Shown: positions 1-64,000 of the stretch, in pieces
Layout: the number at the start of each line of letters is the position of its first letter
How positions within the stretch are numbered: the first letter of the stretch is position 1
DNA from: Anaerobutyricum hallii
Lineage (GTDB): Bacteria; Bacillota; Clostridia; Lachnospirales; Lachnospiraceae
Length of the DNA: 64,000 bases
Direction of reading: 5' to 3'
NCBI RefSeq assembly: GCF_900209925.1
Contig: NZ_LT907978.1
Location: forward strand, 1,857,219 to 1,921,218
Notes under the pieces: generated by a model
Seen by the model: the letters and a program-made list of their open reading frames with translations, nothing else
Databases searched by the model: none
What the model was told of the DNA's origin: nothing
Translations under genes and position numbers: made by a program

Positions 1-16
1 AGTATATGATATAAAT

Positions 17-47
17 ATCATACAACCTAAAGTTAGCTTTAGGTCAA
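17..47 (-). promoter_or_regulatory. MerR-type promoter with 19-bp spacer, firing leftward
   Basis: On the minus strand there is a -35 TTGACC (42..47) and a -10 TATGAT (17..22) separated by exactly 19 bp. The spacer holds most of a dyad, CCTAAAG-TTAG-CTTTAGG (26..43). An over-long 19-bp spacer with a central dyad is the classic architecture of promoters activated by MerR-family proteins. The promoter points out of the window, so the controlled gene is not visible. The merR-type gene at 73 is the obvious regulator. Confidence 0.7.
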
Positions 48-72
48 GCATAATTTTGAAAGAAGGTTTTTT

Positions 73-510
73 ATGTATACAATCGGTCAGGTCTCTGCAA
101 TATTTGGTCTTCCTGTTTCTACCTTAAGGTATTATGACAAGGAGGGCTTTTTCCCTAATCTGAAACGCAAGGGAAATATCCGTTATTTCAGCGATAATGA
201 ATTGGAAGCGCTTCGTATCATTGAATGTCTGAAGAAATCGGGTCTTGAGATCAAAAATATAAAGCAATTTTTTATCTGGGTATCTGAAGGCAGCTCCAGC
301 TATGAAAAAAGGAAAGAATTATTTGAATCCAGAAAATCAGCTGTTGAAACTGAAATCCAGGAACTTCAAAAAACTCTCTCCCTCTTAAAATTCAAGTGCT
401 GGTATTATGAAACAGCAATGAAAGATGGTAACGAAGATGCTATAAATGCCATGTTACCTGACAAGCTTCCAGAAAATATACAAAAACTATATAACAAAGG
501 ACATGAATGA
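73..510 (+). CDS. MerR family transcriptional regulator
   Basis: The 145-residue protein begins with a MerR winged helix-turn-helix (residues 1-40, YTIGQVSAIFGLP then STLRYYDKEG), followed by the second helical motif (FSDNELEALRIIECLKKSG) and a dimerising coiled coil at about residues 78-110. MerR proteins bind a dyad inside an over-long promoter spacer and untwist it when the effector binds. There is no cluster of C-terminal cysteines suggesting a metal sensor, so the effector is probably a small molecule or redox signal (inference). The ATG follows a GAAGG ribosome site. The MerR-type promoter at 17..47 lies just upstream and points the other way, which suggests control of a divergent gene beyond the window edge. 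Confidence 0.9.
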   Translation: MYTIGQVSAIFGLPVSTLRYYDKEGFFPNLKRKGNIRYFSDNELEALRIIECLKKSGLEIKNIKQFFIWVSEGSSSYEKRKELFESRKSAVETEIQELQKTLSLLKFKCWYYETAMKDGNEDAINAMLPDKLPENIQKLYNKGHE

Positions 511-530
511 TTTTTGTTTTCTTCATCAAA

Positions 531-653
531 TACATAATTTAACATGAAAGTAAATAAGCATTTGAAACAACATACAACAACTTGAATGTCAATTCTTCAG
601 AATTTAATTTCCCGGAAAGTCATATCCTTCTGGTACATACCACGTTGCCAACT
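531..653. repeat. Diverged 123-bp repeat, copy A (partner at 8128)
   Basis: This stretch aligns with 8128..8250 (shared words include TACATAATTT, TTGAATGTCAAT and CCCGGAAAGTCATATCCTTCT). In both places it abuts the same side of a palindromic element. Read on the minus strand, both copies can encode a similar tail, LATW-V-EGYDFPGN plus stop, with two residue changes. That may be the relic of a gene end carried with the palindrome. No complete gene is present here. Confidence 0.6.
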
Positions 654-806
654 GTAGATTTAGAATAGCCAGAAAAAAGAAAAAATAATACATCCCAGAT
701 GCGGCTTCGGAGCGTGTTTAAGATGCGGATGAGCATCTTAAACACAGCGACTACAGAGCAGATGGGATGTATTATTTTTTCTTTTTTCGTCTATTACCAA
801 ATCTAC
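654..806. repeat. Long palindromic element, family P1, copy 1
   Basis: Nearly the whole 153 bp folds on itself. The outer ends are GTAGATTT and AAATCTAC, then A-rich/T-rich arms, an outer stem TAATACATCCCA/TGGGATGTATTA, a conserved internal-loop core, and an inner stem GTGTTTAAGATGC/GCATCTTAAACAC. Related copies lie at 7779, 8251 and 60037. It sits between the convergent ends of the MerR gene and cysK, and its T-rich flanks would let it act as a bidirectional terminator. The outer stem differs from the other copies by paired changes. Confidence 0.85.
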
Positions 807-816
807 AAATCAGTAT

Positions 817-1746
817 CTATTGGAATAATGGTGTTGAGTAATATCTATCGCCGTTATCTGGAAGGAGTACTACGATAGTCTTTCCTTCATTCTCCGGACG
901 TTTTGCAACTTCTACGGCTGCATATAACGCCGCTCCTGAGGAAATACCTGTAATAATACCTTCTGCTTTGGCAAGTTCTTTCCCGTATTCAAATGCTTTT
1001 TCATTCTCTACAGGGAAAACTTCATCATAAATCTTTGTATTTAATACATCTGGAACGAATCCTGCACCGATTCCCTGAATCTTATGTGCGCCGCCATGTC
1101 CCTGTGATAATACAGGAGATGTTGCTGGCTCGATTGCGATGACTTTCACATCTGGATTCTGTTCTTTTAAGTATTCTCCGATACCAGTTACTGTTCCGCC
1201 AGTACCAACACCAGCTAAGAAGATGTCTACCTTACCCTCTGTGTCATTCCAGATTTCTGGTCCAGTGGTTGCCTTATGTGTCGCAGGATTCGCCGGATTT
1301 ACAAACTGTCCAGGAATAAAGCTTCCAGGAATCTCTTTGGAAAGCTCCTCTGCTTTTGCGATTGCTCCTGACATTCCCTTTTCGCCTGGAGTCAGAACAA
1401 TCTCTGCACCGTAGGCTTTTAAAATATTTCTTCTTTCTACACTCATAGTTTCCGGCATAGTAAAGATAGCTTTGTAACCTTTTGCCGCTGCGATTGCTGC
1501 TAAACCAATTCCTGTGTTACCAGAAGTAGGTTCAATAATTGTGGCACCTTCTTTTAAGAGCCCCTTCTTTTCTGCATCTTCAATCATTCCGTTTGCAATA
1601 CGGTCTTTTACACTTCCTGCTGGATTAAAATATTCAAGTTTTAATAATAATGTTGCTTTTAATCCTAACTTTTTCTCTAAATTTACTGCCTCAACTAAAG
1701 GTGTATTTCCAATTAATTCCTGAATTCCTTTATAAACCTTTGCCAT
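817..1746 (-). CDS. cysK: Cysteine synthase (O-acetylserine sulfhydrylase)
   Basis: The 309-residue PLP enzyme makes L-cysteine from O-acetylserine and sulfide in the cytoplasm. The PLP lysine is K47 in AGSVKDRI, the substrate loop TSGNTG is at residues 74-79, and the phosphate-binding GTGGT is at 181-185. Length matches CysK of other bacteria, including the C-terminal [12 protein letters not shown] block. It starts 15 bp after the metY stop and is therefore the second gene of a leader-metY-cysK operon. Cystathionine beta-synthase is the main alternative, but the length and the match to CysK throughout favour CysK. The P1 palindrome at 654..806 probably ends the transcript. Confidence 0.95.
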
Positions 1747-1761
1747 GATAAGCGCCCCCTA

Positions 1762-3072
1762 TTATTCTGCTACAGCTTTGAAAGCTTCATCTAAGTCTTC
1801 AATGATATCATCAATATGTTCTGTTCCGATAGATAAACGGATTGTATTTGGTTTAATTCCCTGATCTGCCTGCTCCTGCTCATTAAGTTCTGCATGTGTT
1901 GTAGATGCCGGATGGATTACCAAAGATTTTACATCAGCTACGTTAGCAAGTAAAGAGAATAATTCCAGATTATCAATGAACTTTCTTGCTGTCACATCAT
2001 CACCTTTAATTTCAAATGTGAAAATAGATCCAGCGCCATTCGGGAAGTATTTCTTATATAATCTCTGCTGTTCAGGATCTTCAGATACAGAAGGATGATT
2101 AATCTTCTCCACTAATGGCTGATTCTTTAAGTACTCTACAACTTTAAGAGCATTCTCTACATGACGTTCTACACGTAAAGAAAGTGTTTCTAAGCCCTGT
2201 AAGAAAACAAATGCATGAATTGGAGAAAGTGTTGCTCCGGTATCTCTTAAAAGAATCGCACGAATTCTTGTAACAAATGCGGCAGGTCCTGCTGCATCTA
2301 CGAAGCTGATTCCATGATAGCTTGGGTTTGGTTCAGTAAGCTGTGGAAACTTACCAGATGCTTTCCAATCAAACTTACCACCATCTACGATAACACCACC
2401 AATACTTGTTCCATGTCCGCCAATAAACTTAGTTGCGGAATGAATAACGATGTCTGCTCCATGTTCTAATGGTCTTAAAAGATAAGGTGTTCCGAATGTA
2501 TTATCAATTAATAACGGAATGTTATGTTTGTGAGCAATCTCTGCTACTGCTTCAATATCTGTTACCTCAGAGTTTGGATTTCCAAGTGCTTCTATATATA
2601 ACGCCTTTGTATTTTCTTTAATTGCTGCTTCAAATTCTTCTGGTTTTAAAGGATCAACGAAAGTTGTCTCTACGCCGTAGTCTACTAATGTGTGAGCAAG
2701 TAAATTATATGTACCGCCATAAATATTTTTAGCTGCTACAATGTGGTCACCTGCTAAAGCTACATTCTGAATAGCATATGTTACTGCTGCTGCTCCGGAA
2801 GCTGTTGCTAATGCTGCAACACCACCTTCAAGGGCTGCAACCCTCTGCTCGAAAATATCTACTGTAGGATTTGTTAATCTTCCGTAAATATTACCTGCAT
2901 CTTTTAAACCAAAACGATCTGCTGCATGCTGTGAATTATGGAATACGAAAGAAGATGTCTGGTAAATAGGTACTGCTCTTGCATCTGTTACAGGATCTGC
3001 ACTTTCCTGTCCAACGTGTAACTGTAATGTTTCAAATTTAAAATCTCTATCCTTATATGTTTTCTTTGCCAT
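1762..3072 (-). CDS. metY: O-acetylhomoserine aminocarboxypropyltransferase (sulfhydrylase)
   Basis: The 436-residue PLP enzyme of the Cys/Met metabolism family converts O-acetylhomoserine and sulfide to homocysteine. The PLP lysine is K215 in HSATKFIGGHG, and the motifs IYGRLTNPT, ALATASGAAA and NTFGTPYL are present. An ATG five codons upstream exists, but the GGAGG ribosome site overlaps it and lies 8 bp before the ATG of MAKKTYK, so the start is set there. It is first in the operon with cysK. A promoter at 3255..3283 and a Cys-rich leader peptide (3126..3209) lie upstream, suggesting control by supply of sulfur amino acids. No SAM riboswitch or T-box is visible in the short leader. Confidence 0.94.
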   Translation of the reverse strand: MAKKTYKDRDFKFETLQLHVGQESADPVTDARAVPIYQTSSFVFHNSQHAADRFGLKDAGNIYGRLTNPTVDIFEQRVAALEGGVAALATASGAAAVTYAIQNVALAGDHIVAAKNIYGGTYNLLAHTLVDYGVETTFVDPLKPEEFEAAIKENTKALYIEALGNPNSEVTDIEAVAEIAHKHNIPLLIDNTFGTPYLLRPLEHGADIVIHSATKFIGGHGTSIGGVIVDGGKFDWKASGKFPQLTEPNPSYHGISFVDAAGPAAFVTRIRAILLRDTGATLSPIHAFVFLQGLETLSLRVERHVENALKVVEYLKNQPLVEKINHPSVSEDPEQQRLYKKYFPNGAGSIFTFEIKGDDVTARKFIDNLELFSLLANVADVKSLVIHPASTTHAELNEQEQADQGIKPNTIRLSIGTEHIDDIIEDLDEAFKAVAE

Positions 3073-3125
3073 TTTCTTATCCTCCATATTATGTACTCTT
3101 TATATTTTAATCTTTAAATTTCTAA

Positions 3126-3209
3126 TTAAATATTCTCTCTACAACAGCAGCACATACACATTCGATCATCCTTATGTATGAATTTTCTCTTTGAATTTAC
3201 TAAATTCAT
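3126..3209 (-). CDS. Cys/Met-rich leader peptide upstream of metY-cysK
   Basis: A 27-codon open frame starts at an ATG six bases after a good AGAGGTGG ribosome site and ends MCMCCCCRENI, that is five Cys codons and two Met codons within seven. It lies inside the transcript made from the promoter at 3255..3283 and ends 53 bp before metY. The sequence across the first Cys codons (3150..3156) can pair with 3090..3096, next to the metY ribosome site at 3081..3085. A ribosome stalled on Cys codons could open that helix. No intrinsic terminator is visible, so translation-level or Rho-dependent control is more likely than classical attenuation. A longer in-frame start exists (to 3344), but it crosses the promoter and has no ribosome site. 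Confidence 0.75.
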   Translation of the reverse strand: MNLVNSKRKFIHKDDRMCMCCCCRENI

Positions 3210-3254
3210 GTCTGCCACCTCTCTTTGTTTTGTGTTTCTTTGTTTCATGGGCTT

Positions 3255-3283
3255 ATCATACCAGAAGTATCCTACTATGTCAA
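3255..3283 (-). promoter_or_regulatory. Sigma-A promoter of the metY-cysK operon
   Basis: On the minus strand a consensus -35 TTGACA (3278..3283) and -10 TATGAT (3255..3260) are separated by 17 bp. Transcription would start near 3248, giving a leader of about 175 nt that contains the Cys-rich peptide frame. Confidence 0.8.
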
Positions 3284-3374
3284 TAGGAAATATATGATTT
3301 TTATTTTTTTCTTTTTTATCCCATGATTTTCCTGTAAAATACAAAAGTCATCACGAACAGCTTGTAATATTCTT

Positions 3375-4349
3375 CTAATCTTCTTCCTGGTAATAAAAAT
3401 TCCCGCGGATACCTTTTGAACCAAAGTAATTAATGAATGCTTCCGGATCTTCCTTTTTAATATCCATAACTAACACCCTCGTCGCATCCGAATTCACTAC
3501 ACTGTAAAGCATTGCTTTTTCTTCATTTTTATAACATCCAACACCCTTAAATAAAGTTGCATCATGATTCGTCTTTTTCAAGATAATATTATAAACTTCA
3601 TCCGGCTTCTTCGTAATAATAAACAAAGTATCTTTATCATATCGTTTATACATCATATTAATCATCTGTGTAGATGCATACTGGAAAATAATAGAGTACA
3701 ATGCCACATTCATACCATAAATACATCCCGCAATAAGAAGAACTGCAACATTTCCCATAAAAATATAGTTCCAGACACTAATTCCTTTTTTCTTGGAGAT
3801 TATCATACTGATAAAATCCGTTCCACCACTTGTCGCATGACTATTTAAAATAAGAGCAATTAATGTTCCATTAATAATCCCACCAAAAATAGAAATCAAC
3901 AATAAATCATCCGTAACAAAATGAGAAGGAATCGCATCGACTGCGATACTGGTCACAAAAATGCAGAGAACCGAACGAAGTGTATACTTTTTACCAACTA
4001 CCCGGTAACATATCGTTGCCGGAACTGCATTAAGAAGTATACTGAATAATGAATATGGCACACTGATATGCAAAAATGTTCTGCAAATATGCTGCAGAAG
4101 CAAGGAGATTCCTGTCGCACCTCCCGGCAGCAGATTTCCCGCATTTACAAAAACATTTACATTCACCGCATATAAAATCGAAGCCACAATAACAATCAGC
4201 GAATCTTTTATGTCCCTTCGAATTTCCAGCTTATGATATAATTCCTCTCCCATCTTCTGTTTATCAAGAATCTCTGAATCAGGAACCAGTTCCTCTTTGA
4301 GTTCTTTTTTTAAATCTTCTCTCAATTCTTTTATTGGTACTTTCTTCAT
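3375..4349 (-). CDS. YitT family membrane protein (YitT + DUF2179)
   Basis: The 324-residue protein has a charged cytoplasmic start (about 40 residues), a bundle of hydrophobic helices from about residue 45 to 215 with the family block NAGNLLPGGATGISLLLQ, and a soluble C-terminal DUF2179 domain (DTLFIITKKPDEVYNIILK through the end). Members are polytopic inner-membrane proteins of uncertain function. The start was moved ten codons in, to the ATG preceded by GGAGG and a 6-bp spacer. It is a single gene, not obviously in an operon. Confidence 0.88.
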   Translation of the reverse strand: MKKVPIKELREDLKKELKEELVPDSEILDKQKMGEELYHKLEIRRDIKDSLIVIVASILYAVNVNVFVNAGNLLPGGATGISLLLQHICRTFLHISVPYSLFSILLNAVPATICYRVVGKKYTLRSVLCIFVTSIAVDAIPSHFVTDDLLLISIFGGIINGTLIALILNSHATSGGTDFISMIISKKKGISVWNYIFMGNVAVLLIAGCIYGMNVALYSIIFQYASTQMINMMYKRYDKDTLFIITKKPDEVYNIILKKTNHDATLFKGVGCYKNEEKAMLYSVVNSDATRVLVMDIKKEDPEAFINYFGSKGIRGNFYYQEED

Positions 4350-4436
4350 ATAAATCCTCCAATCAAATGTATATTCCATTTATCGAATCTCATTATAATA
4401 CAGAATCTATATCTTTGATACCTCTATATATAATTT

Positions 4437-5789
4437 TTATTTTAAGTTCACCAAATACGCTTCTTTCTCATTCGTAAGCAATAATTTTCTTTCCTTTTTT
4501 GCAACATACATCTCTAATGTCCCCCGAATTTCTTCCGGTATGTCCAATTCTCTATAAGCATCCTCCTGCAAATTATAAAGATAATACACATCATCGGAAT
4601 CTGTTCCTAATAAAACATAATCTCCATTAATCTGCATTATATGAATATCTTCTGCCTTTTTTAAAAGAATCTCCTTCTTTTGTTTTGTTATAAGATTCTC
4701 TATTTCTAACTGTTTTTTCTTCGTATCACACTGATAAGTCCAGCAGCCTTTAATATCACCATGTTCAGGATATACTTTCACTTTTCCTGTTTGAAGGTCA
4801 ATATAATTCAGGCGATAGAATTCGGTATTATTTTTGGTAAATGCATCTCCAACAGCGGCAATATGGTCACTATTAATGAAATCATATTCATTAGAAAGTG
4901 CATAGCCTGAAAGTCCTTCTACTTTTCTTTCCGTTTCGTTTTCTGTGTTAAAGACAGTCCAATATGATTTACTGTGATTGATTAAGATATATTTTCCATC
5001 TGGAGACATGCTCATATTCATTCCGTCCCCAGGTTTTGCGACCTGTCTACATTCTCCACTTTTTAGATTTACGCAAAGAATTTGTTCATTTCCTTTGGCA
5101 TTTTCTACGGAAAGGTAAACTTCTCCCTGCTTATTTATCTGATCAAATACCTGCACTAGATTTTCGCTGTAATTATAGCCGAAAATCTCCTGACCGATGA
5201 TGGAATATTGGAAAAAGAATGTATTTCTCTTATAACTGCCCGAAAAGGATTGCATTGGCAATTTGCTAAGTTTACCATCTTTAATGCTATAGACTTTCTC
5301 TACGATTTCATCGGAGTTTGCATCCGTTTTACTTTCATAAATAAAACTTTCATTCGTTCCCACAATCTGTAGATTATCTTTCATTGGCACTTTTTCAATT
5401 TGTGAAATGGAGTCTTGCCCTTCATCTGCTTTGTTATTTCTTCGGCGAACTCTTCCTGTTTCTTCCTCATTACTTCTGCCATTTTTTCCTTTCTGATTAT
5501 CAGAAGAACTTTTTATCTGAAATGTCTGCTCAATCCAATCACGAAAAACAGTAGAAACTCTAGCCGCTGTCTGTACTCCAATGCTCAGCACTATAACACA
5601 GATGACAATTGCTGCTGCAACTCTTATACCAGACAGCTCTCTCATATCTTTTTCTGGGCTTTCCGAAGAATTTACAAAGAAAAATCTCCGAATTATTGAT
5701 GGTTTTCTTTTTTGAATATCTTCTGCCGCTTCCCTAATAAAGCAATCCTCACAGGCATCAAGCGCACGAAACAGTTCTTTTTTATCCAT
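4437..5789 (-). CDS. Membrane protein, probable anti-sigma factor, paralogue B
   Basis: The 450-residue protein has a short cytoplasmic N-terminal region (MDKKELFRALDACEDCFI), one membrane segment at about residues 52-72 (IRVAAAIVICVIVLSIGVQ) and a large extracytoplasmic domain rich in strand-like repeats resembling a WD/TolB-type propeller. It is homologous over its whole length to the gene at 6357. Its ATG overlaps the stop of the ECF sigma gene by one base, so the two are translationally coupled. One-TM proteins coupled to ECF sigma genes are usually anti-sigma factors, and the short N-terminal part would hold the sigma. That role is inferred from context; no ZAS zinc motif is visible. Confidence 0.7.
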   Translation of the reverse strand: MDKKELFRALDACEDCFIREAAEDIQKRKPSIIRRFFFVNSSESPEKDMRELSGIRVAAAIVICVIVLSIGVQTAARVSTVFRDWIEQTFQIKSSSDNQKGKNGRSNEEETGRVRRRNNKADEGQDSISQIEKVPMKDNLQIVGTNESFIYESKTDANSDEIVEKVYSIKDGKLSKLPMQSFSGSYKRNTFFFQYSIIGQEIFGYNYSENLVQVFDQINKQGEVYLSVENAKGNEQILCVNLKSGECRQVAKPGDGMNMSMSPDGKYILINHSKSYWTVFNTENETERKVEGLSGYALSNEYDFINSDHIAAVGDAFTKNNTEFYRLNYIDLQTGKVKVYPEHGDIKGCWTYQCDTKKKQLEIENLITKQKKEILLKKAEDIHIMQINGDYVLLGTDSDDVYYLYNLQEDAYRELDIPEEIRGTLEMYVAKKERKLLLTNEKEAYLVNLK

Positions 5790-6346
5790 CAGATCAACTC
5801 CTTTTCCTGCAAATATTGCTGCAATTTTTCACGAAGTCTGGCAAGTCGCATGGATGCTGTTTTTTCTGTGATTCCATAATCTTTTGCAATTCCTTTTACC
5901 GGCTGTAAAAACCAGTATCTGCGTAAAAATAAGATTCTTTTTTTCTCCGGAAGTTCAGAAAGAAATGTATTAATTGCTGTTCTTAATTCTTCAAATTCTA
6001 CACTGTCAGATGCTTCTGTCCCATCACTCACACATTCTGCCAGCTCATCAAGAGACGTTTCATACGCACTGTTTCGCTTTTTGGCATGATTAAATTCATA
6101 TTTTTTTAGGGAAAGATTTTTTATAATTCGGCATATGTATGCCTTAAACGGATTCGGTTCTTTCGGAGGAATCTTATTCCAGAGTGTAAGATATGTATCG
6201 TTCACACACTCCTCACTGTCCCTTGTATCATTTAAAATATTGATGGAAATCGAATGACACAGCTTTCCATACTTTACATCAGTCTGCTCAATCGCATTTT
6301 CAGAACGCTTAAAATATAAAGCAATAATTTCTTTATCTGTCATCAT
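5789..6346 (-). CDS. ECF-family RNA polymerase sigma factor
   Basis: The 185-residue protein has the two-domain layout of ECF sigma factors. Region 2 is at about residues 18-85 (including NDTRDSEECVNDTYLTLWNK for -10 recognition) and region 4 at about 125-175 (LPEKKRILFLRRYWF then GITEKTASMRLARLREKL for -35 recognition). The start was placed at the ATGATG that follows GGAGTGAAA, 10 bp after the stop of the upstream gene. It lies between two paralogous one-TM proteins in one operon, which are likely its regulators. Targets cannot be told from this window. Confidence 0.9.
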   Translation of the reverse strand: MMTDKEIIALYFKRSENAIEQTDVKYGKLCHSISINILNDTRDSEECVNDTYLTLWNKIPPKEPNPFKAYICRIIKNLSLKKYEFNHAKKRNSAYETSLDELAECVSDGTEASDSVEFEELRTAINTFLSELPEKKRILFLRRYWFLQPVKGIAKDYGITEKTASMRLARLREKLQQYLQEKELI

Positions 6347-6356
6347 TTTCACTCCT

Positions 6357-7670
6357 TTACTTCTCAAGATTTACCAGATATACTTCTTTTTCATTTGTAA
6401 ATAACAACGCATTTTCCTTTTGTGAAAAATACACCTGTAGCGTATACCTTAGTTCTTCCGGTGGATTTAATTTCACTGCTGTTTTTCTTTTTATATTGCA
6501 AAGATAGGCAGGCAAATCTTCCTCATTCCATATAAGAAAATAATCTTTATAAATGGATATGGAATAAGATGGATTTGTCTCTATATTTTTTATCAGAAAT
6601 TCTTCACCTGTAACTATATTCTGAAATAATGCTGTTTTCTTTTTTACACTATAATCGCAATTCCATTCTGGAGTCACATTTCCATATTCGGTATATTCTT
6701 TCGTTTTTCCTGTAGAAATATCTGTGTAATATAAAGTTTCATAATCTCCTTCATTATTTACCTTGCCACCTACTGCAATGTGCGTAGTATCTATAAAGTT
6801 CGATGTATCAATTTCCAAATTTTTATTCTCTAGCTTTTCCAGGTTCTTTTCTTCCTTCGTCTGTAAATCAAAAGAAGTCCACTTTCTCTTTACACTTCCA
6901 TCCGACTGGATGAGATTATATTGCACCAACGCATATCTGCCATTCGGTGCCATCACAAAGTCAATTACTGTCTTTAAAGCCAGCTCACTTTGTATTTCAC
7001 CGGTCTTTAAATTAATCGCAACCAGACGACTCCCTTTCTGGCTAGAATTTTGCGTATATTCTTTCGCAGAAGTCTCAAGAACTGCATAAACTGTATTTTG
7101 TTGTATCACTGGGAAAACTTTTTCTACCGCTCCATGCATGTTGTAGGCAAAAATCTCGTTATCAATCATTGAATATTCAAAAGAAATTTCTAAATGATTA
7201 TAATGTCCCTCAAATTTCTTCTTCAAAAGCTCCTTTTGTTTTTCCCCCTCAATCGAAAATACCTTCTCTACTTTTTCTTCTATTCCATCATAACTCGTCT
7301 CATAAAGAAATGTTTCATTCTGCCCTGTCATCTGCACATCATTTTTTAAGGAAATCTTAGAGTCACCCATATCTACTGTTTTACTATCTGGAACAATCTC
7401 CGTAACATCACTTTTCTGAAAAACATTTTCCATCCAATCACGAAAAAGCGTAGAAATATGTGCCGTTGTCTTTACTCCAACTCCCAGAACTACAATAAAA
7501 AGAACAATTGCCGCCGCAATACGAATGCCTGACAAATGCTGATTCTTATTAAAGAACAATCGTCGCAACCTCTTCTGCTTTTTTCGTCTACTTTCTATAT
7601 CCTGAATGACTTCCTTAATAAATACATCATCGCAGGCATCGATGGCATCAAATATTTTCCTGCTGTCCAT
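6357..7670 (-). CDS. Membrane protein, probable anti-sigma factor, paralogue A
   Basis: The 437-residue protein has the same plan as the gene at 4437: cytoplasmic head (MDSRKIFDAIDACDDVFIKE), one membrane segment at about residues 55-75 (IRIAAAIVLFIVVLGVGV), the shared block STLFRDWMENVFQ just outside the membrane, then a long extracytoplasmic domain. The C-termini of the two are also alike (LLFTNEKEVYLVNL). The start is at the ATG after AAAGGAGG, 13 codons inside the longest frame. It is first in the operon and is followed by the sigma gene after 10 bp. Two divergent copies around one sigma suggest two inputs to one output, or a duplication on the way to loss (inference). Confidence 0.7.
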   Translation of the reverse strand: MDSRKIFDAIDACDDVFIKEVIQDIESRRKKQKRLRRLFFNKNQHLSGIRIAAAIVLFIVVLGVGVKTTAHISTLFRDWMENVFQKSDVTEIVPDSKTVDMGDSKISLKNDVQMTGQNETFLYETSYDGIEEKVEKVFSIEGEKQKELLKKKFEGHYNHLEISFEYSMIDNEIFAYNMHGAVEKVFPVIQQNTVYAVLETSAKEYTQNSSQKGSRLVAINLKTGEIQSELALKTVIDFVMAPNGRYALVQYNLIQSDGSVKRKWTSFDLQTKEEKNLEKLENKNLEIDTSNFIDTTHIAVGGKVNNEGDYETLYYTDISTGKTKEYTEYGNVTPEWNCDYSVKKKTALFQNIVTGEEFLIKNIETNPSYSISIYKDYFLIWNEEDLPAYLCNIKRKTAVKLNPPEELRYTLQVYFSQKENALLFTNEKEVYLVNLEK

Positions 7671-7778
7671 AAAAACCTCCTTTCGCAAAGGTAATTTTCC
7701 AAACTTCATATCAACTTGGTACTTTCTATACTAACAAATACGATGTAAAAACAAAATACCACAAAAAAGTTTTGATTT

Positions 7779-7930
7779 GTAGATTCGGTGTAGACGAAAA
7801 AAGAAAAAACAATATATCCCATCTGCTCTGTAGTCGCGGTGTTTAAAATGCTCGTCCGCATCTTAAACACGCTCCCAAGCCTCATCTGGGATATATTGTT
7901 TTTTCTTTTTTCTGACCATTCCAAATCCAC
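7779..7930. repeat. Palindromic element, family P1, copy 2 (inverted)
   Basis: It has the same architecture as the copy at 654 but in the opposite orientation. The outer stem is CAATATATCCCA/TGGGATATATTG, the inner stem is GTGTTTAA with one mismatch, and the ends are GTAGATT and AAATCCAC. It lies upstream of the sigma operon, followed by about 200 bp (7931..8127) with nothing recognisable, then a second repeat block. The core shows GAGGCTTGGGAGC where copies 1 and 4 have GCGGCTTCGGAGC. Confidence 0.85.
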
Positions 7931-8127
7931 AATTGGTAAGAATAGGAATTCTCCAGAAAGTTGTAGCTTTCTATGGAATTAAATAGATATAAAATATGTT
8001 GTCTATCTTGAAATATTTCTCCTTCTTATGTGATTGATTGTCGATCACATTTAAGAACATCACTTTGCTAATAAAAATGATATACGTTTCCGGCAGGCTG
8101 GTTAATGGCTACCATATGATTATCATA

Positions 8128-8250
8128 TACATAATTTGACATAAAAGTCGATACACATTTGATACAACTTACAACAATTTGAATGTCAATCCTTTAAAAT
8201 TTAATTTCCCGGAAAGTCATATCCTTCTGCTACATTCCATGTTGCCAAAC
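8128..8250. repeat. Diverged 123-bp repeat, copy B (partner at 531)
   Basis: This is homologous to 531..653 and, like it, directly abuts a P1 palindrome (8251..8403). On the minus strand it can encode LATWNVAEGYDFPGN followed by a stop, matching copy A except for two residues. The frame is broken just upstream by stops and indels, so if this was a gene end it is dead. Confidence 0.6.
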
Positions 8251-8403
8251 TATGGATTTAGATTAGACAGAAAAAAGAAAAAATACCATATCCCAGATGC
8301 GGCTTCGGAGCGTGTTTAAGATGCGGATGAGCATTTTAAACACCGCGACTACAGAGCAGATGGGATATGGTATTTTTTCTTTTTTCGTCTACACGAAATT
8401 TAC
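8251..8403. repeat. Palindromic element, family P1, copy 3
   Basis: Same orientation as copy 1. The outer stem is AATACCATATCCCA/TGGGATATGGTATT, again different from the other copies yet fully paired. The conserved core is CGGCTTCGGAGC and GCGACTACAGAGCAG, with an inner GTGTTTAAGATGC hairpin carrying one change. It lies 13 bp beyond the stop of the ABC permease gene and probably terminates that transcript. Confidence 0.85.
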
Positions 8404-8416
8404 AAATCAAAAGTTA

Positions 8417-10768
8417 TCATTCTACATTTTTCAAAGCTTCATCCATCGGTACTTTCCTGATTTTTCGATATTCTAATAATGCAACTGCTGCATAGCTTAC
8501 AATTCCAATAAGAAACATTTTCACATAAATTTCCGGTGCAATGTACAGGGCAATCCAGCCGGAAAAACTTTGGAGCATCATTTCTCGAAAGATTACTTTC
8601 ATAAAAATCGTTTCTAATGGAAAGCTTAACAGCAGACACAGCACAACGACAATGGAAGTCGATAAGATGTAAAGCCTGCTGATTTCTCCATTATTGTAAC
8701 CAAGTATTTTTACCATAGAGATAGACTGGGCATTTTTTTCGATAATGATTTTTGAGAGCAGGTAGATAAGTACTAAAAAGATAGCGATGGCGAATCCATT
8801 TACCAGTCCCATCATATTTCCCATAGATACATCTAACTGACGGGATACTTTAGTGAGGGCATTTAAATCGATGACGGAGCCGATGTATTTGTTGCTGATA
8901 TCGGTTATTTCGGTGTCAGAAAAGTAGCCACTGTAATAATCCGAACCAAGGTCAAAGATTCGATTTAGCTGATTCTGATTCATAAAAATACAAAGTCCTC
9001 CATTATAAGCATAAATACCTTTTACCCGGAATGTGTAAGATTCTTTTTCGTATTTTTCTTTTAAAGTAATCGCATCTCCCGGCTTCAATGAAAATTTATC
9101 TGCATAAGCAGACGAAATATAAACATCGGCTGTTATCTTACTGTTTTCCTGCAAATCTGCCTTTTCATCTTTTAAATTAATTTTAATATATTTGCTGTCT
9201 GATCTCACACCATACAGTGTGACTTCCTCACTTTTAAATGTTTTTGGTGTTGTATTTAAGGAATACGCAGAAAATTCTTCTGCATCTTCATTTTCTGTTT
9301 TTGTACCAAGAGAATACTCCAGTAGAGAAAATAAACTGGATAGTTTGTTGCTGCTCATGGCACTGGTCGGGACCGAAAGCATATACTGATAGTTTGCGAG
9401 CATATTATTCTGGATATCTGTCTGGTAATGATCAAGCACAGATGGTAAAAGCAGTCCAAAGAACAGCAAAAGATTTGCAAAAACAATTCCAACAAATAAT
9501 ACAATATAATTACTGAAATTCTGAAAAATAACTCTCAGACGGAATCTCACAAAAATATTGATTTTCGAACTAAGAGGAAATGCTTTTTTCTGCTTCCTCT
9601 TACTTAAGTCTCTTCGTAAAAATTTCAATGGTGATAATTTTAGTTTTCTGTGCAATATCGCATAGTTTACAACAAACATAATGAAAACCGGAATTACCGT
9701 TGTAAGCAGAAAAGCCTCTGCATTCCAGAGAGTTACATACGTTGGAAGACTGTAACTTCCATAGTACATATCTGCACAAACATTTTTAAAAACAGTATAT
9801 CCTAAAAGATTACCAACAATGGCTCCAATAAATGTTACGAGAAGTGGCATGAACATATAATGCCGTATTAATTCATTTTTTGTATAGCCCGATGCACGTA
9901 ATGTTCCGATTACTCCCGCTTCTTTTCGAATCGTATTACTTGTCGTAATCCCAAATACAAAGGCCATAATTGCGATAACAATATAAAGAAGTACAATGAT
10001 CATTGCCCGATCGCCTCCCATATCATCTCCTGTAAAATGAATAGCCTGATTCAGATACTGTGGTACAAACTCTTCTAGCGTAACATCTTTACTAAGTTCT
10101 TCCATAAAATCTTCGGACTTTTTCTTTTCCTGTGCCTCTGTTTTTGGCTTATGGGTATATGTCCATGCATAATTATATACAAGCTGACTTTGATTAAAAG
10201 AAGAAAATTCTTCTTCCGTCACAACTGCAGCTCCAAATTTTACTGCATCAAACATTGTATCATTATTATTTTGAAACAAGGCACTGTAATCTGAGAGAGC
10301 AACCAGTCCTGTTATTTTCCATTTTCTTTTTCCACTTTGCAAACTGTCTCCCACAGATAATTTATTATTATCCGCATACATTCTGTCAATTGCAATTTCT
10401 CCAGTTTTTTCTGGCAGCTTCCCTTTCATCAGACAGACTTTATCCACCTTCGTCCTGTTTTTAAAAATACGAAGTGTTGTCCCGTTAAGCAATGCTTTTT
10501 CTACATAAAAATTCTCATAAAGTGTTACCCCTTTTTTTTCGATATCTTCCTGTTGATTTTTATATATTTTTTCTTCTGTTTCAAACTTTCCATCTTCAAT
10601 ATTATATTTTTGAAAGCTGTTGTTATATGCTGTTAACATACTTCCATCGGCCACTAAAAATCCGGACACAAAACCGATTGTTGCAGCCATAAGGATGAAT
10701 ACAACCAAATACTTCCCGATTTCTTCTCGAAGTTCCCGAAAAAATCTTTTTCTTAAAGGATTCTTCAT
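8417..10768 (-). CDS. ABC transporter permease, FtsX/MacB type
   Basis: The 783-residue membrane protein has an N-terminal TM helix (YLVVFILMAATIGFVSG), a large extracytoplasmic domain, then two FtsX-type permease units at about residues 250-375 and 650-775, joined by a second extracytoplasmic region. Such proteins pair with a LolD/MacB-type ATPase and export or transduce force on lipids, lipoproteins or peptides rather than import. The start was set at the ATG preceded by AGGTG; a TTG two codons earlier is less likely. It lies 10 bp after the ATPase gene, so the two form one operon. Substrate unknown. Confidence 0.88.
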   Translation of the reverse strand: MKNPLRKRFFRELREEIGKYLVVFILMAATIGFVSGFLVADGSMLTAYNNSFQKYNIEDGKFETEEKIYKNQQEDIEKKGVTLYENFYVEKALLNGTTLRIFKNRTKVDKVCLMKGKLPEKTGEIAIDRMYADNNKLSVGDSLQSGKRKWKITGLVALSDYSALFQNNNDTMFDAVKFGAAVVTEEEFSSFNQSQLVYNYAWTYTHKPKTEAQEKKKSEDFMEELSKDVTLEEFVPQYLNQAIHFTGDDMGGDRAMIIVLLYIVIAIMAFVFGITTSNTIRKEAGVIGTLRASGYTKNELIRHYMFMPLLVTFIGAIVGNLLGYTVFKNVCADMYYGSYSLPTYVTLWNAEAFLLTTVIPVFIMFVVNYAILHRKLKLSPLKFLRRDLSKRKQKKAFPLSSKINIFVRFRLRVIFQNFSNYIVLFVGIVFANLLLFFGLLLPSVLDHYQTDIQNNMLANYQYMLSVPTSAMSSNKLSSLFSLLEYSLGTKTENEDAEEFSAYSLNTTPKTFKSEEVTLYGVRSDSKYIKINLKDEKADLQENSKITADVYISSAYADKFSLKPGDAITLKEKYEKESYTFRVKGIYAYNGGLCIFMNQNQLNRIFDLGSDYYSGYFSDTEITDISNKYIGSVIDLNALTKVSRQLDVSMGNMMGLVNGFAIAIFLVLIYLLSKIIIEKNAQSISMVKILGYNNGEISRLYILSTSIVVVLCLLLSFPLETIFMKVIFREMMLQSFSGWIALYIAPEIYVKMFLIGIVSYAAVALLEYRKIRKVPMDEALKNVE

Positions 10769-10778
10769 GCCCAATCAC

Positions 10779-11477
10779 CTACCATTCCAGTTCCATTGCC
10801 GGAATCTTCTGTTCATTCGTATAATTTTTCCGAATCATTCCATCTCTTAATTTTATAACACGATCTGCCATATCTTTGATTGCATCATTATGCGTTACCA
10901 TCACAACTGTATTTCCATATTTTTGATTTACCGTTTCTATCAATCTTAAAATATCCTTTGACGTATTATAATCAAGTGCCCCTGTCGGCTCATCACAAAG
11001 CAGAATATCTGGATTCTTTACGATTGCTCTTCCAATTGCTGTTCTTTGCTGCTGTCCGCCAGAAAGCTGATTTGGAAGCTTACGCTGATGTTCATCAAGT
11101 CCTAATGTATGTAAAAGCTCATCAACATCAAGTGGTTTATCACTTAAATACGCTCCAACTTCAATATTTTCCCTTACCGTAAGATTCGGAATTAAATTAT
11201 ACATCTGAAAAATATAACCAAGGTGTATTCTCCGATACAAGGACAGTTTCTTCTCTGTCATATCCTCAATCTGCTCTCCTTCAATCGTTATACTTCCGGA
11301 ATCTGCTCCATCAATACCACCAATGATATTTAACAATGTAGACTTTCCTGAACCAGAAGGTCCAAGCAAAACACAAAATTCTCCTTTTTCAATTCCCAGA
11401 TCAATACCTTTTAATACATTAACCTGGCTGTCACCTATACCAAAAGACTTTTTAATCTGTTTTATTTCTAAAAACAT
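10779..11477 (-). CDS. ABC transporter ATP-binding protein, LolD/MacB type
   Basis: The 232-residue ATPase has Walker A GPSGSGKST, Q-loop, signature LSGGQQQRTAIGRA, Walker B ILLCDEPTGALD and the H-loop VVMVTHND. It energises the FtsX-type permease encoded just downstream. The start was placed at the ATG preceded by AAAGGTG; the longer frame runs into a repeat element (11506..11690) and begins with unlike sequence. The promoter seems to lie beyond that repeat, near 11737..11766, so the mRNA would carry a long structured 5' leader. Confidence 0.9.
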   Translation of the reverse strand: MFLEIKQIKKSFGIGDSQVNVLKGIDLGIEKGEFCVLLGPSGSGKSTLLNIIGGIDGADSGSITIEGEQIEDMTEKKLSLYRRIHLGYIFQMYNLIPNLTVRENIEVGAYLSDKPLDVDELLHTLGLDEHQRKLPNQLSGGQQQRTAIGRAIVKNPDILLCDEPTGALDYNTSKDILRLIETVNQKYGNTVVMVTHNDAIKDMADRVIKLRDGMIRKNYTNEQKIPAMELEW

Positions 11478-11505
11478 AAGCACTAACACCTTTCTTTCTA
11501 TTTTT

Positions 11506-11690
11506 ATCTCAGTCGAGAAGACTCCCACCTCTTTCAGGTGGTGAGTGACAGCAAATTTGTCTCAGTGGGAGTCCAATCTCCGACTGAGATAAACGCTCCG
11601 CGAGGATGCGCAGTGATTCTGTAAAGAATATGTCAGCTTACGCTGACCAAAATCACGCGCCAAGTCTCGCGGCTGCTCGACTTGAATATA
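11506..11690. mobile_element. Palindrome-rich block resembling an IS200/IS605-derived MITE
   Basis: The block holds a 10-bp inverted repeat ATCTCAGTCG/CGACTGAGAT (11506..11515 and 11581..11590) enclosing the hairpin CCACCTctttcAGGTGG, then a second imperfect palindrome built on CCGCGAG/CTCGCGG with TGTCAGCTTACGCTGAC at its centre. The first 46 bp recur almost exactly at 41984, followed by the same end TCGACTTGAAT/TCGGCTTGAAT. Hairpins of the CCACCT-AGGTGG kind and TTGAA ends are typical of IS200/IS605 termini, so this may be a transposase-less derivative (inference). It sits between the ABC operon and its probable promoter. Confidence 0.5.
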
Positions 11691-11736
11691 AGTTAGTATA
11701 AATTATCTTTTATACGCTTAGACTAATATTACTATC

Positions 11737-11766
11737 TTTATACTATTTTATGTTAGTTTTAACTTA
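11737..11766 (-). promoter_or_regulatory. Possible promoter/operator of the ABC operon, shared with the ZIP gene
   Basis: On the minus strand, GTTAAA and TATAAA lie 15 bp apart inside the stretch AAGTTAAAACTAACATAAAA. A very similar stretch occurs before the ZIP transporter gene (49476..49506). The short spacer and the dyad (AGTTA-AACT) suggest a regulated promoter, but no regulator can be named. Confidence 0.35.
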
Positions 11767-11836
11767 CCAAAATGTCAATAGCTTTTTCAAAACTTCTCCC
11801 TTTATTCAAACAACTTTTTATCTCTTAAAAAAACAA

Positions 11837-11948
11837 AAAACCTGAAAATTATAATATACAAAACTATAGTGCGGAGCCGATGAATGTAATAAAACATTCT
11901 TCATAAAGCTCTGTCATACAGTTTTATATATTATAATTTTCAGGTTTT
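11837..11948. terminator. Long AT-rich palindrome, probable terminator of the HAD genes
   Basis: Perfect 22-bp arms start AAAACCTGAAAATTATAAT (11837..11858) and pair with 11927..11948; the inside also folds (GAATGT/ACATTC). On the minus strand the second arm runs into a T-rich tract. It lies 68 bp beyond the stop of the HAD gene at 12016. It belongs to the same class of large palindromes seen at 41869 and 60598. Confidence 0.65.
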
Positions 11949-12015
11949 CTATTATTTATCTGTTTTTCAATCTACGAGAGAAAATCCCTTTCTTTATTTG
12001 TTAAGCAAACAAAAA

Positions 12016-12798
12016 TCAAAGATTCTTCAATACTTCCATTACTCCATTTTCATCGTTTGTCTTTTCTGTTACATACTTTGCCAATGATTTCAAAGTCGGA
12101 TGTCCATTCTTCATACAGTAACTTTCACCACAGCTTTCTAACAAAGACATATCGTTTAAATAATCACCAAATGCCATTGCCTCTTCACGTGCGATACTAT
12201 ATTTTTCACAGATTGCTTTTACTGCATTTCCTTTTCCTTCTGTCTTGTTTGCAATGTCTATCCAGCTTGCACCGGATAAAACCGTACTCAGATTTTTACC
12301 GACATTTTCAAAATATTTCATGGATTCTTCTGCTTTTTCTTTCTTAAAATAAACAGCTACTTTTACGATTGCATCATTTTTCACAGCTTCCCTTAAGTCC
12401 TTCACGATTGTTTTACGCTCATAATACATTTCTACGTTATAACGGATCTCCTCGTCTGGTTCTGTGACATATGCTGACTTCGCCCCACAGACAACTGCTG
12501 TTGCATAAGGAACTTTTTCAATCAGGTCAATACAGTTTAATACATCCTGCTTATCCATTTCATCTTTAAAAATGACCTCACCTTTTTCAAATACAAGACC
12601 ACCATTTTCTGCAATGAAAGTAAGCTTGTCTCTGATTTCCATAAAGTCTTTTTCTAAAGTATAATACTGTCTTCCACTAGCAATCACTACTTTTATTTCC
12701 GGATGCTTTTCTACCCATGGAATAAATTCTGCCGGTTTTTCCTTTTTACTGTTAAGTAATGTTCCATCCATGTCCAGTGCAACTAATTTTATGTTCAT
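12016..12798 (-). CDS. HAD-superfamily Cof-type phosphatase (1)
   Basis: The 260-residue protein has the HAD motifs DMDGTLLNS (motif I, nucleophile Asp), VIASGRQ (motif II), a lysine in KGNAVK (motif III) and GDYLNDMSLL (motif IV), with a C2-type cap between motifs II and III. Cof-type enzymes dephosphorylate sugar phosphates, nucleotides or cofactors; the substrate cannot be read from sequence. It starts 10 bp after the second HAD gene (12809), with AAGGAG before the ATG. The pair are diverged paralogues in one operon. Confidence 0.88.
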   Translation of the reverse strand: MNIKLVALDMDGTLLNSKKEKPAEFIPWVEKHPEIKVVIASGRQYYTLEKDFMEIRDKLTFIAENGGLVFEKGEVIFKDEMDKQDVLNCIDLIEKVPYATAVVCGAKSAYVTEPDEEIRYNVEMYYERKTIVKDLREAVKNDAIVKVAVYFKKEKAEESMKYFENVGKNLSTVLSGASWIDIANKTEGKGNAVKAICEKYSIAREEAMAFGDYLNDMSLLESCGESYCMKNGHPTLKSLAKYVTEKTNDENGVMEVLKNL

Positions 12799-12808
12799 TC
12801 TGTTCTCC

Positions 12809-13600
12809 TTAAATCAAACCATGTTCTATACAATAATAATAAATTCCCTCTTCCGTAACATCCCCGCAAATGACATCTGCCGCTGCCTTCACATCTTCTG
12901 TCGCATTGCCCATCGCAACACCAATCCCTGCTGCCTGCAGCATTTCGATATCGTTTGAACCATCACCAAATGCAATCGCATTCTCTTTTTTCAAGTGATA
13001 ATATTCTAAAACTTTTTCTACGCCAACGCCTTTATTTCCTTTTGCCGGTGTAATATCTGCTGCTCGTGGCCACCAGGCAGTAATTCTTGCACCATCTACA
13101 TCTTTTAACAGTGCTTCATACTCTTCCTTACCACAGCCAACCATGAGCTGATATACCTTCCCATTCATGATTTTTTCAAAATCATCCGCTACCTTTACCT
13201 TTTGCTTTCCGATAGCAAAGTAATCCGCCAAGTCTTTATCACAGCCGTTCGCAGCACATCCTTCTACGTTTGCAACAGAAATCGGACGATTAATTGCGGC
13301 AGCATTTGCAACAATTTTCCTCACATCTTCAATTAATATTGGATTTTCAAAAATAACTTCATCTTTTGTATAACAATAAGATGCGTTAAAAGCTAAAAAG
13401 ACATCAAAATCAATTCCCGGAAAAGTCGGAACCATATATGGACCTCGTCCTGTCGCAATACATAAAATAATTCCATTCTTTTTCAATCGCTTTAATGTCT
13501 CTATCATCTTAGGAGAAATTATCTTCTTCTCCATGTCAACTAAAGTTCCATCCACATCAAAAAAGGCTATTTTTATATCTTTTGCAGCATCTTTTTTCAT
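12809..13600 (-). CDS. HAD-superfamily Cof-type phosphatase (2)
   Basis: The 263-residue protein has motif I DVDGTLVDM, motif II CIATGRG, motif III lysine in KGNKGVGVEKV and motif IV GDGSNDIEML, with a C2 cap (about residues 85-185). It is the first gene of the pair with 12016 and is read from the promoter at 13649..13676; AGGAG precedes the ATG. The relationship with its neighbour is clear at the motifs but weak elsewhere, so the two likely act on different phosphates. Confidence 0.88.
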   Translation of the reverse strand: MKKDAAKDIKIAFFDVDGTLVDMEKKIISPKMIETLKRLKKNGIILCIATGRGPYMVPTFPGIDFDVFLAFNASYCYTKDEVIFENPILIEDVRKIVANAAAINRPISVANVEGCAANGCDKDLADYFAIGKQKVKVADDFEKIMNGKVYQLMVGCGKEEYEALLKDVDGARITAWWPRAADITPAKGNKGVGVEKVLEYYHLKKENAIAFGDGSNDIEMLQAAGIGVAMGNATEDVKAAADVICGDVTEEGIYYYCIEHGLI

Positions 13601-13648
13601 ATATTTCTCCTGGTATATTCTTCTGATTTTTTACACAACACTCCTATT

Positions 13649-13676
13649 ATTTTACAGCTTTTTGTTTTCCTGTCAA
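13649..13676 (-). promoter_or_regulatory. Promoter of the HAD phosphatase pair
   Basis: On the minus strand TTGACA (13671..13676) and TAAAAT (13649..13654) are 16 bp apart, about 50 bp before the ATG at 13600. Confidence 0.6.
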
Positions 13677-13683
13677 GTAGAAA

Positions 13684-14298
13684 TTATCCTATGAGTAATT
13701 TCCGCAACTCTCTCCTCTTCTCTATGTCCAGTTTTAAAAAAATGCGTGTAATCACATTTTTGATATATCCATAGGAATAATTCATCTGCTCGGCAATCTC
13801 CTTATTTTCCATTCCCTGTGCAACAGCCAGGGCAACTTTCCATTCAACTGGTGTTAGTTTTTCCTGTATTCTCTTTCTGTTTTCCTGAATTTGCGTATCT
13901 ATAACAGTCTTTCGTGAATTTTGCGCACTTCTTGCAAGATGCATCTCTACTCTCGCAAGAAGAACCTCTTTGGCAAAAGGCTTCACAATATAGTCTGTTG
14001 CCCCTGCTTTTAACCCTTTTACTTCATAATCCGATTCTGAAAATCCTGTAAGAAAAATAACCGGTACTTCTTCACATCCTGGAATTCCTTTTATCTTTTC
14101 TAACGTCATATATCCATCCATTTCCGGCATAGCAATATCAAGCAATATCAAATTGGGAATAATCCCCTTTTTTAATAACGTAATTCCCTGCTTTCCTCCT
14201 TTTGCCACACTGACACTGTATAAATCAGAAAGTATTTCTTCGGCAGTTTTTAATAAAATAATATCATCGTCTATAATCAATATGCTTTTTTTAATCAT
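13684..14298 (-). CDS. Response regulator with LuxR-type HTH
   Basis: The 204-residue protein has an N-terminal receiver domain (IIDDDI, phosphoacceptor Asp in [11 protein letters not shown], Thr in FLTGFS, Lys in IVKPF) and a C-terminal LuxR/GerE-like HTH (about residues 145-200, [15 protein letters not shown] then NKEIAEQM and [12 protein letters not shown]). The ATG after GGGAGAAAG is chosen; it overlaps the end of the hybrid kinase gene by 8 bp, so kinase and regulator are coupled. It is probably the DNA-binding output of that phosphorelay. Confidence 0.88.
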
Positions 14299-16747
14299 AG
14301 CCTTTCTCCCATTCTTCCATAAGCTGTTCCGCTTCATCAAACTCTAAATTCCGAACGGATTTCTGTATCTTTTCCAATTGTTTTCTTTGGTCTGCATCCT
14401 TTTCTAAAGATAATAATATTTCTATCTGTTCTTCTGCGTATTTTCCCTGATATCTTCCAATCGCACAAAGAAGCTTTTTCTTTGCTTCTTTATATTTTTT
14501 CTCAAAACCTTCATTGCAACCATCTCCTTCAGCCTGCTTTGGACTATCCTTTGCGCTATTTTTTAAAAGAAACGGTTCTGTATATTTGATAAAAAAGCAT
14601 ATGCCCTGTACCACCCGCTCCCACTCAAAAAATAAAAGGGGGATTGCTTTATTTATGTAGTTCACATCTTGGAGCTTTCCTTTTTTCTCCATTGTAAAAG
14701 ATAATTCATAAAGTTCTATTGCACCTATAGCCCTGGCATTACTTTTTAAAGTATGAAGCAATCCTGTCATATTTTTTATTTCATTTTGCGTCTGCTGCAA
14801 TCTCTCGAAACTCTGAATTAACTGTTCTTTATTGGGCACATAGTATTCCACAAACAGTTCTGCTAACCTTCTATATTGCGAAATACTCCCACTTAGCAAA
14901 CGTAATCCCTCTGAAAGTTCAATATCCCATTGTTTCATCTTCTGTTTCAATTCTAAAATCTGTTTTTCCTCTATTTTCCATTCTTCCCTTGCATCCTTTT
15001 CTCTTGAAATCAAATTTGCAGGAATGAATTGCAGCAATATCTCCTCTAGTCTATCCCACATAACCGGTTTTGAAAGATAATCCGCAAAACCTTCTGAAAG
15101 AAATTTCTGTCGAATACCTGTAGAAACATCAGCAGTAATAGCGATTATCGGCACTTCCTGTCCATTTTCCTCCTCTCTCAACTTGTGAAATGTTTCCATT
15201 CCATCCATCTCTGGCATCATATAATCAAGAAAAATCAAGTGATATTTTTTGCTTCTAACTTTTTCGATACATTCTAATCCACTACCTGCTTTATCTAACT
15301 GCATACTCGTTCTTTGCAAAAGAGATGCAAGCACCTGAAGATTCTGCTGGCTGTCATCCACGATCAAAACCTTCGCTTTCGGTGCAAAAAATCGTTTTCG
15401 GTCTTCCGATACCTTTTTACTTTCTTCGAAATTCCACTTCCCGATTTTCTCTTCTCCTGTACTTTTTAGCGGCAGACATACTGTAAATCGGCTTCCTTTC
15501 CCGTAGATACTCTCTGCATAAATCTGTCCTCCCATCTGTTCACAAAGTTCTTTTGCTATCGTAAGTCCTAAACCGCTTCCCTCAATATTTCTGTGCCGCT
15601 TCATATCCACACGTGTAAACATATCAAATAGTGTGTCCATATCCTCTTTTCGAATCCCGATTCCTGTATCTTTTACTGAAAAAATGATTTGGTCTCCGCT
15701 TGCATTAATTTCTAATGTAACCCGTCCTTCTTCCGTATATTTTACAGCATTGCTTATTAAATTTAAGATAACCTGCTTCGTATGTAACACATCTCCTGTC
15801 AAATACTTCGGCAGTTCTTCTTCCGCTTCAATAACAAAATCTATTTTTTTTGCCTCTGCCTGCTTCGTTCCAATCATCCATATTTCCTGTATAAGCTGTC
15901 TTAACTCAAACTTTTCTTCTGTAATATCCAGCTTTCCTGATTCAATTCTGGTAATATCCAATATGTTATTGATAAGTGATAATAAATATCGGCCTGCCTT
16001 CTCCACACTTTCTGCATACTGAACAATTTCTTTTGAGGCAGATTCCCTTAAAATCATTTCATTCATCCCAAGCATTACATTGATTGGTGTTCGGATCTCA
16101 TGACTCATATTTGCAAGAAAGATACTTTTCGCCTGGTTTGCTTCCATCGCTTCTTCCCTTGCCTGCGTAAGAAAAATCTGCTGTTTTCTATAAATACGAA
16201 AATGAAAATACATTGCAGCGCCTAAAGATACACTCGCTACAACAACACCGGTCAATACATCAGCTACAATTTCTTTTTCTGAATGAAACCAGCTAACACA
16301 GACAGGGTAATAATAGGCGATTCCCATCGTAGCAATATAAATAACCAGCTCCAGTAAAACACTGAAAAACATCAGCCAGCCTTCTAACATAAAAACAGTA
16401 AATAAAACTCCGAAAATATAAAAGGACGGCATTCCTCCTTTATATCCCCCACTCTTAAAAAACATAAACGGAAATAAAATCATAAAAATTACAACTATCG
16501 TTATAAAATAACATCTTTGATATTTCTTCCTGTAATATGCGTAAAAAAGAAGCATGAGCGAAAGAACTGCAATTCCTGCATTTATAATAAGTATCCGCTT
16601 ATCTCCATTGTTTAAATACGAAAAAACTCCATTACAAAGGCTGATGATACACCCAAGCGATGCCAAGACATTAAATAACCTCACTCGAAAGGGCAGATTC
16701 GACTGATAAAGTACTTTTCCAATTTCAAATAATCTTTTTCTATCCAT
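14291..16747 (-). CDS. Hybrid histidine kinase (6TM-HisKA-HATPase-REC-Hpt)
   Basis: The 818-residue membrane sensor has about six hydrophobic segments at residues 25-185, a linker helix, a HisKA domain with H216 in [12 protein letters not shown], an HATPase domain (N box [14 protein letters not shown] boxes DTGIG and [12 protein letters not shown]), a receiver ([10 protein letters not shown], Asp in [10 protein letters not shown]) and a C-terminal Hpt-like domain ([17 protein letters not shown]). This is a full phosphorelay in one chain, His-Asp-His, handing phosphate to the adjacent response regulator. No periplasmic ligand domain is seen, so the signal is probably sensed within the membrane. 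The 290 bp upstream (16748..17040) hold a small hairpin and no gene. Confidence 0.9.
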
Positions 16748-16986
16748 AGTCTATTCCTTTTTTATATTTTTATAGTTCTATATCTATCCTTATAATTATA
16801 TGATGTCACGAATTACTACGTAAATCTCTGCTTTCTCATATTTCGCGGATTCCAACGTCAAACACCTTATCGTTCACGCACGAACGGAGCTTTGATCTTT
16901 TAACCCTGATATCAATCATATTTTACCATAAAAAATGTGTTTGCACTGATAAGATTATGGACAGTCTTGGTATTTCTACAAAAAAA

Positions 16987-17027
16987 GAAATTCTTATAAG
17001 CAGCAAAATCAAACTTATAAGAATTTC
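16987..17027 (-). terminator. Terminator of the Lar-like gene
   Basis: A 14-bp perfect stem GAAATTCTTATAAG/CTTATAAGAATTTC with a 13-nt loop lies 14 bp beyond the stop at 17041, followed on the minus strand by a T-rich tract. Confidence 0.75.
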
Positions 17028-17040
17028 CTTTCTTTATATT

Positions 17041-17265
17041 CTATTCTCCTGGATGACTTGAAATTACCTTTCCGGCATTCCATAACATTACTGTCTTTTT
17101 AGCGGCTTCTAGTCGTTCTTCTTCCGAGTGGAAGTCAATGGTCACAGAATGGCATCCACAATCCAGACACATTACATAATATCCACAGCCACTTTCTTCT
17201 TCTAACAATGATCCACCATCACATAATGGACAGTCATGAATCTCTAACATTTCTTCAATATCCAT
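17041..17265 (-). CDS. Small zinc-ribbon protein, Lar-like
   Basis: The 74-residue protein has two cysteine pairs, CPLC near residue 12 and CLDCGC near residue 34, around a glycine-rich turn, and ends with an acidic-to-basic helix containing EAAKKTVMLWNAG. That layout (zinc ribbon, then EEA..WN) resembles the Lar restriction-alleviation family and related phage/host small proteins, but function is not established here. It is a single gene with its own promoter (17307..17335) and terminator. Confidence 0.55.
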   Translation of the reverse strand: MDIEEMLEIHDCPLCDGGSLLEEESGCGYYVMCLDCGCHSVTIDFHSEEERLEAAKKTVMLWNAGKVISSHPGE

Positions 17266-17306
17266 AATTAGCCTCTTTCTGTTGTTCTTTTTATTTTTTC
17301 AAACAC

Positions 17307-17335
17307 ATTATAACACTGTTTTTTTCAGTTGTCAT
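17307..17335 (-). promoter_or_regulatory. Promoter of the Lar-like gene
   Basis: On the minus strand ATGACA (17330..17335) and TATAAT (17307..17312) are separated by 17 bp, 42 bp before the start codon. Confidence 0.55.
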
Positions 17336-17410
17336 GTGATTCGCATAATGAATTTTTTTTAAAACAAACAGTATGTAGATGAGGTATTAACTTTACGTTA
17401 TGCGTTTGTC

Positions 17411-18304
17411 TTATTTATTTGCACTATCTGCATCTACTACAGACTGAATCTGTTTCATAAGTGCATCATAGTTATCCTGATTATCAATTCCTCCAACCAT
17501 TGGCTCACCTACAACATTCCCTTTTCTGTCTACAAGAATTGTTGTCGGAAATGCCATAATCTCAGAGGCATATTTGCCTGCATCTGAATTAGCATCCAGT
17601 GCGAAATTACGATATTTTGCACCTTGGCTTTCAAGAATTTTCTTCGCTTCTTTTATTGTAGATTCCTTTCCGTCAAAAGTATCGGTATTCACTCCTACAA
17701 CTTCCCCTCCCATTGACTTGATCGCATCATTTAATTCATTAAGCTTTGACAATTCTGCTACACAAGGCTTACATCCTGTAAACCAGAAATTCATAACCGT
17801 TACTGCATTTTTAGAAAAAAGACTTTCATCAACATCATTTCCATCAAAATCTTTTCCTGAAATATTATTGAATGCGATTATATCATCATCTTCGGATTCG
17901 GAAGCACCTGATGCATCCAGTTTGTTTTCGACTTCCGTTATCTGTTCTTCTATTCCCCGGATTGTCTCTATATCTTCTTTTAATGTTTTCAATTCATCAT
18001 CCGTAAAAGACTTTTTGTTTGCTTCCACCGTAGAAGCAAGATAATCGGCATAGTCACCTGAACCGGCATCTGTTTTGGACATCTTGCTAAATACTTTTTC
18101 CCAGACATCTTTGTGTTTTTCAAAAATCTGGTTTTCCTGTTGATATAAATCATCCAGTTTTGCCTGCAGGTCTTCTGTCTTATCTGTCCCTTCTGACACA
18201 GATGCAGAATCTGCTTTTCCCGAATCCCCCTTTCCTGTACATGCAGTAAATGATAATGCTACACAAAGTGTAAGGATCATAATGATAGTTTTTCTTGTTT
18301 TCAT
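17411..18304 (-). CDS. TlpA-like thioredoxin-fold lipoprotein
   Basis: The 297-residue protein has a lipoprotein signal peptide with a lipobox ending LSFTAC (Cys22), a charged helical region at about residues 30-135 and a TlpA/AhpC-type thioredoxin domain from about 140. The redox pair is CKPC in NFWFTGCKPCVAEL, and the cis-Pro region is AFPTTILVDRKG. It is anchored on the outer face of the membrane, where it would reduce or oxidise thiols. It lies downstream of the polyferredoxin and the small CXXC protein, so electrons may pass across the membrane to this thioredoxin (inference). Confidence 0.88.
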   Translation of the reverse strand: MKTRKTIIMILTLCVALSFTACTGKGDSGKADSASVSEGTDKTEDLQAKLDDLYQQENQIFEKHKDVWEKVFSKMSKTDAGSGDYADYLASTVEANKKSFTDDELKTLKEDIETIRGIEEQITEVENKLDASGASESEDDDIIAFNNISGKDFDGNDVDESLFSKNAVTVMNFWFTGCKPCVAELSKLNELNDAIKSMGGEVVGVNTDTFDGKESTIKEAKKILESQGAKYRNFALDANSDAGKYASEIMAFPTTILVDRKGNVVGEPMVGGIDNQDNYDALMKQIQSVVDADSANK

Positions 18305-18321
18305 GGTAAAAAACCTCCTTT

Positions 18322-19194
18322 TTATTTGTCATTAAATTTTATAAACTGATAGTGAATCGCATCTTTAGGACAAGCTTTCATGCAGGCTCCGCATCGTATA
18401 CATTCCGGATGATTTGGAGTCTTTATGACGTTAACATCCATTTTGCATGCTTTTGTACATTGATGGCATCCGACACATTTCTCATCCTCAATCTTAATGC
18501 TAAGAAAAGATATCTTATTGAATAAAGAATAAATTGCGCCAAGCGGACAGATCCATTTACAAAATGGTCTGTAAAACAGAATGCTAAGCATGATTACTGT
18601 GATTAAAATAATCAATTTAAAAGAAAACAGTTTTCCAAGCGCTGAGCGAATGGCAGCATTTCCAAGCGACAGAGGTATCGCTCCTTCTAAAACTCCCTGA
18701 GGACAAATATATTTACAGAAGAACGGATCTCCCATTCCAATAGAATTTGTTACAACTACCGGAAGAAGTATAACAAAAACTAAAAGAATTATATATTTAA
18801 GATACCTTAGAGGCTTGAGCTTTTCTGTAGAAAACTTTTTCCCCGGAATTTTATGAAGTAAATCCTGAAACCACCCAAATGGACACAAGAACCCACATAT
18901 AAATCTCCCGAAGACTACACCAAGTAAAATGAAAAATCCTGTTATATAGTACGTAAATTTAAACTTTGATGAACCTACGACTGCCTGAAAAGCTCCGATT
19001 GGACAGGCACCTGCTGCCGCAGGACAGGAATAACAATTCAATCCTGGCACACATACTGTTTTTGCATTTCCCTGATATATTCTTCCCTTAAATAGATTAG
19101 GGATATGTATATTGGTAAGTAATGTGGCAGCTGCCTGTATCCAGCCACGTAACCTGGCTATTTTTTTTGATATTACATTTGTTTTTTTATCCAA
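18322..19194 (-). CDS. Membrane-bound 4Fe-4S polyferredoxin, NapH-like
   Basis: The 290-residue protein has several TM helices with the paired motifs CGFLCPFGWFQD and CKWICPLG typical of the NapH/CcdA-linked 4Fe-4S membrane family, then two ferredoxin clusters at the C-terminus (CVGCHQCTKACKMD and CIRCGACMKACPKD). It likely carries electrons between the cytoplasm and a membrane or exported thiol partner. The start is a TTG whose codon overlaps the stop of the 46-residue gene before it, so the two are coupled. It lies 17 bp before the TlpA-like gene. The exact electron donor is unknown. Confidence 0.88.
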   Translation of the reverse strand: MDKKTNVISKKIARLRGWIQAAATLLTNIHIPNLFKGRIYQGNAKTVCVPGLNCYSCPAAAGACPIGAFQAVVGSSKFKFTYYITGFFILLGVVFGRFICGFLCPFGWFQDLLHKIPGKKFSTEKLKPLRYLKYIILLVFVILLPVVVTNSIGMGDPFFCKYICPQGVLEGAIPLSLGNAAIRSALGKLFSFKLIILITVIMLSILFYRPFCKWICPLGAIYSLFNKISFLSIKIEDEKCVGCHQCTKACKMDVNVIKTPNHPECIRCGACMKACPKDAIHYQFIKFNDK

Positions 19195-19327
19195 TTCCTA
19201 CACACTCCAGACATAATTTTATTGCTTTACTAAGCACAACCGTAGCTTCGCCTCTAACAGCGCCGTAGCCCATCATGCTCACACCAGCGATAAGTAAAAT
19301 AAACTGTGATATTTTCCTGTATTTCAA
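19187..19327 (-). CDS. Small CXXC membrane protein, CD1871A-like
   Basis: This 46-residue frame starts at a TTG after AAAGGAG and overlaps the start of the polyferredoxin gene by 8 bp. It has one hydrophobic helix (FILLIAGVSMMGYGAV), then GEATVVLSKAIKLCLECVGIG with a C-terminal CLEC motif. Small proteins of this plan (CD1871A family) are found beside TlpA-like and 4Fe-4S membrane proteins in Clostridia. The CXXC is placed to exchange electrons with its neighbours. The size, start codon and overlap all fit a real coupled gene. Confidence 0.75.
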   Translation of the reverse strand: MKYRKISQFILLIAGVSMMGYGAVRGEATVVLSKAIKLCLECVGIG

Positions 19328-19391
19328 GATTAGTATTACTCCTTTCTTATGCTATGTAGTATTCTATTTGTCTTTGTTGACCTGCTGACTT

Positions 19392-19404
19392 TTGTATTAT
19401 ACAA
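19392..19404. promoter_or_regulatory. Dyad in the divergent promoter region
   Basis: TTGTATTATACAA is a perfect 13-bp palindrome midway between the redox operon (minus) and the two-component operon (plus). It overlaps TATAAT-like sequences on both strands. It is a candidate operator for the neighbouring response regulator. Confidence 0.45.
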
Positions 19405-19446
19405 TAGATGATGTAAAATTTCTGTTAAGCGAATGGAGAGATTATT

Positions 19447-20124
19447 TTGAGATTATTAATTGTTGAGGATGAAAAGAAATTATGTGATACCATCGCAAAA
19501 ACTCTGTACCAGGCAGGTTATGAAGTAGATACCTGCTATGATGGTGATGAGGCACTTGATTATATTTTGGCAGAGAACTATGATCTAATCGTGCTTGATC
19601 TTAATCTGCCCGGCACAGATGGTATGGATATTCTAAAAGAACTCCGAAAGGAAAACGAAGAAACAAAGGTTCTCATTTTATCTGCAAGAAGCCAGATTGT
19701 GGATAAGGTTGAAGGCTTAGATGCCGGGGCTAATGATTATATGGAAAAACCTTTTCATTTGCAGGAATTAGAAGCCCGTATCCGAAGTCTGACAAGACGT
19801 AAATTTATACAAAAAGACATTTGTCTGCATTGTGGAGAGATCAAGTTTGATACGAAAAAACGGGAAGCATATGCGAAAGAGACGCTTGTATCTTTAACCA
19901 GAAAAGAAAATGGGATTTTAGAATATTTACTTCTTAATCAAGGCAGACCTGTCAGCCAGGAAGAACTTATTGAACATGTCTGGGATGCATCTGTAGACAG
20001 TTTTAGTGGATCTATCCGGGTACATATGTCTTCTCTTAGAAAAAAGTTTAAAGTTGTGCTTGGTTATGACCCCATCGTAAACAAAATAGGGGAAGGTTAT
20101 AAGCTCGTGGAGGCTGTATCATGA
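19447..20124 (+). CDS. OmpR-family response regulator
   Basis: The 225-residue protein has a receiver (IVEDEKK, phosphoacceptor Asp in LIVLDLNLPGTDG, Lys in MEKPF) and an OmpR winged helix at about residues 125-222 (LTRKENGILEYLLLNQG, then SVDSFSGSIRVHMSSLRKK). The start is a TTG after GGAGAG. It shares a 4-bp stop/start overlap with the kinase gene that follows. It is divergent from the redox membrane operon, the likely target. Confidence 0.92.
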   Translation: MRLLIVEDEKKLCDTIAKTLYQAGYEVDTCYDGDEALDYILAENYDLIVLDLNLPGTDGMDILKELRKENEETKVLILSARSQIVDKVEGLDAGANDYMEKPFHLQELEARIRSLTRRKFIQKDICLHCGEIKFDTKKREAYAKETLVSLTRKENGILEYLLLNQGRPVSQEELIEHVWDASVDSFSGSIRVHMSSLRKKFKVVLGYDPIVNKIGEGYKLVEAVS

Positions 20125-21269
20125 AAAAAATATCACTTCAGTGGAGACTCACTATTATAACAACGTTACTGATTGCAATAATATGTGGATGCCTTACTAT
20201 ATTTATCTACAAAAATGGAGTCTACTATATCGACTCCCTGCAAAATACTGTAGATGCCAAAAGTGAAAATAACAGTAGAAATAATTCAGATAAAATCTAT
20301 ATCCGTATTCCGGATGAAGACTGGAATAATTTCGCAAAGAATTTTTCAATCCAGGTGTATAACAACAAAGCAGACTACAAAAGAAATAGCCTTATATTTT
20401 CAACATTGCTCTCCCTTCTTGGGGGTGTTCTTACCTTTTTCATTAGCGGTCATGCATTGAAACCACTATGTGATTTTTCCAAAAAAATTGAAGAAGTACA
20501 GGCACAAAACCTGTCGGATTCTCGAATAGAAGAAAGTAAAATTCCAGAACTGAATCAGCTCAGTACTTCATATAATAAGATGCTTGAACGTTTGTCGGAG
20601 GCATTTGAAATGCAACGGCAATTTACCGCCAATGCTGCGCATGAGCTTCGTACACCACTTGCTGTTATGCAACTTCAGATTGATCTTTATAATTCCACAC
20701 AGCATCCGGACAATGATTCGTCTGCACAACAGACTATAAAAATGATTACCGAACAGACAGAGCGGCTCAGCAAAATGGTCAGGACACTTCTTGATATGAG
20801 TGAACTACAAACAATAGCACGAGATGAAGAAATCGAAATAGATGCACTGATTGAAGAAGTCCTTGCCGATTTAGAACCTCTTGCTCAGGAAAAAGACATA
20901 AGACTCACTGGAAAATGTGACAAAGTGATTTTAATAGGAAGCGATATACTTATCTACCGGCTGGTCTATAATCTTGTAGAAAATGCTATAAAATATAATA
21001 TTTCCGGTGGTACGGTCACAGTAACAGCAACACAGCGAGACAAACATATTTATCTCGCTGTTGAGGACACTGGAAACGGAATTCCCGAAGAACTTAAAGA
21101 ACGAATCTTTGAACCCTTTTTCCGTCTGGATAAATCCAGAAGCCGGGCACTTGGCGGTGTAGGTCTTGGTCTTGCACTCGTCCATGAAATTGTAAGGGTA
21201 CATGACGGTAGCATTTTCGTTAAAGACAATGCGAACTCCGGCACAACTTTTGAGGTGATTTTTTCATAA
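20121..21269 (+). CDS. Sensor histidine kinase (2TM)
   Basis: The 382-residue protein has two TM helices (about residues 10-30 and 92-113) flanking a small extracytoplasmic loop of about 60 residues, a HAMP-like linker, HisKA with the phosphoacceptor in NAAHELRTPLAV, and HATPase (NLVENAIKYN, DTGNGIPEE, GVGLGLALV). It partners the OmpR regulator, with which it overlaps by 4 bp (ATGA). The small loop gives no clue to the signal; context points to redox or thiol stress at the membrane (inference). Confidence 0.92.
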   Translation: MKKISLQWRLTIITTLLIAIICGCLTIFIYKNGVYYIDSLQNTVDAKSENNSRNNSDKIYIRIPDEDWNNFAKNFSIQVYNNKADYKRNSLIFSTLLSLLGGVLTFFISGHALKPLCDFSKKIEEVQAQNLSDSRIEESKIPELNQLSTSYNKMLERLSEAFEMQRQFTANAAHELRTPLAVMQLQIDLYNSTQHPDNDSSAQQTIKMITEQTERLSKMVRTLLDMSELQTIARDEEIEIDALIEEVLADLEPLAQEKDIRLTGKCDKVILIGSDILIYRLVYNLVENAIKYNISGGTVTVTATQRDKHIYLAVEDTGNGIPEELKERIFEPFFRLDKSRSRALGGVGLGLALVHEIVRVHDGSIFVKDNANSGTTFEVIFS

Positions 21270-21298
21270 ATCCTTTTCGAATAAAGTTTCGAAAACAC

Positions 21299-21347
21299 TT
21301 GTTTTATATAGTATCTCATGATACAATTATTATAAAAACATATGTTT
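21299..21347 (+). promoter_or_regulatory. lexA promoter and LexA box
   Basis: TTGTTT (21299..21304) and TACAAT (21322..21327) are 17 bp apart. Nine bases further on is the 12-bp palindrome AAACATATGTTT (21336..21347), close to the Firmicutes SOS box CGAACatatGTTCG in its core. Placement at the start of the transcript fits autorepression by LexA. Confidence 0.7.
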
Positions 21348-21367
21348 ATAAAGGAGAGTGTATTTTG

Positions 21368-21994
21368 ATGAGCTATGGAAAGATAAGTGCAAAGCAGAAA
21401 GAGATACTGGAATATATAAAGCAATCCATTTTAAGCCATGGTTACCCACCGGCAGTTCGTGAAATCTGTGAAGCAGTTCATTTAAAGTCTACTTCTTCTG
21501 TACATTCTCACTTAGAGACTTTAGAGAAGAATGGATATATCAGACGTGATCCATCGAAACCAAGAGCAATTGAGATCATAGATGATAATTTTAACCTGAC
21601 AAGAAGAGAACTTGTGAATGTACCTATTGTCGGAACGGTCACAGCAGGCGAACCAATCCTTGCAATCGAGAATATCCAGGGATACTTCCCAATCATGCCG
21701 GAGTTTGTAAACAACAAGCAGACATTTATGCTTAAGGTAAAGGGCGAAAGCATGATTAATGCAGGTATTTTTGACGGAGATTTTATTTTAGTAGAAGAAA
21801 CACCAACTGCCTCAGATAATGATATTATTGTGGCATTATTAGAAGACTCTGTTACTGTAAAGAGATTTTATAAAGAAGAAGATCACATCCGCCTCCAGCC
21901 TGAGAACGATACGATGGATCCCATCATTATTCCACAAGGTGCCCCAATCTCTATTGTAGGTAAGGTTATCGGATTATATCGTGTATTTAAGTAA
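21368..21994 (+). CDS. lexA: LexA repressor
   Basis: The 208-residue SOS repressor has a winged helix at residues 1-65 (KQKEILEYIKQSIL then SVHSHLETLEKNGYIRR), the Ala93-Gly94 cleavage site in TVTAGEP, catalytic Ser128 in KGESMI and Lys165 in VTVKRF. RecA-stimulated self-cleavage lifts repression after DNA damage. The start is the ATG after AAGGAGAG; a longer frame would cross the operator. It is followed by two stacked hairpins. Confidence 0.95.
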   Translation: MSYGKISAKQKEILEYIKQSILSHGYPPAVREICEAVHLKSTSSVHSHLETLEKNGYIRRDPSKPRAIEIIDDNFNLTRRELVNVPIVGTVTAGEPILAIENIQGYFPIMPEFVNNKQTFMLKVKGESMINAGIFDGDFILVEETPTASDNDIIVALLEDSVTVKRFYKEEDHIRLQPENDTMDPIIIPQGAPISIVGKVIGLYRVFK

Positions 21995-22010
21995 TACTAT
22001 GAATTTCATT

Positions 22011-22052
22011 ACTTCTTCCTCATAATCACTTATATTATATAGAGGAAGAAGT
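22011..22052 (+). terminator. Hairpin after lexA
   Basis: The stem ACTTCTTCCTC/GAGGAAGAAGT (11 bp) encloses a 20-nt AT-rich loop, 16 bp after the lexA stop. It leads into a second, bidirectional hairpin. Confidence 0.55.
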
Positions 22053-22109
22053 AAAAAGAGTTCCCAGGACATCCACTCTGCAGAAGTATCTGTCCTGGGA
22101 ACTCTTTTT
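22053..22109. terminator. Bidirectional terminator between lexA and rsfS
   Basis: AAAAAGAGTTCCCAGGAC pairs with GTCCTGGGAACTCTTTTT around a 20-nt loop. A-rich and T-rich flanks make it a terminator for both convergent genes. Confidence 0.85.
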
Positions 22110-22113
22110 AATT

Positions 22114-22467
22114 CTACTGTAAATCTTCTTTACTAATCTGTTTTCCATCTCTCCAGATTCTTTCCAAATCATAGAAAGCACGATCTTCTTTACTGAATAC
22201 ATGAACAATGATATCCTTGTAATCCATAAGAATCCAGTTTGCACTCTGGTATCCTTCAATCTGCTTTGCATCATATCCTGCTCTGCCAAGTGCTTCTTCT
22301 GCACTGTCAGCCATAGCCTGTACTTGATTACGGTTTAAACCATCTGCAATGATAAAATAATCAGCAAGAACAGATACTTCGCTGATATCTATAATTGTAA
22401 TATCTTCTGCTTTTTTATCTTCTAATGCTTCTACAGCAAGAAGAGCCATTTTTTTAGATTCGTTCAT
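22114..22467 (-). CDS. rsfS: Ribosomal silencing factor RsfS
   Basis: The 117-residue Iojap/DUF143 protein binds L14 on the 50S subunit and blocks joining with 30S in starved cells. The family core DITIIDISEVSVLADYFIIADG, with NRNQVQAM after it, is clear, as is the later WILMDYKDIIVHVF and the C-terminal DLERIW. It is the last gene of nadD-yqeK-rsfS, starting 2 bp after the yqeK stop. Confidence 0.93.
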   Translation of the reverse strand: MNESKKMALLAVEALEDKKAEDITIIDISEVSVLADYFIIADGLNRNQVQAMADSAEEALGRAGYDAKQIEGYQSANWILMDYKDIIVHVFSKEDRAFYDLERIWRDGKQISKEDLQ

Positions 22468-22469
22468 GA

Positions 22470-23039
22470 TTAATTCCTTTCTTTATAGTAATCATATGTT
22501 TTCTGTGTCATAGGATCAGTCACGCTTTTCTTTCTGGCAAGGTAGGCAATCGTATCTTCTAAAATAAGAAGCAGGCAGGCATCAATATCTTTAAATGCCA
22601 GTTCTCTTACTTTAGGCAGATCTTCTGCTTTATCTCTATTAGCCTCTATATAATCCGCAATAAAAACAATCTTATCGAGCAAAGACATATCCGGACAGCC
22701 TGTTGTATGCCAAATGATTGCAGAAAGTATTTCTGAATCAGTCACACCATATATTTCATTTGCAAAACATGCTCCAAGCTTTGCATGAAGTAGTTCCGGA
22801 TTCTTTCGTTCGTAGTCTGAAACAGGAATTCCATAGCTTTCACACTTGGAAATCTTATCTTCAGAAGAAAGATATTTGGCACAATCATGAAGTAAACCTG
22901 CAATTCTTGCCTTCTCAATATCTACACCATACCGCATGGCAAGACAGGTACTGGTATATTCCACACCAATGGTATGTTCATATCTCTTTGAAGATAGTTT
23001 CTTTTTTAAATTTTCTTTTATTTTCTGTATTTGCATCAT
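22470..23039 (-). CDS. yqeK: YqeK, HD-domain Ap4A hydrolase
   Basis: The 189-residue HD-superfamily protein has a metal site made by H in YEHTIGVEYTS and HD in GLLHDCAKYL, with later HAKLGA and IIWHTTG. YqeK members hydrolyse diadenosine tetraphosphate symmetrically to ADP. The start is placed at ATGATG after AAAGGAG; a 20-codon extension would run into nadD. The order nadD-yqeK-rsfS is conserved in Firmicutes. Confidence 0.92.
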   Translation of the reverse strand: MMQIQKIKENLKKKLSSKRYEHTIGVEYTSTCLAMRYGVDIEKARIAGLLHDCAKYLSSEDKISKCESYGIPVSDYERKNPELLHAKLGACFANEIYGVTDSEILSAIIWHTTGCPDMSLLDKIVFIADYIEANRDKAEDLPKVRELAFKDIDACLLLILEDTIAYLARKKSVTDPMTQKTYDYYKERN

Positions 23040-23043
23040 AGCT

Positions 23044-23685
23044 TTATTGCTCCTTTTTTTCTGCGTCCTGACCGTCTGGCTGATAAAGACCATGTTCATA
23101 AATATAATGCTCTACTTTATCAGGAAGAAGATATCGAATACTCTCACCATCTCTCACCCGTCTACGGATATCATTCGATGAGATTTCTAATACAGGAGAG
23201 TTTAAACGGTGTATTTCTGAATCATATTTATTCTCAATGTATTCAATCTGACTATTTAAAGAACTCCCTGTTCCGGCTCTCCCTGCTACTACGATTGTAG
23301 CCATTTTTAAGATTTGTTCCGGTTCTTTCCACGATTCAATATGATAAAGAGAATCTGCCCCCATAATAAAAAAGTATTCATAATCCGGATGGCGTTCGGT
23401 AAGGTGAGAGAGGGTCTCAACCGTATACGTGTTACCCTCTCTGTTAAGTTCTTCTTTAGAAAGCCGGAAATGCCCGTTATCTTCTATCGCAAGTTCTGCC
23501 ATTGCTACTCTGTCCTCTTCCGTAACAGAATTGGAAATCTTTTTATAGTAAGGATTTTTCGTTGGCATAATCAAAATCTCATCCAGCTGAAATTGATGAA
23601 ATGCTGTTTCTGCCAACAATAAATGTCCAAAATGAATGGGATTAAATGTTCCTCCCATAATACCTATTTTTTTATGATCTGCCAT
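23044..23685 (-). CDS. nadD: Nicotinate-nucleotide adenylyltransferase
   Basis: The 213-residue enzyme makes deamido-NAD from nicotinate mononucleotide and ATP. It has the nucleotidyltransferase motif GGTFNPIHFGHL at residues 10-21, FFIMGADSLYHIESWKEPE, and the C-terminal SSNDIRRRVRDGESIRYLLP (the ISSTxxR motif region). It opens the nadD-yqeK-rsfS operon; yqeK begins 5 bp after its stop. Confidence 0.94.
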   Translation of the reverse strand: MADHKKIGIMGGTFNPIHFGHLLLAETAFHQFQLDEILIMPTKNPYYKKISNSVTEEDRVAMAELAIEDNGHFRLSKEELNREGNTYTVETLSHLTERHPDYEYFFIMGADSLYHIESWKEPEQILKMATIVVAGRAGTGSSLNSQIEYIENKYDSEIHRLNSPVLEISSNDIRRRVRDGESIRYLLPDKVEHYIYEHGLYQPDGQDAEKKEQ

Positions 23686-23703
23686 GACTTCATACCTGTA
23701 TCT

Positions 23704-23991
23704 TTATGGTAATACGATTTTACTGTTTTCCTTCGCTGGTTTATATAATACAATCTTTTTACCGATAACCTGTACTACCTCAGAACGAGTTCTTTCTGCA
23801 AGAACTTCTGCAATTTCTCTTGGGTCATCAAAACAGTTCTTTAAAACAGATACTTTTACTAATTCTCTTTTATCAATTGCTTCGCGGATTCCCTCAATTA
23901 CTTCTGGAGTAAGAGATGCTTTTCCAATCTGGAAAATAGGGTCCATTGTCATCGCCAGGCTTTTTAAATAAGCTCTTTGTTTGCTTGTCAT
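23704..23991 (-). CDS. YhbY-family RNA-binding protein
   Basis: The 95-residue CRS1/YhbY (CRM) domain protein starts MTSKQRAYLKSLAMTMDPIF and has the conserved QIGK and the GxxG-like loop region (RTRSEVVQVIGKKIVLYK). Members associate with pre-50S particles. It is 18 bp upstream of nadD, in the same direction, and likely in the same transcript. Confidence 0.9.
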   Translation of the reverse strand: MTSKQRAYLKSLAMTMDPIFQIGKASLTPEVIEGIREAIDKRELVKVSVLKNCFDDPREIAEVLAERTRSEVVQVIGKKIVLYKPAKENSKIVLP

Positions 23992-24067
23992 AATATTTCC
24001 TTTCTATTCTATTTCTATTTTTCTATTTCTATATTTCTACTTCATTTTTTCTTTTTTTAATTGGTAT

Positions 24068-25357
24068 TTATTTATAATAATCAAAGGCAAGGTTATATAA
24101 CTGTACGGTATCCCCTTCTTCGATTCCCAGTTCCTCTAAACGATCTAAAATACCGTTTTCTTTCATAAACTTCTGGAAGAATTCAAATCCTTTTTCGGAT
24201 TCTAAGTTCGTATATCCAAGCATACGCTCTACTTTAGGACCTTCTACACTGTATACGCCCGGTTCTTCCATCTTAACAACGATAGATTCCTGATCATCAT
24301 CTTCCTGAAGTTCAAAGAAGTATTCCTGATCGAACTCAATCGGTTCTTCCGGTAATTCTTTTAAAAGATCATTAACATACCAAAGAAGTTCTTTTACACC
24401 CTGTCCACTTACTGCGGAAATCGGGAAAATCTTCATATCTTTGTCTGCGAAAGCTTCTTCAAGCATTTCAATGATCACTTCACTGTCCTCTTCTGGCATC
24501 GCATCCATTTTATTGGCTGCGATTACCTGTGGGCGCTTGGCAAGTTCCGGATTATACGCCTCTAATTCTTTATTGATCGCTATGATATCTTCAATCGGAT
24601 CTCTGCCTTCAACAGAGGCCGCATCTACAAGATGAATCATTACTTTCGTACGTTCAATATGACGTAAGAACTGATATCCAAGACCAACACCTTCTGAAGC
24701 ACCTTCAATGATACCCGGAATATCCGCGATAACAAAACCGTTTCCTTCTGCTAAGTCTACTACACCAAGGTTTGGATTAAGTGTAGTAAAATGATAATTG
24801 GCAATCTTTGGCTTGGCGTTTGTTACACGAGAAAGAAACGTAGACTTTCCAACATTCGGAAATCCAATCAATCCAACGTCTGCAATTACTTTAAGTTCTA
24901 AATCAACCCACAGTTCTTTTGCTCTTTGTCCTGGCTGTGCGTACTTTGGTGCCTGCATTGTTGCTGTAGCATAATGCTGATTACCCTTTCCACCACGACC
25001 ACCTTTTAAAAGCACTACCGGTTCCGTACGATTTGCCATATCAAGAATGACTTTGCCGGTTTCTGCATCTTTTACAACCGTTCCTGCCGGCACTTTTAAA
25101 ATCATATCTTCTCCGCTTGCTCCGGTACATTTCTTTTTCGAGCCTTCTTTTCCATCACCGGCACAATATTTTCTTTTATGTCTGTAGTCAACCAGTGTAT
25201 TTAATCCAGGGTCAACTACAAATATTAAATCTCCGCCTTTTCCGCCGTCTCCGCCGTCCGGACCGCCGTCTGGTACATAAAGTTCTCTTCGGAAGCTGAC
25301 ATGTCCATCTCCGCCTTTTCCGGAGCGGATAAAGATGCGCGCACGATCTGCAAACAT
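24068..25357 (-). CDS. obgE: GTPase ObgE
   Basis: The 429-residue essential GTPase acts in 50S assembly and the stringent response. It has a glycine-rich Obg fold (residues 1-158; RSGKGGDGHVSFRRE, PDGGDGG), a G domain (GFPNVGKST, DIPGIIEGASEG, NKMD, SAVSGQG) and an OCT domain at the C-terminus (from about residue 345). The start is the ATG of MFADRARIF, three codons inside the longest frame. The 296-bp gap to rpmA (25358..25653) contains the rpmA terminator and an AT-rich promoter region for obgE. Confidence 0.95.
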   Translation of the reverse strand: MFADRARIFIRSGKGGDGHVSFRRELYVPDGGPDGGDGGKGGDLIFVVDPGLNTLVDYRHKRKYCAGDGKEGSKKKCTGASGEDMILKVPAGTVVKDAETGKVILDMANRTEPVVLLKGGRGGKGNQHYATATMQAPKYAQPGQRAKELWVDLELKVIADVGLIGFPNVGKSTFLSRVTNAKPKIANYHFTTLNPNLGVVDLAEGNGFVIADIPGIIEGASEGVGLGYQFLRHIERTKVMIHLVDAASVEGRDPIEDIIAINKELEAYNPELAKRPQVIAANKMDAMPEEDSEVIIEMLEEAFADKDMKIFPISAVSGQGVKELLWYVNDLLKELPEEPIEFDQEYFFELQEDDDQESIVVKMEEPGVYSVEGPKVERMLGYTNLESEKGFEFFQKFMKENGILDRLEELGIEEGDTVQLYNLAFDYYK

Positions 25358-25604
25358 TACATACACATCCTTTCTATATATTTTTATCTATATTGTTGTC
25401 TATATATTTTCTGTTGTTGTATTTTGAAATATTGGTCAGAACCAGATTATAAATACATAGTTCTGCTAATTGAAATTTAATTTATAGTGAAATAATGCAG
25501 CTAAATATGCAATACTTCCAACATTCTACATGCATGCCCAAATAAATTTAAGCCGTCGAAAAATCACAAATAGCTACGGATATAATTTAAGAGTATAGAA
25601 GAAA

Positions 25605-25637
25605 AGCGGCTTCAAATCAAAACGCTTTGAAGCCGCT
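25605..25637 (-). terminator. Terminator of rplU-prp-rpmA
   Basis: The 12-bp perfect stem AGCGGCTTCAAA/TTTGAAGCCGCT is followed on the minus strand by TTTTCTTCT, 17 bp beyond the rpmA stop. It separates the ribosomal operon from obgE. Confidence 0.85.
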
Positions 25638-25653
25638 GATAAACAAGATTTAA

Positions 25654-25935
25654 CTATGCCACTGGATGTACAGAGCACTGTTTTTTATCTCTGCCTTTTC
25701 TTTCGAAACGTACTACACCATCTACTAATGCAAATAATGTATCATCTCCACCGCGTCCTACATTAACGCCTGGATGAATCTTTGTACCACGCTGTCTGTA
25801 AAGAATATTACCAGCTTTTACAAATTGTCCGTCTGCTCTTTTCGCACCAAGTCTCTTGGACTCAGAATCACGTCCGTTCTTTGTGGAACCAACACCTTTC
25901 TTATGTGCGAAGAATTGAAGGTTCATTTTCATCAT
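25654..25935 (-). CDS. rpmA: 50S ribosomal protein L27 with cleavable leader
   Basis: The 93-residue protein contains [20 protein letters not shown] and the rest of bL27. Its first residues, [14 protein letters not shown], carry the LQFF motif cut by the Prp protease, exposing the N-terminus that reaches the peptidyl-transferase centre. The gene for Prp lies 5 bp upstream. This cleaved-L27 arrangement is a Firmicutes-type trait. GGGAGG precedes the ATGATG start. Confidence 0.96.
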
Positions 25936-25940
25936 AGTCG

Positions 25941-26267
25941 TTACACCTCCCTTGTTATAACTTTTAACCAGATATCATACTGTTCTTCAATAGAATGAAC
26001 TCCAAGATCAAAGGAATTCATCAACAACAATGCTTTGTCGCTGAGAGGATTCTTAAAAGTAACCTGAACAAGTCCAAGTTCTTCCTGTTCTGTCACCTCA
26101 AACTCATCATCAGTAAACATATCAAGACTGTTTACCAGATTAATTGTCAGTACAGATACAGAACAGCAGACTAAATCTGCTCCCTCTTCTACACTGTCAG
26201 CATGACCAATTACCTGAAATCCTTTATACTGATTCTCAGGCTTTTTGTAGATAGTAATCTGAATCAT
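25941..26267 (-). CDS. prp: Ribosomal-processing cysteine protease Prp
   Basis: The 108-residue protease (YsxB family) removes the N-terminal extension of L27. The catalytic pair is His and Cys in [20 protein letters not shown] (His22, Cys34). It is always found between rplU and rpmA in Firmicutes, as here. Its stop is 5 bp before the rpmA start. Confidence 0.95.
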
Positions 26268-26326
26268 ATCTCTACCAGTTTTTGTTTAACAAACTGTCTC
26301 GTCTGTTTCTGCTCACTTAACCTTAA

Positions 26327-26635
26327 TTAAGCATTAATTTTTTCAATCTTAACTTTAGTATAAGGCTGTCTGTGACCCTGTTTTTTGTGGTAGCCTGTTT
26401 TTCTCTTGTACTTGTAAACGATAACTTTTTTATCTTTACCGTCTTCAACTACAGAAGCTTCTACTGTTGCACCTGCAACAACAGGATCTCCCACCTTAGT
26501 CTCTTCTCCGCCTACAACTAAAACCTGGTCAAATGTATAAGCAGATCCAGCTTCAACACCAAGCTTTTCAACTTTGATTACGTCGCCTTCGCTTACTTTA
26601 TACTGTTTACCACCTGTTGCAATAATAGCGTACAT
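26327..26635 (-). CDS. rplU: 50S ribosomal protein L21
   Basis: The 102-residue bL21 starts [18 protein letters not shown] and ends with the basic block [19 protein letters not shown] used for rRNA contacts. It is the first gene of rplU-prp-rpmA, with AGGAGG before the ATG and a consensus promoter at 26716..26744. Confidence 0.97.
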
Positions 26636-26744
26636 ATGGCACCTCCTAATAATTACTCGCCAGTTTTGGTGTTCTGTTATGAAACTTATACCGAACTGTG
26701 CGGCATACGGCTATTATAATAACAGCCATTCGATATAATGTCAA
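26636..26744 (-). promoter_or_regulatory. rplU promoter and possible L21 leader RNA
   Basis: The -35 TTGACA (26739..26744) and -10 TATTAT (26716..26721) are 17 bp apart. The leader of about 70 nt can form hairpins around CCGCACAGTTCGG and AACTGGCGAG. Firmicutes rplU genes often have an L21 leader that may mediate feedback; whether this one matches the family cannot be decided by eye. Confidence 0.55.
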
Positions 26745-26787
26745 GTGTTTTTTATAAAAACTCTTTAAAAAACTCTTTGAAAATTTT

Positions 26788-27999
26788 TTAGTTTTTTTGC
26801 ATTTTCCTGCAAACAGTTATTTGTTCCAAAAGAGGCCTTCTGACTTTACTCCGGGTCATCTCTACAAGATTTAATGCAGTCATATCTACAACATTACAGT
26901 GTATCCTGTCTTTTCTACATTCATTCTCTAATAAAAGTAGTAATTTTTCTTTCTGTTTTTCGTCTTTCATATTGATAAAATCAATCATAATGATACCGGA
27001 AATATTCCTCAGGCGGATCTGTCTTGCGATTTCTTTCGCGGCTTCACGATTTATTTGATAAAATAAAGTATCTTCCTGACGTTTTTTCTTTAACACACTT
27101 CCGGTATTTACATCAATTACAGTCATTGCCTCTGTATGTTCAATTACAAGACTTGCTCCGGATTTTAGCCATATATATTTGCCATAAGCTTCTTCATAAT
27201 AATGAGCAAAACGATACAGGTTATAAAGGGAATAGGTATCTTCATAAAAAGTAACAGATATTTCATCAAAAGAAGTATCCTTTTTATAATACTCCTGCAA
27301 TTCTTCATATATTTCCTTACTGTCTGTCAAAATCTCATCTAAGGCTTTTGCCGGCAGTTCTTTCCCAAGAGTAATATAATACGGCGGTTCTTTGTATAAA
27401 AGAGTCTTTCCCACAGCAATCTTCGCTTTTCTCATCAGCTCCTGATAGCGTTGCTGTAATACTTTTAACTCTTCTGTCAGTATTTCTTCTGCAATCCCTG
27501 CTGCATTCGTACGTACAATGATGCCGTAGTCTTCATCTGTATATTTTTTTGCAAGGGAATCTAATCTCTCTCTTTCCTCTTTCTTTCGAATTTTTTTTGA
27601 AATACCGATACGTTTTTCTGTAAGAGTAAAAACAAAATATTTGCCATCCAGACTAACGTTTCCTGTGCATACCGGCAGTTTTGTCTTAACAGCATCTTTC
27701 GTAATCTGCACTAAAATAATATCTCCGCCGTAAAGCTTATTTTCATGTCCAGGAGATAACTTTATCGGCTGTTCTCCAGATAAGGAATAATAACATTTCT
27801 GTCCCTCGCCTATTTCTAAAAAAGCTCCCTGAATTCCTTCCGCAATACGTTCTACTCTGGCTGCATAAATATTTCCAAGAAGACTTTCCTGTTCCTTTGG
27901 CTCACAATAAAGTTCTTCCGGAATACCATCCTGAAAATATCCATAACAGATGACTCCTTCTTTTTCTGATATGACTAACTTATTTTTTTTCATTTCCAT
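26788..27999 (-). CDS. rng: Ribonuclease E/G family (RNase G-like)
   Basis: The 403-residue endoribonuclease has an S1 RNA-binding insert near the N-terminus (GNIYAARVERIAEGIQGAFLEI), and metal-binding acidic residues in TVIDVNTGSV and IIMIDFINMKDEKQK, which form the catalytic Mg site. Length fits the short RNase G form without the E-type scaffold tail. The start is the ATG of MEMKKNKLVI after GAGG. It lies between the ribosomal operon and the 3D-domain gene, and in Clostridia it is regularly near the TIGR03960 pair. Confidence 0.9.
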   Translation of the reverse strand: MEMKKNKLVISEKEGVICYGYFQDGIPEELYCEPKEQESLLGNIYAARVERIAEGIQGAFLEIGEGQKCYYSLSGEQPIKLSPGHENKLYGGDIILVQITKDAVKTKLPVCTGNVSLDGKYFVFTLTEKRIGISKKIRKKEERERLDSLAKKYTDEDYGIIVRTNAAGIAEEILTEELKVLQQRYQELMRKAKIAVGKTLLYKEPPYYITLGKELPAKALDEILTDSKEIYEELQEYYKKDTSFDEISVTFYEDTYSLYNLYRFAHYYEEAYGKYIWLKSGASLVIEHTEAMTVIDVNTGSVLKKKRQEDTLFYQINREAAKEIARQIRLRNISGIIMIDFINMKDEKQKEKLLLLLENECRKDRIHCNVVDMTALNLVEMTRSKVRRPLLEQITVCRKMQKN

Positions 28000-28035
28000 A
28001 TATGATAACCTCAATTTAATCTTCTGGCTGAAAAA

Positions 28036-28070
28036 AGACCGATGAACTTCTTCACCGGCCTTTTTATATA
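28036..28070. terminator. Terminator after the 3D-domain gene
   Basis: A 10-bp stem of GGCCGGTGAA and TTCATCGGTC, with two G-U pairs in RNA, is flanked by T-runs on both strands, immediately after the stop at 28077 on the minus strand. Confidence 0.75.
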
Positions 28071-28076
28071 ATTATA

Positions 28077-28733
28077 TTAAATATATACTTTAATCTTTCG
28101 ATACTTCACACCATGTGCAGATGCCTGACGATGACTGGAATAATAGACATCAATCCTTTTTCCTTTGATTGCTCCTCCAGTATCTTCTGCTGTATAGATA
28201 ATCTTACCAATCTTAACCTTCGTTCCTAAAGGAATTAATCGCTTATCTACTGCAATCGTATGCTTTGCTCTTGGTCTTTTCCCACTGGCAGTCATACAGC
28301 CTGCCCACTTTCCTGCACAACTTCTACAGTTACAGTAACCGGTTGTGCGGACACGCATTGTTATGTAATTCTTAACAGTAACAACACTTTGTGCACAAAT
28401 GTTTGTTCCGGCAATCCTTGCTGTAATAACTGCAGTACCTTTATCTTTTGCGGTAACCTGTCCGTTACGCTTTACCGTTGCAACTCTTTTCTTACTGGAA
28501 GTCCAGATTATCTTCTTTGAGCGGCTGTTAGATATGTTCACTCTTAACTTAATCTTATCGCCCCGCTCTACAACGGAACCCACTTTATTCAATCGTATCG
28601 ACGCCTGTGGCTGAACACTTAACTGTGTATTGTTCGAATTAATCTGTTGTGCAGAAACCTTCTGCGGGAAAAGGCAGAGAAAGCTTAACATAAAAATGAA
28701 TGCTGCGATGATGTTATACTGTTTACACTTCAT
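28077..28733 (-). CDS. Exported 3D-domain protein with Big-like domain
   Basis: The 218-residue protein has a signal peptide (residues 1-28, AFIFMLSFLCLFPQKVSAQ), a Big2-like Ig domain (about 45-120, KIIWTSSKKRVATV then GTAVITARIAGT) and a C-terminal 3D domain (about 130-215) with the three Asp residues in IAVDKRLI, AEDTGG and RIDVYY. 3D domains are double-psi barrels of lytic-transglycosylase type (MltA/Sps-like), so the protein probably binds or cuts peptidoglycan outside the cell. It has its own promoter at 28776..28804. Confidence 0.88.
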   Translation of the reverse strand: MKCKQYNIIAAFIFMLSFLCLFPQKVSAQQINSNNTQLSVQPQASIRLNKVGSVVERGDKIKLRVNISNSRSKKIIWTSSKKRVATVKRNGQVTAKDKGTAVITARIAGTNICAQSVVTVKNYITMRVRTTGYCNCRSCAGKWAGCMTASGKRPRAKHTIAVDKRLIPLGTKVKIGKIIYTAEDTGGAIKGKRIDVYYSSHRQASAHGVKYRKIKVYI

Positions 28734-28775
28734 AATAGACCTCCTTTTCGTCTTTCAATTTCTATTACGAAATGT

Positions 28776-28804
28776 ATTATAACATATTCATCACATTTTG
28801 TTAA
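28776..28804 (-). promoter_or_regulatory. Promoter of the 3D-domain gene
   Basis: On the minus strand TTAACA (28799..28804) and TATAAT (28776..28781) are separated by 17 bp. Confidence 0.6.
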
Positions 28805-28850
28805 CCCTTTTTTAACAAAAAGAGTAATCTAATTAATATTTTTGTAATAT

Positions 28851-29600
28851 TTACTCTTCCGGATGCTTTTCTTCAGCAATATCCCAGCCGACAGAACCTA
28901 ATGGCTGAAGCTCTCCATCTTTTTTTAAATAGGTTTCCAGACGGTGATACTGAAATCCCATTGGATCATAATCATATCCAAGATATTTACAAAAAGCTTC
29001 CATAACAAGCTGTGGTTTTAAATTCTCTGCACTACCGGTAACCAGCTTCATAAAGATTCCTTCCTGTTTTAATGGAAGCCCCGGAATAAGCGGTTCAGAT
29101 TCATATTCACGAATATCAAGAATCAACGGTGCAATATCTACTTCTTTTTCCGAACGCTTCGTTTTCTTTATAACCGGAATCTTCTCCTGAAGATAAAAAG
29201 GCTGGGTACGTTTTAAAAATGCATCTTTATAATAATAGCCTTCGCGAAATGTTACAAGATAATCTGCTGCCTCTGTTACTGCCATACAGTTTTTCTCTTT
29301 TTCATCAATTTCTTTAAATTCAAGGACAGAAATCCCCTCATTCATTACCGCATTGATGCGTTTCAGCATTTCCTCACTGCTATAAGACCAGTCAAAAGAA
29401 ATATCCGCATATTCTCCTTCACTGGTCATCCCAAGACCAAGCGGTGCAGCAAAACTCATAATCTGATGAGGACTCATTCCTTTTGAAAAAGAAACAGGAA
29501 GCTCTGCACGCATCAATGCCTTTTGAAAATATCTTTGTACATCCAGATGTCCTATAAATTTCAGAACTCCTGTTTTAGTCCATTTTACTCTTACTTTCAT
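28851..29600 (-). CDS. TIGR03936 family protein (DUF2344)
   Basis: The 249-residue protein starts MKVRVKWTKTGVLKFIGHLD, the hallmark of the DUF2344/TIGR03936 family that accompanies the TIGR03960 radical SAM protein. The family block FSKGMSPHQIMSFAAPLGLG follows at about residue 38. It overlaps the radical SAM gene by 26 bp (start inside AGGAGGTG), so the two are made together. Members are presumed to assist an RNA or ribosome-linked modification; the precise reaction is not known. Confidence 0.9.
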   Translation of the reverse strand: MKVRVKWTKTGVLKFIGHLDVQRYFQKALMRAELPVSFSKGMSPHQIMSFAAPLGLGMTSEGEYADISFDWSYSSEEMLKRINAVMNEGISVLEFKEIDEKEKNCMAVTEAADYLVTFREGYYYKDAFLKRTQPFYLQEKIPVIKKTKRSEKEVDIAPLILDIREYESEPLIPGLPLKQEGIFMKLVTGSAENLKPQLVMEAFCKYLGYDYDPMGFQYHRLETYLKKDGELQPLGSVGWDIAEEKHPEE

Positions 29601-31446
29601 AGCAGACACCTCCTCCAAATCTTGCCGCTCCACAGCCGGAACATTTCTCACGACAGTTTGGGGTCACCTTTTCTGCCATCGCGTTATTCCATTCACGTTT
29701 TAAAAATTCTTTTGTTACACCGATATCAATGAAATCCCATGGGAAGACTTCATCAAGCTCTCTCTTTCTTGTTGTATAGAAATGATAATCAAGAGCATTT
29801 TCCTCCATCGTTTCCATCCAGGTATCATAATCAAAAAACTCTGTCCATGCATCATAGATACAGCCTTTTTTATAAACATCATAAATCACTTTACAAATAC
29901 GGCGGTCACCACGAGCAAGAATTCCTTCTAAAACTGTAGTCTTAGCATCATGCCACTTAAAAGACAGGCTACGATGATTATGCTGAATCTTAAATTCATC
30001 ATTGACGATATGTGCTTTCTGCTTATATTCATCCTCCTCACACATCGATGCCCACTGGAATGGGGTAAATGGTTTTGGAACAAAGAACGAAGCACTTGCA
30101 CCAACAGAAATACGGCCATGACGATATTCCGCATCCATACTATAGTAATTCATGGCGATCTTTTCAGCAAGATGAGCGATTCCTTTAATATCTTCCTCTG
30201 TTTCTGTTGGGAGTCCCATCATGAAATAAAGTTTTACTTTACTCCATCCTCCTTTAAATGCTTCCATTGCCCCATGAAGAATCACTTCTTCTGTAAGCCC
30301 TTTATTAATGACGTCACGCATTCTCTGTGTTCCGGCTTCCGGAGCAAAAGTAAGGCTGCTCTTTCGTACATCCTGCACTTTGCTCATAACATCCAAAGAA
30401 AATGCATCGATTCTAAGAGATGGCAATGCGATATTAATATTCTTAGAACGATAATTATCAATCAGATAATTGCAAAGTTCTGGTAAATGACTGTAATCGC
30501 TTGAACTTAGGGAACTCAGAGAAATCTCGTCATTTCCAGTTCCTTTAATCCCGGTTGAAGCAAGTTTTTCAAGCATTGGAAGAGAACGTTCTCTTAACGG
30601 ACGATAAATCATACCCGCCTGACAAAAACGGCAGCCCCTTGTACATCCACGTTGAATCTCAAGCACACAACGATCCTGCGTTACTTTAATATAGGGAACA
30701 ATCTGCTTTTCCGGATAAAAAGTATTGGATAAATCCATCTGTACCTGTTTTAAGATTGTTCTTGGGACATCCTCGTAAAGAGGTTCAAAAGAAGCAATCG
30801 TTCCGTCTTCATTATAAGTTGTCTCATAAAGAGAAGGAACATAAATACCCGGAATATGAGAAGCTTTCCGAAGAAATTCTTTACGGCTTCCTCCATTTTG
30901 CTTATGTTCTTTATATAAATCCATCAGATCATAATATACTGTTTCACTTTCCCCGATATAAAACATATCAAAAAAGTCTGCAAGTGGCTCCGGATTATAA
31001 GTACAAGGTCCTCCACCAATAACAAATGGAGCATCTTCCCTTCTATCCTTCGCATAAATACCAATCTGACTCAGATCAAGAACCTGCAAAATATTTGTAT
31101 AGCACATTTCATACTGAATCGTGATTGCCAGAAAATCGAACATAAATACAGGGTCCTGACTTTCTAATGCAAAGAGCGGAATATTTTCCTCACGCATCAC
31201 TTTATCAAGATCTACCCAAGGAGAAAATACACGTTCACAGTAGATATCATCCCTGCGGTTCATCTGATCATATATGATCTTCATCCCTAAATGAGACATC
31301 CCGATCTCGTACACATCCGGGAAGCACATCGCAAACCTTATTTTCCCTTCCGGGTCTTTCCTTACCATGTTTACTTCATTCCCAATATAGCGTACTGGTT
31401 TCTCTATTTTTAGCAATATTTCATCGGTTAATGCTAAATTATTCAT
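29575..31446 (-). CDS. TIGR03960 family B12-binding radical SAM protein
   Basis: The 623-residue protein has an N-terminal B12-binding-like domain (MCFPDVYEIGMSHLG), the radical SAM cluster CTRGCRFCQAG near residue 270, and a C-terminal cysteine block (CREKCSGCG). A partner protein (28851) is coupled to it. It belongs to the class that uses a 4Fe-4S cluster and SAM to start radical chemistry, but the substrate is unknown. The start is the ATG after AAAGGGA, five codons inside the longest frame. A promoter lies at 31558..31586. Confidence 0.92.
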   Translation of the reverse strand: MNNLALTDEILLKIEKPVRYIGNEVNMVRKDPEGKIRFAMCFPDVYEIGMSHLGMKIIYDQMNRRDDIYCERVFSPWVDLDKVMREENIPLFALESQDPVFMFDFLAITIQYEMCYTNILQVLDLSQIGIYAKDRREDAPFVIGGGPCTYNPEPLADFFDMFYIGESETVYYDLMDLYKEHKQNGGSRKEFLRKASHIPGIYVPSLYETTYNEDGTIASFEPLYEDVPRTILKQVQMDLSNTFYPEKQIVPYIKVTQDRCVLEIQRGCTRGCRFCQAGMIYRPLRERSLPMLEKLASTGIKGTGNDEISLSSLSSSDYSHLPELCNYLIDNYRSKNINIALPSLRIDAFSLDVMSKVQDVRKSSLTFAPEAGTQRMRDVINKGLTEEVILHGAMEAFKGGWSKVKLYFMMGLPTETEEDIKGIAHLAEKIAMNYYSMDAEYRHGRISVGASASFFVPKPFTPFQWASMCEEDEYKQKAHIVNDEFKIQHNHRSLSFKWHDAKTTVLEGILARGDRRICKVIYDVYKKGCIYDAWTEFFDYDTWMETMEENALDYHFYTTRKRELDEVFPWDFIDIGVTKEFLKREWNNAMAEKVTPNCREKCSGCGAARFGGGVCYESKSKMD

Positions 31447-31557
31447 AAAATTCCCTTTCATTGTTGTTTATTTTTCACAAAACATATATTTGCTTAAATT
31501 TTAATATTTAAGTGATTTTTAATGTGAATTCAAACAAATTTATGCATCAGTTTTTCT

Positions 31558-31586
31558 ATAATATCAAAAAAATTCACTTTTTGCAA
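31558..31586 (-). promoter_or_regulatory. Promoter of the TIGR03960 gene
   Basis: On the minus strand TTGCAA (31581..31586) and TATTAT (31558..31563) are 17 bp apart, leaving a 5' leader of about 105 nt. Nothing else is recognised in the 262-bp gap 31447..31708. Confidence 0.5.
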
Positions 31587-31708
31587 ATTCCAGACTCTTT
31601 AAAAGTATGTGGACTAAAAAGATCAACTGGATAAACGAACAAGAATAGTTATTTTTTATTTTCTCTTTTTTCTTTTGCTCCAAAGATATCTGATCAAACT
31701 ACCCTGCC

Positions 31709-32644
31709 TTACTTCCGAGCACATTCTCCTTCACTTCCCCGCAGGATTCCCAGTCCATGTTCTAGATTTGGAAGCAGAAACTCTAAAGATTCCTTCACTG
31801 CTTTCGGACTGCCCGGAAGGTTAATAATCAATGTTCTTTTGCGGATTCCTGATACAGCACGACTAAACATGGCACGAGGGGTAATCGTCATAGAATAATT
31901 ACGAATTGCTTCAGCAATTCCATTTGCCATACGATTGCAAACGGCAATCGTTGCTTCCGGTGTTCTGTCGCGTTCAGAAAAACCTGTTCCACCCGTTGTA
32001 AAAATAACGTTCACCTGACGCTGGTCACTTAAACGCATGAGTTCTTTTTCTAAAAGGAGTTGTTCATCAGCAAGAAGAAGCGTTTCTTTTATATCATATC
32101 CTGCAGATTTTAGCATTTCTACAATAGCTGGCCCGCTTTTATCCTCCCTTTCTCCTGCTGCTCCTTTATCACTTAAAGTAATCACTGCTGCTGTATACGG
32201 TCTGTCTGCTTTAGGTAAAATACAGGTAACTTCCTGACCGACTTTAATGTGTCCTCCCTCTACTACTTCTGCAAACACGCCTTCTCTTGGCATAATGCAG
32301 TCACCCATTTTTTTATAGATTACGCAATGATTATGACATTCTTTTCCAATCTGTGTCATTTCTAAAACAACATCGCCGATAACAAAACGGGTGCCGACCG
32401 GCATCGCACTAAAATCAAAGCCCTCAACAATTAAGTTTTCGCCAAAAGATCCTGGATGGATATCTGCTCCTTTTGCCTTAAATGCATCAACTTTTTCTTG
32501 GGAAAGAAGACTGATCTGACGATGCCATTTGCCGCCATGGGCATCACCTTCTATTCCCCAGTCTGCTATAATATTTGCTTCTTCGATGAAATGTTTTTGT
32601 ACCCCTCTTTTCTCACTGATACAAATCCCAGTGATTTTTCCCAT
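31709..32644 (-). CDS. MOSC domain - MogA/MoaB fusion
   Basis: The 311-residue protein joins a MOSC domain (residues 1-145; GIEGDAHGGKWHRQISLL, GENLIVEG, IGKECHNHCVIYKKMG with the typical Cys) to a MogA/MoaB-type molybdopterin adenylyltransferase (about 150-311; AVITLSDKGAAGEREDKSGP, TTGGTGFSERDRTPEAT, NLPGSPKAVKESLEFL). MOSC domains handle sulfur for the molybdenum cofactor, and MogA adenylates molybdopterin before Mo insertion. The start is the ATG after GGAGAAG; an ATG overlapping the moaA stop is also possible. It lies directly after moaA. Confidence 0.9.
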   Translation of the reverse strand: MGKITGICISEKRGVQKHFIEEANIIADWGIEGDAHGGKWHRQISLLSQEKVDAFKAKGADIHPGSFGENLIVEGFDFSAMPVGTRFVIGDVVLEMTQIGKECHNHCVIYKKMGDCIMPREGVFAEVVEGGHIKVGQEVTCILPKADRPYTAAVITLSDKGAAGEREDKSGPAIVEMLKSAGYDIKETLLLADEQLLLEKELMRLSDQRQVNVIFTTGGTGFSERDRTPEATIAVCNRMANGIAEAIRNYSMTITPRAMFSRAVSGIRKRTLIINLPGSPKAVKESLEFLLPNLEHGLGILRGSEGECARK

Positions 32645-32658
32645 AATATCTTCTCCTC

Positions 32659-33651
32659 TCATCCACCAATCTGCCCCATAAAATGTTTTTCCGACACGCT
32701 TTTTACATCTTCAAAACAGTGCATCTGTGGTTTGTTTTTTATGCTTTCTATTAATATTTTTTGAATACTTTCCTGCCGTTTTTCTTTATGTTCCATCCGC
32801 AATGCAGGCTTTAATGCCCACCGCTGCTCGTAGCAGAGGCATGGCTTTATATCTCCTGTCGAAGTCATTCGGATACGGTTGCATAAATTACAGAACTTTC
32901 CATGTATCGCACTGATAAAACCGATATTTCCCTTGAATCTTTCGATGGAATAATAAACAGCCGGTCCATTTCCATATATCCGAAAATCTTCTGTTAAATT
33001 GCCGTAATACCTCATGATTTTCTCTTTTAGCTCTTCGTTAGAAATACTTTGTGGTATATTTCCATAACCAATCGGCATCATTTCAATAAAACGTACACTT
33101 AATGGCAGATTTTTCGCAAGCTGGGTAAGTGGCAGCCACTCTTCCTCATTCATTCCTTTTTGTAAAACAGCGTTGATTTTTACCGGAATACCAGACTCTA
33201 CCGCCTTTGTAATGGATGCAAGAACAACTGATAATTTATCAAATCCTGTAACCTGTTTATATTTTTCTTTGTCTAATGTATCTAAGCTGATATTTACTGC
33301 ATCAAGACCTGCCTGCATCAAACTTTCTAATTGTTCTCCCAGCAACAGACCATTTGTTGTTAATGTGACAACTTCTGTCCCCGGAATCTCTTTTATCATA
33401 CGAATTAATTTAGAACATTCTCTTCTTACAAGCGGTTCCCCTCCCGTAATTTTAAAACGGGTAATCCCTAGCTTTACTGCCTCCTGACAGACTGCCGTAA
33501 TCTCTTCATACGTAAGAATATCCTTCATTGGAATCCAGTCAGCCCCGTCCGGCATGCAGTAGCAGCAGCGAAGATTACAACGGTCAGTAATAGAAATCCG
33601 CATATAATTTATCTCTCTGCCGTAACTATCTCTTATCCCTGTTTTTATCAT
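32659..33651 (-). CDS. moaA: GTP 3',8-cyclase MoaA
   Basis: The 330-residue radical SAM enzyme carries out the first step of molybdenum-cofactor synthesis. The N-terminal cluster is CNLRCCYCMPDG (residues 26-37), the second cluster is in GKFCNLCNRIRMTSTGDIKPCLC, and the chain ends in the conserved Gly-Gly (QIGG) needed for activity. It forms an operon with the MOSC-MogA gene. The other moa and mod genes are not in the window. Confidence 0.94.
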   Translation of the reverse strand: MIKTGIRDSYGREINYMRISITDRCNLRCCYCMPDGADWIPMKDILTYEEITAVCQEAVKLGITRFKITGGEPLVRRECSKLIRMIKEIPGTEVVTLTTNGLLLGEQLESLMQAGLDAVNISLDTLDKEKYKQVTGFDKLSVVLASITKAVESGIPVKINAVLQKGMNEEEWLPLTQLAKNLPLSVRFIEMMPIGYGNIPQSISNEELKEKIMRYYGNLTEDFRIYGNGPAVYYSIERFKGNIGFISAIHGKFCNLCNRIRMTSTGDIKPCLCYEQRWALKPALRMEHKEKRQESIQKILIESIKNKPQMHCFEDVKSVSEKHFMGQIGG

Positions 33652-33666
33652 TATAAAAATACCTTT

Positions 33667-35058
33667 TTATCTATTTTTATCTTGCTTTGGCATATTTTTA
33701 AACTCAAGAAATGCCATGATAATAGTGACAACTGCTGATAAAAAGTCGGCAATCGGTCCACAATAAATACAGCCTTCAATTCCCATAAATCGTGGCAGAA
33801 TCAAAAGCAATGGTATGAAGAAAATAATCTGTCTTGTAAGAGACAGGAAAATACCCTTTGCCGGCTTTCCGATGGATGTAAAGAACGTGGATGTAATTGG
33901 CTGCAAGGCATCTAACCAGATAAAGAATAAGAAGATACGGAAGAAGCGTACTCCAAATGTAAAATATTCTGGCTCTCCTGTTCCAAAAAGTCCAAGAATC
34001 TGTCTCGGGAAAATCTGAAACAGTACAAAAGAAAAAATAGAAATTATTACTCCTGTTAATGCTGCAAGTCTATATGCTTTACGTACACGATCATACTTTT
34101 TAGCGCCGTAATTAAAACTCTCCACCGGCTGACTTCCCTGAGAAAGTCCGATTACAATAGAGAAAAATATCTGATTTACTTTAATTACGATTCCCGCACA
34201 TGCCAGAGGAATCGCTTCTCCATAAATGGAAGATGCCCCATAAAAAGTCAATGAATTATTCATTACGATCTGCACGAGCATCATAGCAATCTGATTAAAA
34301 AAAGAAGCCATACCTATCTGTGCAGTTCTTCCAATATATTTTATCTGTGGATAAAAATGCTCTTTTTTTAACGGAATCGTTTTAAAATGAAGCAGATAAT
34401 GAATAACAATAATCGCAGAAATAATCTGTCCGATAATCGTCGCCCAGGCTGCTCCAGCCATTCCCCATCGAAAGACCATAACAAATACCGCATCTAATAT
34501 TGTATTAACAATCGCACCGACCAGATTACAAATCATCGCCATCTGTGGACTTCCATCCGCACGAATCAGATGACATCCTCCGGCTGTTAAAATCATAAAT
34601 GGAAAACCGATTGCCGTAATACGTACATACGTCTGTGCATAGGGAAGTACGTCACCCGGAGCACCAAATCCTTTTAAAAGCGGCGTTAAAAATATCTCTG
34701 CAATTCCAAACAAGATTACACCGCTGCCGATCAGACATACAATAGCATTTCCAACAAAATATACTGCTCTTTCACTGCTTCCCCTTCCCATATTTAAATT
34801 AAAACAGGACGCACCACCGATACCAAACATTAAGGCAAGCGCAATGCAAGATGTTGTTAACGGAAACGCAACGTTCGTCGCCGCATTGCCAAGCGTACCG
34901 ACTGCCTGTCCGATAAATAACTGATCAACAATATTATATAAAGCACTGACAATCATCGCAATAATACTTGGAACAGCAAACTTAACCATTAAAGAAGCGA
35001 CAGAAGCCTCCCCCAATGGGTTTCCCGCCTGTATATTCTCTTTTTGTTCTTCACTCAT
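33667..35058 (-). CDS. MATE family efflux transporter (1)
   Basis: The 463-residue protein has twelve predicted TM helices in two halves with the MATE/DinF-like start EASVASLMVKFAVPSIIAMIV and NIVDQLFIGQAVG. These pumps expel drugs or metabolites using Na+ or H+. The start is the ATG after GAGAGGAAAT. It is 15 bp upstream of moaA but has no evident functional tie to it. Substrate unknown. Confidence 0.88.
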   Translation of the reverse strand: MSEEQKENIQAGNPLGEASVASLMVKFAVPSIIAMIVSALYNIVDQLFIGQAVGTLGNAATNVAFPLTTSCIALALMFGIGGASCFNLNMGRGSSERAVYFVGNAIVCLIGSGVILFGIAEIFLTPLLKGFGAPGDVLPYAQTYVRITAIGFPFMILTAGGCHLIRADGSPQMAMICNLVGAIVNTILDAVFVMVFRWGMAGAAWATIIGQIISAIIVIHYLLHFKTIPLKKEHFYPQIKYIGRTAQIGMASFFNQIAMMLVQIVMNNSLTFYGASSIYGEAIPLACAGIVIKVNQIFFSIVIGLSQGSQPVESFNYGAKKYDRVRKAYRLAALTGVIISIFSFVLFQIFPRQILGLFGTGEPEYFTFGVRFFRIFLFFIWLDALQPITSTFFTSIGKPAKGIFLSLTRQIIFFIPLLLILPRFMGIEGCIYCGPIADFLSAVVTIIMAFLEFKNMPKQDKNR

Positions 35059-35092
35059 ATTTCCTCTCCTCTTTTCGTACTGCATAAAATGC

Positions 35093-35117
35093 GGCTGTCT
35101 TATCTAAACAGACAGCC
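35093..35117. terminator. Hairpin between the RACo-like gene and MATE gene
   Basis: GGCTGTCT (35093..35100) and AGACAGCC (35110..35117) form an 8-bp stem with T-rich sequence on the plus side. It is probably a terminator for the upstream RACo-like gene, with a weak T-tract on its own strand. Confidence 0.5.
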
Positions 35118-35193
35118 ACTTTTATTATAGCATCAATTTTACAAAATAAACAAACAAATATTTAGATTCTCAGAAATTATTTCTTTTAATCTC

Positions 35194-36966
35194 TCACAGC
35201 GATTCCTCCACTGAAAAATTCATATTTTTGATATAACTTTCCATAAACTTTTTATTTTCTGCCAAAGATACATGTATACAATTATTTGCAATATTTTTAG
35301 CCCGGACACGATAAGATTGATCCAACAAAAAGGACTGTACCCCCTGACCTGCTCCATTTCCTATTGAAATGATCTTCTCCCTGGATACCGGTGGCAAAAG
35401 TCCAATCGATAACGCATTATCTATATCAATATAATTGCCAAATGCTCCTGCTAATACAAGATAATCTATACTTTCCAGTGTGAGACCTGCCTCTTCTAAT
35501 AAAGCCAGACAACCGGAACAAATCGAGCTTTTTGCCATCTGAATCTGACGGATATCTTTTTGAGAAATATAAACTGGATGCTCTCCTTCTGTAAAATAAA
35601 ATGCCATATTATATTCTTCTGCTTCATGCAAATATCTTATCCATGGACTATATGGATTCATTCTTCTGCATTCATCCGGGTCAAGCAAGGTTCCCGTTTC
35701 ATCAATTAAACCAGCTTTTCTAAGTTCTGCTACGGCATCAATAATTGCTGAACCACATAATCCCTGTGGCGTTCCTTCTCCGATCACTTTGTAAGTAAGC
35801 TGATTATTTTTGAAGGAAACTTTCTCGATTGCCCCATTTGTTCCACGCATGCCACAGGCAATATTTCCACCTTCTAACGCCGGACCACAAGCCGTAGATG
35901 CTGCCAGAAACTTTGGAAATGTCCCTACCGCAAGTTCCCCATTCGTGCCAAGATCAACCATTAAATATATTTTATCCTTCTTCGTTAACGTAAGAAGTAC
36001 GGATGTTGTATCTGCACCAACAAATCCACCCAATAACGGTAAAAACTCTACTACTGCATTTGGATTACAGCATAATCCCGTCTCTCTTCCTGTTACAACT
36101 ACTTCTTCTTTTATAATATTGGCAAAAGGATTCACTCCAAGGAAATATGGATTCATCCCATAAAACAAGTGCTGCATCGTACTGTTTCCACAAAGAACGA
36201 CATGATAAATATTCTCTTTCAAATCTTGATACTCACTTCTTGCCTCTTCAAGCAGTTCATTCAATGTATCTATGACACAATCCCTTAATCTTTGCAGCAT
36301 TTCGGGATTATCTCTTACACAGGAATTCCGCGTAATCACATCCGCTCCATAAGCTGTCTGTTTATTTAAAGCAGACTTTGTCGCAATTAATTCTCCTGTA
36401 TTCAGATTATAAATATATACTGCAGCCGTTGTCGTTCCGATATCTGCCGCCACACCATAACAATACGGAGTAGTATCTCCTTCTTCCACTGCAGTAATCT
36501 CATCATTAAAATACACAAAGGTACAGCCAGTAAAATCAAGCGAAACATTCATCATCGAAAACTTTTGCATAACAGAAAGAGGTACTTTTTCAGTCTGCGA
36601 GAAAAACGTATTCTTTTCTCGCATCTTTTCGATAATTTCATCTTTGGTCACATATTTTTTAGAAACAGAAGGATGAAATTCTATATTTAAAGGAGCTGCC
36701 TTTGTTAATACGACTGTCTCCTGCCTATAATCTGACTCCTTTAAGCAAATCTCCATATCCTCTGTAATCTCTGTCTGGCAGGCAAGAACTTCTTTAAAGT
36801 TCTCATCCGCTTTCCCTTTGATACGCACCCTGCATTTTCCACATGTGCCGTTCCCCCCACAGACAAGATTTAGTGGAAAACCTGCTAATTCACAAGCAGC
36901 AAATAATTTCCCTCCATCCACAGCAATCTTTTTGTTCTGATTTATAAAATAAATTTGATAACTCAT
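35194..36966 (-). CDS. ASKHA ATPase with 2Fe-2S domain, corrinoid activator (RACo-like)
   Basis: The 590-residue protein has an N-terminal plant-type 2Fe-2S ferredoxin domain (Cys36, Cys42, Cys45 in CGGNGTCGKC, Cys63) and a C-terminal DUF4445 ASKHA ATPase (GVAADIGTTTAAVYIYNL, MVDLGTNGELAVG, GNGAGQG, VLAGAFGNYID). RACo-like proteins use ATP to put an electron on the Co(II) of corrinoid methyltransferases and reactivate them. No corrinoid protein or methyltransferase lies beside it here, so its partner must be encoded elsewhere. GATPase-type length and motifs are complete. Confidence 0.88.
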   Translation of the reverse strand: MSYQIYFINQNKKIAVDGGKLFAACELAGFPLNLVCGGNGTCGKCRVRIKGKADENFKEVLACQTEITEDMEICLKESDYRQETVVLTKAAPLNIEFHPSVSKKYVTKDEIIEKMREKNTFFSQTEKVPLSVMQKFSMMNVSLDFTGCTFVYFNDEITAVEEGDTTPYCYGVAADIGTTTAAVYIYNLNTGELIATKSALNKQTAYGADVITRNSCVRDNPEMLQRLRDCVIDTLNELLEEARSEYQDLKENIYHVVLCGNSTMQHLFYGMNPYFLGVNPFANIIKEEVVVTGRETGLCCNPNAVVEFLPLLGGFVGADTTSVLLTLTKKDKIYLMVDLGTNGELAVGTFPKFLAASTACGPALEGGNIACGMRGTNGAIEKVSFKNNQLTYKVIGEGTPQGLCGSAIIDAVAELRKAGLIDETGTLLDPDECRRMNPYSPWIRYLHEAEEYNMAFYFTEGEHPVYISQKDIRQIQMAKSSICSGCLALLEEAGLTLESIDYLVLAGAFGNYIDIDNALSIGLLPPVSREKIISIGNGAGQGVQSFLLDQSYRVRAKNIANNCIHVSLAENKKFMESYIKNMNFSVEESL

Positions 36967-37007
36967 TTATACAATGCCTTTCGTTATATTTTTATATAAG
37001 AAACTCT

Positions 37008-38300
37008 TTACTCATAATCCTGTCCATCGAAGCTTTCATCTCCTGACTGGCGGTTAATGAACTTTGGATGATACTTGGAATAGACGATAATCTGCTCTTT
37101 ATAAAGTCCATGATATCCGGAAAGCATATAGCTTATGGATATTGCAATTAAAATATAAGGAACTCCTTCAAAACCAAATAGCTCAAATCCTATGAGCATA
37201 GAAGCGATTGGACAGTTTGTTACGCCACAGAACAGGGCAAGCATTCCTGTTGCCGCACAAAGAGACGGAGAAATCCCAAAAACATGTCCAAACAGGCATC
37301 CAAATGTCGCTCCTGTAAAAAAGGCTGGTACAATCTCGCCGCCTTTATATCCTGCTGCAAGGGTCAGGGCAGTTAATAACATTTTTAAAAGAAAAGCATA
37401 GGCAGGAACACTTCCTTCAATCGCTTTGGCAATCATTTCTGTTCCTGCTCCATTATAATCATATGTACCTATCAGTAATGTCATTCCAATGACAAGGAAT
37501 CCTCCTGCCATAGCTCTTATATATGCATTTTTAAAAAACTTACTGTAAAATAAACCTGCTCCTTTTAAAAACAGGCAAAATACAACACTTAATCCTGCAC
37601 AAAAAATGCCCAGTAATACAATTTTAGCGCTGTTTAAAAAAGTAAGTTCTGGTATGCCATGAATCATGAATGCTTCCGGGTTGATTCCCATATTTACTGC
37701 AAAACGATTGGCCACGATTGAGGAAAAAACACATGGAACTAATGCTGCATAATGCATAATCCCAACACTGATCATTTCCATAGGAAAAATCGCTGCCGCA
37801 AGAGGTGTTCCAAATACAGCAGAAAAGGCTGCACTCATTCCACTCATCACCAGAAGCTTTCTGTCTCCCTCTTCAAATTTAAAAAGTCTGCCAATCGTGT
37901 TACCGATACTTGCTCCCATCTGAAGTGCTGCCCCTTCACGCCCGGCAGACCCACCAAATAAATGTGTGATAATCGTAGCTGCAAAAATAAGGGGAGCCAT
38001 GTATGCTGGTACATCCTGGTCTTTCCCATGTACCGCTGTCATAATAATATTCGTTCCCTTATCCTGTCTCACTCCACAAAGGTGATACAACAATATGATT
38101 ACAATTCCGCCAGCGGGTAAAAAATATAATAAAAATGGATACTCTCCCCGAAGCATGGTTACTTTTTTCAGACAAAAAGAAAATGCACTGCTAAATGCCC
38201 CAACACCAACTCCCGTCAGACCTGCCATAAACAACCATAATGCACAGGTCTTTAAATTATAATAAATCTTTCTTAAATACCTCTCACCTATTTCTCGCAT
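37008..38300 (-). CDS. ClC-family ion transporter
   Basis: The 430-residue protein has the ClC fold, with ten or more TM segments and the signature GSAGREGAALQMG holding the gating glutamate. The usual selectivity motif GSGIP is absent; the corresponding stretch reads HGKDQDVPAYMAP, like the fluoride-exporting ClC branch, but a fluoride role is only an inference and no fluoride riboswitch is seen upstream. The start follows GAGGAAGG. Its promoter (38330..38359) is back to back with the leuA promoter. Confidence 0.85.
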   Translation of the reverse strand: MREIGERYLRKIYYNLKTCALWLFMAGLTGVGVGAFSSAFSFCLKKVTMLRGEYPFLLYFLPAGGIVIILLYHLCGVRQDKGTNIIMTAVHGKDQDVPAYMAPLIFAATIITHLFGGSAGREGAALQMGASIGNTIGRLFKFEEGDRKLLVMSGMSAAFSAVFGTPLAAAIFPMEMISVGIMHYAALVPCVFSSIVANRFAVNMGINPEAFMIHGIPELTFLNSAKIVLLGIFCAGLSVVFCLFLKGAGLFYSKFFKNAYIRAMAGGFLVIGMTLLIGTYDYNGAGTEMIAKAIEGSVPAYAFLLKMLLTALTLAAGYKGGEIVPAFFTGATFGCLFGHVFGISPSLCAATGMLALFCGVTNCPIASMLIGFELFGFEGVPYILIAISISYMLSGYHGLYKEQIIVYSKYHPKFINRQSGDESFDGQDYE

Positions 38301-38329
38301 ATTTTATTCCTTCCTCTTTCTTTTAAGAA

Positions 38330-38359
38330 AGTGTACTCTATTTGAATTTATATTGTCAA
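38330..38359 (-). promoter_or_regulatory. Promoter of the ClC gene
   Basis: On the minus strand TTGACA (38354..38359) and TACACT (38330..38335) have an 18-bp spacer. The leaderless-like UTR shows no riboswitch. Confidence 0.6.
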
Positions 38360-38377
38360 GTTCTGGCGAAAAAAGAA

Positions 38378-38406
38378 TTGACATCCTTTTTATTTCGTGA
38401 TAAATT
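38378..38406 (+). promoter_or_regulatory. leuA promoter
   Basis: TTGACA (38378..38383) and TAAATT (38401..38406) are 17 bp apart, so transcription would start just before the T-box stem I. Confidence 0.7.
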
Positions 38407-38412
38407 AAATCC

Positions 38413-38724
38413 TGTAAATGCGATGAAGAGGAATAGTAGAATGATGAAAGCATCCAGAGAGCTGCTGGTTGGTGCGAAGCAGTAGTAGACATGATTTGAA
38501 CTCGCCTCCGAGCAGCCTGTTGAACCGCATGATTGCAGTAGGCAGCGCCGGAAATCTGACCGTTATAACAGGAGGATATAAGACTTTTGAGTCCGTATCT
38601 ATAATGAGTGCATACCTTACTTTTTAAGTATCGTGTGAATAAGAGTGGTACCGCGGAATTATTTTCTCCGTCTCTTTTCGGCATCTGCCTTTTGGTATTT
38701 GCCATTAAAGAGACGGAGTTTTTT
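38413..38724 (+). ncRNA. T-box leader (Leu) before leuA
   Basis: Stem I shows the AGAGAGC...GGTGCGAAGC distal motif. The probable specifier codon is CTC (38501..38503, after GAA), read by tRNA-Leu. The T-box sequence AGAGTGGTACCGCGG is at 38642..38656, and a terminator of CTCCGTCTCTTT/AAAGAGACGGAG (38666..38718) with a T-run follows. Uncharged tRNA-Leu would bind both sites, favour the antiterminator and switch on leuA. Confidence 0.93.
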
Positions 38725-38784
38725 ATTTTACAGGATATATTTTCCTGTAATATGTCGTTTTTAACTTAAGGAGGATTTTCTATT

Positions 38785-40467
38785 ATGAAGTATGCAGATA
38801 AGTATAAACCAATGTATTTCCCAGCTCCAGCCGGATATAATAAATGGATGGAGAAAGACCATATCGAACAGCCACCTGTCTGGTGTTCTGTTGACTTACG
38901 TGATGGCAACCAGGCTCTGATCATCCCTATGAGTTTAGAAGAAAAAATCGAATTCTTTAAATTGTTAGTTGATATTGGTTTTAAAGAAATCGAGGTTGGT
39001 TTCCCAGCTGCTTCTGAGACAGAATATGAATTCTGCCGTACATTGATCGAACGGAATCTGATTCCGGATGATGTAACGATTCAGGTTCTGACTCAGGCAA
39101 GAGAACATATCATTAAAAAGACATTTGAAGCTATTGAGGGTGCTAAAAACGTAATCGTTCATCTGTACAACTCCACTTCTGTTGCACAGCGTGAGCAGGT
39201 ATTTAAAAAAGATAAAGAACATATTATTCAGATTGCTGTAGAAGGTGCTGAATTATTACAGAAACTGATGGAAGAAAATGGAGGGAAATATCGTTTCGAA
39301 TACTCTCCTGAAAGTTTTACAGGAACAGAGATGGATTTTGCATTAGAAATCTGTAATGCTGTATTAGATGTATGGAAACCAAAGAAAGAGTTACCTGCTA
39401 TCATCAATCTTCCTGCTACTGTTTCCCACTCTCTGCCTCATGTTTACGCAAGCCAGATTGAATTTATGAGCGAGAACTTAAAATACAGAGATAATGTTGT
39501 ATTATCTGTTCATCCTCATAACGATCGTGGAACAGGTGTTGCCGATACAGAATTAGCTGTTCTTGCAGGAGCTGATCGTGTGGAAGGAACATTATTTGGT
39601 AATGGAGAACGTACAGGTAATGTAGATATCATTACATTAGCTTTAAATATGTATGCGCATGGTGTAGAGCCAAACTTAGACTTTACAGACTTGCCACATA
39701 TCGTAAAAGTATATGAAAAAGTAACAAGAATGCATGTATATGAAAGACAGCCATATGCAGGAAAGCTTGTATTTGCTGCCTTCTCCGGTTCTCATCAGGA
39801 TGCTATCGCAAAAGGTATGCTGTGGCGTGAAACACATGACTGCGATAAATGGACTGTACCATATCTGCCAATTGATCCAAAAGATCTTGGAAGAGAATAC
39901 GAAGCAGATGTTATCCGTATCAATAGCCAGTCTGGAAAAGGCGGTATCGGATTCCTTCTGGAAAAAACATATGGTATTCGTATTCCAACTAAAATGCGTG
40001 AAGAAGTTGGCTATTCTGTAAAAGATGTTTCCGACCACACACATAAAGAATTACAGCCAAAAGAAGTATTAAAAGTATTCAACGAAAAATATGTTAATAT
40101 TTGTGATCCAATCGAATTACTCGAAGTACACTTCAAACAGGAGCATGGTGGAATTTCAACAGAAATTATCCTGAACAAATATGGTGTACATAAAGTATAC
40201 CATGGAAAAGGAAATGGTCGTCTTGATGCTGTAAGTAATGCATTAAAACGTCACTCTAACTTAGACTACACAATCTCCACTTACGAGGAACACGCCCTGA
40301 AAATGGGATCAAACTCCCAGGCATGTGCGTATGTTGCTATCTACGGAAACGATGGAAATACATACTGGGGCGTAGGAATTGATGACGATATTATCAATGC
40401 ATCCGTAAAGGCGTTAATCAGCGCTGTAAACCGCTATGAAAAATGTGAAGATGGAAAAGAAAACTAA
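38785..40467 (+). CDS. leuA: 2-isopropylmalate synthase
   Basis: The 560-residue enzyme joins acetyl-CoA to 2-oxoisovalerate in the first committed step of leucine synthesis. It has the DRE-TIM barrel with SVDLRDGNQAL (metal Asp) and HPHNDRGTG (metal His pair), and a C-terminal LeuA regulatory domain (about residues 440-560) for leucine feedback. It is the long form of LeuA. GGAGG precedes the ATG. The T-box upstream ties expression to tRNA-Leu charging. It stands alone, without leuBCD. Confidence 0.95.
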   Translation: MKYADKYKPMYFPAPAGYNKWMEKDHIEQPPVWCSVDLRDGNQALIIPMSLEEKIEFFKLLVDIGFKEIEVGFPAASETEYEFCRTLIERNLIPDDVTIQVLTQAREHIIKKTFEAIEGAKNVIVHLYNSTSVAQREQVFKKDKEHIIQIAVEGAELLQKLMEENGGKYRFEYSPESFTGTEMDFALEICNAVLDVWKPKKELPAIINLPATVSHSLPHVYASQIEFMSENLKYRDNVVLSVHPHNDRGTGVADTELAVLAGADRVEGTLFGNGERTGNVDIITLALNMYAHGVEPNLDFTDLPHIVKVYEKVTRMHVYERQPYAGKLVFAAFSGSHQDAIAKGMLWRETHDCDKWTVPYLPIDPKDLGREYEADVIRINSQSGKGGIGFLLEKTYGIRIPTKMREEVGYSVKDVSDHTHKELQPKEVLKVFNEKYVNICDPIELLEVHFKQEHGGISTEIILNKYGVHKVYHGKGNGRLDAVSNALKRHSNLDYTISTYEEHALKMGSNSQACAYVAIYGNDGNTYWGVGIDDDIINASVKALISAVNRYEKCEDGKEN

Positions 40468-40480
40468 ATCCTGACTTGCC

Positions 40481-40518
40481 AAAAGAGACGAAGCAATCAC
40501 TTTTGCTTCGTCTCTTTT
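40481..40518 (+). terminator. leuA terminator
   Basis: A perfect stem AAAAGAGACGAAGC/GCTTCGTCTCTTTT with a 10-nt loop, 13 bp after the stop, is followed by T-rich DNA. It also serves the convergent gene at 40532. Confidence 0.85.
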
Positions 40519-40531
40519 ACTCATATAATGT

Positions 40532-41233
40532 TTATCTTCTTATTACGCTGATACATGTTCCCATACAATCCATTTCATCCATACGATGTAAAATAATATC
40601 TTTTCCCCTTCCATTCAGACATTCTAAGCAATAATCGTTTCCTTTCATCTTAAAGTATCGAAAATACGCTTTCAATCCATCTGTAAAGACAGCTCTCTCC
40701 CCTAGTTCTGGAAAGCGATTTTCAAGTAATATCCTATCCCCCTTACAATATGCCGGTGCAAAATTATTACTTGTGATTTCTATTGCCAGATATACTTTTT
40801 TAATCATCGTATATTCATTCTCCACATTACAGCTATTATAATAAATACCATCTGACACCTTACCAACAGGAACAAGACATGGTATTCTATGTTTCATTTT
40901 ATGTATATTCATTCGTTCATTCTGTGCTGCTTTACTTTCAAAACGCGCCACAATACGAATAACTGCCCGGCCATGATTTCCACATTCTCTATAATTTTTA
41001 ATTAGTTCCTCCTCTTCCTGTTCACATTCTAAATATTTATTTTCACCTAATAAATATTCAACTGTAACACCCAGTGCCTGTGCAAGCTGAAAGGCAGTAG
41101 ACACCTTTGGGTCCTTTACTTTTTGATAATAGATGTTACGTAATTTTTCAAAAGGAACACCGGAGGTATCTGCTAATTTCTGCAAAGATATATCTTGTTC
41201 TATCATTAAGTCACGAATCTTCTTACTAAACAT
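40532..41233 (-). CDS. XRE-type regulator with S24-like C-terminal domain
   Basis: The 233-residue protein has an HTH_3 domain at residues 1-64 (ISLQKLADTSGVPFEKLRNI) and a C-terminal S24/LexA-like fold from about residue 115 (APAYCKGDRILLENRFPELGE). The place of the usual nucleophile Ser (GESM-type) reads TSNNFAPAY, and no clear catalytic Lys is seen, so self-cleavage may be lost and the domain may act in dimerisation or sensing. It is divergent from the Spo0A-like gene (134 bp between starts). This layout is common in mobile or stress-related loci. Confidence 0.8.
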   Translation of the reverse strand: MFSKKIRDLMIEQDISLQKLADTSGVPFEKLRNIYYQKVKDPKVSTAFQLAQALGVTVEYLLGENKYLECEQEEEELIKNYRECGNHGRAVIRIVARFESKAAQNERMNIHKMKHRIPCLVPVGKVSDGIYYNSCNVENEYTMIKKVYLAIEITSNNFAPAYCKGDRILLENRFPELGERAVFTDGLKAYFRYFKMKGNDYCLECLNGRGKDIILHRMDEMDCMGTCISVIRR

Positions 41234-41366
41234 ACTATCTCCTACGGGTCATTACTGACATGAATTTTTTTAAACAGTTATGAATATTATGTTATTCCTA
41301 ATATTTTATTATGTCAATATCCATATTAAAATGTAACATAAATAATTCAGAGAGGAGATTTATTAT

Positions 41367-41852
41367 ATGTCTGACGTTTCTATTACTTATGCAGGAATTT
41401 TTCATGTTAAAGATGACCTTTGGCGATTTATTAACACAATGGAAGATCATCAAAAGGTACTTGTTTTTACAATTAATGGTGAAAACAACATTAAAAGTAT
41501 TTTTCGTATTGAAACTTCCGGAATTCAAAAACTTCTAATGCAGATTGGAATTCCTGCCAACCTGCTAGGCTTTTCTTACATAGTGACCGCATTAGAATTG
41601 ATTGCTCTTAACCCCGAATATTTAAACAATATTACAAAAGGATTATATGCTGATGTTTCCGAAAAGTGTTCAAGTACACCCGTTCGTGTAGAACGTAATA
41701 TCCGGCATGCAATTGAAATTGGATTTTTAAAAGGGAATTTAGAGATGATTAAAAAGATCTTTACCTCTTCTAACTACTCAGATAAAGGAGCACCGACTAA
41801 TTCTAACTTTTTAGCCGCGATCTATTATTATATGGTGAATAATGAATTATAG
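41367..41852 (+). CDS. Stand-alone Spo0A C-terminal DNA-binding domain protein
   Basis: The 161-residue protein matches the Spo0A effector domain from about residue 55 on: GIPANLLGFSYIVTALELI, ITKGLYADVSEKC, STPVRVERNIRHAIEIGF, KGAPTNSNFLAAI. There is no receiver domain. The first 50 residues (FHVKDDLWRFINTMEDHQK) are unlike a REC. It could bind 0A-box DNA without phosphorylation, or compete with Spo0A. GAGAGGAG precedes the ATG. It is divergent from the S24-like regulator gene, which may control it. Function beyond DNA binding is inference. Confidence 0.8.
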   Translation: MSDVSITYAGIFHVKDDLWRFINTMEDHQKVLVFTINGENNIKSIFRIETSGIQKLLMQIGIPANLLGFSYIVTALELIALNPEYLNNITKGLYADVSEKCSSTPVRVERNIRHAIEIGFLKGNLEMIKKIFTSSNYSDKGAPTNSNFLAAIYYYMVNNEL

Positions 41853-41868
41853 ATGTAGTCAAAAAAAC

Positions 41869-41970
41869 AAAACCCGGAAGTATATTATGTGAAACTTTTT
41901 ATCACTTACAACATTTACAATTAATCTCTGTTGTTTCCAGTGATATTCCCATAATATACTTCCGGGTTTT
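41869..41970. repeat. Long palindrome between convergent genes
   Basis: Perfect 21-bp arms start AAAACCCGGAAGTATAT (41869..41889) and pair with 41950..41970. Inside are nested stems ATCACT/AGTGAT and ACAACA/TGTTGT. T-rich flanks fit a bidirectional terminator for the Spo0A-like gene and clpB. It has the same plan as 11837..11948 and 60598..60714, with unrelated sequence. Confidence 0.75.
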
Positions 41971-41983
41971 TATTTATTATTTT

Positions 41984-42040
41984 ATCTCAGTCGAGAAGAC
42001 TCCCACCTCTTTCAGGTGGTGAGTGACAGCTCGGCTTGAA
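41984..42040. mobile_element. Short copy of the IS200/IS605-derived-looking repeat
   Basis: The first 46 bp match 11506..11551, including ATCTCAGTCG and the CCACCTctttcAGGTGG hairpin. The text then jumps to TCGGCTTGAAT, the same end seen at about 11680. It looks like an internal-deletion form of that element, lying in the 3' flank of clpB. Confidence 0.5.
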
Positions 42041-42043
42041 TTA

Positions 42044-44641
42044 CTACTGAACGGAATTATGTTTGACAGAAGCAGTAAGCGTTCCTCCCTGTTCGTCAAT
42101 GATAATCGTATCTTGTGGATACACTTCTCCTGAAAGAATCATCCTTGCCGCAAGCGTATCAACATGTTTTGTAAGGTATCTCTTTAATGGACGGGCACCA
42201 TATGCCGGTTCATATCCATGATCAATTACATAATTCTTTGCAGCATCTGTCAAGCGGATTACCAGTTCTTTATCCTCAAGACGTTTATTAACATCAGCAA
42301 GAAGTAATTCAATAATTCCGCCAATATTACTCTTCGTAAGAGGTTTAAACATAATAATCTCATCCAGACGGTTCAGGAATTCCGGACGGAAATGTGCACG
42401 AAGGTCATTCATAACCATGTTTTCTGCATCGGTCTTAATATTGCCTTCCTCATCAATTCCCTCGAGCAGATACTGGGAACCGATATTGGAGGTCATAATT
42501 AATATCGTGTTCTTAAAGTCTACCGTTCTGCCCTGGGAATCGGTGATGTGTCCGTCATCAAGTACCTGTAACAGCACATTAAATACATCAGGATGTGCCT
42601 TTTCTATCTCATCAAAAAGAACAACCGAGTATGGTTTTCTTCTGACGGCTTCGGTAAGCTGACCGCCCTCTTCATATCCTACGTATCCTGGAGGCGCTCC
42701 AATCAGACGAGATACGGAATATTTCTCCATATACTCACTCATATCAATACGAACCATGTTCTGTTCATTGTCAAACAGGCTTGCAGCAAGTGCCTTTGCA
42801 AGTTCCGTCTTACCTACACCAGTAGGTCCAAGGAACATAAAGGAACCGATTGGCTTATTTGGATCTTTAATTCCTGCTTTAGAACGAATGATCGCTTCGG
42901 TAACCTTTTCCACACCCTCATCCTGACCGACTACTCTCTTATGAAGTTCTTTATCAAGATTTAATGTTTTATTTCTTTCACTTTCCGTAAGTTTTGCTAC
43001 TGGAATACCTGTCCAGCGGCTGATGATCGTTGCTATTTCATCATCCGTAACAGATTCATGTACCATAGAAGACTCTCTCTTCTTTGCACTTTCTTCTGCT
43101 TCTTCTAATTGTTTTTGAAGTTCCGGAAGTTTACCATATTGAAGTTCTGCTGCTTTATTTAAATCATAGTTACGCTGTGCGATCTGAATCTCATTATTTA
43201 AACTCTCAATTTCTTCTTTTAACTTTGAAACACGCTCCACTGCGGATTTCTCCTGATCCCAGGATGCCTTTCTTGACTTAAAGTCCTCACGCAGCTCTGC
43301 TAATTCTTTCTGAAGATTCTCCAGACGTTCTACACTAAGCCGATCCGTTTCTTTCTTCAAAGCTGCTTCCTCAATCTCTAACTGCATAATCTTTCTCTGT
43401 ACTTCATCAAGATCTGCTGGAAGCGAATCCAGTTCGGTCTTAATCATCGCACAAGCTTCATCCACAAGGTCAATTGCCTTATCTGGAAGGAAACGATCTG
43501 TAATATAACGGTTGGATAACACAGCAGCACTAACTAACGCACTGTCTGCAATCTTTACACCATGATATACTTCATAACGGTCTTTTAAACCTCTTAAGAT
43601 AGAAATCGTATCTTCCACAGTTGGTTCATCAACCATAACCGGCTGGAAACGACGCTCTAATGCGGCATCTTTTTCAATATACTGACGGTACTCATTCAGT
43701 GTTGTAGCACCGATACAGTGAAGTTCACCTCTGGCAAGCATAGGCTTTAATAAGTTACCTGCATCCATCGCACCGTCTGTCTTACCGGCACCAACAATTG
43801 TATGCAGCTCATCAATAAACAACAGAATCTGTCCATCACTCGCTTTGATTTCTTCAAGAACCGCTTTTAAACGTTCCTCAAATTCACCACGATACTTTGC
43901 TCCGGCAACTAATGAACCCATATCAAGGGCAAATAACTTCTTATCCTTTAAAGAATCTGGCACATCACCTTTCACGATTCGCTGTGCAAGGCCTTCAACA
44001 ACGGCTGTTTTACCAACACCAGGTTCACCAATCAATACCGGATTATTCTTTGTCTTTCTTGAAAGGATACGAACCACGTTACGAATCTCGCTGTCACGAC
44101 CAATCACCGGATCAAGCTTCTGTTGTTTTGCTCGTTCTACAAGATCATAACCATATTTTTCAAGTGTCTCATAAGTGGCTTCTGGGTTATCACTGACAAC
44201 CTTCTGGTTACCTCTTACCGTAGATAATGCCTGAAGAAAGCGCTCTCTTGTAATTCCATATGCCTGAAACAGTTTCTTAATCTCTGTATTCGGATACTTC
44301 ATTAAAGAAAGGAAAAGATGTTCTACAGAAACATACTCATCTCCCATTGCCTTCGCTTCATCCTCCGCACTCACAAGTACCTGATTCAAAGACTTACTAA
44401 TATAAGTCTGTCCACCGGAAACTTTTGGCTTCTTCTCAACTGCCTGCTGTACCTGTGACAGAAATGCTTCTTTATTCACTTCCATCTTCTCAATCAGCTT
44501 TAAAATCAGACTATCCTCAATGGTAAGTAAGCTGTATAAAAAATGCTCCTGATCAATCTCCGGACTGCCATACTGATAAGCTAGTTTCTCACAACTGTTC
44601 ACAGCCTCTAATGACTTTTGCGTAAATTTATTTATATTCAT
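42044..44641 (-). CDS. clpB: ATP-dependent chaperone ClpB
   Basis: The 865-residue AAA+ disaggregase has two Clp_N repeats (residues 5-150), NBD1 ([15 protein letters not shown] region and [12 protein letters not shown]), a coiled-coil M domain (about 405-530) and NBD2 ([43 protein letters not shown]). It rescues aggregated proteins with DnaK. The start is the ATG after TAGGAGG, 26 codons inside the longest frame. The promoter overlaps a CIRCE-like operator (44712..44738), which fits HrcA control. Confidence 0.96.
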
Positions 44642-44695
44642 ATAAGTTCCTCCTAACCCGAAGATGCTTATTTGTTCTACACTTCGTATAACATA

Positions 44696-44738
44696 TATAT
44701 AGCACCTTCTATTAGCCACGTCAAGGGTCGAGTGCTAA
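44696..44738 (-). promoter_or_regulatory. clpB promoter with CIRCE-like element
   Basis: On the minus strand -35 TTGACG (44719..44724) and -10 TATATA (44696..44701) are 17 bp apart. They overlap TTAGCACTC-N9-CGTGGCTAA (44712..44738). The left half is identical to the CIRCE consensus, and the right half keeps only the last five bases. The position over the -35 fits repression by HrcA. Confidence 0.65.
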
Positions 44739-44768
44739 TTATTTGTGAAAATTTTGTGAACACTACAA

Positions 44769-44889
44769 GCCATGCATATTTCCATGAAAAAAACTCCTTC
44801 AAGCTTGCATGAAAAGGAGGTTTCTTTCATGGAAATATATAGGGCGACAGCCCTACAGCGAGGGAATTCTTTCCCGAGCTGTGCATGGC
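44769..44889. other. Multi-branched structured element upstream of clpB
   Basis: The closing stem GCCATGCA (44769..44776) pairs with TGCATGGC (44882..44889). Inside are three hairpins: a long one with ATTTCCATGAAA/TTTCATGGAAAT plus AAACTCCTT/AAGGAGGTTT, a short AGGGC-gaca-GCCCT, and CAGC-ga-GGGAA-TTCT-TTCCC-ga-GCTG. Such a closed three-branch layout could be a structured RNA or a foldable mobile DNA element. No second copy is in the window. Confidence 0.5.
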
Positions 44890-44934
44890 GTAATATTCTC
44901 TTTCGCACTCAGTTTTCTTGATTTTACCACATTT

Positions 44935-45018
44935 TTACAACAAATCTTTGTTCTTGAAATGATGGTTGCTCATTACCGTAAAATTCTTGTTTCGTTCTAC
45001 ACGAAAGACCTGTGCCAT
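44935..45018 (-). pseudogene. Truncated replication-type HTH protein fragment
   Basis: A 27-codon frame after AGGAAGTGAG reads MAQVFRVERNKNFTVMSNHH and stops at KNKDLL. The beginning matches the N-terminus of DnaD-like/HTH replication proteins common on integrative and conjugative elements and phages (typical start FRVE-x-TVMSNHHL), but the rest is gone. It is taken as a relic of a mobile element in this decayed region. Confidence 0.5.
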
Positions 45019-45042
45019 TCTATCTCACTTCCTTTCCAGACA

Positions 45043-45083
45043 GAAAAAGACGCAAGCCACATTTCTATGACTCACGCCTTTCT
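45043..45083 (-). terminator. Probable terminator of the DUF1016 gene
   Basis: On the minus strand a GU-rich stem (GGCGTGAGTCA with TGTGGCTTGCGTC) is followed by TTTTT, about 30 bp after the stop. Confidence 0.5.
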
Positions 45084-45111
45084 CTGCACTTCATTATTAA
45101 ATTGAAAATTT

Positions 45112-46161
45112 CTATTCTTCTTTCCTTTGTTCTAACAATTCTCTCGCATTTGCAATAGCAAGGGATAGCTTCTGTTCTAAAAGTTCTTTTGGAGGCATTT
45201 TGGTCATATACTGTCCCACATGAATATTTCCATGATCCAATTGCATTAATTCTATAGTTTCCTGTGATTTTTCTGCACATAATATAAGTGCAACCGGACT
45301 TTCTTCACCTTCCACTCTTTCATTCTTTTCCAGCCATCGCAAATACAGCTCGACTTGTCCTTTATCCTGCGGTTCAAATTCCCCAAGCTTTAGTTCGACA
45401 AGAACCAACCTTCTCAAGCCTCTATGATAGAATAATAAATCCATATAGTAGTCCTTGCCATCCAGTACAAAATGTTTCTGTCTTGCTAAAAATGCAAAAT
45501 CCGATTCCATTTCCAGAATAAATTTTTCTAATTCTGCAAGAATAGCATTTTCTAAATCTTTTTCACTATAAGTATCACGTAAACCGAGAAAATCAAGCAT
45601 ATATGGATCTCTGTAAAAAAGATCCAGACTCATTTTTCCATCATCTCGTAATTCCGCAATTTCATTTTTAATCGTTTCTTCTGGTTTCTTCGATATTGCA
45701 GTTCGTTCATAAAGCATGGATTTTTTTCTTTCACGCAGTGTTCGCATTGACCAGCTTTCCTGCATACACATTGCAGCATAAAAATCTCTTTTTAACTCAT
45801 CTTGTATTGGCAGAATCTCTACAAAATGCGACCAGGTCAATTGTTGCGACAATGTCGCAACTTTTTCGAAGTCAGGAAATTCCTGATAAAACTTAATCAT
45901 TCTTGAAATTGATGTTTTATCAAATCCCGAACCATACTCCTGTTCCAGCCGTTTACTGACTTCTGCAACAACCTTTTTTCCATACTCAGGCTTATTATTT
46001 CCAGTTAACTCCACACTAAGTCTTTTTCCAATTCCCCAATTAAGAGAAATAATAGCATCATTCACAACTTTTTTTACATTAGTTTTCTTTTCCCTGATTA
46101 ACGCATTTATTTCATCATAAATATTATCAATATTATCTGCTATTAATATCTCTTTTTTCAT
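45112..46161 (-). CDS. DUF1016 family PDDEXK nuclease (YhcG-like)
   Basis: The 349-residue protein has an N-terminal DUF1016 domain (residues 15-160; LNWGIGKRLS, GYGKKVVAEVSKRL-like, GSGFDKTSISRMIKFY) and a C-terminal PDDEXK nuclease domain (FVLDGKDYYMDLLFYHRGLRRLVLVELKLGEF, with the D and ELK catalytic residues). Members often sit in defence islands, including BREX and restriction loci. It follows a relic of pglZ and an ATP-binding wHTH gene in the same direction. The start is the ATG after AGAAGGGAATC. It appears intact, the only full gene left in this patch. Confidence 0.85.
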   Translation of the reverse strand: MKKEILIADNIDNIYDEINALIREKKTNVKKVVNDAIISLNWGIGKRLSVELTGNNKPEYGKKVVAEVSKRLEQEYGSGFDKTSISRMIKFYQEFPDFEKVATLSQQLTWSHFVEILPIQDELKRDFYAAMCMQESWSMRTLRERKKSMLYERTAISKKPEETIKNEIAELRDDGKMSLDLFYRDPYMLDFLGLRDTYSEKDLENAILAELEKFILEMESDFAFLARQKHFVLDGKDYYMDLLFYHRGLRRLVLVELKLGEFEPQDKGQVELYLRWLEKNERVEGEESPVALILCAEKSQETIELMQLDHGNIHVGQYMTKMPPKELLEQKLSLAIANARELLEQRKEE

Positions 46162-46261
46162 TATCGATTCCCTTCTATAACTTGAAATGCCAAATTGGCA
46201 TTTCAAAACTGTCCCAACTGCTTACTGTTATATTACCCTATTTTTCTCATTATGCCTACTG

Positions 46262-46448
46262 CTATTTCATGTTCACATATAATAATGAGACCGCAATCAC
46301 CTTTGCATTTTCCAAAACCACTTCATCCAGTTTATCCTCAAATTCCTTATCTTCATTGTACCAGAAAAATGATACGACGCTGATAAAACTCAGGCAGAGG
46401 TGCAGCAAACCTGCGATTTAAATCTTGTATTATTTTATCTGTATCCAT
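46262..46448 (-). pseudogene. pglZ: BREX pglZ remnant (N-terminus only, frameshifted)
   Basis: After AGGAGG the ATG opens MDTDKIIQDLNRRFAAPLPE, continuing FYQRRIIF, which is the N-terminal motif of PglZ type A. One extra T in a T-run then shifts the frame to a stop (46353). Read in the other frame the text goes on WYNEDKEFEDKLDEVVLENA and KVIAV, again PglZ-like, then the match is lost and a stop follows at 46262. The remaining several hundred residues are absent, so only about 60 are left. Confidence 0.6.
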
Positions 46449-46457
46449 GCTGTCCTC

Positions 46458-47097
46458 CTACCTTATAATTTTCCAATTTGCTTTTCGTTTTGTTCCGCCC
46501 TGTACCAATCTACCTTTTTCCTGTAAAGAAGCGAACATTCGAGAAATCGTTCTTTTCGATATACCCATTTTTTCTGCATAATAGGCCTGTGTTGCAGACG
46601 GATTCTTCTCTATAATCTGCAACAATTTTTCTATCTGCGTCTGTTCCTTATTAAGCGGCACTTCAGTGCCATTAGTGCCATCATCGGCGCCACATTTAAC
46701 GCCATTAGCGTCATTTTTAGTGCCATTGGCGTTAATTATGGCGTTATTGGTATCAACCTGACCTCGATAAATATTGATACGTAAATCCACTTCGCCACCA
46801 ATAAACTCCGGCTCTCGCAATCCGACAGCTTTTACTTTATCAATAATTCTCGGAATGCCGCTTCCCCAATGCTCAATCAGGTTCATATAGGCAAACGCAT
46901 GGGCAAGGGCTTCATTTCTAATTTTGGAATAACCTTCTTTCATACGCTCCATCGTTTGTCCCATTGGCAGCTTTCCGGGAGAAGTGATTTCCAAACGGTT
47001 GTCATATACCGCAACCTGTATTGTACCATGATCCAGATAACTACGATGCACCATGGCATTGATGATCAACTCACGAATGGCATCCGGTGGAATCTCG
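46458..47097 (-). pseudogene. ATP-binding/wHTH regulator, 5' part cut by an IS
   Basis: The remaining C-terminal part matches AlbA-type ATP-binding transcription factors: EIPPDAIRELIINAMVHRSY and the HATPase_c_4-like block LEITSPGKLP, then HWGSGIPRIIDK, a low-complexity N/G/T-rich linker, and a winged helix at the end (ISKRTISRMFASLQEKGRL). Upstream of about 47097 the frame runs into IS DNA (residues such as WEAPASTGWGGCH), and the N-terminal half is not found on the other side. Its stop overlaps the ribosome site of the pglZ relic, so both once belonged to one operon. Confidence 0.75.
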
Positions 47098-47236
47098 TGA
47101 CATCCTCCCCAACCTGTAGAGGCGGGAGCTTCCCATCCTCGGCAAGTTTGGTTCTCGTTCGATAGCACTACCGTGCTAAGCATAAGCGAGCTATCCCCGT
47201 GTGTCCCACGGTTTGTATTAGGTTATTATGTTGCGG
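47096..47236 (-). ncRNA. Predicted omega RNA (reRNA) of the tnpB element
   Basis: The 140 nt following tnpB on the same strand include a GTGGGACACACG stem, GCTTAGCACGGTAGTGC and the terminal hairpin near the right end. In TnpB elements this 3' region becomes the guide-bearing RNA, and the guide would be the flanking gene (GAGATTCCACCGG onward). Position and structure only; no expression evidence. Confidence 0.45.
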
Positions 47237-48384
47237 TCATGCATTTACCAGCCGCATTCCTCCATTTCTGATATTTATCGCCGCATTTACATCTCTGTCG
47301 TGATGGTTCCCGCACTGCGGACAATCCCACTCTCTTAACGCAAGATTTTTCGTTTTAACATTCTTGTAACCACAAACAGAACAGGTCTGGCTGCTTACAA
47401 AAAATCTACCCACCTTCATAAGCTTCTTACCCTGCTCCTCCAGTTTGTATTTCAAAAATATTGTGAACATTCCCCAGCCGTTATCCGAAACAGATTTCCC
47501 CAAATTTAGCGACCGCGACATCGCTTTCATATCTAAATCTTCTATACATACGCCATCATAAGCATTGGTTATCTGCCTTGACCGCTTATGCAGAAAGTCT
47601 TTTCGTTGATTGGAAACCTTTTCGTGAAGTTTTGCCACCTTAAGCCTCTGCTTATTGCGATTGTTTGAACCTTTCTGCATTTTGGAAAGCTTACGTTGTT
47701 CTCTCGCTAATTTTTCTCCGCATTCCTGTAATACCTTGGATAGGCAGGCTCCTTACCGTTGCTGTCACGATATAATTCATGCATGGAAAAATCTAAACCT
47801 AAAAACTTTTGCATCTCCTTTTCCTGTACTTGATCTTCATACTCAAAAAGAATACTTGCATAGTATTTTCCGCTTGGTGTCTGACTTACTGTTACAGATT
47901 TCAGTCTGTATTCACTTGGAACAGATCTGTGCTGTTTTAAGCGGACTTGGCCAATCTTAGGTAATTTCAAATATCCATTAGACAGCGTTATGTTCCCATT
48001 GATGCAGACTGTGGAATAGCTGTTTTTATTCCGCTTTTTTGATTTAAACCTTGGAAAACCTGTTTTCGGCTGTTTGAAAAAGTTCTGAAATGCCGTATCA
48101 AGGTGTCTGAGTGATTGTTGTAATGCGATACTGTCTATTTCCTTTAAAAATCTGTATTCTTCCGTTTTCTTCATTGCAGCCATTTCTTTTGCGCAAATGG
48201 TATATGTTACGTTTGTCTTGTTCTCCTCGTACTGCCTGATCTTTCTATCAAGCCAATGATTGTATACCATTCTGACACATCCAAAAGTTCTGGCAAACAA
48301 AATCTTCTGTTCATCATTGGGATATATTCTGAATTTATATGCTCTGTTTGCCACCATGCCACTTCCCTTTCCGCGAAACCCCAC
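47237..48384 (-). pseudogene. tnpB: TnpB RNA-guided nuclease, frameshifted
   Basis: Two frames together give one TnpB. The N-terminal half (48384 to 47707) has the start YKFRIYPNDEQKILFARTFG and the first RuvC Asp in FLGLDFSMHELY. The C-terminal half (47680 to 47237) has the RuvC Glu in CIEDLDMKAMS, the zinc ribbon CSVCGY...CPQCGNHHDRD and the last Asp in DRDVNAA. They join at YRNAEKK-LAREQ only if one A is added to the five-A run near 47714, so a single-base deletion kills it. Confidence 0.85.
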
Positions 48385-48522
48385 CTGCGATACTTGAACA
48401 CAAGCACAAGATGATAGTATAGTAAGAATACTAAATGTGCGTTATTATCTCAATTGATTGTATCTCAATTTTTTATTATTCGACTAAAGATACTATACTA
48501 TAATTAGTATCCTCTATCAAGT

Positions 48523-48645
48523 AGATAGCAGACGCAATTCATCTTCCACCTTAGAGGTCGGAGTCTTCTTGCTGTAAGAGGATAAATGTATCGGCAGCCA
48601 TTACTACTGCCTTTTCCAAATTCTAATACCTGCTCCTGTCTGCTA
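48523..48645. repeat. Inverted repeat region next to the ZIP gene
   Basis: GATAGCAGAC (48523..) pairs with GTCTGCTATC (about 48636..48645), enclosing the tnpB-element end hairpin and GGCAG-ccattacta-CTGCC. It may be a terminator for the ZIP gene, disturbed by the IS, or an end structure. A second inverted repeat (ATAGTATAGTA/TACTATACTAT) lies just before at 48414..48500, upstream of tnpB. Confidence 0.4.
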
Positions 48646-49422
48646 TCACCCAAGTGCCACATCCAGAATCATCATTAAGCTAAACCCAATTGCAAAGAAA
48701 ACCGTACCAATATTTGAGTGCTGTCCCTGCGACATTTCAGGGATTAGTTCTTCAACCACGACATAAAGCATAGCCCCTGCTGCAAAGCTCAGCAAATATG
48801 GTAATGCCGGGATTATCAGCTGTGCAGCAAGAATTGTCAATACTGCGCCAATCGGTTCGACCACCCCTGAAAGTACACCACCTAAAAATGCCTTTCTCTT
48901 ACTTTCTCCCTCTGCTCTAAGCGGCATGGATATAATTGCTCCTTCCGGAAAATTCTGAATAGCAATTCCAAGTGATAACGCAAGTGCACCTGTTGATGTA
49001 ATCTGTGTATTTCCAGCAAGAAATCCTGCATACATTACACCGACTGCCATACCTTCCGGAATGTTATGCAATGTGACCGCCAACACCATCATCGTAGTAC
49101 GACCAAGCCTGCTTTTCGGTCCCTCTGCCTGATTACTTCCAACATGAAGATGTGGAATCAAATGATCGAGTGTGAGTAAAAATAATATACCAATCCAGAA
49201 CCCAGCAACTGCCGGAACAAATGATAAGTCTCCCATATTCTCAGATTGTTTAATGGCCGGAATCAGAAGACTCCAGATTGAAGCAGCAACCATTACACCT
49301 GCTGCAAATCCTGTAAGTGCACGTTGCACTGATTTGCCCAGCGTTTTTTTCATAAAAAATACACACGCTGCACCCAGCGTTGTTCCAATAAATGGAATTA
49401 ATATGCCAAAAAAAGTATTCAT
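48646..49422 (-). CDS. ZIP family metal transporter
   Basis: The 258-residue protein has eight TM segments and the metal-site motifs of the ZIP/GufA family in helices 4 and 5: TLHNIPEGMAVGV and GIAIQNFPEGAIISMPL, plus GVVEPIGAVL. It imports zinc or another divalent metal. It is a single gene, with a dyad TTAGTTGTAACTAA (49493..49506) in its promoter that may bind a metal-responsive repressor (inference). Confidence 0.88.
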   Translation of the reverse strand: MNTFFGILIPFIGTTLGAACVFFMKKTLGKSVQRALTGFAAGVMVAASIWSLLIPAIKQSENMGDLSFVPAVAGFWIGILFLLTLDHLIPHLHVGSNQAEGPKSRLGRTTMMVLAVTLHNIPEGMAVGVMYAGFLAGNTQITSTGALALSLGIAIQNFPEGAIISMPLRAEGESKRKAFLGGVLSGVVEPIGAVLTILAAQLIIPALPYLLSFAAGAMLYVVVEELIPEMSQGQHSNIGTVFFAIGFSLMMILDVALG

Positions 49423-49475
49423 TAGCTTTGCATTTTCCTTTCTTTAAAACCGGAAAAACTACTATTTTGTAGTCT

Positions 49476-49506
49476 TTCATACTATTTTAATATTAGTTGT
49501 AACTAA
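49476..49506 (-). promoter_or_regulatory. Possible promoter/operator of the ZIP gene
   Basis: The dyad TTAGTTGTAACTAA (49493..49506) overlaps GTTACA and, 16 bp on, TATGAA. The region AGTTA-ACTAATATTAAAATAGTAT is similar to the one before the ABC operon (11737..11766). Confidence 0.4.
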
Positions 49507-49522
49507 CTTATCTATATAAAAG

Positions 49523-49560
49523 AAACCGTGAGAAAGTAAAACTGTAATTTCACACGGTTT
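49523..49560. terminator. Terminator downstream of the kinase pseudogene
   Basis: AAACCGTG (49523..49530) pairs with CACACGGTTT with one bulge, in T-rich DNA on both strands, 98 bp beyond the stop at 49658. Confidence 0.65.
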
Positions 49561-49657
49561 TTTTTCTGTCTTTTTAGTATATCACTTACGGAATGATATA
49601 ACAACAAAATTCTTTTAACAATGTTTCTAATTTTTTCTGGTCAATCACAGTCATGCT

Positions 49658-50338
49658 CTAATAGATGGTGATTGAATTTTTCTTTTTTACTAAATGACAG
49701 ATTGTTATCATCACTTTTTCAATATCTAAAGGCTTCGCCAGATGAGCATTCATCCCTACGGCAATGCACTTTTCAGCATCTTCCTGAAATGCATTCGCTG
49801 TCATAGCTATAATCGGTATTGTTTTTGCATCTGAACATTCTAACGACCTGATTTTCTTCGTAGCTGTATATCCATCCATAACAGGCATCATCAGATCCAT
49901 CAGAATTGCATCAAATGTTCCTGTTGGTTTCTCTTTAAATAATTCCACTGCCTGCTGCCCATCCTCCACTCTGGTAACCAACGCTCCGTCATCTTCGAGA
50001 ACTGTCTTCGCTATTTCCGCATTCAGCTCGTTATCCTCTACAAGGAGAATTCTTGTTCCTTTTATCGTGTGAATTTCGGGTGGCTTCATGGTATTCTGAT
50101 TTCCATACACCTCTTCTTTCGATGCTATGTCAAAAGAAAAATCTACCGTAAATTTTGTTCCAATGCCCTGTCTGCTTTCTACCTGAATACTTCCACCCAT
50201 TAGTTCTATCATGGATTTGATAATAGAAAGTCCTAGCTCGGTTCCCTGCACCTTATTTTCTGTAGTGGTATGTTCTCTGGAAAATTCTTCATAGACATGC
50301 GGAAGATATTCCTCACTCATACCAATGCCCGTATCTTC
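49658..50338 (-). pseudogene. Hybrid histidine kinase, 3' part (HATPase end + REC)
   Basis: The last 227 residues of a hybrid kinase start at EDTGIGMSEEYLPHVYEEFS, then GTELGLSIIKSM, and end with a receiver (ILLVEDNELNAEIAK, Asp in AILMDLMMPVMDG, Lys in HLAKPLD). The beginning of the gene is on the other side of an IS605-type element (52196..53182). The first codon in frame is at the IS edge, so no proper start exists. The G-box normally GTGLG reads GTELG. Confidence 0.85.
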
Positions 50339-50489
50339 ACGTCAACTACCCACGACCTAAAGGTCATGGGCTTGTAACTGCCCAGTCGTACTAACGGCTT
50401 ACACCTCCGACCTTTAATCCCCGATAGATATTGCTATCTAAAGTGGCGTTACATCATAGGGTGGTTGACAGCACCCTTTGTAGCAGAGT
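50339..50489 (-). ncRNA. Predicted omega RNA (reRNA) of the IS605-type element
   Basis: The 150 nt after the tnpB stop on the minus strand form GAGTAAACTCTGCTAC, AACGCCACTTTAGATAGC and the end hairpin AAGCCCATGACCTTTAGGTC. This is where TnpB guide RNAs are made. The guide would start in the interrupted kinase gene (GAAGATACGGGC). Position-based call. Confidence 0.5.
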
Positions 50490-51629
50490 TTACTCTGTTA
50501 CAACTGTATCAGGTACTTGGCTATCTGCAAGATAGTCTATTCCCATACGATACAGATTCATAGCTCCAATGCGGTCATCATTAGATTTGTAACCACAGTT
50601 TTTACAAGTAAACAGGTGTATCTTTTTACTGCGGTTAGACTTTTCAACGTGCCCACAACAAGGGCAGCACTGACTTGTATAGCGAGGGTCTACCTTAATA
50701 ACAGAAGACTGATTCTGTTTTGCTTTGTAGATTAATTTTTGCTCAAGGTCATAGAAAGACCATGATACAGAAACATAACGGTCTTTTGTTTTAACACGTT
50801 CTGTAGCATTACGAATACCTGACAGATCTTCTAATACAAAGAGAGTGTGCTTTGGGTTATTTTTAACGAGTGCCTTTGACACCTGATGGTTAATATCCCG
50901 CATCCAACGGTTTTCTCGCCCACCAATAGCTTTTATCCTTCGTCTTGAAGATGCTGTCCGTCGCATTTGGAGTTCTTTACGAAGTTTGGAATAATTAGCA
51001 CGTTTTTGCTTTATAGCCTTACCGCTAACAAATCCAGACTTGTGTTTACTGTCATAAGTGGCAACAACAAAGTTAATACCTCTATCTATGCCCACAACAT
51101 TACAGATGTCAGAAATATTACTTTCTTCGACATCATAGGTTACTGGTATGTGAAGATAATACTTACCATGCTTATTTACAAGCTTAGCTGTACCAAACTT
51201 ATAGATCGTATGGTCGAAATACTTAGACATTCCATCTGCAAAATAAGATAACTTCACACGACCGTTCAGCGTATTGATTGAAAAGCGGTTTTGTGTTAAG
51301 GAATAATCTCTGTTCCAGACCAGATCATACTGAGGCTTTTTGAACGAGGGTTTAATCCATTCGTTTTGATTCTCCAGAATGGTCTTATATCTGGCGATAA
51401 CGGTCTTCAAAACAGACTGAGCCATTTGCGATTTAAGACCAAACTTTTCCCGTAAAGTAGAATACAAAACCTTATTAAGTGAAAACTGCTTTAAGTCGTG
51501 AGTATGGAATACATAGTCTGAAGCATAATTGCAGGCATTGCGATAAACAGACATAGTTTCATCAAGCAAAACTTTATCCGTTTCCGTTGCGACTATTTGA
51601 ATTTTAGCTGTAATAGTTATCTGTTCCAT
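50490..51629 (-). CDS. tnpB: TnpB RNA-guided nuclease, IS605-type
   Basis: The 379-residue protein is a complete TnpB. The RuvC catalytic residues are Asp in CNVVGIDRGINFVVATY, Glu in TLFVLEDLSGIRN and Asp in SNDDRIGAMNL, with a zinc ribbon CCPCCGH...CKNCGY between the last two. TnpB cleaves DNA guided by an RNA from the element end and helps retain the transposon. It is divergent from tnpA. Confidence 0.94.
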   Translation of the reverse strand: MEQITITAKIQIVATETDKVLLDETMSVYRNACNYASDYVFHTHDLKQFSLNKVLYSTLREKFGLKSQMAQSVLKTVIARYKTILENQNEWIKPSFKKPQYDLVWNRDYSLTQNRFSINTLNGRVKLSYFADGMSKYFDHTIYKFGTAKLVNKHGKYYLHIPVTYDVEESNISDICNVVGIDRGINFVVATYDSKHKSGFVSGKAIKQKRANYSKLRKELQMRRTASSRRRIKAIGGRENRWMRDINHQVSKALVKNNPKHTLFVLEDLSGIRNATERVKTKDRYVSVSWSFYDLEQKLIYKAKQNQSSVIKVDPRYTSQCCPCCGHVEKSNRSKKIHLFTCKNCGYKSNDDRIGAMNLYRMGIDYLADSQVPDTVVTE

Positions 51630-51709
51630 AGATGTACTCCTTTCGTAGATATTTCACTATATATATTATATAATAATAATTAGTGAAAATCAATGTTTTG
51701 AGGTGAATT

Positions 51710-52114
51710 ATGGATAATAGATACAATCGTCATAACAGACGGAAATACAACCTTAAAGTAGATATAGTTCTAGTAACCAAATATCGTAAACAATTACTCA
51801 AAGATTCTATCGCTGATGATGTTAAACAAAAGATTTTCGATATTGCTAATGCTTATGGCTACGAAATTATTGCTATAGAAACCGACAAAGATCATATACA
51901 TTTCTTATTAAGTTACGATACAACAGATAAAGTTTGCGATATTGTCAAAATTGTAAAGCAAGAAACAACGTATTATTTACGGCACAAATATGGTTCGCTT
52001 CTATCTAAACAGTATTGGAAGAAGAAGATATTTTGGTCAGACGGATATTTTGCTTGTAGCATTGGAGAAGTATCTTCAGCCACTATACAAAAATATATTG
52101 AGAATCAGGGTTAA
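51710..52114 (+). CDS. tnpA: IS200/IS605 TnpA (Y1 transposase)
   Basis: The 134-residue Y1 HUH transposase has the HUH histidines in DKDHIHFLLSY and the catalytic Tyr near residue 129 in ATIQKYIENQG. It moves single-stranded DNA through hairpin ends without target duplication. Length is normal for the family and the frame is intact. AGGTG precedes the ATG. Confidence 0.94.
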   Translation: MDNRYNRHNRRKYNLKVDIVLVTKYRKQLLKDSIADDVKQKIFDIANAYGYEIIAIETDKDHIHFLLSYDTTDKVCDIVKIVKQETTYYLRHKYGSLLSKQYWKKKIFWSDGYFACSIGEVSSATIQKYIENQG

Positions 52115-52195
52115 CGATTAAAGATTTACAAGGCTCCTCCCACCACCTAAAGGTAGTGGGTTTCCGCCTATGGCAAACGAAAGGATTTTATTTAT

Positions 52196-53182
52196 GAAAA
52201 AATATAATGTATCTTTGAAGGATTCTCTGATGCGGCCTCATGTATTTCTACATGGATTGAATGTCCCTCTGGGGTATACTTTATAGCATTGCTGATAAGA
52301 TTCAGCATGATCTCCTGTAACTTTGTCTGATCACAGACAACATTAATGATGTCTTATATCTAAATCGGCATGATACTGCAGATTCTTCTTTCTGATATCC
52401 TCTTCAAACACTGTATTTACCCTGTGAAATAATGCATCCATATCCTCGGCTTTTAATTGCAATACCGCTGTACCGCTTTCAATCCTGGACATTTCCAAAA
52501 TCTGATTGATGATCATCAGCAGAAGATTACTGGAAGACTGTATCTTTTCCAGATATTCTTTTGCCTTTTTTTCACTCTGCAGATTCTTCTCTAATAAACC
52601 GGAAAAACCCACAATTGCATTCATCGGAGTTCGGATATCGTGGCTCATATTGAATAGAAATCTTGTTTTTGCTTCGCTGGCATTTTTCGCCTGTTCAGCA
52701 GATTTTTTCAGTTCTGATTCATATTGTCTTTCCCTGTGTTTTTTGCTGAATATCAAATAAAATACTGTAGCAACCAATAATGAGAATACGTAAGAAACGA
52801 CAATACACATAATCCAGTAAGAACGTGAACTCCATCCCTTTGAAGGGATAATGTCAAAATACCATGTATTATTGGGAACTGTACATTCTACTGTCAGGAT
52901 GTTGTCCGGCATATCATCCTGACTTTTTGCCAGAATAATCCTGTCGTTGCCGTTTCTATCATATGTCCAGATTCTGTAGCTGAAATCTGCATCACTTAAA
53001 TAATCAAGATTTATTTCATCAATGAAACGATTCCAGTCAATCACCAGAATCACAAATCCCCAGAACTCCCTTTTGTCTGAATTATTATCCTGATAAACTG
53101 GATTAAAAAGCAGTGCTCCTGTTCCTCCCTGCTTTAACTGGTATGGTCCCCAAAAAGAAAAAAGATGGCTAACGACAACCAT
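52196..53182 (-). pseudogene. Hybrid histidine kinase, 5' part (sensor + HisKA), broken
   Basis: This piece holds the end of a CHASE-like sensor domain ([19 protein letters not shown]), one TM helix ([20 protein letters not shown]) and HisKA with [16 protein letters not shown]. It stops at DIRHH (52343) by a frameshift; in the other frame it continues VVCDQTKLQEIMLNLISNA and runs to the IS edge. Upstream of 53182 the sensor start is missing. The three defects (5' loss, frameshift, IS) mark an old pseudogene with the 3' part at 49658..50338. Confidence 0.85.
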
Positions 53183-53226
53183 CTTCTCTCTGTTCTATAT
53201 TATAATGATAAGAAAAAAACAGTGCT

Positions 53227-53814
53227 TTACTTCACACACTCCATAATTATCGCTTCACATCTGTCATATCCAAGCTGTGAACTGTTCAGGCACAACGTGT
53301 AATTGCTGGCTTTTCCCCATTTTTGATCCGTATAAAAGTTATAATTTGTCATACGTCTTTTATCTGTGTCTGCCATCATTTTGACAGCTTCCTTCTCTTC
53401 TACATTATGTAAGTCCATGATACGTTGTATTTTTTCCGGCATATCCCCATGAATAAATACATTCAATACATCGTTCCAATCTCTTAGGATAAAATCTGCA
53501 TTTCGTCCAATAATTACACAAGACTCTTTTTCTGCCAATTCCAATATAACCTTTCTCTGTGCCTCATATACCATATCCTCAACGGATTTTCCTGTAATAT
53601 CACGTCCGGCAAGTGCATAGGCAAATAATCCTTTTTTGGGAGATAGCTCTGCGCTTTCCTGAATATATTCTGGTGATAAACCAGACTTTTCTGCAATCTC
53701 ACTAATGATATTTTTATCATAGTAAGTAATTCCAAGTTTTTTTGCAACTTCTTCCCCGATAAAACGTCCACCGCTTCCAAATTCTCTGCTGATTGTAATA
53801 ATTCTTTTTGCCAT
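53227..53814 (-). CDS. Cytidylate kinase-like protein
   Basis: The 195-residue P-loop protein starts KRIITISREFGSGGRFIGEE, the variant Walker A of the Cytidylate_kin2 family, and has Asp/Arg-rich lid residues (DKRRMTNYNFYTDQKWG). Substrate is unclear; members are distant from CMP kinase proper. It starts 13 bp after the MATE gene, with AGGAGGAACTGG upstream, so they share an operon behind the tandem hairpins at 55223..55353. Linkage of this family with MATE pumps is recurrent in Clostridia as far as I recall. Confidence 0.82.
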   Translation of the reverse strand: MAKRIITISREFGSGGRFIGEEVAKKLGITYYDKNIISEIAEKSGLSPEYIQESAELSPKKGLFAYALAGRDITGKSVEDMVYEAQRKVILELAEKESCVIIGRNADFILRDWNDVLNVFIHGDMPEKIQRIMDLHNVEEKEAVKMMADTDKRRMTNYNFYTDQKWGKASNYTLCLNSSQLGYDRCEAIIMECVK

Positions 53815-53827
53815 TTCCAGTTCCTCC

Positions 53828-55195
53828 TTAATTTAAAACATCGACCTTATTTTTTCTGATTTTCTTTAAAAATACATATCCTGCCAGACATGCAATGACT
53901 TCGGTAATCGGAAACGCCCACCAGATCAGGGAGATTCCCATCTGACCATTTCTGACAAATAAAGAAAAGACTCCTGCCAGTGGCAGAATGATAATAAGCT
54001 GTCTTAGAAGTGAAATAACCAATGATTCTATACCACCATCCAGCGCCTGATAAATTCCCTGATAAGCAACATTAATTCCCGCAAACAGAAAACTAATAGA
54101 AATCACTCTCATCGCACTGATAAAATATTCTCTTGACTGTCCTGCATTAAACAGCGTTGCAAAAGCTCCAGGGAAAATCTCTGTAATTGCAATTTCCAAA
54201 ATCATTAATACAATCGTATAGAGAAGTCCATATTTGATTCCATCCTGAATTCTTTTTTTACTTCTCATTCCATAAGCAAATGCAATGATTGGAGTAATCG
54301 CATCTCGCAGACCAAACGCAAGGAAGAGAACAAACTGCTGAACTTTATAAAATAACCCATAGGCTGTCTGCGCTGACGGATTGAACTTCAAAATCAGATT
54401 CATTACATAAACCATAATAGACATCAGAGCCTGAGCAATAATTGCTGGAAGTCCAATTGCATAAATTTCTTTTATAATACCAGTATCCGGCTTCATATAT
54501 TTCGCATCATGTTCAAATTCTTTATTCAATTTCATATGAAAAATGAACAGTAACACTGCGGATGCTACCTGACCAATTACCGTTGCATAAGCTGCACCTT
54601 TTACACCCATTTCCGGAACCGGACCGATACCATAGATCATAATTGGATCAAGAATAATATTTACAACTGCACCAACCACCTGTCCGATTGTAGAATAAAG
54701 AGAACGACCTGTTGCCTGCAATAACTTTTCAAATAATGAAAAGAAGATAATACCAAAAGAAATCACGCAGCATATCCTCAAATAGCTGACTCCCATCTCA
54801 AGCACTTCTGTATCTACTGTCTGCGATGAAATATATGCTTTTACCCCAAAGATACCAAACAAGAAACAAACCACATAAATAATCACACCAAGAAACAAGC
54901 TGTTTCCTGCTACCTTTGCAGCTTTTTTGCTGTTTCCCTGTCCGAGTGTCCTTGCAAGAAGTGCATTGGTTCCTACACCTGTTCCGATTCCCACCGCAAC
55001 CATAAGCATCTGCACCGGGAATACGAGCGTCAGTGCATTTAATGCCGCTTCACTTCCTACTCTCATATTTCCTACAAATGCACTGTCTACAATGTTATAG
55101 ACCGCCTGCAATGCCATAGATAGGATCATTGGAATTCCCATCTGGATCATCAGCTTATTCACTGACATATCTTTCATCTTGTTACTTTCTGCCAT
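53828..55195 (-). CDS. MATE family efflux transporter (2)
   Basis: The 455-residue twelve-helix pump starts [20 protein letters not shown] and has [20 protein letters not shown], typical of NorM/DinF-type MATE proteins. It is first in a two-gene operon with the cytidylate-kinase-like gene. Its leader RNA is unusual: the promoter (55361..55389) leads straight into two tandem terminator-like hairpins sharing a 12-nt loop. The second ends about 10 nt before the ribosome site AGGAG. This suggests ligand- or signal-controlled expression. Confidence 0.88.
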
Positions 55196-55222
55196 TTTGT
55201 TTTAGCTCCTCTCTTTTTGCAC

Positions 55223-55353
55223 AAAAAAAGTGTGTGCCTTGTCATATAAGCTGGACTTACGCTGACAGGCTACACACTTTTTTACGCAATATTAGTTTTT
55301 AACAAAAAAACGAGCAGCTGGTAAACTGGATTTACGCTTACTTGCTACTCGTT
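55223..55353 (-). promoter_or_regulatory. Tandem conserved-loop terminator hairpins (candidate riboswitch pair)
   Basis: In the leader RNA, hairpin 1 (55310..55352) has stem ACGAG/CTCGT, then TAGC/GCTG, an internal loop, and GTAA/TTAC with loop GCGTAAATCCAGT. Hairpin 2 (55230..55277) has stem GTGTGT/ACACAC, then GCC/GGC, an internal loop, and GTCA/TGAC with loop GCGTAAGTCCAGC. Each is followed by seven U. The stems differ fully, but the loop GCGTAA-R-TCCAG (55326..55337 and 55251..55262) and the architecture are kept. That pattern fits two copies of a regulatory RNA, not a plain terminator. Confidence 0.65.
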
Positions 55354-55360
55354 TGTTATA

Positions 55361-55389
55361 ATTATATTTCCTGTTTTTTAAAAAGTCAA
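55361..55389 (-). promoter_or_regulatory. Promoter of the MATE operon
   Basis: On the minus strand TTGACT (55384..55389) and TATAAT (55361..55366) have a 17-bp spacer, and the start point falls at the first base of hairpin 1. Confidence 0.75.
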
Positions 55390-55504
55390 ACAAAAATTTT
55401 TTATTCTTCAAGTACCTTTATCGTAAATGCCTTATCGGCATCGCAATATTTTATTCGAGTTGATGGTTCTCTAGCATACGGCTTCCTTACCATTCTTTTT
55501 GAAA

Positions 55505-55918
55505 TCACAAAACCATTATCAGTGTTCCGACTCCAATTAAAATGCATCCGATCAATGATTTTGTCGTAAATGTTTCATGTAAAAATATAAACGCCAATAT
55601 CAACGTAATAACCACACTCAATTTATCAATTGGAACAACCTTAGATGCTTCACCAATCTGTAATGCCTTATAATAACATAACCAGGAAGCACCTGTTGCT
55701 AACCCCGATAAAATCAAAAACAACCAGCTTTTTCTGCTGATTCCGAAAAGACCATTTTGCGCATTCGTCAGAAAAACCATTCCCCATGCCATAATAACAA
55801 CAACAACTGTTCTGATTGCCGTTGCCAGATTTGAATTAACTCCATTGATTCCTACTTTCGCCAAAATGGAAGTTAGGGCAGCAAAGACTGCCGATAATAA
55901 TGCAAATATAAACCACAT
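55505..55918 (-). CDS. Single-domain EamA/DMT-type membrane protein
   Basis: The 137-residue protein has five hydrophobic helices (ALLSAVFAALTSILAKVGI, IRTVVVVIMAWGMVFL, LFLILSGLATGASWLCYY, LSVVITLILAFIFL and the end) and the EamA-family block YYKALQIGEASKVVPIDKLS. It corresponds to one EamA domain, so it probably works as a dimer. The start is the ATG after AGGAGGGG. Substrate unknown. Confidence 0.85.
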   Translation of the reverse strand: MWFIFALLSAVFAALTSILAKVGINGVNSNLATAIRTVVVVIMAWGMVFLTNAQNGLFGISRKSWLFLILSGLATGASWLCYYKALQIGEASKVVPIDKLSVVITLILAFIFLHETFTTKSLIGCILIGVGTLIMVL

Positions 55919-56070
55919 ATGTTCCCCTCCTGCCATATCTGCTTTTTATACTTTTTTAATAATACATCATTTTTTATTCATTTTCAAACTATATAGTGAA
56001 GAACAGTATCTTTTTTGTTTTCCCTTATGCTATAATACTCAAAAAATATATACAGGAAAGTGAGACAAAC

Positions 56071-56328
56071 ATGAATAAACTCTACAAAGCAATCGAAGAA
56101 AAAATAAAGGAATCTGGTTACCCAAAAGAAATCTCCGGGAGAGATGTCTATAATGATATTTGTGACCAGATTGAAGACAAAGAAAACGGAACCTATTTAC
56201 TTCTATCAAAATTTGAAGAAGATGTCATTTTGGAATACCATATTACCATTCAAGACGACGGATTTAATCTTGGACTCTTAACAATACGCACTCCTGAGGG
56301 AATCTATCAGACAGATTTTGATGCTTAA
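56071..56328 (+). CDS. Hypothetical small protein
   Basis: The 85-residue cytoplasmic protein is acidic, with an N-terminal helix (MNKLYKAIEEKIKESGYP) followed by alternating strands (YLLLSKFEEDVILEYHITI). No family is recognised. The start is the ATG after AGGAAAGTGAG; a longer frame lacks a ribosome site. It is a single gene. Confidence 0.6.
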   Translation: MNKLYKAIEEKIKESGYPKEISGRDVYNDICDQIEDKENGTYLLLSKFEEDVILEYHITIQDDGFNLGLLTIRTPEGIYQTDFDA

Positions 56329-56351
56329 AAGTACAGGAATGCCTTCTCTTT

Positions 56352-56457
56352 TTGTTCATTTTTTCTCTAATGTTAGACATTTATCACTGCCTTGTCCATT
56401 TTTTGGATATTGTCATTTATTTTGTCCATTGTTCATAAAAATGATATGAAATAAAAT
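56352..56457 (+). promoter_or_regulatory. Promoter with TTGTYCATT repeat array
   Basis: Five near-identical 9-mers, TTGTTCATT (56352), TTGTCCATT (56392), TTGTCATTT (56410), TTGTCCATT (56422) and TTGTTCATA (56429), precede the gene at 56510. The last contains the -35 TTGTTC, with TAAAAT (56452..56457) 17 bp on. It looks like a multi-site operator for an unknown regulator. Confidence 0.5.
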
Positions 56458-56509
56458 AGTGTTAAATCGCTTCCGGCTAAAAAATACGGAACATAAGGAG
56501 GAAGTTAAG

Positions 56510-57874
56510 ATGAATGCAGCAAATACTTTAAAAAAACTTGGAATTGAGCAGACCTTTAACTATATTTACAAAGATCCGGACAAAAATATGAATAAGATAA
56601 TGGACTGGGCTGATAAATTTTCTCAAGGTCAATTCCCTTTTCAGAGGGAAATGATTCGCGAAGCGATAGAGAATCCGGAACATCCCTATTACTCATATAT
56701 CCGAAAACTCTTTAAAGATGTTGATCCTCACGTGACAAAAACACTGGCAGTTAATTTTTTCATCAACGCAGCTTTAACAGGCTGGCCAAAAGAAGAAAAA
56801 TTACGCCAAAAGTATAATTGTAATATTCCTTGGGCAATTCTTCTTGATCCAACTTCTGCCTGTAATCTGCACTGTACAGGATGCTGGGCCGCTGAATATG
56901 GGCATAAATTAAATCTGACTTATGATGAGATTGATGATATTATATGCCAGGGCAAAGAACTAGGGGTATATATGTACATTTATACCGGTGGTGAACCTCT
57001 TGTCCGAAAGAAAGATTTAATTAAATTATGTGAAAAACATTCAGACTGTGTTTTCCTGTGCTTCACGAATGCTACTTTAATCGATGAATATTTTGCAAAT
57101 GAAATGCTTCGTGTAGGCAATTTAGTCCCTGCTATTTCGCTGGAAGGATTTGAAGAAGCAACAGATGACCGGCGCGGAAATGGCGTATATCAAAAAGTAA
57201 TCCACGCAATGGAACTTCTCCGAAAGAAAAAGCTTATTTATGGAATATCCTGCTGTTATACGAGTGCAAACTATAACTCGATCACTTCGGAGGAATTCTA
57301 TGATTCTCTGATCGACCTCGGTGCATATTTCGTATGGTACTTTCACTATATGCCTGTTGGAAACGATGCCGCACCGCAGCTTCTTCCTACGCCAGAGCAG
57401 CGTATTGGTGTTTATGAAAAAATCCGTAAATATCGTGCCACAAAACCATTATTTGCAATGGATTTTCAAAATGATGCGGAGTATGTCGGGGGATGTATTG
57501 CGGGTGGCCGCCGCTATTTACATATTAATGCCAACGGAGACATTGATCCTTGTGTATTTATCCATTATTCAGATTCTAATATTCGTGAAAAAACACTACT
57601 ACAGGCACTCCGCTCTCCTATGTTAATGGCATATCATGCAAATCAGCCATTTAATGAAAATATGCTCCGTCCTTGTCCAATGCTTGAAAACCCTCAAAAA
57701 CTTCGGGCAATGGTAAATGAGTCTGGCGCACATTCCACTGATCTACAATCACCGGAAAGTGCAGAGCATCTTTGTGCTAAATGCGATAACTATGCAAAAC
57801 ATTGGAAAGTTTCCGCAGATAAACTCTGGCAGGAAAACAAAAAAAGAAAAACGTCATCTATTTCCTTAAATTAG
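56510..57874 (+). CDS. Radical SAM protein with SPASM-like C-terminus
   Basis: The 454-residue protein has an N-terminal helical part (about 110 residues), the radical SAM cluster TSACNLHCTGCWA near residue 118, a GGEPL motif (YTGGEPLVRKKDL), and a C-terminal cysteine-rich region (GNGDIDPCVFIHYSD-like, RPCPMLENPQKL, CAKCDNYAKHW). It may install a modification or act on a small molecule; no precursor peptide gene is seen nearby. The start is the ATG after AAGGAGG, 17 codons inside the longest frame. Its 3' end overlaps the convergent TetR gene by 17 bp. Confidence 0.85.
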   Translation: MNAANTLKKLGIEQTFNYIYKDPDKNMNKIMDWADKFSQGQFPFQREMIREAIENPEHPYYSYIRKLFKDVDPHVTKTLAVNFFINAALTGWPKEEKLRQKYNCNIPWAILLDPTSACNLHCTGCWAAEYGHKLNLTYDEIDDIICQGKELGVYMYIYTGGEPLVRKKDLIKLCEKHSDCVFLCFTNATLIDEYFANEMLRVGNLVPAISLEGFEEATDDRRGNGVYQKVIHAMELLRKKKLIYGISCCYTSANYNSITSEEFYDSLIDLGAYFVWYFHYMPVGNDAAPQLLPTPEQRIGVYEKIRKYRATKPLFAMDFQNDAEYVGGCIAGGRRYLHINANGDIDPCVFIHYSDSNIREKTLLQALRSPMLMAYHANQPFNENMLRPCPMLENPQKLRAMVNESGAHSTDLQSPESAEHLCAKCDNYAKHWKVSADKLWQENKKRKTSSISLN

Positions 57875-58385
57875 AGAGCATCCTATAGGCATCCTCATAA
57901 AATTTCCCTAAATCGAAGGTCGCATCCCTTTCTAACCATTCGAGGAGGCTGCCAACAAAGAAACACTTATAACATTGTATAAGTGTTTCTTTGTCCTGCT
58001 CTGAAATGTTTCTTTTTTCCTTCATCTCATTCGCATAAGTACAGATGATGTGATATGCTATCTCGTTCATATTGGATAAAAGTTTTTCTTTTTCAACAGA
58101 ACGAAATAAATGAAGCATTGCCTTTTTTCTTTTTGTACACTCCTGTGCCATATAGGAAAGACAATTCACTGATTTCTCTGATATTGCATATTCTTTTATA
58201 ATCCCATCCGCCCATTTTTCAATAGAATTAATCATCAAGGATGGGATATCCTGAAAATGATAATAGAAGGTATTTCTATTCACATCACATCGATTTACGA
58301 TATCATTTACCGTAATCTTGCTATAGGCCTTCTCCTCTAAAAGTTCCCAAAATGTATCTGTAAGTAATTCTTTTGTGCGCTTCAT
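57858..58385 (-). CDS. TetR family regulator
   Basis: The 175-residue protein has a TetR helix-turn-helix (residues 8-45; YSKITVNDIVNRCDVNRNTFYYHF) and a helical ligand-binding C-terminal domain. It is second in a two-gene operon behind a VTT-domain membrane protein and probably represses it through the dyad at 59200..59211. The tail overlaps the radical SAM gene end. Confidence 0.85.
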   Translation of the reverse strand: MKRTKELLTDTFWELLEEKAYSKITVNDIVNRCDVNRNTFYYHFQDIPSLMINSIEKWADGIIKEYAISEKSVNCLSYMAQECTKRKKAMLHLFRSVEKEKLLSNMNEIAYHIICTYANEMKEKRNISEQDKETLIQCYKCFFVGSLLEWLERDATFDLGKFYEDAYRMLSNLRK

Positions 58386-58404
58386 CTTGTCTCCTTATTA
58401 TATT

Positions 58405-59079
58405 TTAAAAATCTTCCTCTTTTCTTTTATTTAAAGTGTAATTTATAAAAATCGAACCGGCTGATACCAGCACTCTACACAATAATACCACAAAAAATCC
58501 AATAGAAAACGGATGACTTATTTTTTCTCCTAAAATCGTTGTTGTTACAATACTCAACAAAGAACCTGCAATACCTGCAATCAAATAAATATCATATCTT
58601 GTATTACAGGCTCCAAAATACAAACTGACAATATCTCCTGGCAAAACACCTACTATTCTTGTAATAAAACAGGAAAAAAAAGTATTTTCCTTTTGATATT
58701 CCATAATTTTTTGTGTCTTTGGATACCTTTCCTGAATGCTCCGCACAACTTTTTTCCCACTAAAATATCCAATCAGATATGGAATCGTAAGTGTAATAGC
58801 AAGACCAACGGTACTAACAAACAGTGCCCTGAACGGCGAAAACAAAATACCACTTGCCAGATAAAGTGCTGACAGTGGTAAGATTACTGTAAGACTTTTT
58901 AAAGCAAAAAACAAAAAAAGTACTGCCATCGCAAGACATGTATTTTCCGGTGTATATTTTAAAACCGTTTTTACAGATAGTGCTCCCTCTGTATTTCTCA
59001 TAGCCACAACAAGTATAACTATAATTATACCAATGGCAAAAGCCGGTATCAACATCTTTATATATTCTTTCTTTTCCAT
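58405..59079 (-). CDS. VTT-domain (TVP38/DedA-like) membrane protein
   Basis: The 224-residue protein has about five TM helices with the VTT-domain block SGILFSPFRALFVSTVGLAI, TIPYLIGYFSGKK and VVGVLPGDIVSLYFGA-like text (IVGVLPGDIVSLYFGA). Such proteins move or scramble lipids or maintain membrane potential. The start is the ATG after AAAGGAGTTATT. It forms an operon with the TetR gene, whose start is 19 bp beyond its stop. Confidence 0.85.
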   Translation of the reverse strand: MEKKEYIKMLIPAFAIGIIIVILVVAMRNTEGALSVKTVLKYTPENTCLAMAVLFLFFALKSLTVILPLSALYLASGILFSPFRALFVSTVGLAITLTIPYLIGYFSGKKVVRSIQERYPKTQKIMEYQKENTFFSCFITRIVGVLPGDIVSLYFGACNTRYDIYLIAGIAGSLLSIVTTTILGEKISHPFSIGFFVVLLCRVLVSAGSIFINYTLNKRKEEDF

Positions 59080-59199
59080 AATAACTCCTTTCCTTTTCCA
59101 TAGCAGAACTTCTTTCTCCTGTAGTATGAACAAACAACGGCTATCTTTCTTTTAAAATACAAACTAGAACTCATTTTGTTTCCATATTTTTTAATGCTA

Positions 59200-59229
59200 A
59201 CAAATATTTGTATCACAGAAAAGAGTCAA
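59200..59229 (-). promoter_or_regulatory. Promoter/operator of the VTT-TetR operon
   Basis: On the minus strand TTGACT (59224..59229) and TATTTG (59201..59206) are 17 bp apart. The -10 overlaps the perfect 12-bp palindrome ACAAATATTTGT (59200..59211), a fitting operator for the TetR gene in the operon. The rest of the 337-bp gap 59080..59416 shows no gene. Confidence 0.55.
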
Positions 59230-59416
59230 TTATTCTATAAATATCCAGTTTTTATGCACACTTCTCATTTTGTCTAATTTTATAAAAGATAAAAAAATAA
59301 AAATTTTTATAGCGATTTTTTGAATTTCCTACTATAATGGAATCTGAATATTACTAAAAAGCTAAGAAACGGTATTATTTATACTACATTAATATCGTAT
59401 CGGAAATGGAGGCAGC

Positions 59417-60022
59417 ATGGAAATCGTTTGTTTAGACTTAGAAGGTGTATTAGTACCAGAAATCTGGATCGCATTTGCAGAAGAAACCGGAATCCCTGAA
59501 TTAAAAAGAACAACACGAGACGAACCGGATTATGATAAATTAATGAAGTATCGTCTTAACATTTTAAAAGAACATGGACTTGGTTTAAAAGAAATTCAGG
59601 AAACAATAGCAAAGATTGACCCAATCCCGGGAGCGAAAGAATTCTTAGATAAATTAAAAGAGCTGACACAGGTTATTATCCTCAGCGATACTTTCTCCCA
59701 ATTTGCAGGACCACTCATGAAGAAACTCGGTTACCCTACTATCTTTTGCAACTCTCTTGTTGTAGCAGATAACGGAGAAATCGTTGATTTCAAAATGCGT
59801 TGTGAAAAATCCAAGTATACTACTGTTAAAGCTCTTCAGTCTATCGGTTATGATACGATCGCCAGCGGAGACAGTCACAATGACCTTGGTATGATTCAGG
59901 CAAGCAAGGCAGGATTCTTATTTAAGAGTACTGATGCCATTAAAGCAGAATATCCTGAAATTCCTGCTTATGAAACATATGATGAACTTTATGATGCAAT
60001 CAAAAAGGTAATTACTATTTGA
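59417..60022 (+). CDS. thrH: Phosphoserine phosphatase/homoserine phosphotransferase ThrH
   Basis: The 201-residue HAD enzyme has motif I DLEGVLVPEIW, motif II ILSDTFSQF, motif III Lys in CEKSKYTTV and motif IV GDSHNDLGM. The ThrH-type LEGV and PEIW make this more specific than SerB. It takes phosphoserine to serine or shuttles phosphate to homoserine. GGAGGCAGC precedes the ATG. Confidence 0.9.
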   Translation: MEIVCLDLEGVLVPEIWIAFAEETGIPELKRTTRDEPDYDKLMKYRLNILKEHGLGLKEIQETIAKIDPIPGAKEFLDKLKELTQVIILSDTFSQFAGPLMKKLGYPTIFCNSLVVADNGEIVDFKMRCEKSKYTTVKALQSIGYDTIASGDSHNDLGMIQASKAGFLFKSTDAIKAEYPEIPAYETYDELYDAIKKVITI

Positions 60023-60036
60023 TTCATTAGGGGAAA

Positions 60037-60162
60037 CAGACGAAAAAAGAAATAATCCCATATCCCATCTGCTCTGTAGTCGCTGTGTTTAAGATGCTCA
60101 TCCGCATCTTAAACACGCTCCGAAGCCGCATCTGGGATATGGGATTATTTCTTTTTTCTGTT
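60037..60162. repeat. Palindromic element, family P1, copy 4
   Basis: Same core as the copies at 654, 7779 and 8251 (CGGCTTCGGAGC, GCGACTACAGAG, GTGTTTAAGATGC hairpin), inverted relative to copy 1. The outer stem is AATAATCCCATATCCCA/TGGGATATGGGATTATT, again differing and fully paired. It lies just after thrH in a 709-bp gap between convergent genes. Confidence 0.85.
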
Positions 60163-60170
60163 TTTTGGCA

Positions 60171-60554
60171 GGATAAGGGGGAGAAGTCAGAAGTCTTCTA
60201 CTTGCTCGGAAGATATATCGTCCAGACGATTATTTTCTTTCTATAACGAGTAGAAAAGAAAAAGGGCTTATCATTTTACAAAAAATAAAGTAATCACCTT
60301 TAGAGTTATCTTGCTACGAGATGTGCATCATGCAACGTATGACATGCATTGATAAAAACAATATATTGCGACAATATAATGATAAATGTATCATGTACAG
60401 CGATAGCTTGCAGTATCATCTTATCATCAGTGAAACTTAAAAAAGTCAGCATAGTGGAAAGAGCATCGCAACTGTATAATGTGAGAGCAAGTAAAAATGC
60501 GGGCAGGCATACTTTCTGGGTAGCAGTAGTCTTCTGACTTCTCCCCTCTTATCC
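60171..60554. repeat. Very long nested palindrome
   Basis: GGATAAGG...GAAGTCAGAAGTCTTCTAC (60171..60201) pairs with GTAGTCTTCTGACTTCTCCCC...TATCC (60526..60554), enclosing about 320 bp. Inside are further small hairpins such as ATATTG-cga-CAATAT. The 3' part contains GAGAGCAAGTAAAAATGCGGGCAGGCAT, homologous to the core of the next palindrome. No gene is visible in it. Confidence 0.65.
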
Positions 60555-60597
60555 TTCTCAAAGACTATTGAATTCATTCACGTGAAGCCAACAAACA

Positions 60598-60714
60598 GAA
60601 AATAAAAATACTAGACCATCGCAAATGTAATGTGGGAACAAGTAAAAATGCCGAACAGGCATTTTCTACGCAGTGATATCTTTACAGTTGCGATGGTCTA
60701 GTATTTTTATTTTC
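60598..60714. repeat. Long palindrome next to the flavin reductase gene
   Basis: Perfect 27-bp arms start GAAAATAAAAATACTAGACC (60598..60624) and pair with 60688..60714, with an inner stem AAAAATGCC/GGCATTTT. It lies 17 bp from the stop at 60732 and would act as its terminator. The core resembles 60470..60520. Confidence 0.75.
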
Positions 60715-60731
60715 CTCTGTTCCCTAATGAA

Positions 60732-61283
60732 TTAAATAGTAAAGCCCATTTTTATTGCATTTTCTAAAAATTCTTTATGGTCTTCGAGATCATCTTCTCC
60801 GGCAAGACCAGGACAAAGAAGTGTTCCTCCTTTATCAAAATGCAGTAACTCACAAAGCTGTTCATAAGCATGAACAACATCATTAAACATTGCTGGATCT
60901 GGATTGGCTGATGCCGCAATCAAATATAATTCTTTGATATGTAACGTTTCTCTACCTTTTGGAAAACTGAACTGATAAAAACGGTCAATAGCTCTCTTTA
61001 TCTGTGATGTAAATCCACTCCAGTAAATTGGAGATACCAATACAAGAACATCTGCCTGACGCATGAGTTCATTCATTTGTACCCCATCGTCTTTCTGACC
61101 GCAATAACCACGCTGTTCACAGCTCTTGTCCCCGGAACAACCATGTAAATTTGCAGTAGCAGCATCAAAAACTTCTACTTCATTCCCTGCTGCTACAGCT
61201 CCGCTTGCAAATGCAGTTGCCAAAGCGTTTGTGTTACCCTTTTGTCTTGGACTTCCCGTAATAATCAATACTTTTTTACCCAT
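60732..61283 (-). CDS. NAD(P)H-dependent FMN reductase family protein
   Basis: The 183-residue flavodoxin-like protein has the FMN phosphate loop TGSPRQKGNTNALA near residue 8 and SPIYWSGFTSQIKRAIDRF, typical of the iron-sulfur flavoprotein/NADPH FMN reductase group. A cysteine set CSGDKSCEQRGYCG lies between, as in Isf-like members, and may bind an Fe-S cluster. It likely reduces flavins or quinones in the cytoplasm. Single gene. Confidence 0.85.
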   Translation of the reverse strand: MGKKVLIITGSPRQKGNTNALATAFASGAVAAGNEVEVFDAATANLHGCSGDKSCEQRGYCGQKDDGVQMNELMRQADVLVLVSPIYWSGFTSQIKRAIDRFYQFSFPKGRETLHIKELYLIAASANPDPAMFNDVVHAYEQLCELLHFDKGGTLLCPGLAGEDDLEDHKEFLENAIKMGFTI

Positions 61284-61343
61284 TTAAATTCCTCCTTTAT
61301 AATAGTATTATAACACTATAAAATGATGGAAGCAAATTACAAC

Positions 61344-62120
61344 TTAACACAATATTAAACTTCCTCCATTTTGAATGATTTTTGTTCTCCAATCAATATC
61401 TAATTCTTCATCGGATAAAATGTCTGTATAATCTACTGTATCAGCATACTTTACAAAACTCCTTTTTCCCATTTTCGAATGATCAACTAAAAGATAATTC
61501 TCGTCTGAATTCCCAAGTACACATTTTTTTACGGCTGCTTCAATCTCTTCTGCTGCAGATGCACCAAATACCGGATCATAGCTGTTTGAACCAAAAAAAG
61601 CTTTATTATAATGAAAACGGGACAAATATTCTGCAGTTGTATAATCAAGTGGTCCTCCCAAAGAACGATACAAACCTGGTGCCATGTAGAGATCAATGTT
61701 TTCATCCCGGTAAACAGTCTCCATTACAGGTACCGAATTAGTAATGATTTTTACTCGAAATGCCGGCATATAAGTAAGAATCTCAAGTACAGTTGTACTG
61801 GTATCCATAAAGAGTACATCCCCTTCTTTTATAAAGGATGCCGCTTTTTTTGCGATTTTTCTTTTATTTTCTAATTCTTTACCCTTTCTCAAAGAAAAGC
61901 TCTGACAGCCTATATTTTGTCTATCTAAAAGTGATGCCCCACCATAATGGATGGTCGCATATCCCTGTTCTTCTAACAAATGCAAATCTCTTCGGATTGT
62001 CATTTCGGATACACCAAATTGTTCAGATAAGATTTTTACGATAACTTCTCCATGTTCCCGAAGTTCATTGATAATCCGTTCTCTTCTCTTTACTCCAGAT
62101 AATTCTTTTTTATATTCCAT
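61344..62120 (-). CDS. DeoR family regulator
   Basis: The 258-residue protein has an N-terminal DeoR helix-turn-helix (residues 10-65; RRERIINELREHGEVIVKILSE, then GVSEMTIRRDLHLLEEQG) and a C-terminal DeoRC sugar-phosphate-sensing domain (DTSTTVLEI, KAFFGSN, VDHSKMGKRSFVKYAD). DeoR repressors bind phosphorylated sugars. It is divergent from a HAD/Gfo-Idh pair and may control them through ATGTTTTATCAAACAT (62244..62259). Confidence 0.9.
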   Translation of the reverse strand: MEYKKELSGVKRRERIINELREHGEVIVKILSEQFGVSEMTIRRDLHLLEEQGYATIHYGGASLLDRQNIGCQSFSLRKGKELENKRKIAKKAASFIKEGDVLFMDTSTTVLEILTYMPAFRVKIITNSVPVMETVYRDENIDLYMAPGLYRSLGGPLDYTTAEYLSRFHYNKAFFGSNSYDPVFGASAAEEIEAAVKKCVLGNSDENYLLVDHSKMGKRSFVKYADTVDYTDILSDEELDIDWRTKIIQNGGSLILC

Positions 62121-62243
62121 CTGTTATTTATTCCTTTCTAATATAAATATCATTTCCGAAATTATGTATTTTGTTAAAGTATATTTCTTTGTATTGATTT
62201 AATATTGCTGTTTAAATGTCTTTTTTATTATATCTCCACTGAA

Positions 62244-62259
62244 ATGTTTTATCAAACAT
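62244..62259. promoter_or_regulatory. Candidate DeoR operator
   Basis: ATGTTT-TATC-AAACAT is a 16-bp dyad in the 256-bp gap between the DeoR gene and the HAD gene. Further AAACAT/ACGTTT words lie beside it. It is the most likely site for the DeoR protein. Confidence 0.4.
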
Positions 62260-62376
62260 TATTTGTTGTATTTTCAAGCAAATAAAACATATTCAAACGT
62301 TTACTTATGTTTCTTTTAATGATATTCTAGTCTCGTCAGAAAGACATGGCTAATTTTATTAAAGGAGACACCCCAT

Positions 62377-63183
62377 ATGAGAACATATAAAGCTGTTTTT
62401 AGCGACATTGACGGAACACTGTTAACATCGGAACATATCGTATCTACTGCTACCATTGAAGCGATTGTTTCTCTTCAGAAGAAAAATATTCCTTTTGTTA
62501 TTATTTCTTCCCGAAGTGCTTCCTGCATTTATCCCATTTTAAAAAAACATCATTTCCAATGTCCGATCGTGGCATGCGGAGGTGCATGGATTGAGGATAT
62601 GAACGGCCGGATTCTTTCAAATGAAGGTATGAGCAGACAGACAGCAGCTACTGTTATCGAATTTATGACAGAAAAAGATTTCGATCTTGCATGGGGCATC
62701 TATTCCGGAAAGAACTGGATTACAAATGACAGAACCGATGCTCGTATTCTCCATGAAGAAAGTGTTGTGGAAGTAGAAAGCGTAGAAGGAACTGTCACTT
62801 TATTGCCGGATGATGCGGTCGTTAATAAAATTCTCTGTATGTGCAACCCTGCGTGCATTCTTCAGATTGAAGAAGATTTAAAAGAGGCATTTCCAACTCT
62901 ATCCATTGTAAAATCCTCAAGTTACCTGTTAGAAATTATGCCAGCCGGAATGAATAAAGCCAAAGGTATCCGCAAGTTCTGCGAGACTATTGGCATTGCT
63001 ACCGAAGATTCCGTAGCATTTGGCGATAATTACAATGATTTGGAAATGCTTCACGCAGCCGGCTGCGGTGTTTTAATGGGAAATGCTCCAGCAGCTATAC
63101 GGGAGACATTTCCTGGAAAAGTTACTCTTGATAATAATCATGATGGAATTCCGGTTGCTCTCAAAGATTTAGGAATGATTTAA
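62377..63183 (+). CDS. HAD-superfamily Cof-type phosphatase (3)
   Basis: The 268-residue protein has motif I DIDGTLLTS, motif II VIISSRSASC, motif III Lys in MNKAKGIRK and motif IV GDNYNDLEML, with a C2 cap. It likely acts on a sugar phosphate because it lies in a DeoR/Gfo-Idh locus. AAAGGAG precedes the ATG. The oxidoreductase gene follows 87 bp later. Confidence 0.88.
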   Translation: MRTYKAVFSDIDGTLLTSEHIVSTATIEAIVSLQKKNIPFVIISSRSASCIYPILKKHHFQCPIVACGGAWIEDMNGRILSNEGMSRQTAATVIEFMTEKDFDLAWGIYSGKNWITNDRTDARILHEESVVEVESVEGTVTLLPDDAVVNKILCMCNPACILQIEEDLKEAFPTLSIVKSSSYLLEIMPAGMNKAKGIRKFCETIGIATEDSVAFGDNYNDLEMLHAAGCGVLMGNAPAAIRETFPGKVTLDNNHDGIPVALKDLGMI

Positions 63184-63270
63184 TTCGTTGAGATAAACTG
63201 ACGAAATTCTATGATACACTAAAATGTATTTAAAAACATTTTTTTAATAAAACACAAGGAGATCTACACT

Positions 63271-64000
63271 ATGAAACTTGCATTTATCGGAACAGGAAAA
63301 ATCATTGCAGATGCATTATTTGCAATCGAACCAATAAAAGAAATTGAAAAAACGGCTATCTTTGCCAGACCTCACAGTAAAGAAAAAGCAGAGGCTTTTG
63401 CAAAGCAGTATAATATCGCTGAAGTTTATACCGATTATGAAAAGTTACTTACTGAAACTGCAGCAGATACGGTTTATATCGGACTAATCAACAGTGCACA
63501 TTATTCTTATGCAAAGGAAGCTCTTCTTCACAGAAAAAATGTTATCCTTGAAAAGCCTTTTACTGGATTTTATAAAGAAGCACAGGAATTACAACAAATT
63601 GCAGAAGAGAATAAATTGTTTATTTTTGAGGCTGTAACGGTACTTCACAATGAAGTATTTTATGAGATGAAGAAAAATGTTGAAAAACTTGGTACTGTTC
63701 GTATGGCTCTTTGCAATTATTCCCAATATTCCAGTCGGTATGATGCATATTTGGAAGGAGATATCACACACTCTTTTGACCCTGCATATTATGGCGGTGC
63801 ACTTTATGATATTAATGTTTACAATATTCATTATTGTGTTGGATTGTTCGGTGAACCGAAAGATGTCACTTACTATCCAAACATCGGTCCAAATGGTATC
63901 GATACTTCTGGAACTTTGGTTCTTGTATATGATGGTTTCAGTGCTGTATGTACCGGAAGCAAAGATTCTGACAGCCCAGGATATGTTTCTATTCAAGGTG
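63271..64000 (+). CDS. Gfo/Idh/MocA family oxidoreductase (partial)
   Basis: The visible 243 codons start MKLAFIGTGKIIADALFAIE after AAGGAG, the Rossmann glycine-rich GTGKI, then the Gfo/Idh motifs ADTVYIGLINSAHYSYAKEA and the EKPF dinucleotide/catalytic Lys (VILEKPFTGFYKEAQE). The C-terminal Gfo/Idh domain begins at about residue 125. The gene runs off the window end. It is an NAD(P)-dependent sugar or inositol-like dehydrogenase whose substrate is unknown. Confidence 0.88.
   Translation, partial: MKLAFIGTGKIIADALFAIEPIKEIEKTAIFARPHSKEKAEAFAKQYNIAEVYTDYEKLLTETAADTVYIGLINSAHYSYAKEALLHRKNVILEKPFTGFYKEAQELQQIAEENKLFIFEAVTVLHNEVFYEMKKNVEKLGTVRMALCNYSQYSSRYDAYLEGDITHSFDPAYYGGALYDINVYNIHYCVGLFGEPKDVTYYPNIGPNGIDTSGTLVLVYDGFSAVCTGSKDSDSPGYVSIQG

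What the first reader, a model, noticed from the sequence alone, without database searches (positions are those of the whole stretch)
55223..55389. Tandem terminator-like hairpins with an identical loop before a MATE pump
Two hairpins with unrelated stems share the architecture stem-internal loop-4 bp stem and the loop GCGTAA-R-TCCAG, each followed by a U-run. The promoter starts transcription right at hairpin 1 and the ribosome site follows hairpin 2. Keeping the loop but not the stem is the mark of a ligand- or protein-binding RNA; tandem copies suggest a sharp switch. The loop lacks the ACGR of mini-ykkC, so it is not that class, and I do not recognise another.
Basis: partly seen in the sequence, partly recalled or inferred. 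Interest (0 to 1): 0.75.

Follow-up and report, generated by a model that had tools for sequence, protein, structure and literature searches.

The report
Tiny RNA switch for drug pumps
Two short RNA hairpins in front of a drug-pump gene belong to a large family, not found in the RNA-family library searched, of apparent on/off switches that gut Clostridia place before pump and stress genes; what they sense is unknown.

Summary
On the minus strand two terminator hairpins (55310-55352, 55230-55277), each with a U-run, lie between a promoter and a MATE pump gene and share GCGUAARUCCAG. One detail is wrong: the stems are not unrelated; their 5' strands share G-N-GURGC.

Covariance searches find the hairpin widely in Clostridia, mostly before MATE pumps, but also before MFS pumps, CarD-like, DUF2798-like, rubrerythrin, UvrA-like, cytidylate-kinase-like and unclassified 79-aa genes. 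Some operons carry a copy before each of two or three genes.

The main result is a second, mutually exclusive fold: the 5' half of the terminator can form its own hairpin around a conserved internal loop. It pairs in 94-98% of cells in four partly overlapping alignments, against 22-53% when slid. The 5' strand is more constrained than its partner. This is the anatomy of a transcriptional ON switch with an aptamer of about 32 nt.

No Rfam family reaches its cut-off on the element. CAT-domain antiterminators are missing from 22 of 34 carriers tested. No ligand was tested; an RNA-binding protein remains the main rival. Best reading: an undescribed orphan riboswitch class for a toxic small molecule.

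The parts
55384..55389 (-). -35 box TTGACT
   Evidence: a promoter-like score of at least 9 of 12 precedes 136 of 152 first hairpins (window locus and relatives)
55361..55366 (-). -10 box TATAAT, ends 8 nt before hairpin 1
   Evidence: the -10 ends 7-11 nt before the stem in 126 of those 136
55310..55352 (-). terminator hairpin 1 (copy A)
   Evidence: fold z -7.6; 68 bits with R1 and 66.8 bits with R2; the sequence is among those the models were built from
55304..55309 (-). U-run of terminator 1
   Evidence: sequence
55323..55354 (-). predicted antiterminator/aptamer of copy A: P1 pairs AAAC with GUUU around the conserved core GCGUAAAUCCAG (55326-55337); the third P2 pair is absent in this copy (A opposite A)
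   Evidence: coordinates; pairs defined on relatives
55230..55277 (-). terminator hairpin 2 (copy B)
   Evidence: fold z -7.8; 63.2 bits with R1, 58.2 bits with R2; also in the models' seed
55223..55229 (-). U-run of terminator 2
   Evidence: sequence
55248..55279 (-). predicted antiterminator/aptamer of copy B (core GCGUAAGUCCAG 55251-55262); the third P2 pair is absent here too (C opposite A)
   Evidence: coordinates; pairs as for copy A
55206..55211 (-). ribosome-binding site GAGGAG
53828..55195 (-). MATE efflux transporter gene, 455 aa (TIGR00797 197.3 bits, cut-off 147.4)
53227..53814 (-). cytidylate-kinase-like gene (PF13189, 190.2 bits), probably the second gene of the operon
   Evidence: follows MATE in several related loci and directly follows a hairpin in a few

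Best explanation
Each hairpin is a switchable intrinsic terminator whose 5' half doubles as a small sensor. Transcription starts at about the first base of the hairpin. The first 32 or so nucleotides can fold into a sensor hairpin: outer helix P1 (S0:D2, S1:D1, S2:C12, S3:C10), a conserved internal loop (NGUR facing GUAARUC) and inner helix P2 (S8:C2, S9:C1, a1:b-1). If the signal is bound, this hairpin holds the 5' strand, the 3' strand has no partner, and polymerase reads on into the pump gene (ON). If not, the 5' strand pairs with the 3' strand, the terminator forms and a short RNA is released (OFF). In the window two copies in series must both be passed, which should steepen the response. 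I take the signal to be a toxic small molecule (a riboswitch), because the same element stands before unrelated pump families and stress genes. Shown here by computation: the two exclusive folds, conservation, gene contexts, promoter-like sites and U-runs. Inferred: that a signal binds the internal loop, the ON direction, the small-molecule nature of the signal. I put the two-state attenuator at about 0.88 and the small-molecule riboswitch at about 0.6.
For: Terminator stem: 93.6% of 791 cells paired in A3 (88 sequences) against 12.8-52.0% with the 3' partner slid; 92.6% of 984 cells in A4 (110 distinct). Alternative hairpin, counted on alignments fitted only to the terminator: 94.6% of 610 cells (A3), 94.1% of 735 (A4), 95.4% of 656 (A6), 98.3% of 175 (A7, second family); slid controls 22.3-52.6%; for cells paired and covariation score 0 of 500 shuffles as high each time. 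S1:D1 pairs in 209 of 210 hairpins (A-U, G-C, G-U, U-A); a1:b-1 in 153 of 210 against 112.3 in position-stratified shuffles, 0 of 2000. In the second family S9:C1 is U-A in 21 of 25 rows where the first family has C-G. The 5' stem strand holds 13.9 bits over nine positions, the 3' strand 9.3. Five or more U in the 8 nt after the stem in 194 of 203 hairpins with a closed stem (6 more had none). Downstream genes: MATE for 89 of 115 hairpins in one set and 62 of 108 in the other, the rest CarD-like, 79-aa protein, DUF2798-like, rubrerythrin, cytidylate-kinase-like, other or no room; MFS pumps and a UvrA-like protein in other families. Of 18 proteins with MatE matches in this genome only one has strong matches of the element in front.
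Against: By nearest-neighbour energies the sensor hairpin is not stable alone: median +1.1 kcal/mol (-3.5 to 5.1) against -22.2 for the terminator, and the free 5' half prefers other folds (median -3.7); it needs a ligand, protein or tertiary contacts. The third P2 pair is missing in 57 of 210 hairpins, both window copies included. Several key pairs (S3:C10, S8:C2, S9:C1 in the first family) hardly vary and prove little. One covariation measure fails on A3: the number of further pair types (11) is reached by 353 of 500 shuffles. Shuffles do not keep relatedness, so they overstate significance, and the alignments overlap. No binding, expression or readthrough data exist here. Series of terminators within one operon are also known from a protein-controlled system (EutV, PMC3369931, passages).
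Confidence: 0.6

Rival explanations
1. The 5'-half hairpin is the binding site of an RNA-binding antiterminator protein (like LicT/SacY on RAT or EutV on its dual hairpin), and the protein senses the stress.
For: Single antiterminator hairpins overlapping a terminator are the RAT design, and terminators before several genes of an operon occur in the EutV system (PMC3369931, passages). The sensor hairpin alone is unstable by calculation. ANTAR proteins are present in 34 of 34 carriers tested.
Against: CAT_RBD (PF03123) is absent from 22 of 34 carriers, the window's genome included. ANTAR is also present in 14 of 14 genomes without a match at E 0.001, so it does not discriminate, and the element has neither two mini-hairpins per site nor a fixed hexaloop. 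The 79-aa protein encoded under the element is in only 8 of 48 genomes, all 8 among the 34 carriers. I did not search for unknown RNA-binding proteins or test regulator genes beside the element.
Confidence: 0.28
2. A promoter-proximal DNA operator: the inverted repeat is bound by a repressor.
For: The element lies right at the presumed transcription start in most first copies and contains an inverted repeat.
Against: Later copies lie downstream without a clear promoter signal: 15 of 57 score at least 9, mean score 7.88 against 7.57 in shuffles. G-U wobbles are frequent in the stem, a single-strand signature; U-runs follow most copies; the S1:D1 covariation needs a second RNA fold.
Confidence: 0.04
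3. A member or variant of a known guanidine riboswitch (guanidine-II, guanidine-IV or the Gd4v variant), two of which precede MATE genes.
For: MATE genes are listed under guanidine-IV and Gd4v, and Gd4v RNAs are enriched in gut bacteria (PMC7736828 passages, PMC9788692 sections).
Against: Guanidine-IV and Gd4v need two unlike hairpins joined by a pseudoknot; here one hairpin is a unit and copies repeat the same core. Core-to-core Watson-Crick runs are 2 nt (A-B and A-A) and 4 nt (B-B), and 4 nt with G-U allowed. No Rfam match on the element. I did not search for SugE or transaminase genes as such, and could not compare with the published consensus.
Confidence: 0.05
4. Ordinary constitutive terminators whose similarity is chance or recent duplication.
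For: Some low-scoring model matches are plain terminators: 14 of 131 lack the strict core, a few of these being near variants.
Against: The core is kept in 210 distinct copies, gene context is strongly non-random and two exclusive folds covary.
Confidence: 0.02

Closest known systems
HMP-PP (thiS) riboswitch, terminator-embedded aptamer (PMC6478431, passages seen)
   Same: Small aptamer that shares a strand with its terminator; binding is thought to occur before the terminator is complete; reporter is switched on.
   Different: That aptamer has P1, P2 and a putative pseudoknot and regulates thiamin genes; the sequence seen here gives no Rfam match and the classified genes are pump and stress genes.
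Guanidine-IV riboswitch and Gd4v variant (PMC7736828 and PMC11611296 passages, PMC9788692 abstract and parts of its text)
   Same: Upstream of MATE genes in Firmicutes, terminator-based; Gd4v is gut-enriched with an unknown ligand.
   Different: Two unlike hairpins joined by a pseudoknot or kissing loop versus one self-sufficient hairpin; the papers list SugE or transaminase as main genes, here MATE, MFS, CarD, DUF2798-like, rubrerythrin.
Guanidine-II (mini-ykkC)
   Same: Two similar short hairpins in tandem with conserved apical sequence before efflux genes.
   Different: [quoted passage not shown] the conserved element here is GCGUAARUCCRG plus GURGC, and single copies are common.
RAT antiterminators of Sac/Bgl proteins
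   Same: Single antiterminator hairpin of about 30 nt overlapping a terminator (described in PMC3369931).
   Different: The CAT-domain protein is absent from 22 of 34 carriers.
ANTAR/EutV dual hairpins (PMC3369931, passages seen)
   Same: Antitermination; terminators distributed through an operon.
   Different: Two mini-hairpins with hexaloops (A at 1, G at 4) per site are required; the element has one hairpin per site with a variable loop.

Membership tests
Transcriptional ON riboswitch (general kind) | conserved RNA fold supported by covariation | tested here: met
   one of five measures not above shuffles on A3 for the second fold
Transcriptional ON riboswitch (general kind) | aptamer fold and terminator mutually exclusive | tested here: met
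   S1-S3 and S8-S9 are used in both folds; S1, S2 covary in both
Transcriptional ON riboswitch (general kind) | 5' leader of several non-homologous genes | tested here: met
Transcriptional ON riboswitch (general kind) | direct, protein-free ligand binding that changes readthrough | not testable with these tools
   needs wet-lab work
Any Rfam 15 family | covariance-model score at or above the gathering score | tested here: not met
   window: only a T-box at 38414-38678; local scan at E up to 10: 11 matches, all below cut-off, highest 20.7 bits against 60; 12 related loci at E up to 1: one match below its cut-off, at L060 88-304, outside the element
Guanidine-II (mini-ykkC) | paired hairpins with conserved ACG trimers in the loops | tested here: not met
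   core is GCGUAARUCCRG; no Rfam match; feature from PMC7736828 passage
Guanidine-IV / Gd4v | two unlike hairpins joined by a pseudoknot | tested here: not met
   a single hairpin precedes the gene in many loci; the shared cores pair with each other over only 2 nt A-B by Watson-Crick
Guanidine-IV / Gd4v | match to the published consensus nucleotides | tested here: inconclusive
   consensus figures and supplements were not readable; I did not verify that the Rfam copy holds these families
Sac/Bgl RAT | CAT_RBD RNA-binding protein in the genome | tested here: not met
   absent from 22 of 34 carriers, own genome included
ANTAR target RNA | two hairpins with hexanucleotide loops, A at 1 and G at 4 | tested here: not met
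   one hairpin per site; segment between GURGC and the core 4-10 nt long and variable in 186 parsed hairpins; feature from PMC3369931
HMP-PP (thiS) riboswitch | thiamin gene directly downstream | tested here: not met
   none of the classified downstream genes is a thiamin gene; ThiD- and ThiC-like ORFs lie about 730 nt and more downstream in L178, behind a 79-aa gene (by eye). The consensus itself was not compared

The most novel reading that the evidence does not exclude
An undescribed riboswitch class, among the smallest (about 32 nt), in which the first half of an intrinsic terminator is itself the aptamer; Clostridia of the gut repeat it gene by gene to switch on a detoxification regulon (MATE and MFS pumps, CarD, rubrerythrin, UvrA-like, DUF2798-like, a 79-aa protein) in response to one unknown toxic compound of the gut.
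Probability: 0.5. Interest if true: 0.87.

Novelty: new member of a known kind. Interest (0 to 1): 0.8.

Why it matters
If right, a widespread switch in common gut bacteria decides when several unrelated pump families and stress genes are on, and its ligand would name a toxin that these bacteria meet. It defines a regulon in which an unclassified 79-aa protein, DUF2798-like proteins and a CarD-like regulator get a shared context, and gives a very small, testable aptamer with a built-in terminator. It also makes the question of what these MATE and MFS pumps export directly approachable.

Tried and rejected
Guanidine-II, guanidine-IV/Gd4v, T-box, RAT and ANTAR readings were considered and rejected or down-weighted for the reasons in the rival list. 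A likeness of the loop to PyrR or rRNA words was only recalled and not pursued. The idea that the 79-aa protein is the regulator was tested and rejected (8 of 34 carriers, 0 of 14 others). Kissing between the two window loops was tested and found unlikely. ANTAR presence looked promising (34 of 34) until the control (14 of 14) removed its meaning. Literature searches for a published name led nowhere (listings seen), nor did word searches in the main texts of PMC11109978, PMC6429828, PMC8632094, PMC8040213 and PMC7266159; PMC12934955 came up and proved unrelated (abstract and passages). Supplements could not be read, so an unnamed entry in a supplementary list of candidate RNAs cannot be excluded.

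Dropped rows and overlaps: one search gave 157 matches, of which the best 150 were aligned; removing opposite-strand shadows left 131; 14 of these lack the strict core pattern, a few being near variants. L032 was left out of the counts as a near-copy of the window's locus; one search counts 85 loci with it (63 with MATE). Of 80 named loci, 75 have a hairpin by model R2 at E up to 0.01. The two sets overlap: A3 and A4 hold 201 rows but 193 distinct sequences, 186 of which parse, and 221 hairpins reduce to 210 distinct. A6 re-uses sequences of A3 and A4; A7 shares 4 places with A6. Of 30 loci I dropped 5 (L324, L325, L326, L328, L329) from the gene count because the core is missing or truncated. 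Two further weak R1 matches in the window's genome (E up to 0.1) were not looked at.

Full report
What is in the window. On the minus strand a promoter (TTGACT, 17 nt, TATAAT; 55361-55389) is followed, 8 nt after the -10 box, by a terminator hairpin (55310-55352, six U), then a second one (55230-55277, seven U), a ribosome site and a MATE transporter gene (53828-55195), then a cytidylate-kinase-like gene. Both hairpins fold far better than shuffles (z -7.6 and -7.8). No Rfam family reaches its cut-off on the element; the only gathering-level match in 64 kb is a T-box elsewhere.

Relatives. A covariance model from ten hairpins of the genus and family (R1) was run over 397 genomes of the family: 125 had a match at E up to 0.1, in 121 of 334 genera. 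Not all are true: of 131 non-overlapping matches read in the fetched loci, 14 lack the strict core; some of these are near variants, others plain terminators. With the refined model R2, 33 of 391 genomes drawn from the class and 6 of 299 drawn from the phylum had a match at E up to 0.001, the window's genome among them. With R3, 30 of 206 genomes of a second family did. By their titles most are Lachnospiraceae, Oscillospiraceae, Ruminococcus, Eubacterium, Blautia, Roseburia or unplaced Clostridia, many of them gut or rumen assemblies; the five not confirmed include Aquitalea and an acidobacterial MAG. The same pattern has one match in the viral collection.

Two folds. In alignment A3 (88 sequences) the terminator stem pairs in 93.6% of 791 cells, six of nine pairs with changes on both sides; slid partners give 12.8-52.0%. 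A4 gives 92.6% of 984 cells. But the two strands evolve differently: the 5' strand carries 13.9 bits over nine positions and the 3' strand 9.3; U10, invariant, faces A 43 times and G 41 times. So the 5' strand seems to be read for something besides the stem. A search of named column pairs in 186 parsed hairpins showed what: the first stem base covaries with the base after the core (S1:D1), S2 with the last core base, and the base after GURGC with the base before the core (a1:b-1). Together with nearly invariant S3:C10, S8:C2 and S9:C1 this makes a hairpin of the 5' half alone: P1, a conserved internal loop (NGUR facing GUAARUC, one R bulged), P2, and a variable apical loop.

Strength of the second fold. 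Counted on alignments that were fitted to the terminator and not to this fold: 94.6% of 610 cells in A3, 94.1% of 735 in A4, 95.4% of 656 in A6, 98.3% of 175 in A7; slid controls 22.3-52.6%. For cells paired, cells changed on both sides and the covariation score 0 of 500 shuffles were as high in each. The other two measures are weaker: pairs with changes on both sides were matched by 6, 19, 4 and 29 of 500 shuffles, and further pair types by 353, 0, 0 and 7 of 500, so on A3 that last measure shows nothing. These shuffles ignore relatedness, and the alignments overlap (A3 with A4 in part, A6 with both, A7 with A6 in 4 of 25 places). Because copy A and copy B classes could mimic covariation, I shuffled within first and later copies: S1:D1 209 of 210 against 185.9, a1:b-1 153 of 210 against 112.3 (120.8 when S1 is also held), S-1:D3 134 of 210 against 95.5, S2:C12 210 of 210 against 205.4, each 0 of 2000. 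Independent replacement types occur: U-A at S1:D1 in 5 of 210, and U-A at S9:C1 in 21 of 25 rows of the second family where the first family has C-G. Against this: 57 of 210 lack the a1:b-1 pair, including both window copies; the proposed 5'-half hairpin scores +1.1 kcal/mol at the median by nearest-neighbour rules and other folds of the free 5' half score -3.7. It cannot hold without help. That suits an unliganded OFF state but is no proof of a ligand.

Expression platform. In 152 first copies with enough upstream sequence, 136 have a promoter-like score of at least 9 of 12, and in 126 of those the -10 box ends 7-11 nt before the stem; the mean score is 10.07 against 7.88 in shuffles. Of 57 later copies 15 reach that score, and their mean (7.88) is near that of shuffles (7.57). 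So the first copy usually sits at the very 5' end of the RNA. Of 203 hairpins with a closed stem (of 209 folded), 194 have five or more U in the next eight bases.

Genes controlled. In the family set, the next recognised gene is MATE for 89 of 115 hairpins (26 of these through a second hairpin), 79-aa protein 6, DUF2798-like 3, CarD 2, cytidylate-kinase-like 2, rubrerythrin 1, other 11, no room 1. In the pattern set of 108: MATE 62 (17 through a second hairpin), CarD 14, 79-aa protein 12, DUF2798-like 10, rubrerythrin 2, cytidylate-kinase-like 1, other 3, no room 4. The two sets overlap in part. The labels come from blastp against seeds within 500 nt; seeds checked in Pfam give CarD_TRCF_RID, Rubrerythrin, MatE, Cytidylate_kin2, and DUF2798 for the L200 seed; the L122 and L095 seeds have no Pfam match, so 'DUF2798-like' partly rests on my reading. 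Of 20 loci fetched from class-level hits, 14 carry the strict core and 5 more have A instead of G at its first base; seed genes there are MATE in 6, DUF2798-like in 3, CarD in 2, and further ORFs are a UvrA-like protein (L254) and MFS transporters (L255, L262, L263). In the second family, my reading of 25 loci gives MFS in 8, CarD-like in 8, MATE in 2, a GHMP kinase in 2, DUF2798 in 1, a dCache protein 299 nt downstream in 1, unclear in 3; the proteins of 8 of these 25 loci were checked in Pfam. Directly stacked pairs before MATE occur in 26 of 84 and 17 of 75 loci; a recognised gene between two hairpins in 5 of 84 and 15 of 75, for example hairpin-CarD-hairpin-79aa-hairpin-MATE in L172. In the window's genome 36 MatE domain matches make 18 proteins; strong matches of the element precede only this one.

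How it probably works. The nascent 5' half (about 32 nt) is complete before the 3' strand emerges. With the signal bound it stays folded and polymerase reads through; without it the terminator wins. Two copies in series act as two independent gates, which a review calls pseudo-cooperative and links to a steeper response (PMC9481103, passages). Pumps from unrelated families plus stress proteins suggest a toxic small compound. The direction and the chemistry are inferred.

Protein or small molecule. CAT_RBD antiterminator proteins are absent from 22 of 34 carriers, the window's genome among them. ANTAR proteins occur in 34 of 34 carriers and 14 of 14 others, so they say nothing. The 79-aa protein occurs in 8 of 34 carriers and 0 of 14 others, so it is not the general regulator. 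An unknown protein is not excluded. Chosen subsets: the 34 carriers are strong-match genomes out of the 125; the 14 others have no match at E up to 0.001, but one of them (G254) had a weak match (E 0.057).

Relation to known classes. Guanidine-IV and Gd4v share the MATE context but are built from two unlike hairpins with a pseudoknot (PMC7736828 passages, PMC9788692 abstract, opening and two of three parts of the Results, PMC11611296 passages). Guanidine-II depends on ACG trimers. The HMP-PP riboswitch is the nearest in mechanism, an aptamer sharing a strand with its terminator (PMC6478431 passages). I found no published name in the searches named under Tried and rejected; supplements were not readable, so an unnamed entry there is possible.

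None of these changes the odds.

Noticed in passing
L125:248-484, L198:698-934, L133:5571-5807, L175:6206-6442, L178:3430-3666: A conserved 79-aa protein (MKRIKAACICQTLHF...), often encoded under its own copy of the element and just before a MATE gene; the one member scanned has no Pfam or NCBIfam match; found in 8 of 34 carriers and 0 of 14 others.
   Followed up: partly
L059, L077, L081, L085, L086 just upstream of a later copy: A second hairpin-like repeat (AGUCCGGU ... AUCUGGACU or a weaker form) recurs there, seen by eye; its 3' arm contains CUGGA, complementary to the core's UCCAG.
   Followed up: no
L041:1501-1550 (-): A lone copy with its own promoter-like site points into what looks, by eye, like the 3' end of a convergent MATE gene, with no long ORF close behind on its own strand; possibly a free-standing short RNA.
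   Followed up: no
window 33808-34971 (-): A second MATE gene (two MatE matches) lies in the window without a strong match of the element.
   Followed up: partly
window 38414-38678 (+): T-box leader, 129.5 bits.
   Followed up: no
L330 (IMG/VR contig): A contig filed as viral carries hairpin, 79-aa gene, hairpin, MATE; could be a prophage edge or a misfiled bacterial contig.
   Followed up: partly
L310, L316: In the second family the element stands 135-169 nt before a GHMP kinase gene that looks like ispE.
   Followed up: no
L178:4133 onward: ThiD- and ThiC-like ORFs follow a hairpin and a 79-aa gene (by eye).
   Followed up: no
48 genomes of the window's family: An ANTAR-domain protein (open frames of 180-262 aa) is present in 48 of 48, one copy in 45 and two in 3.
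   Followed up: no
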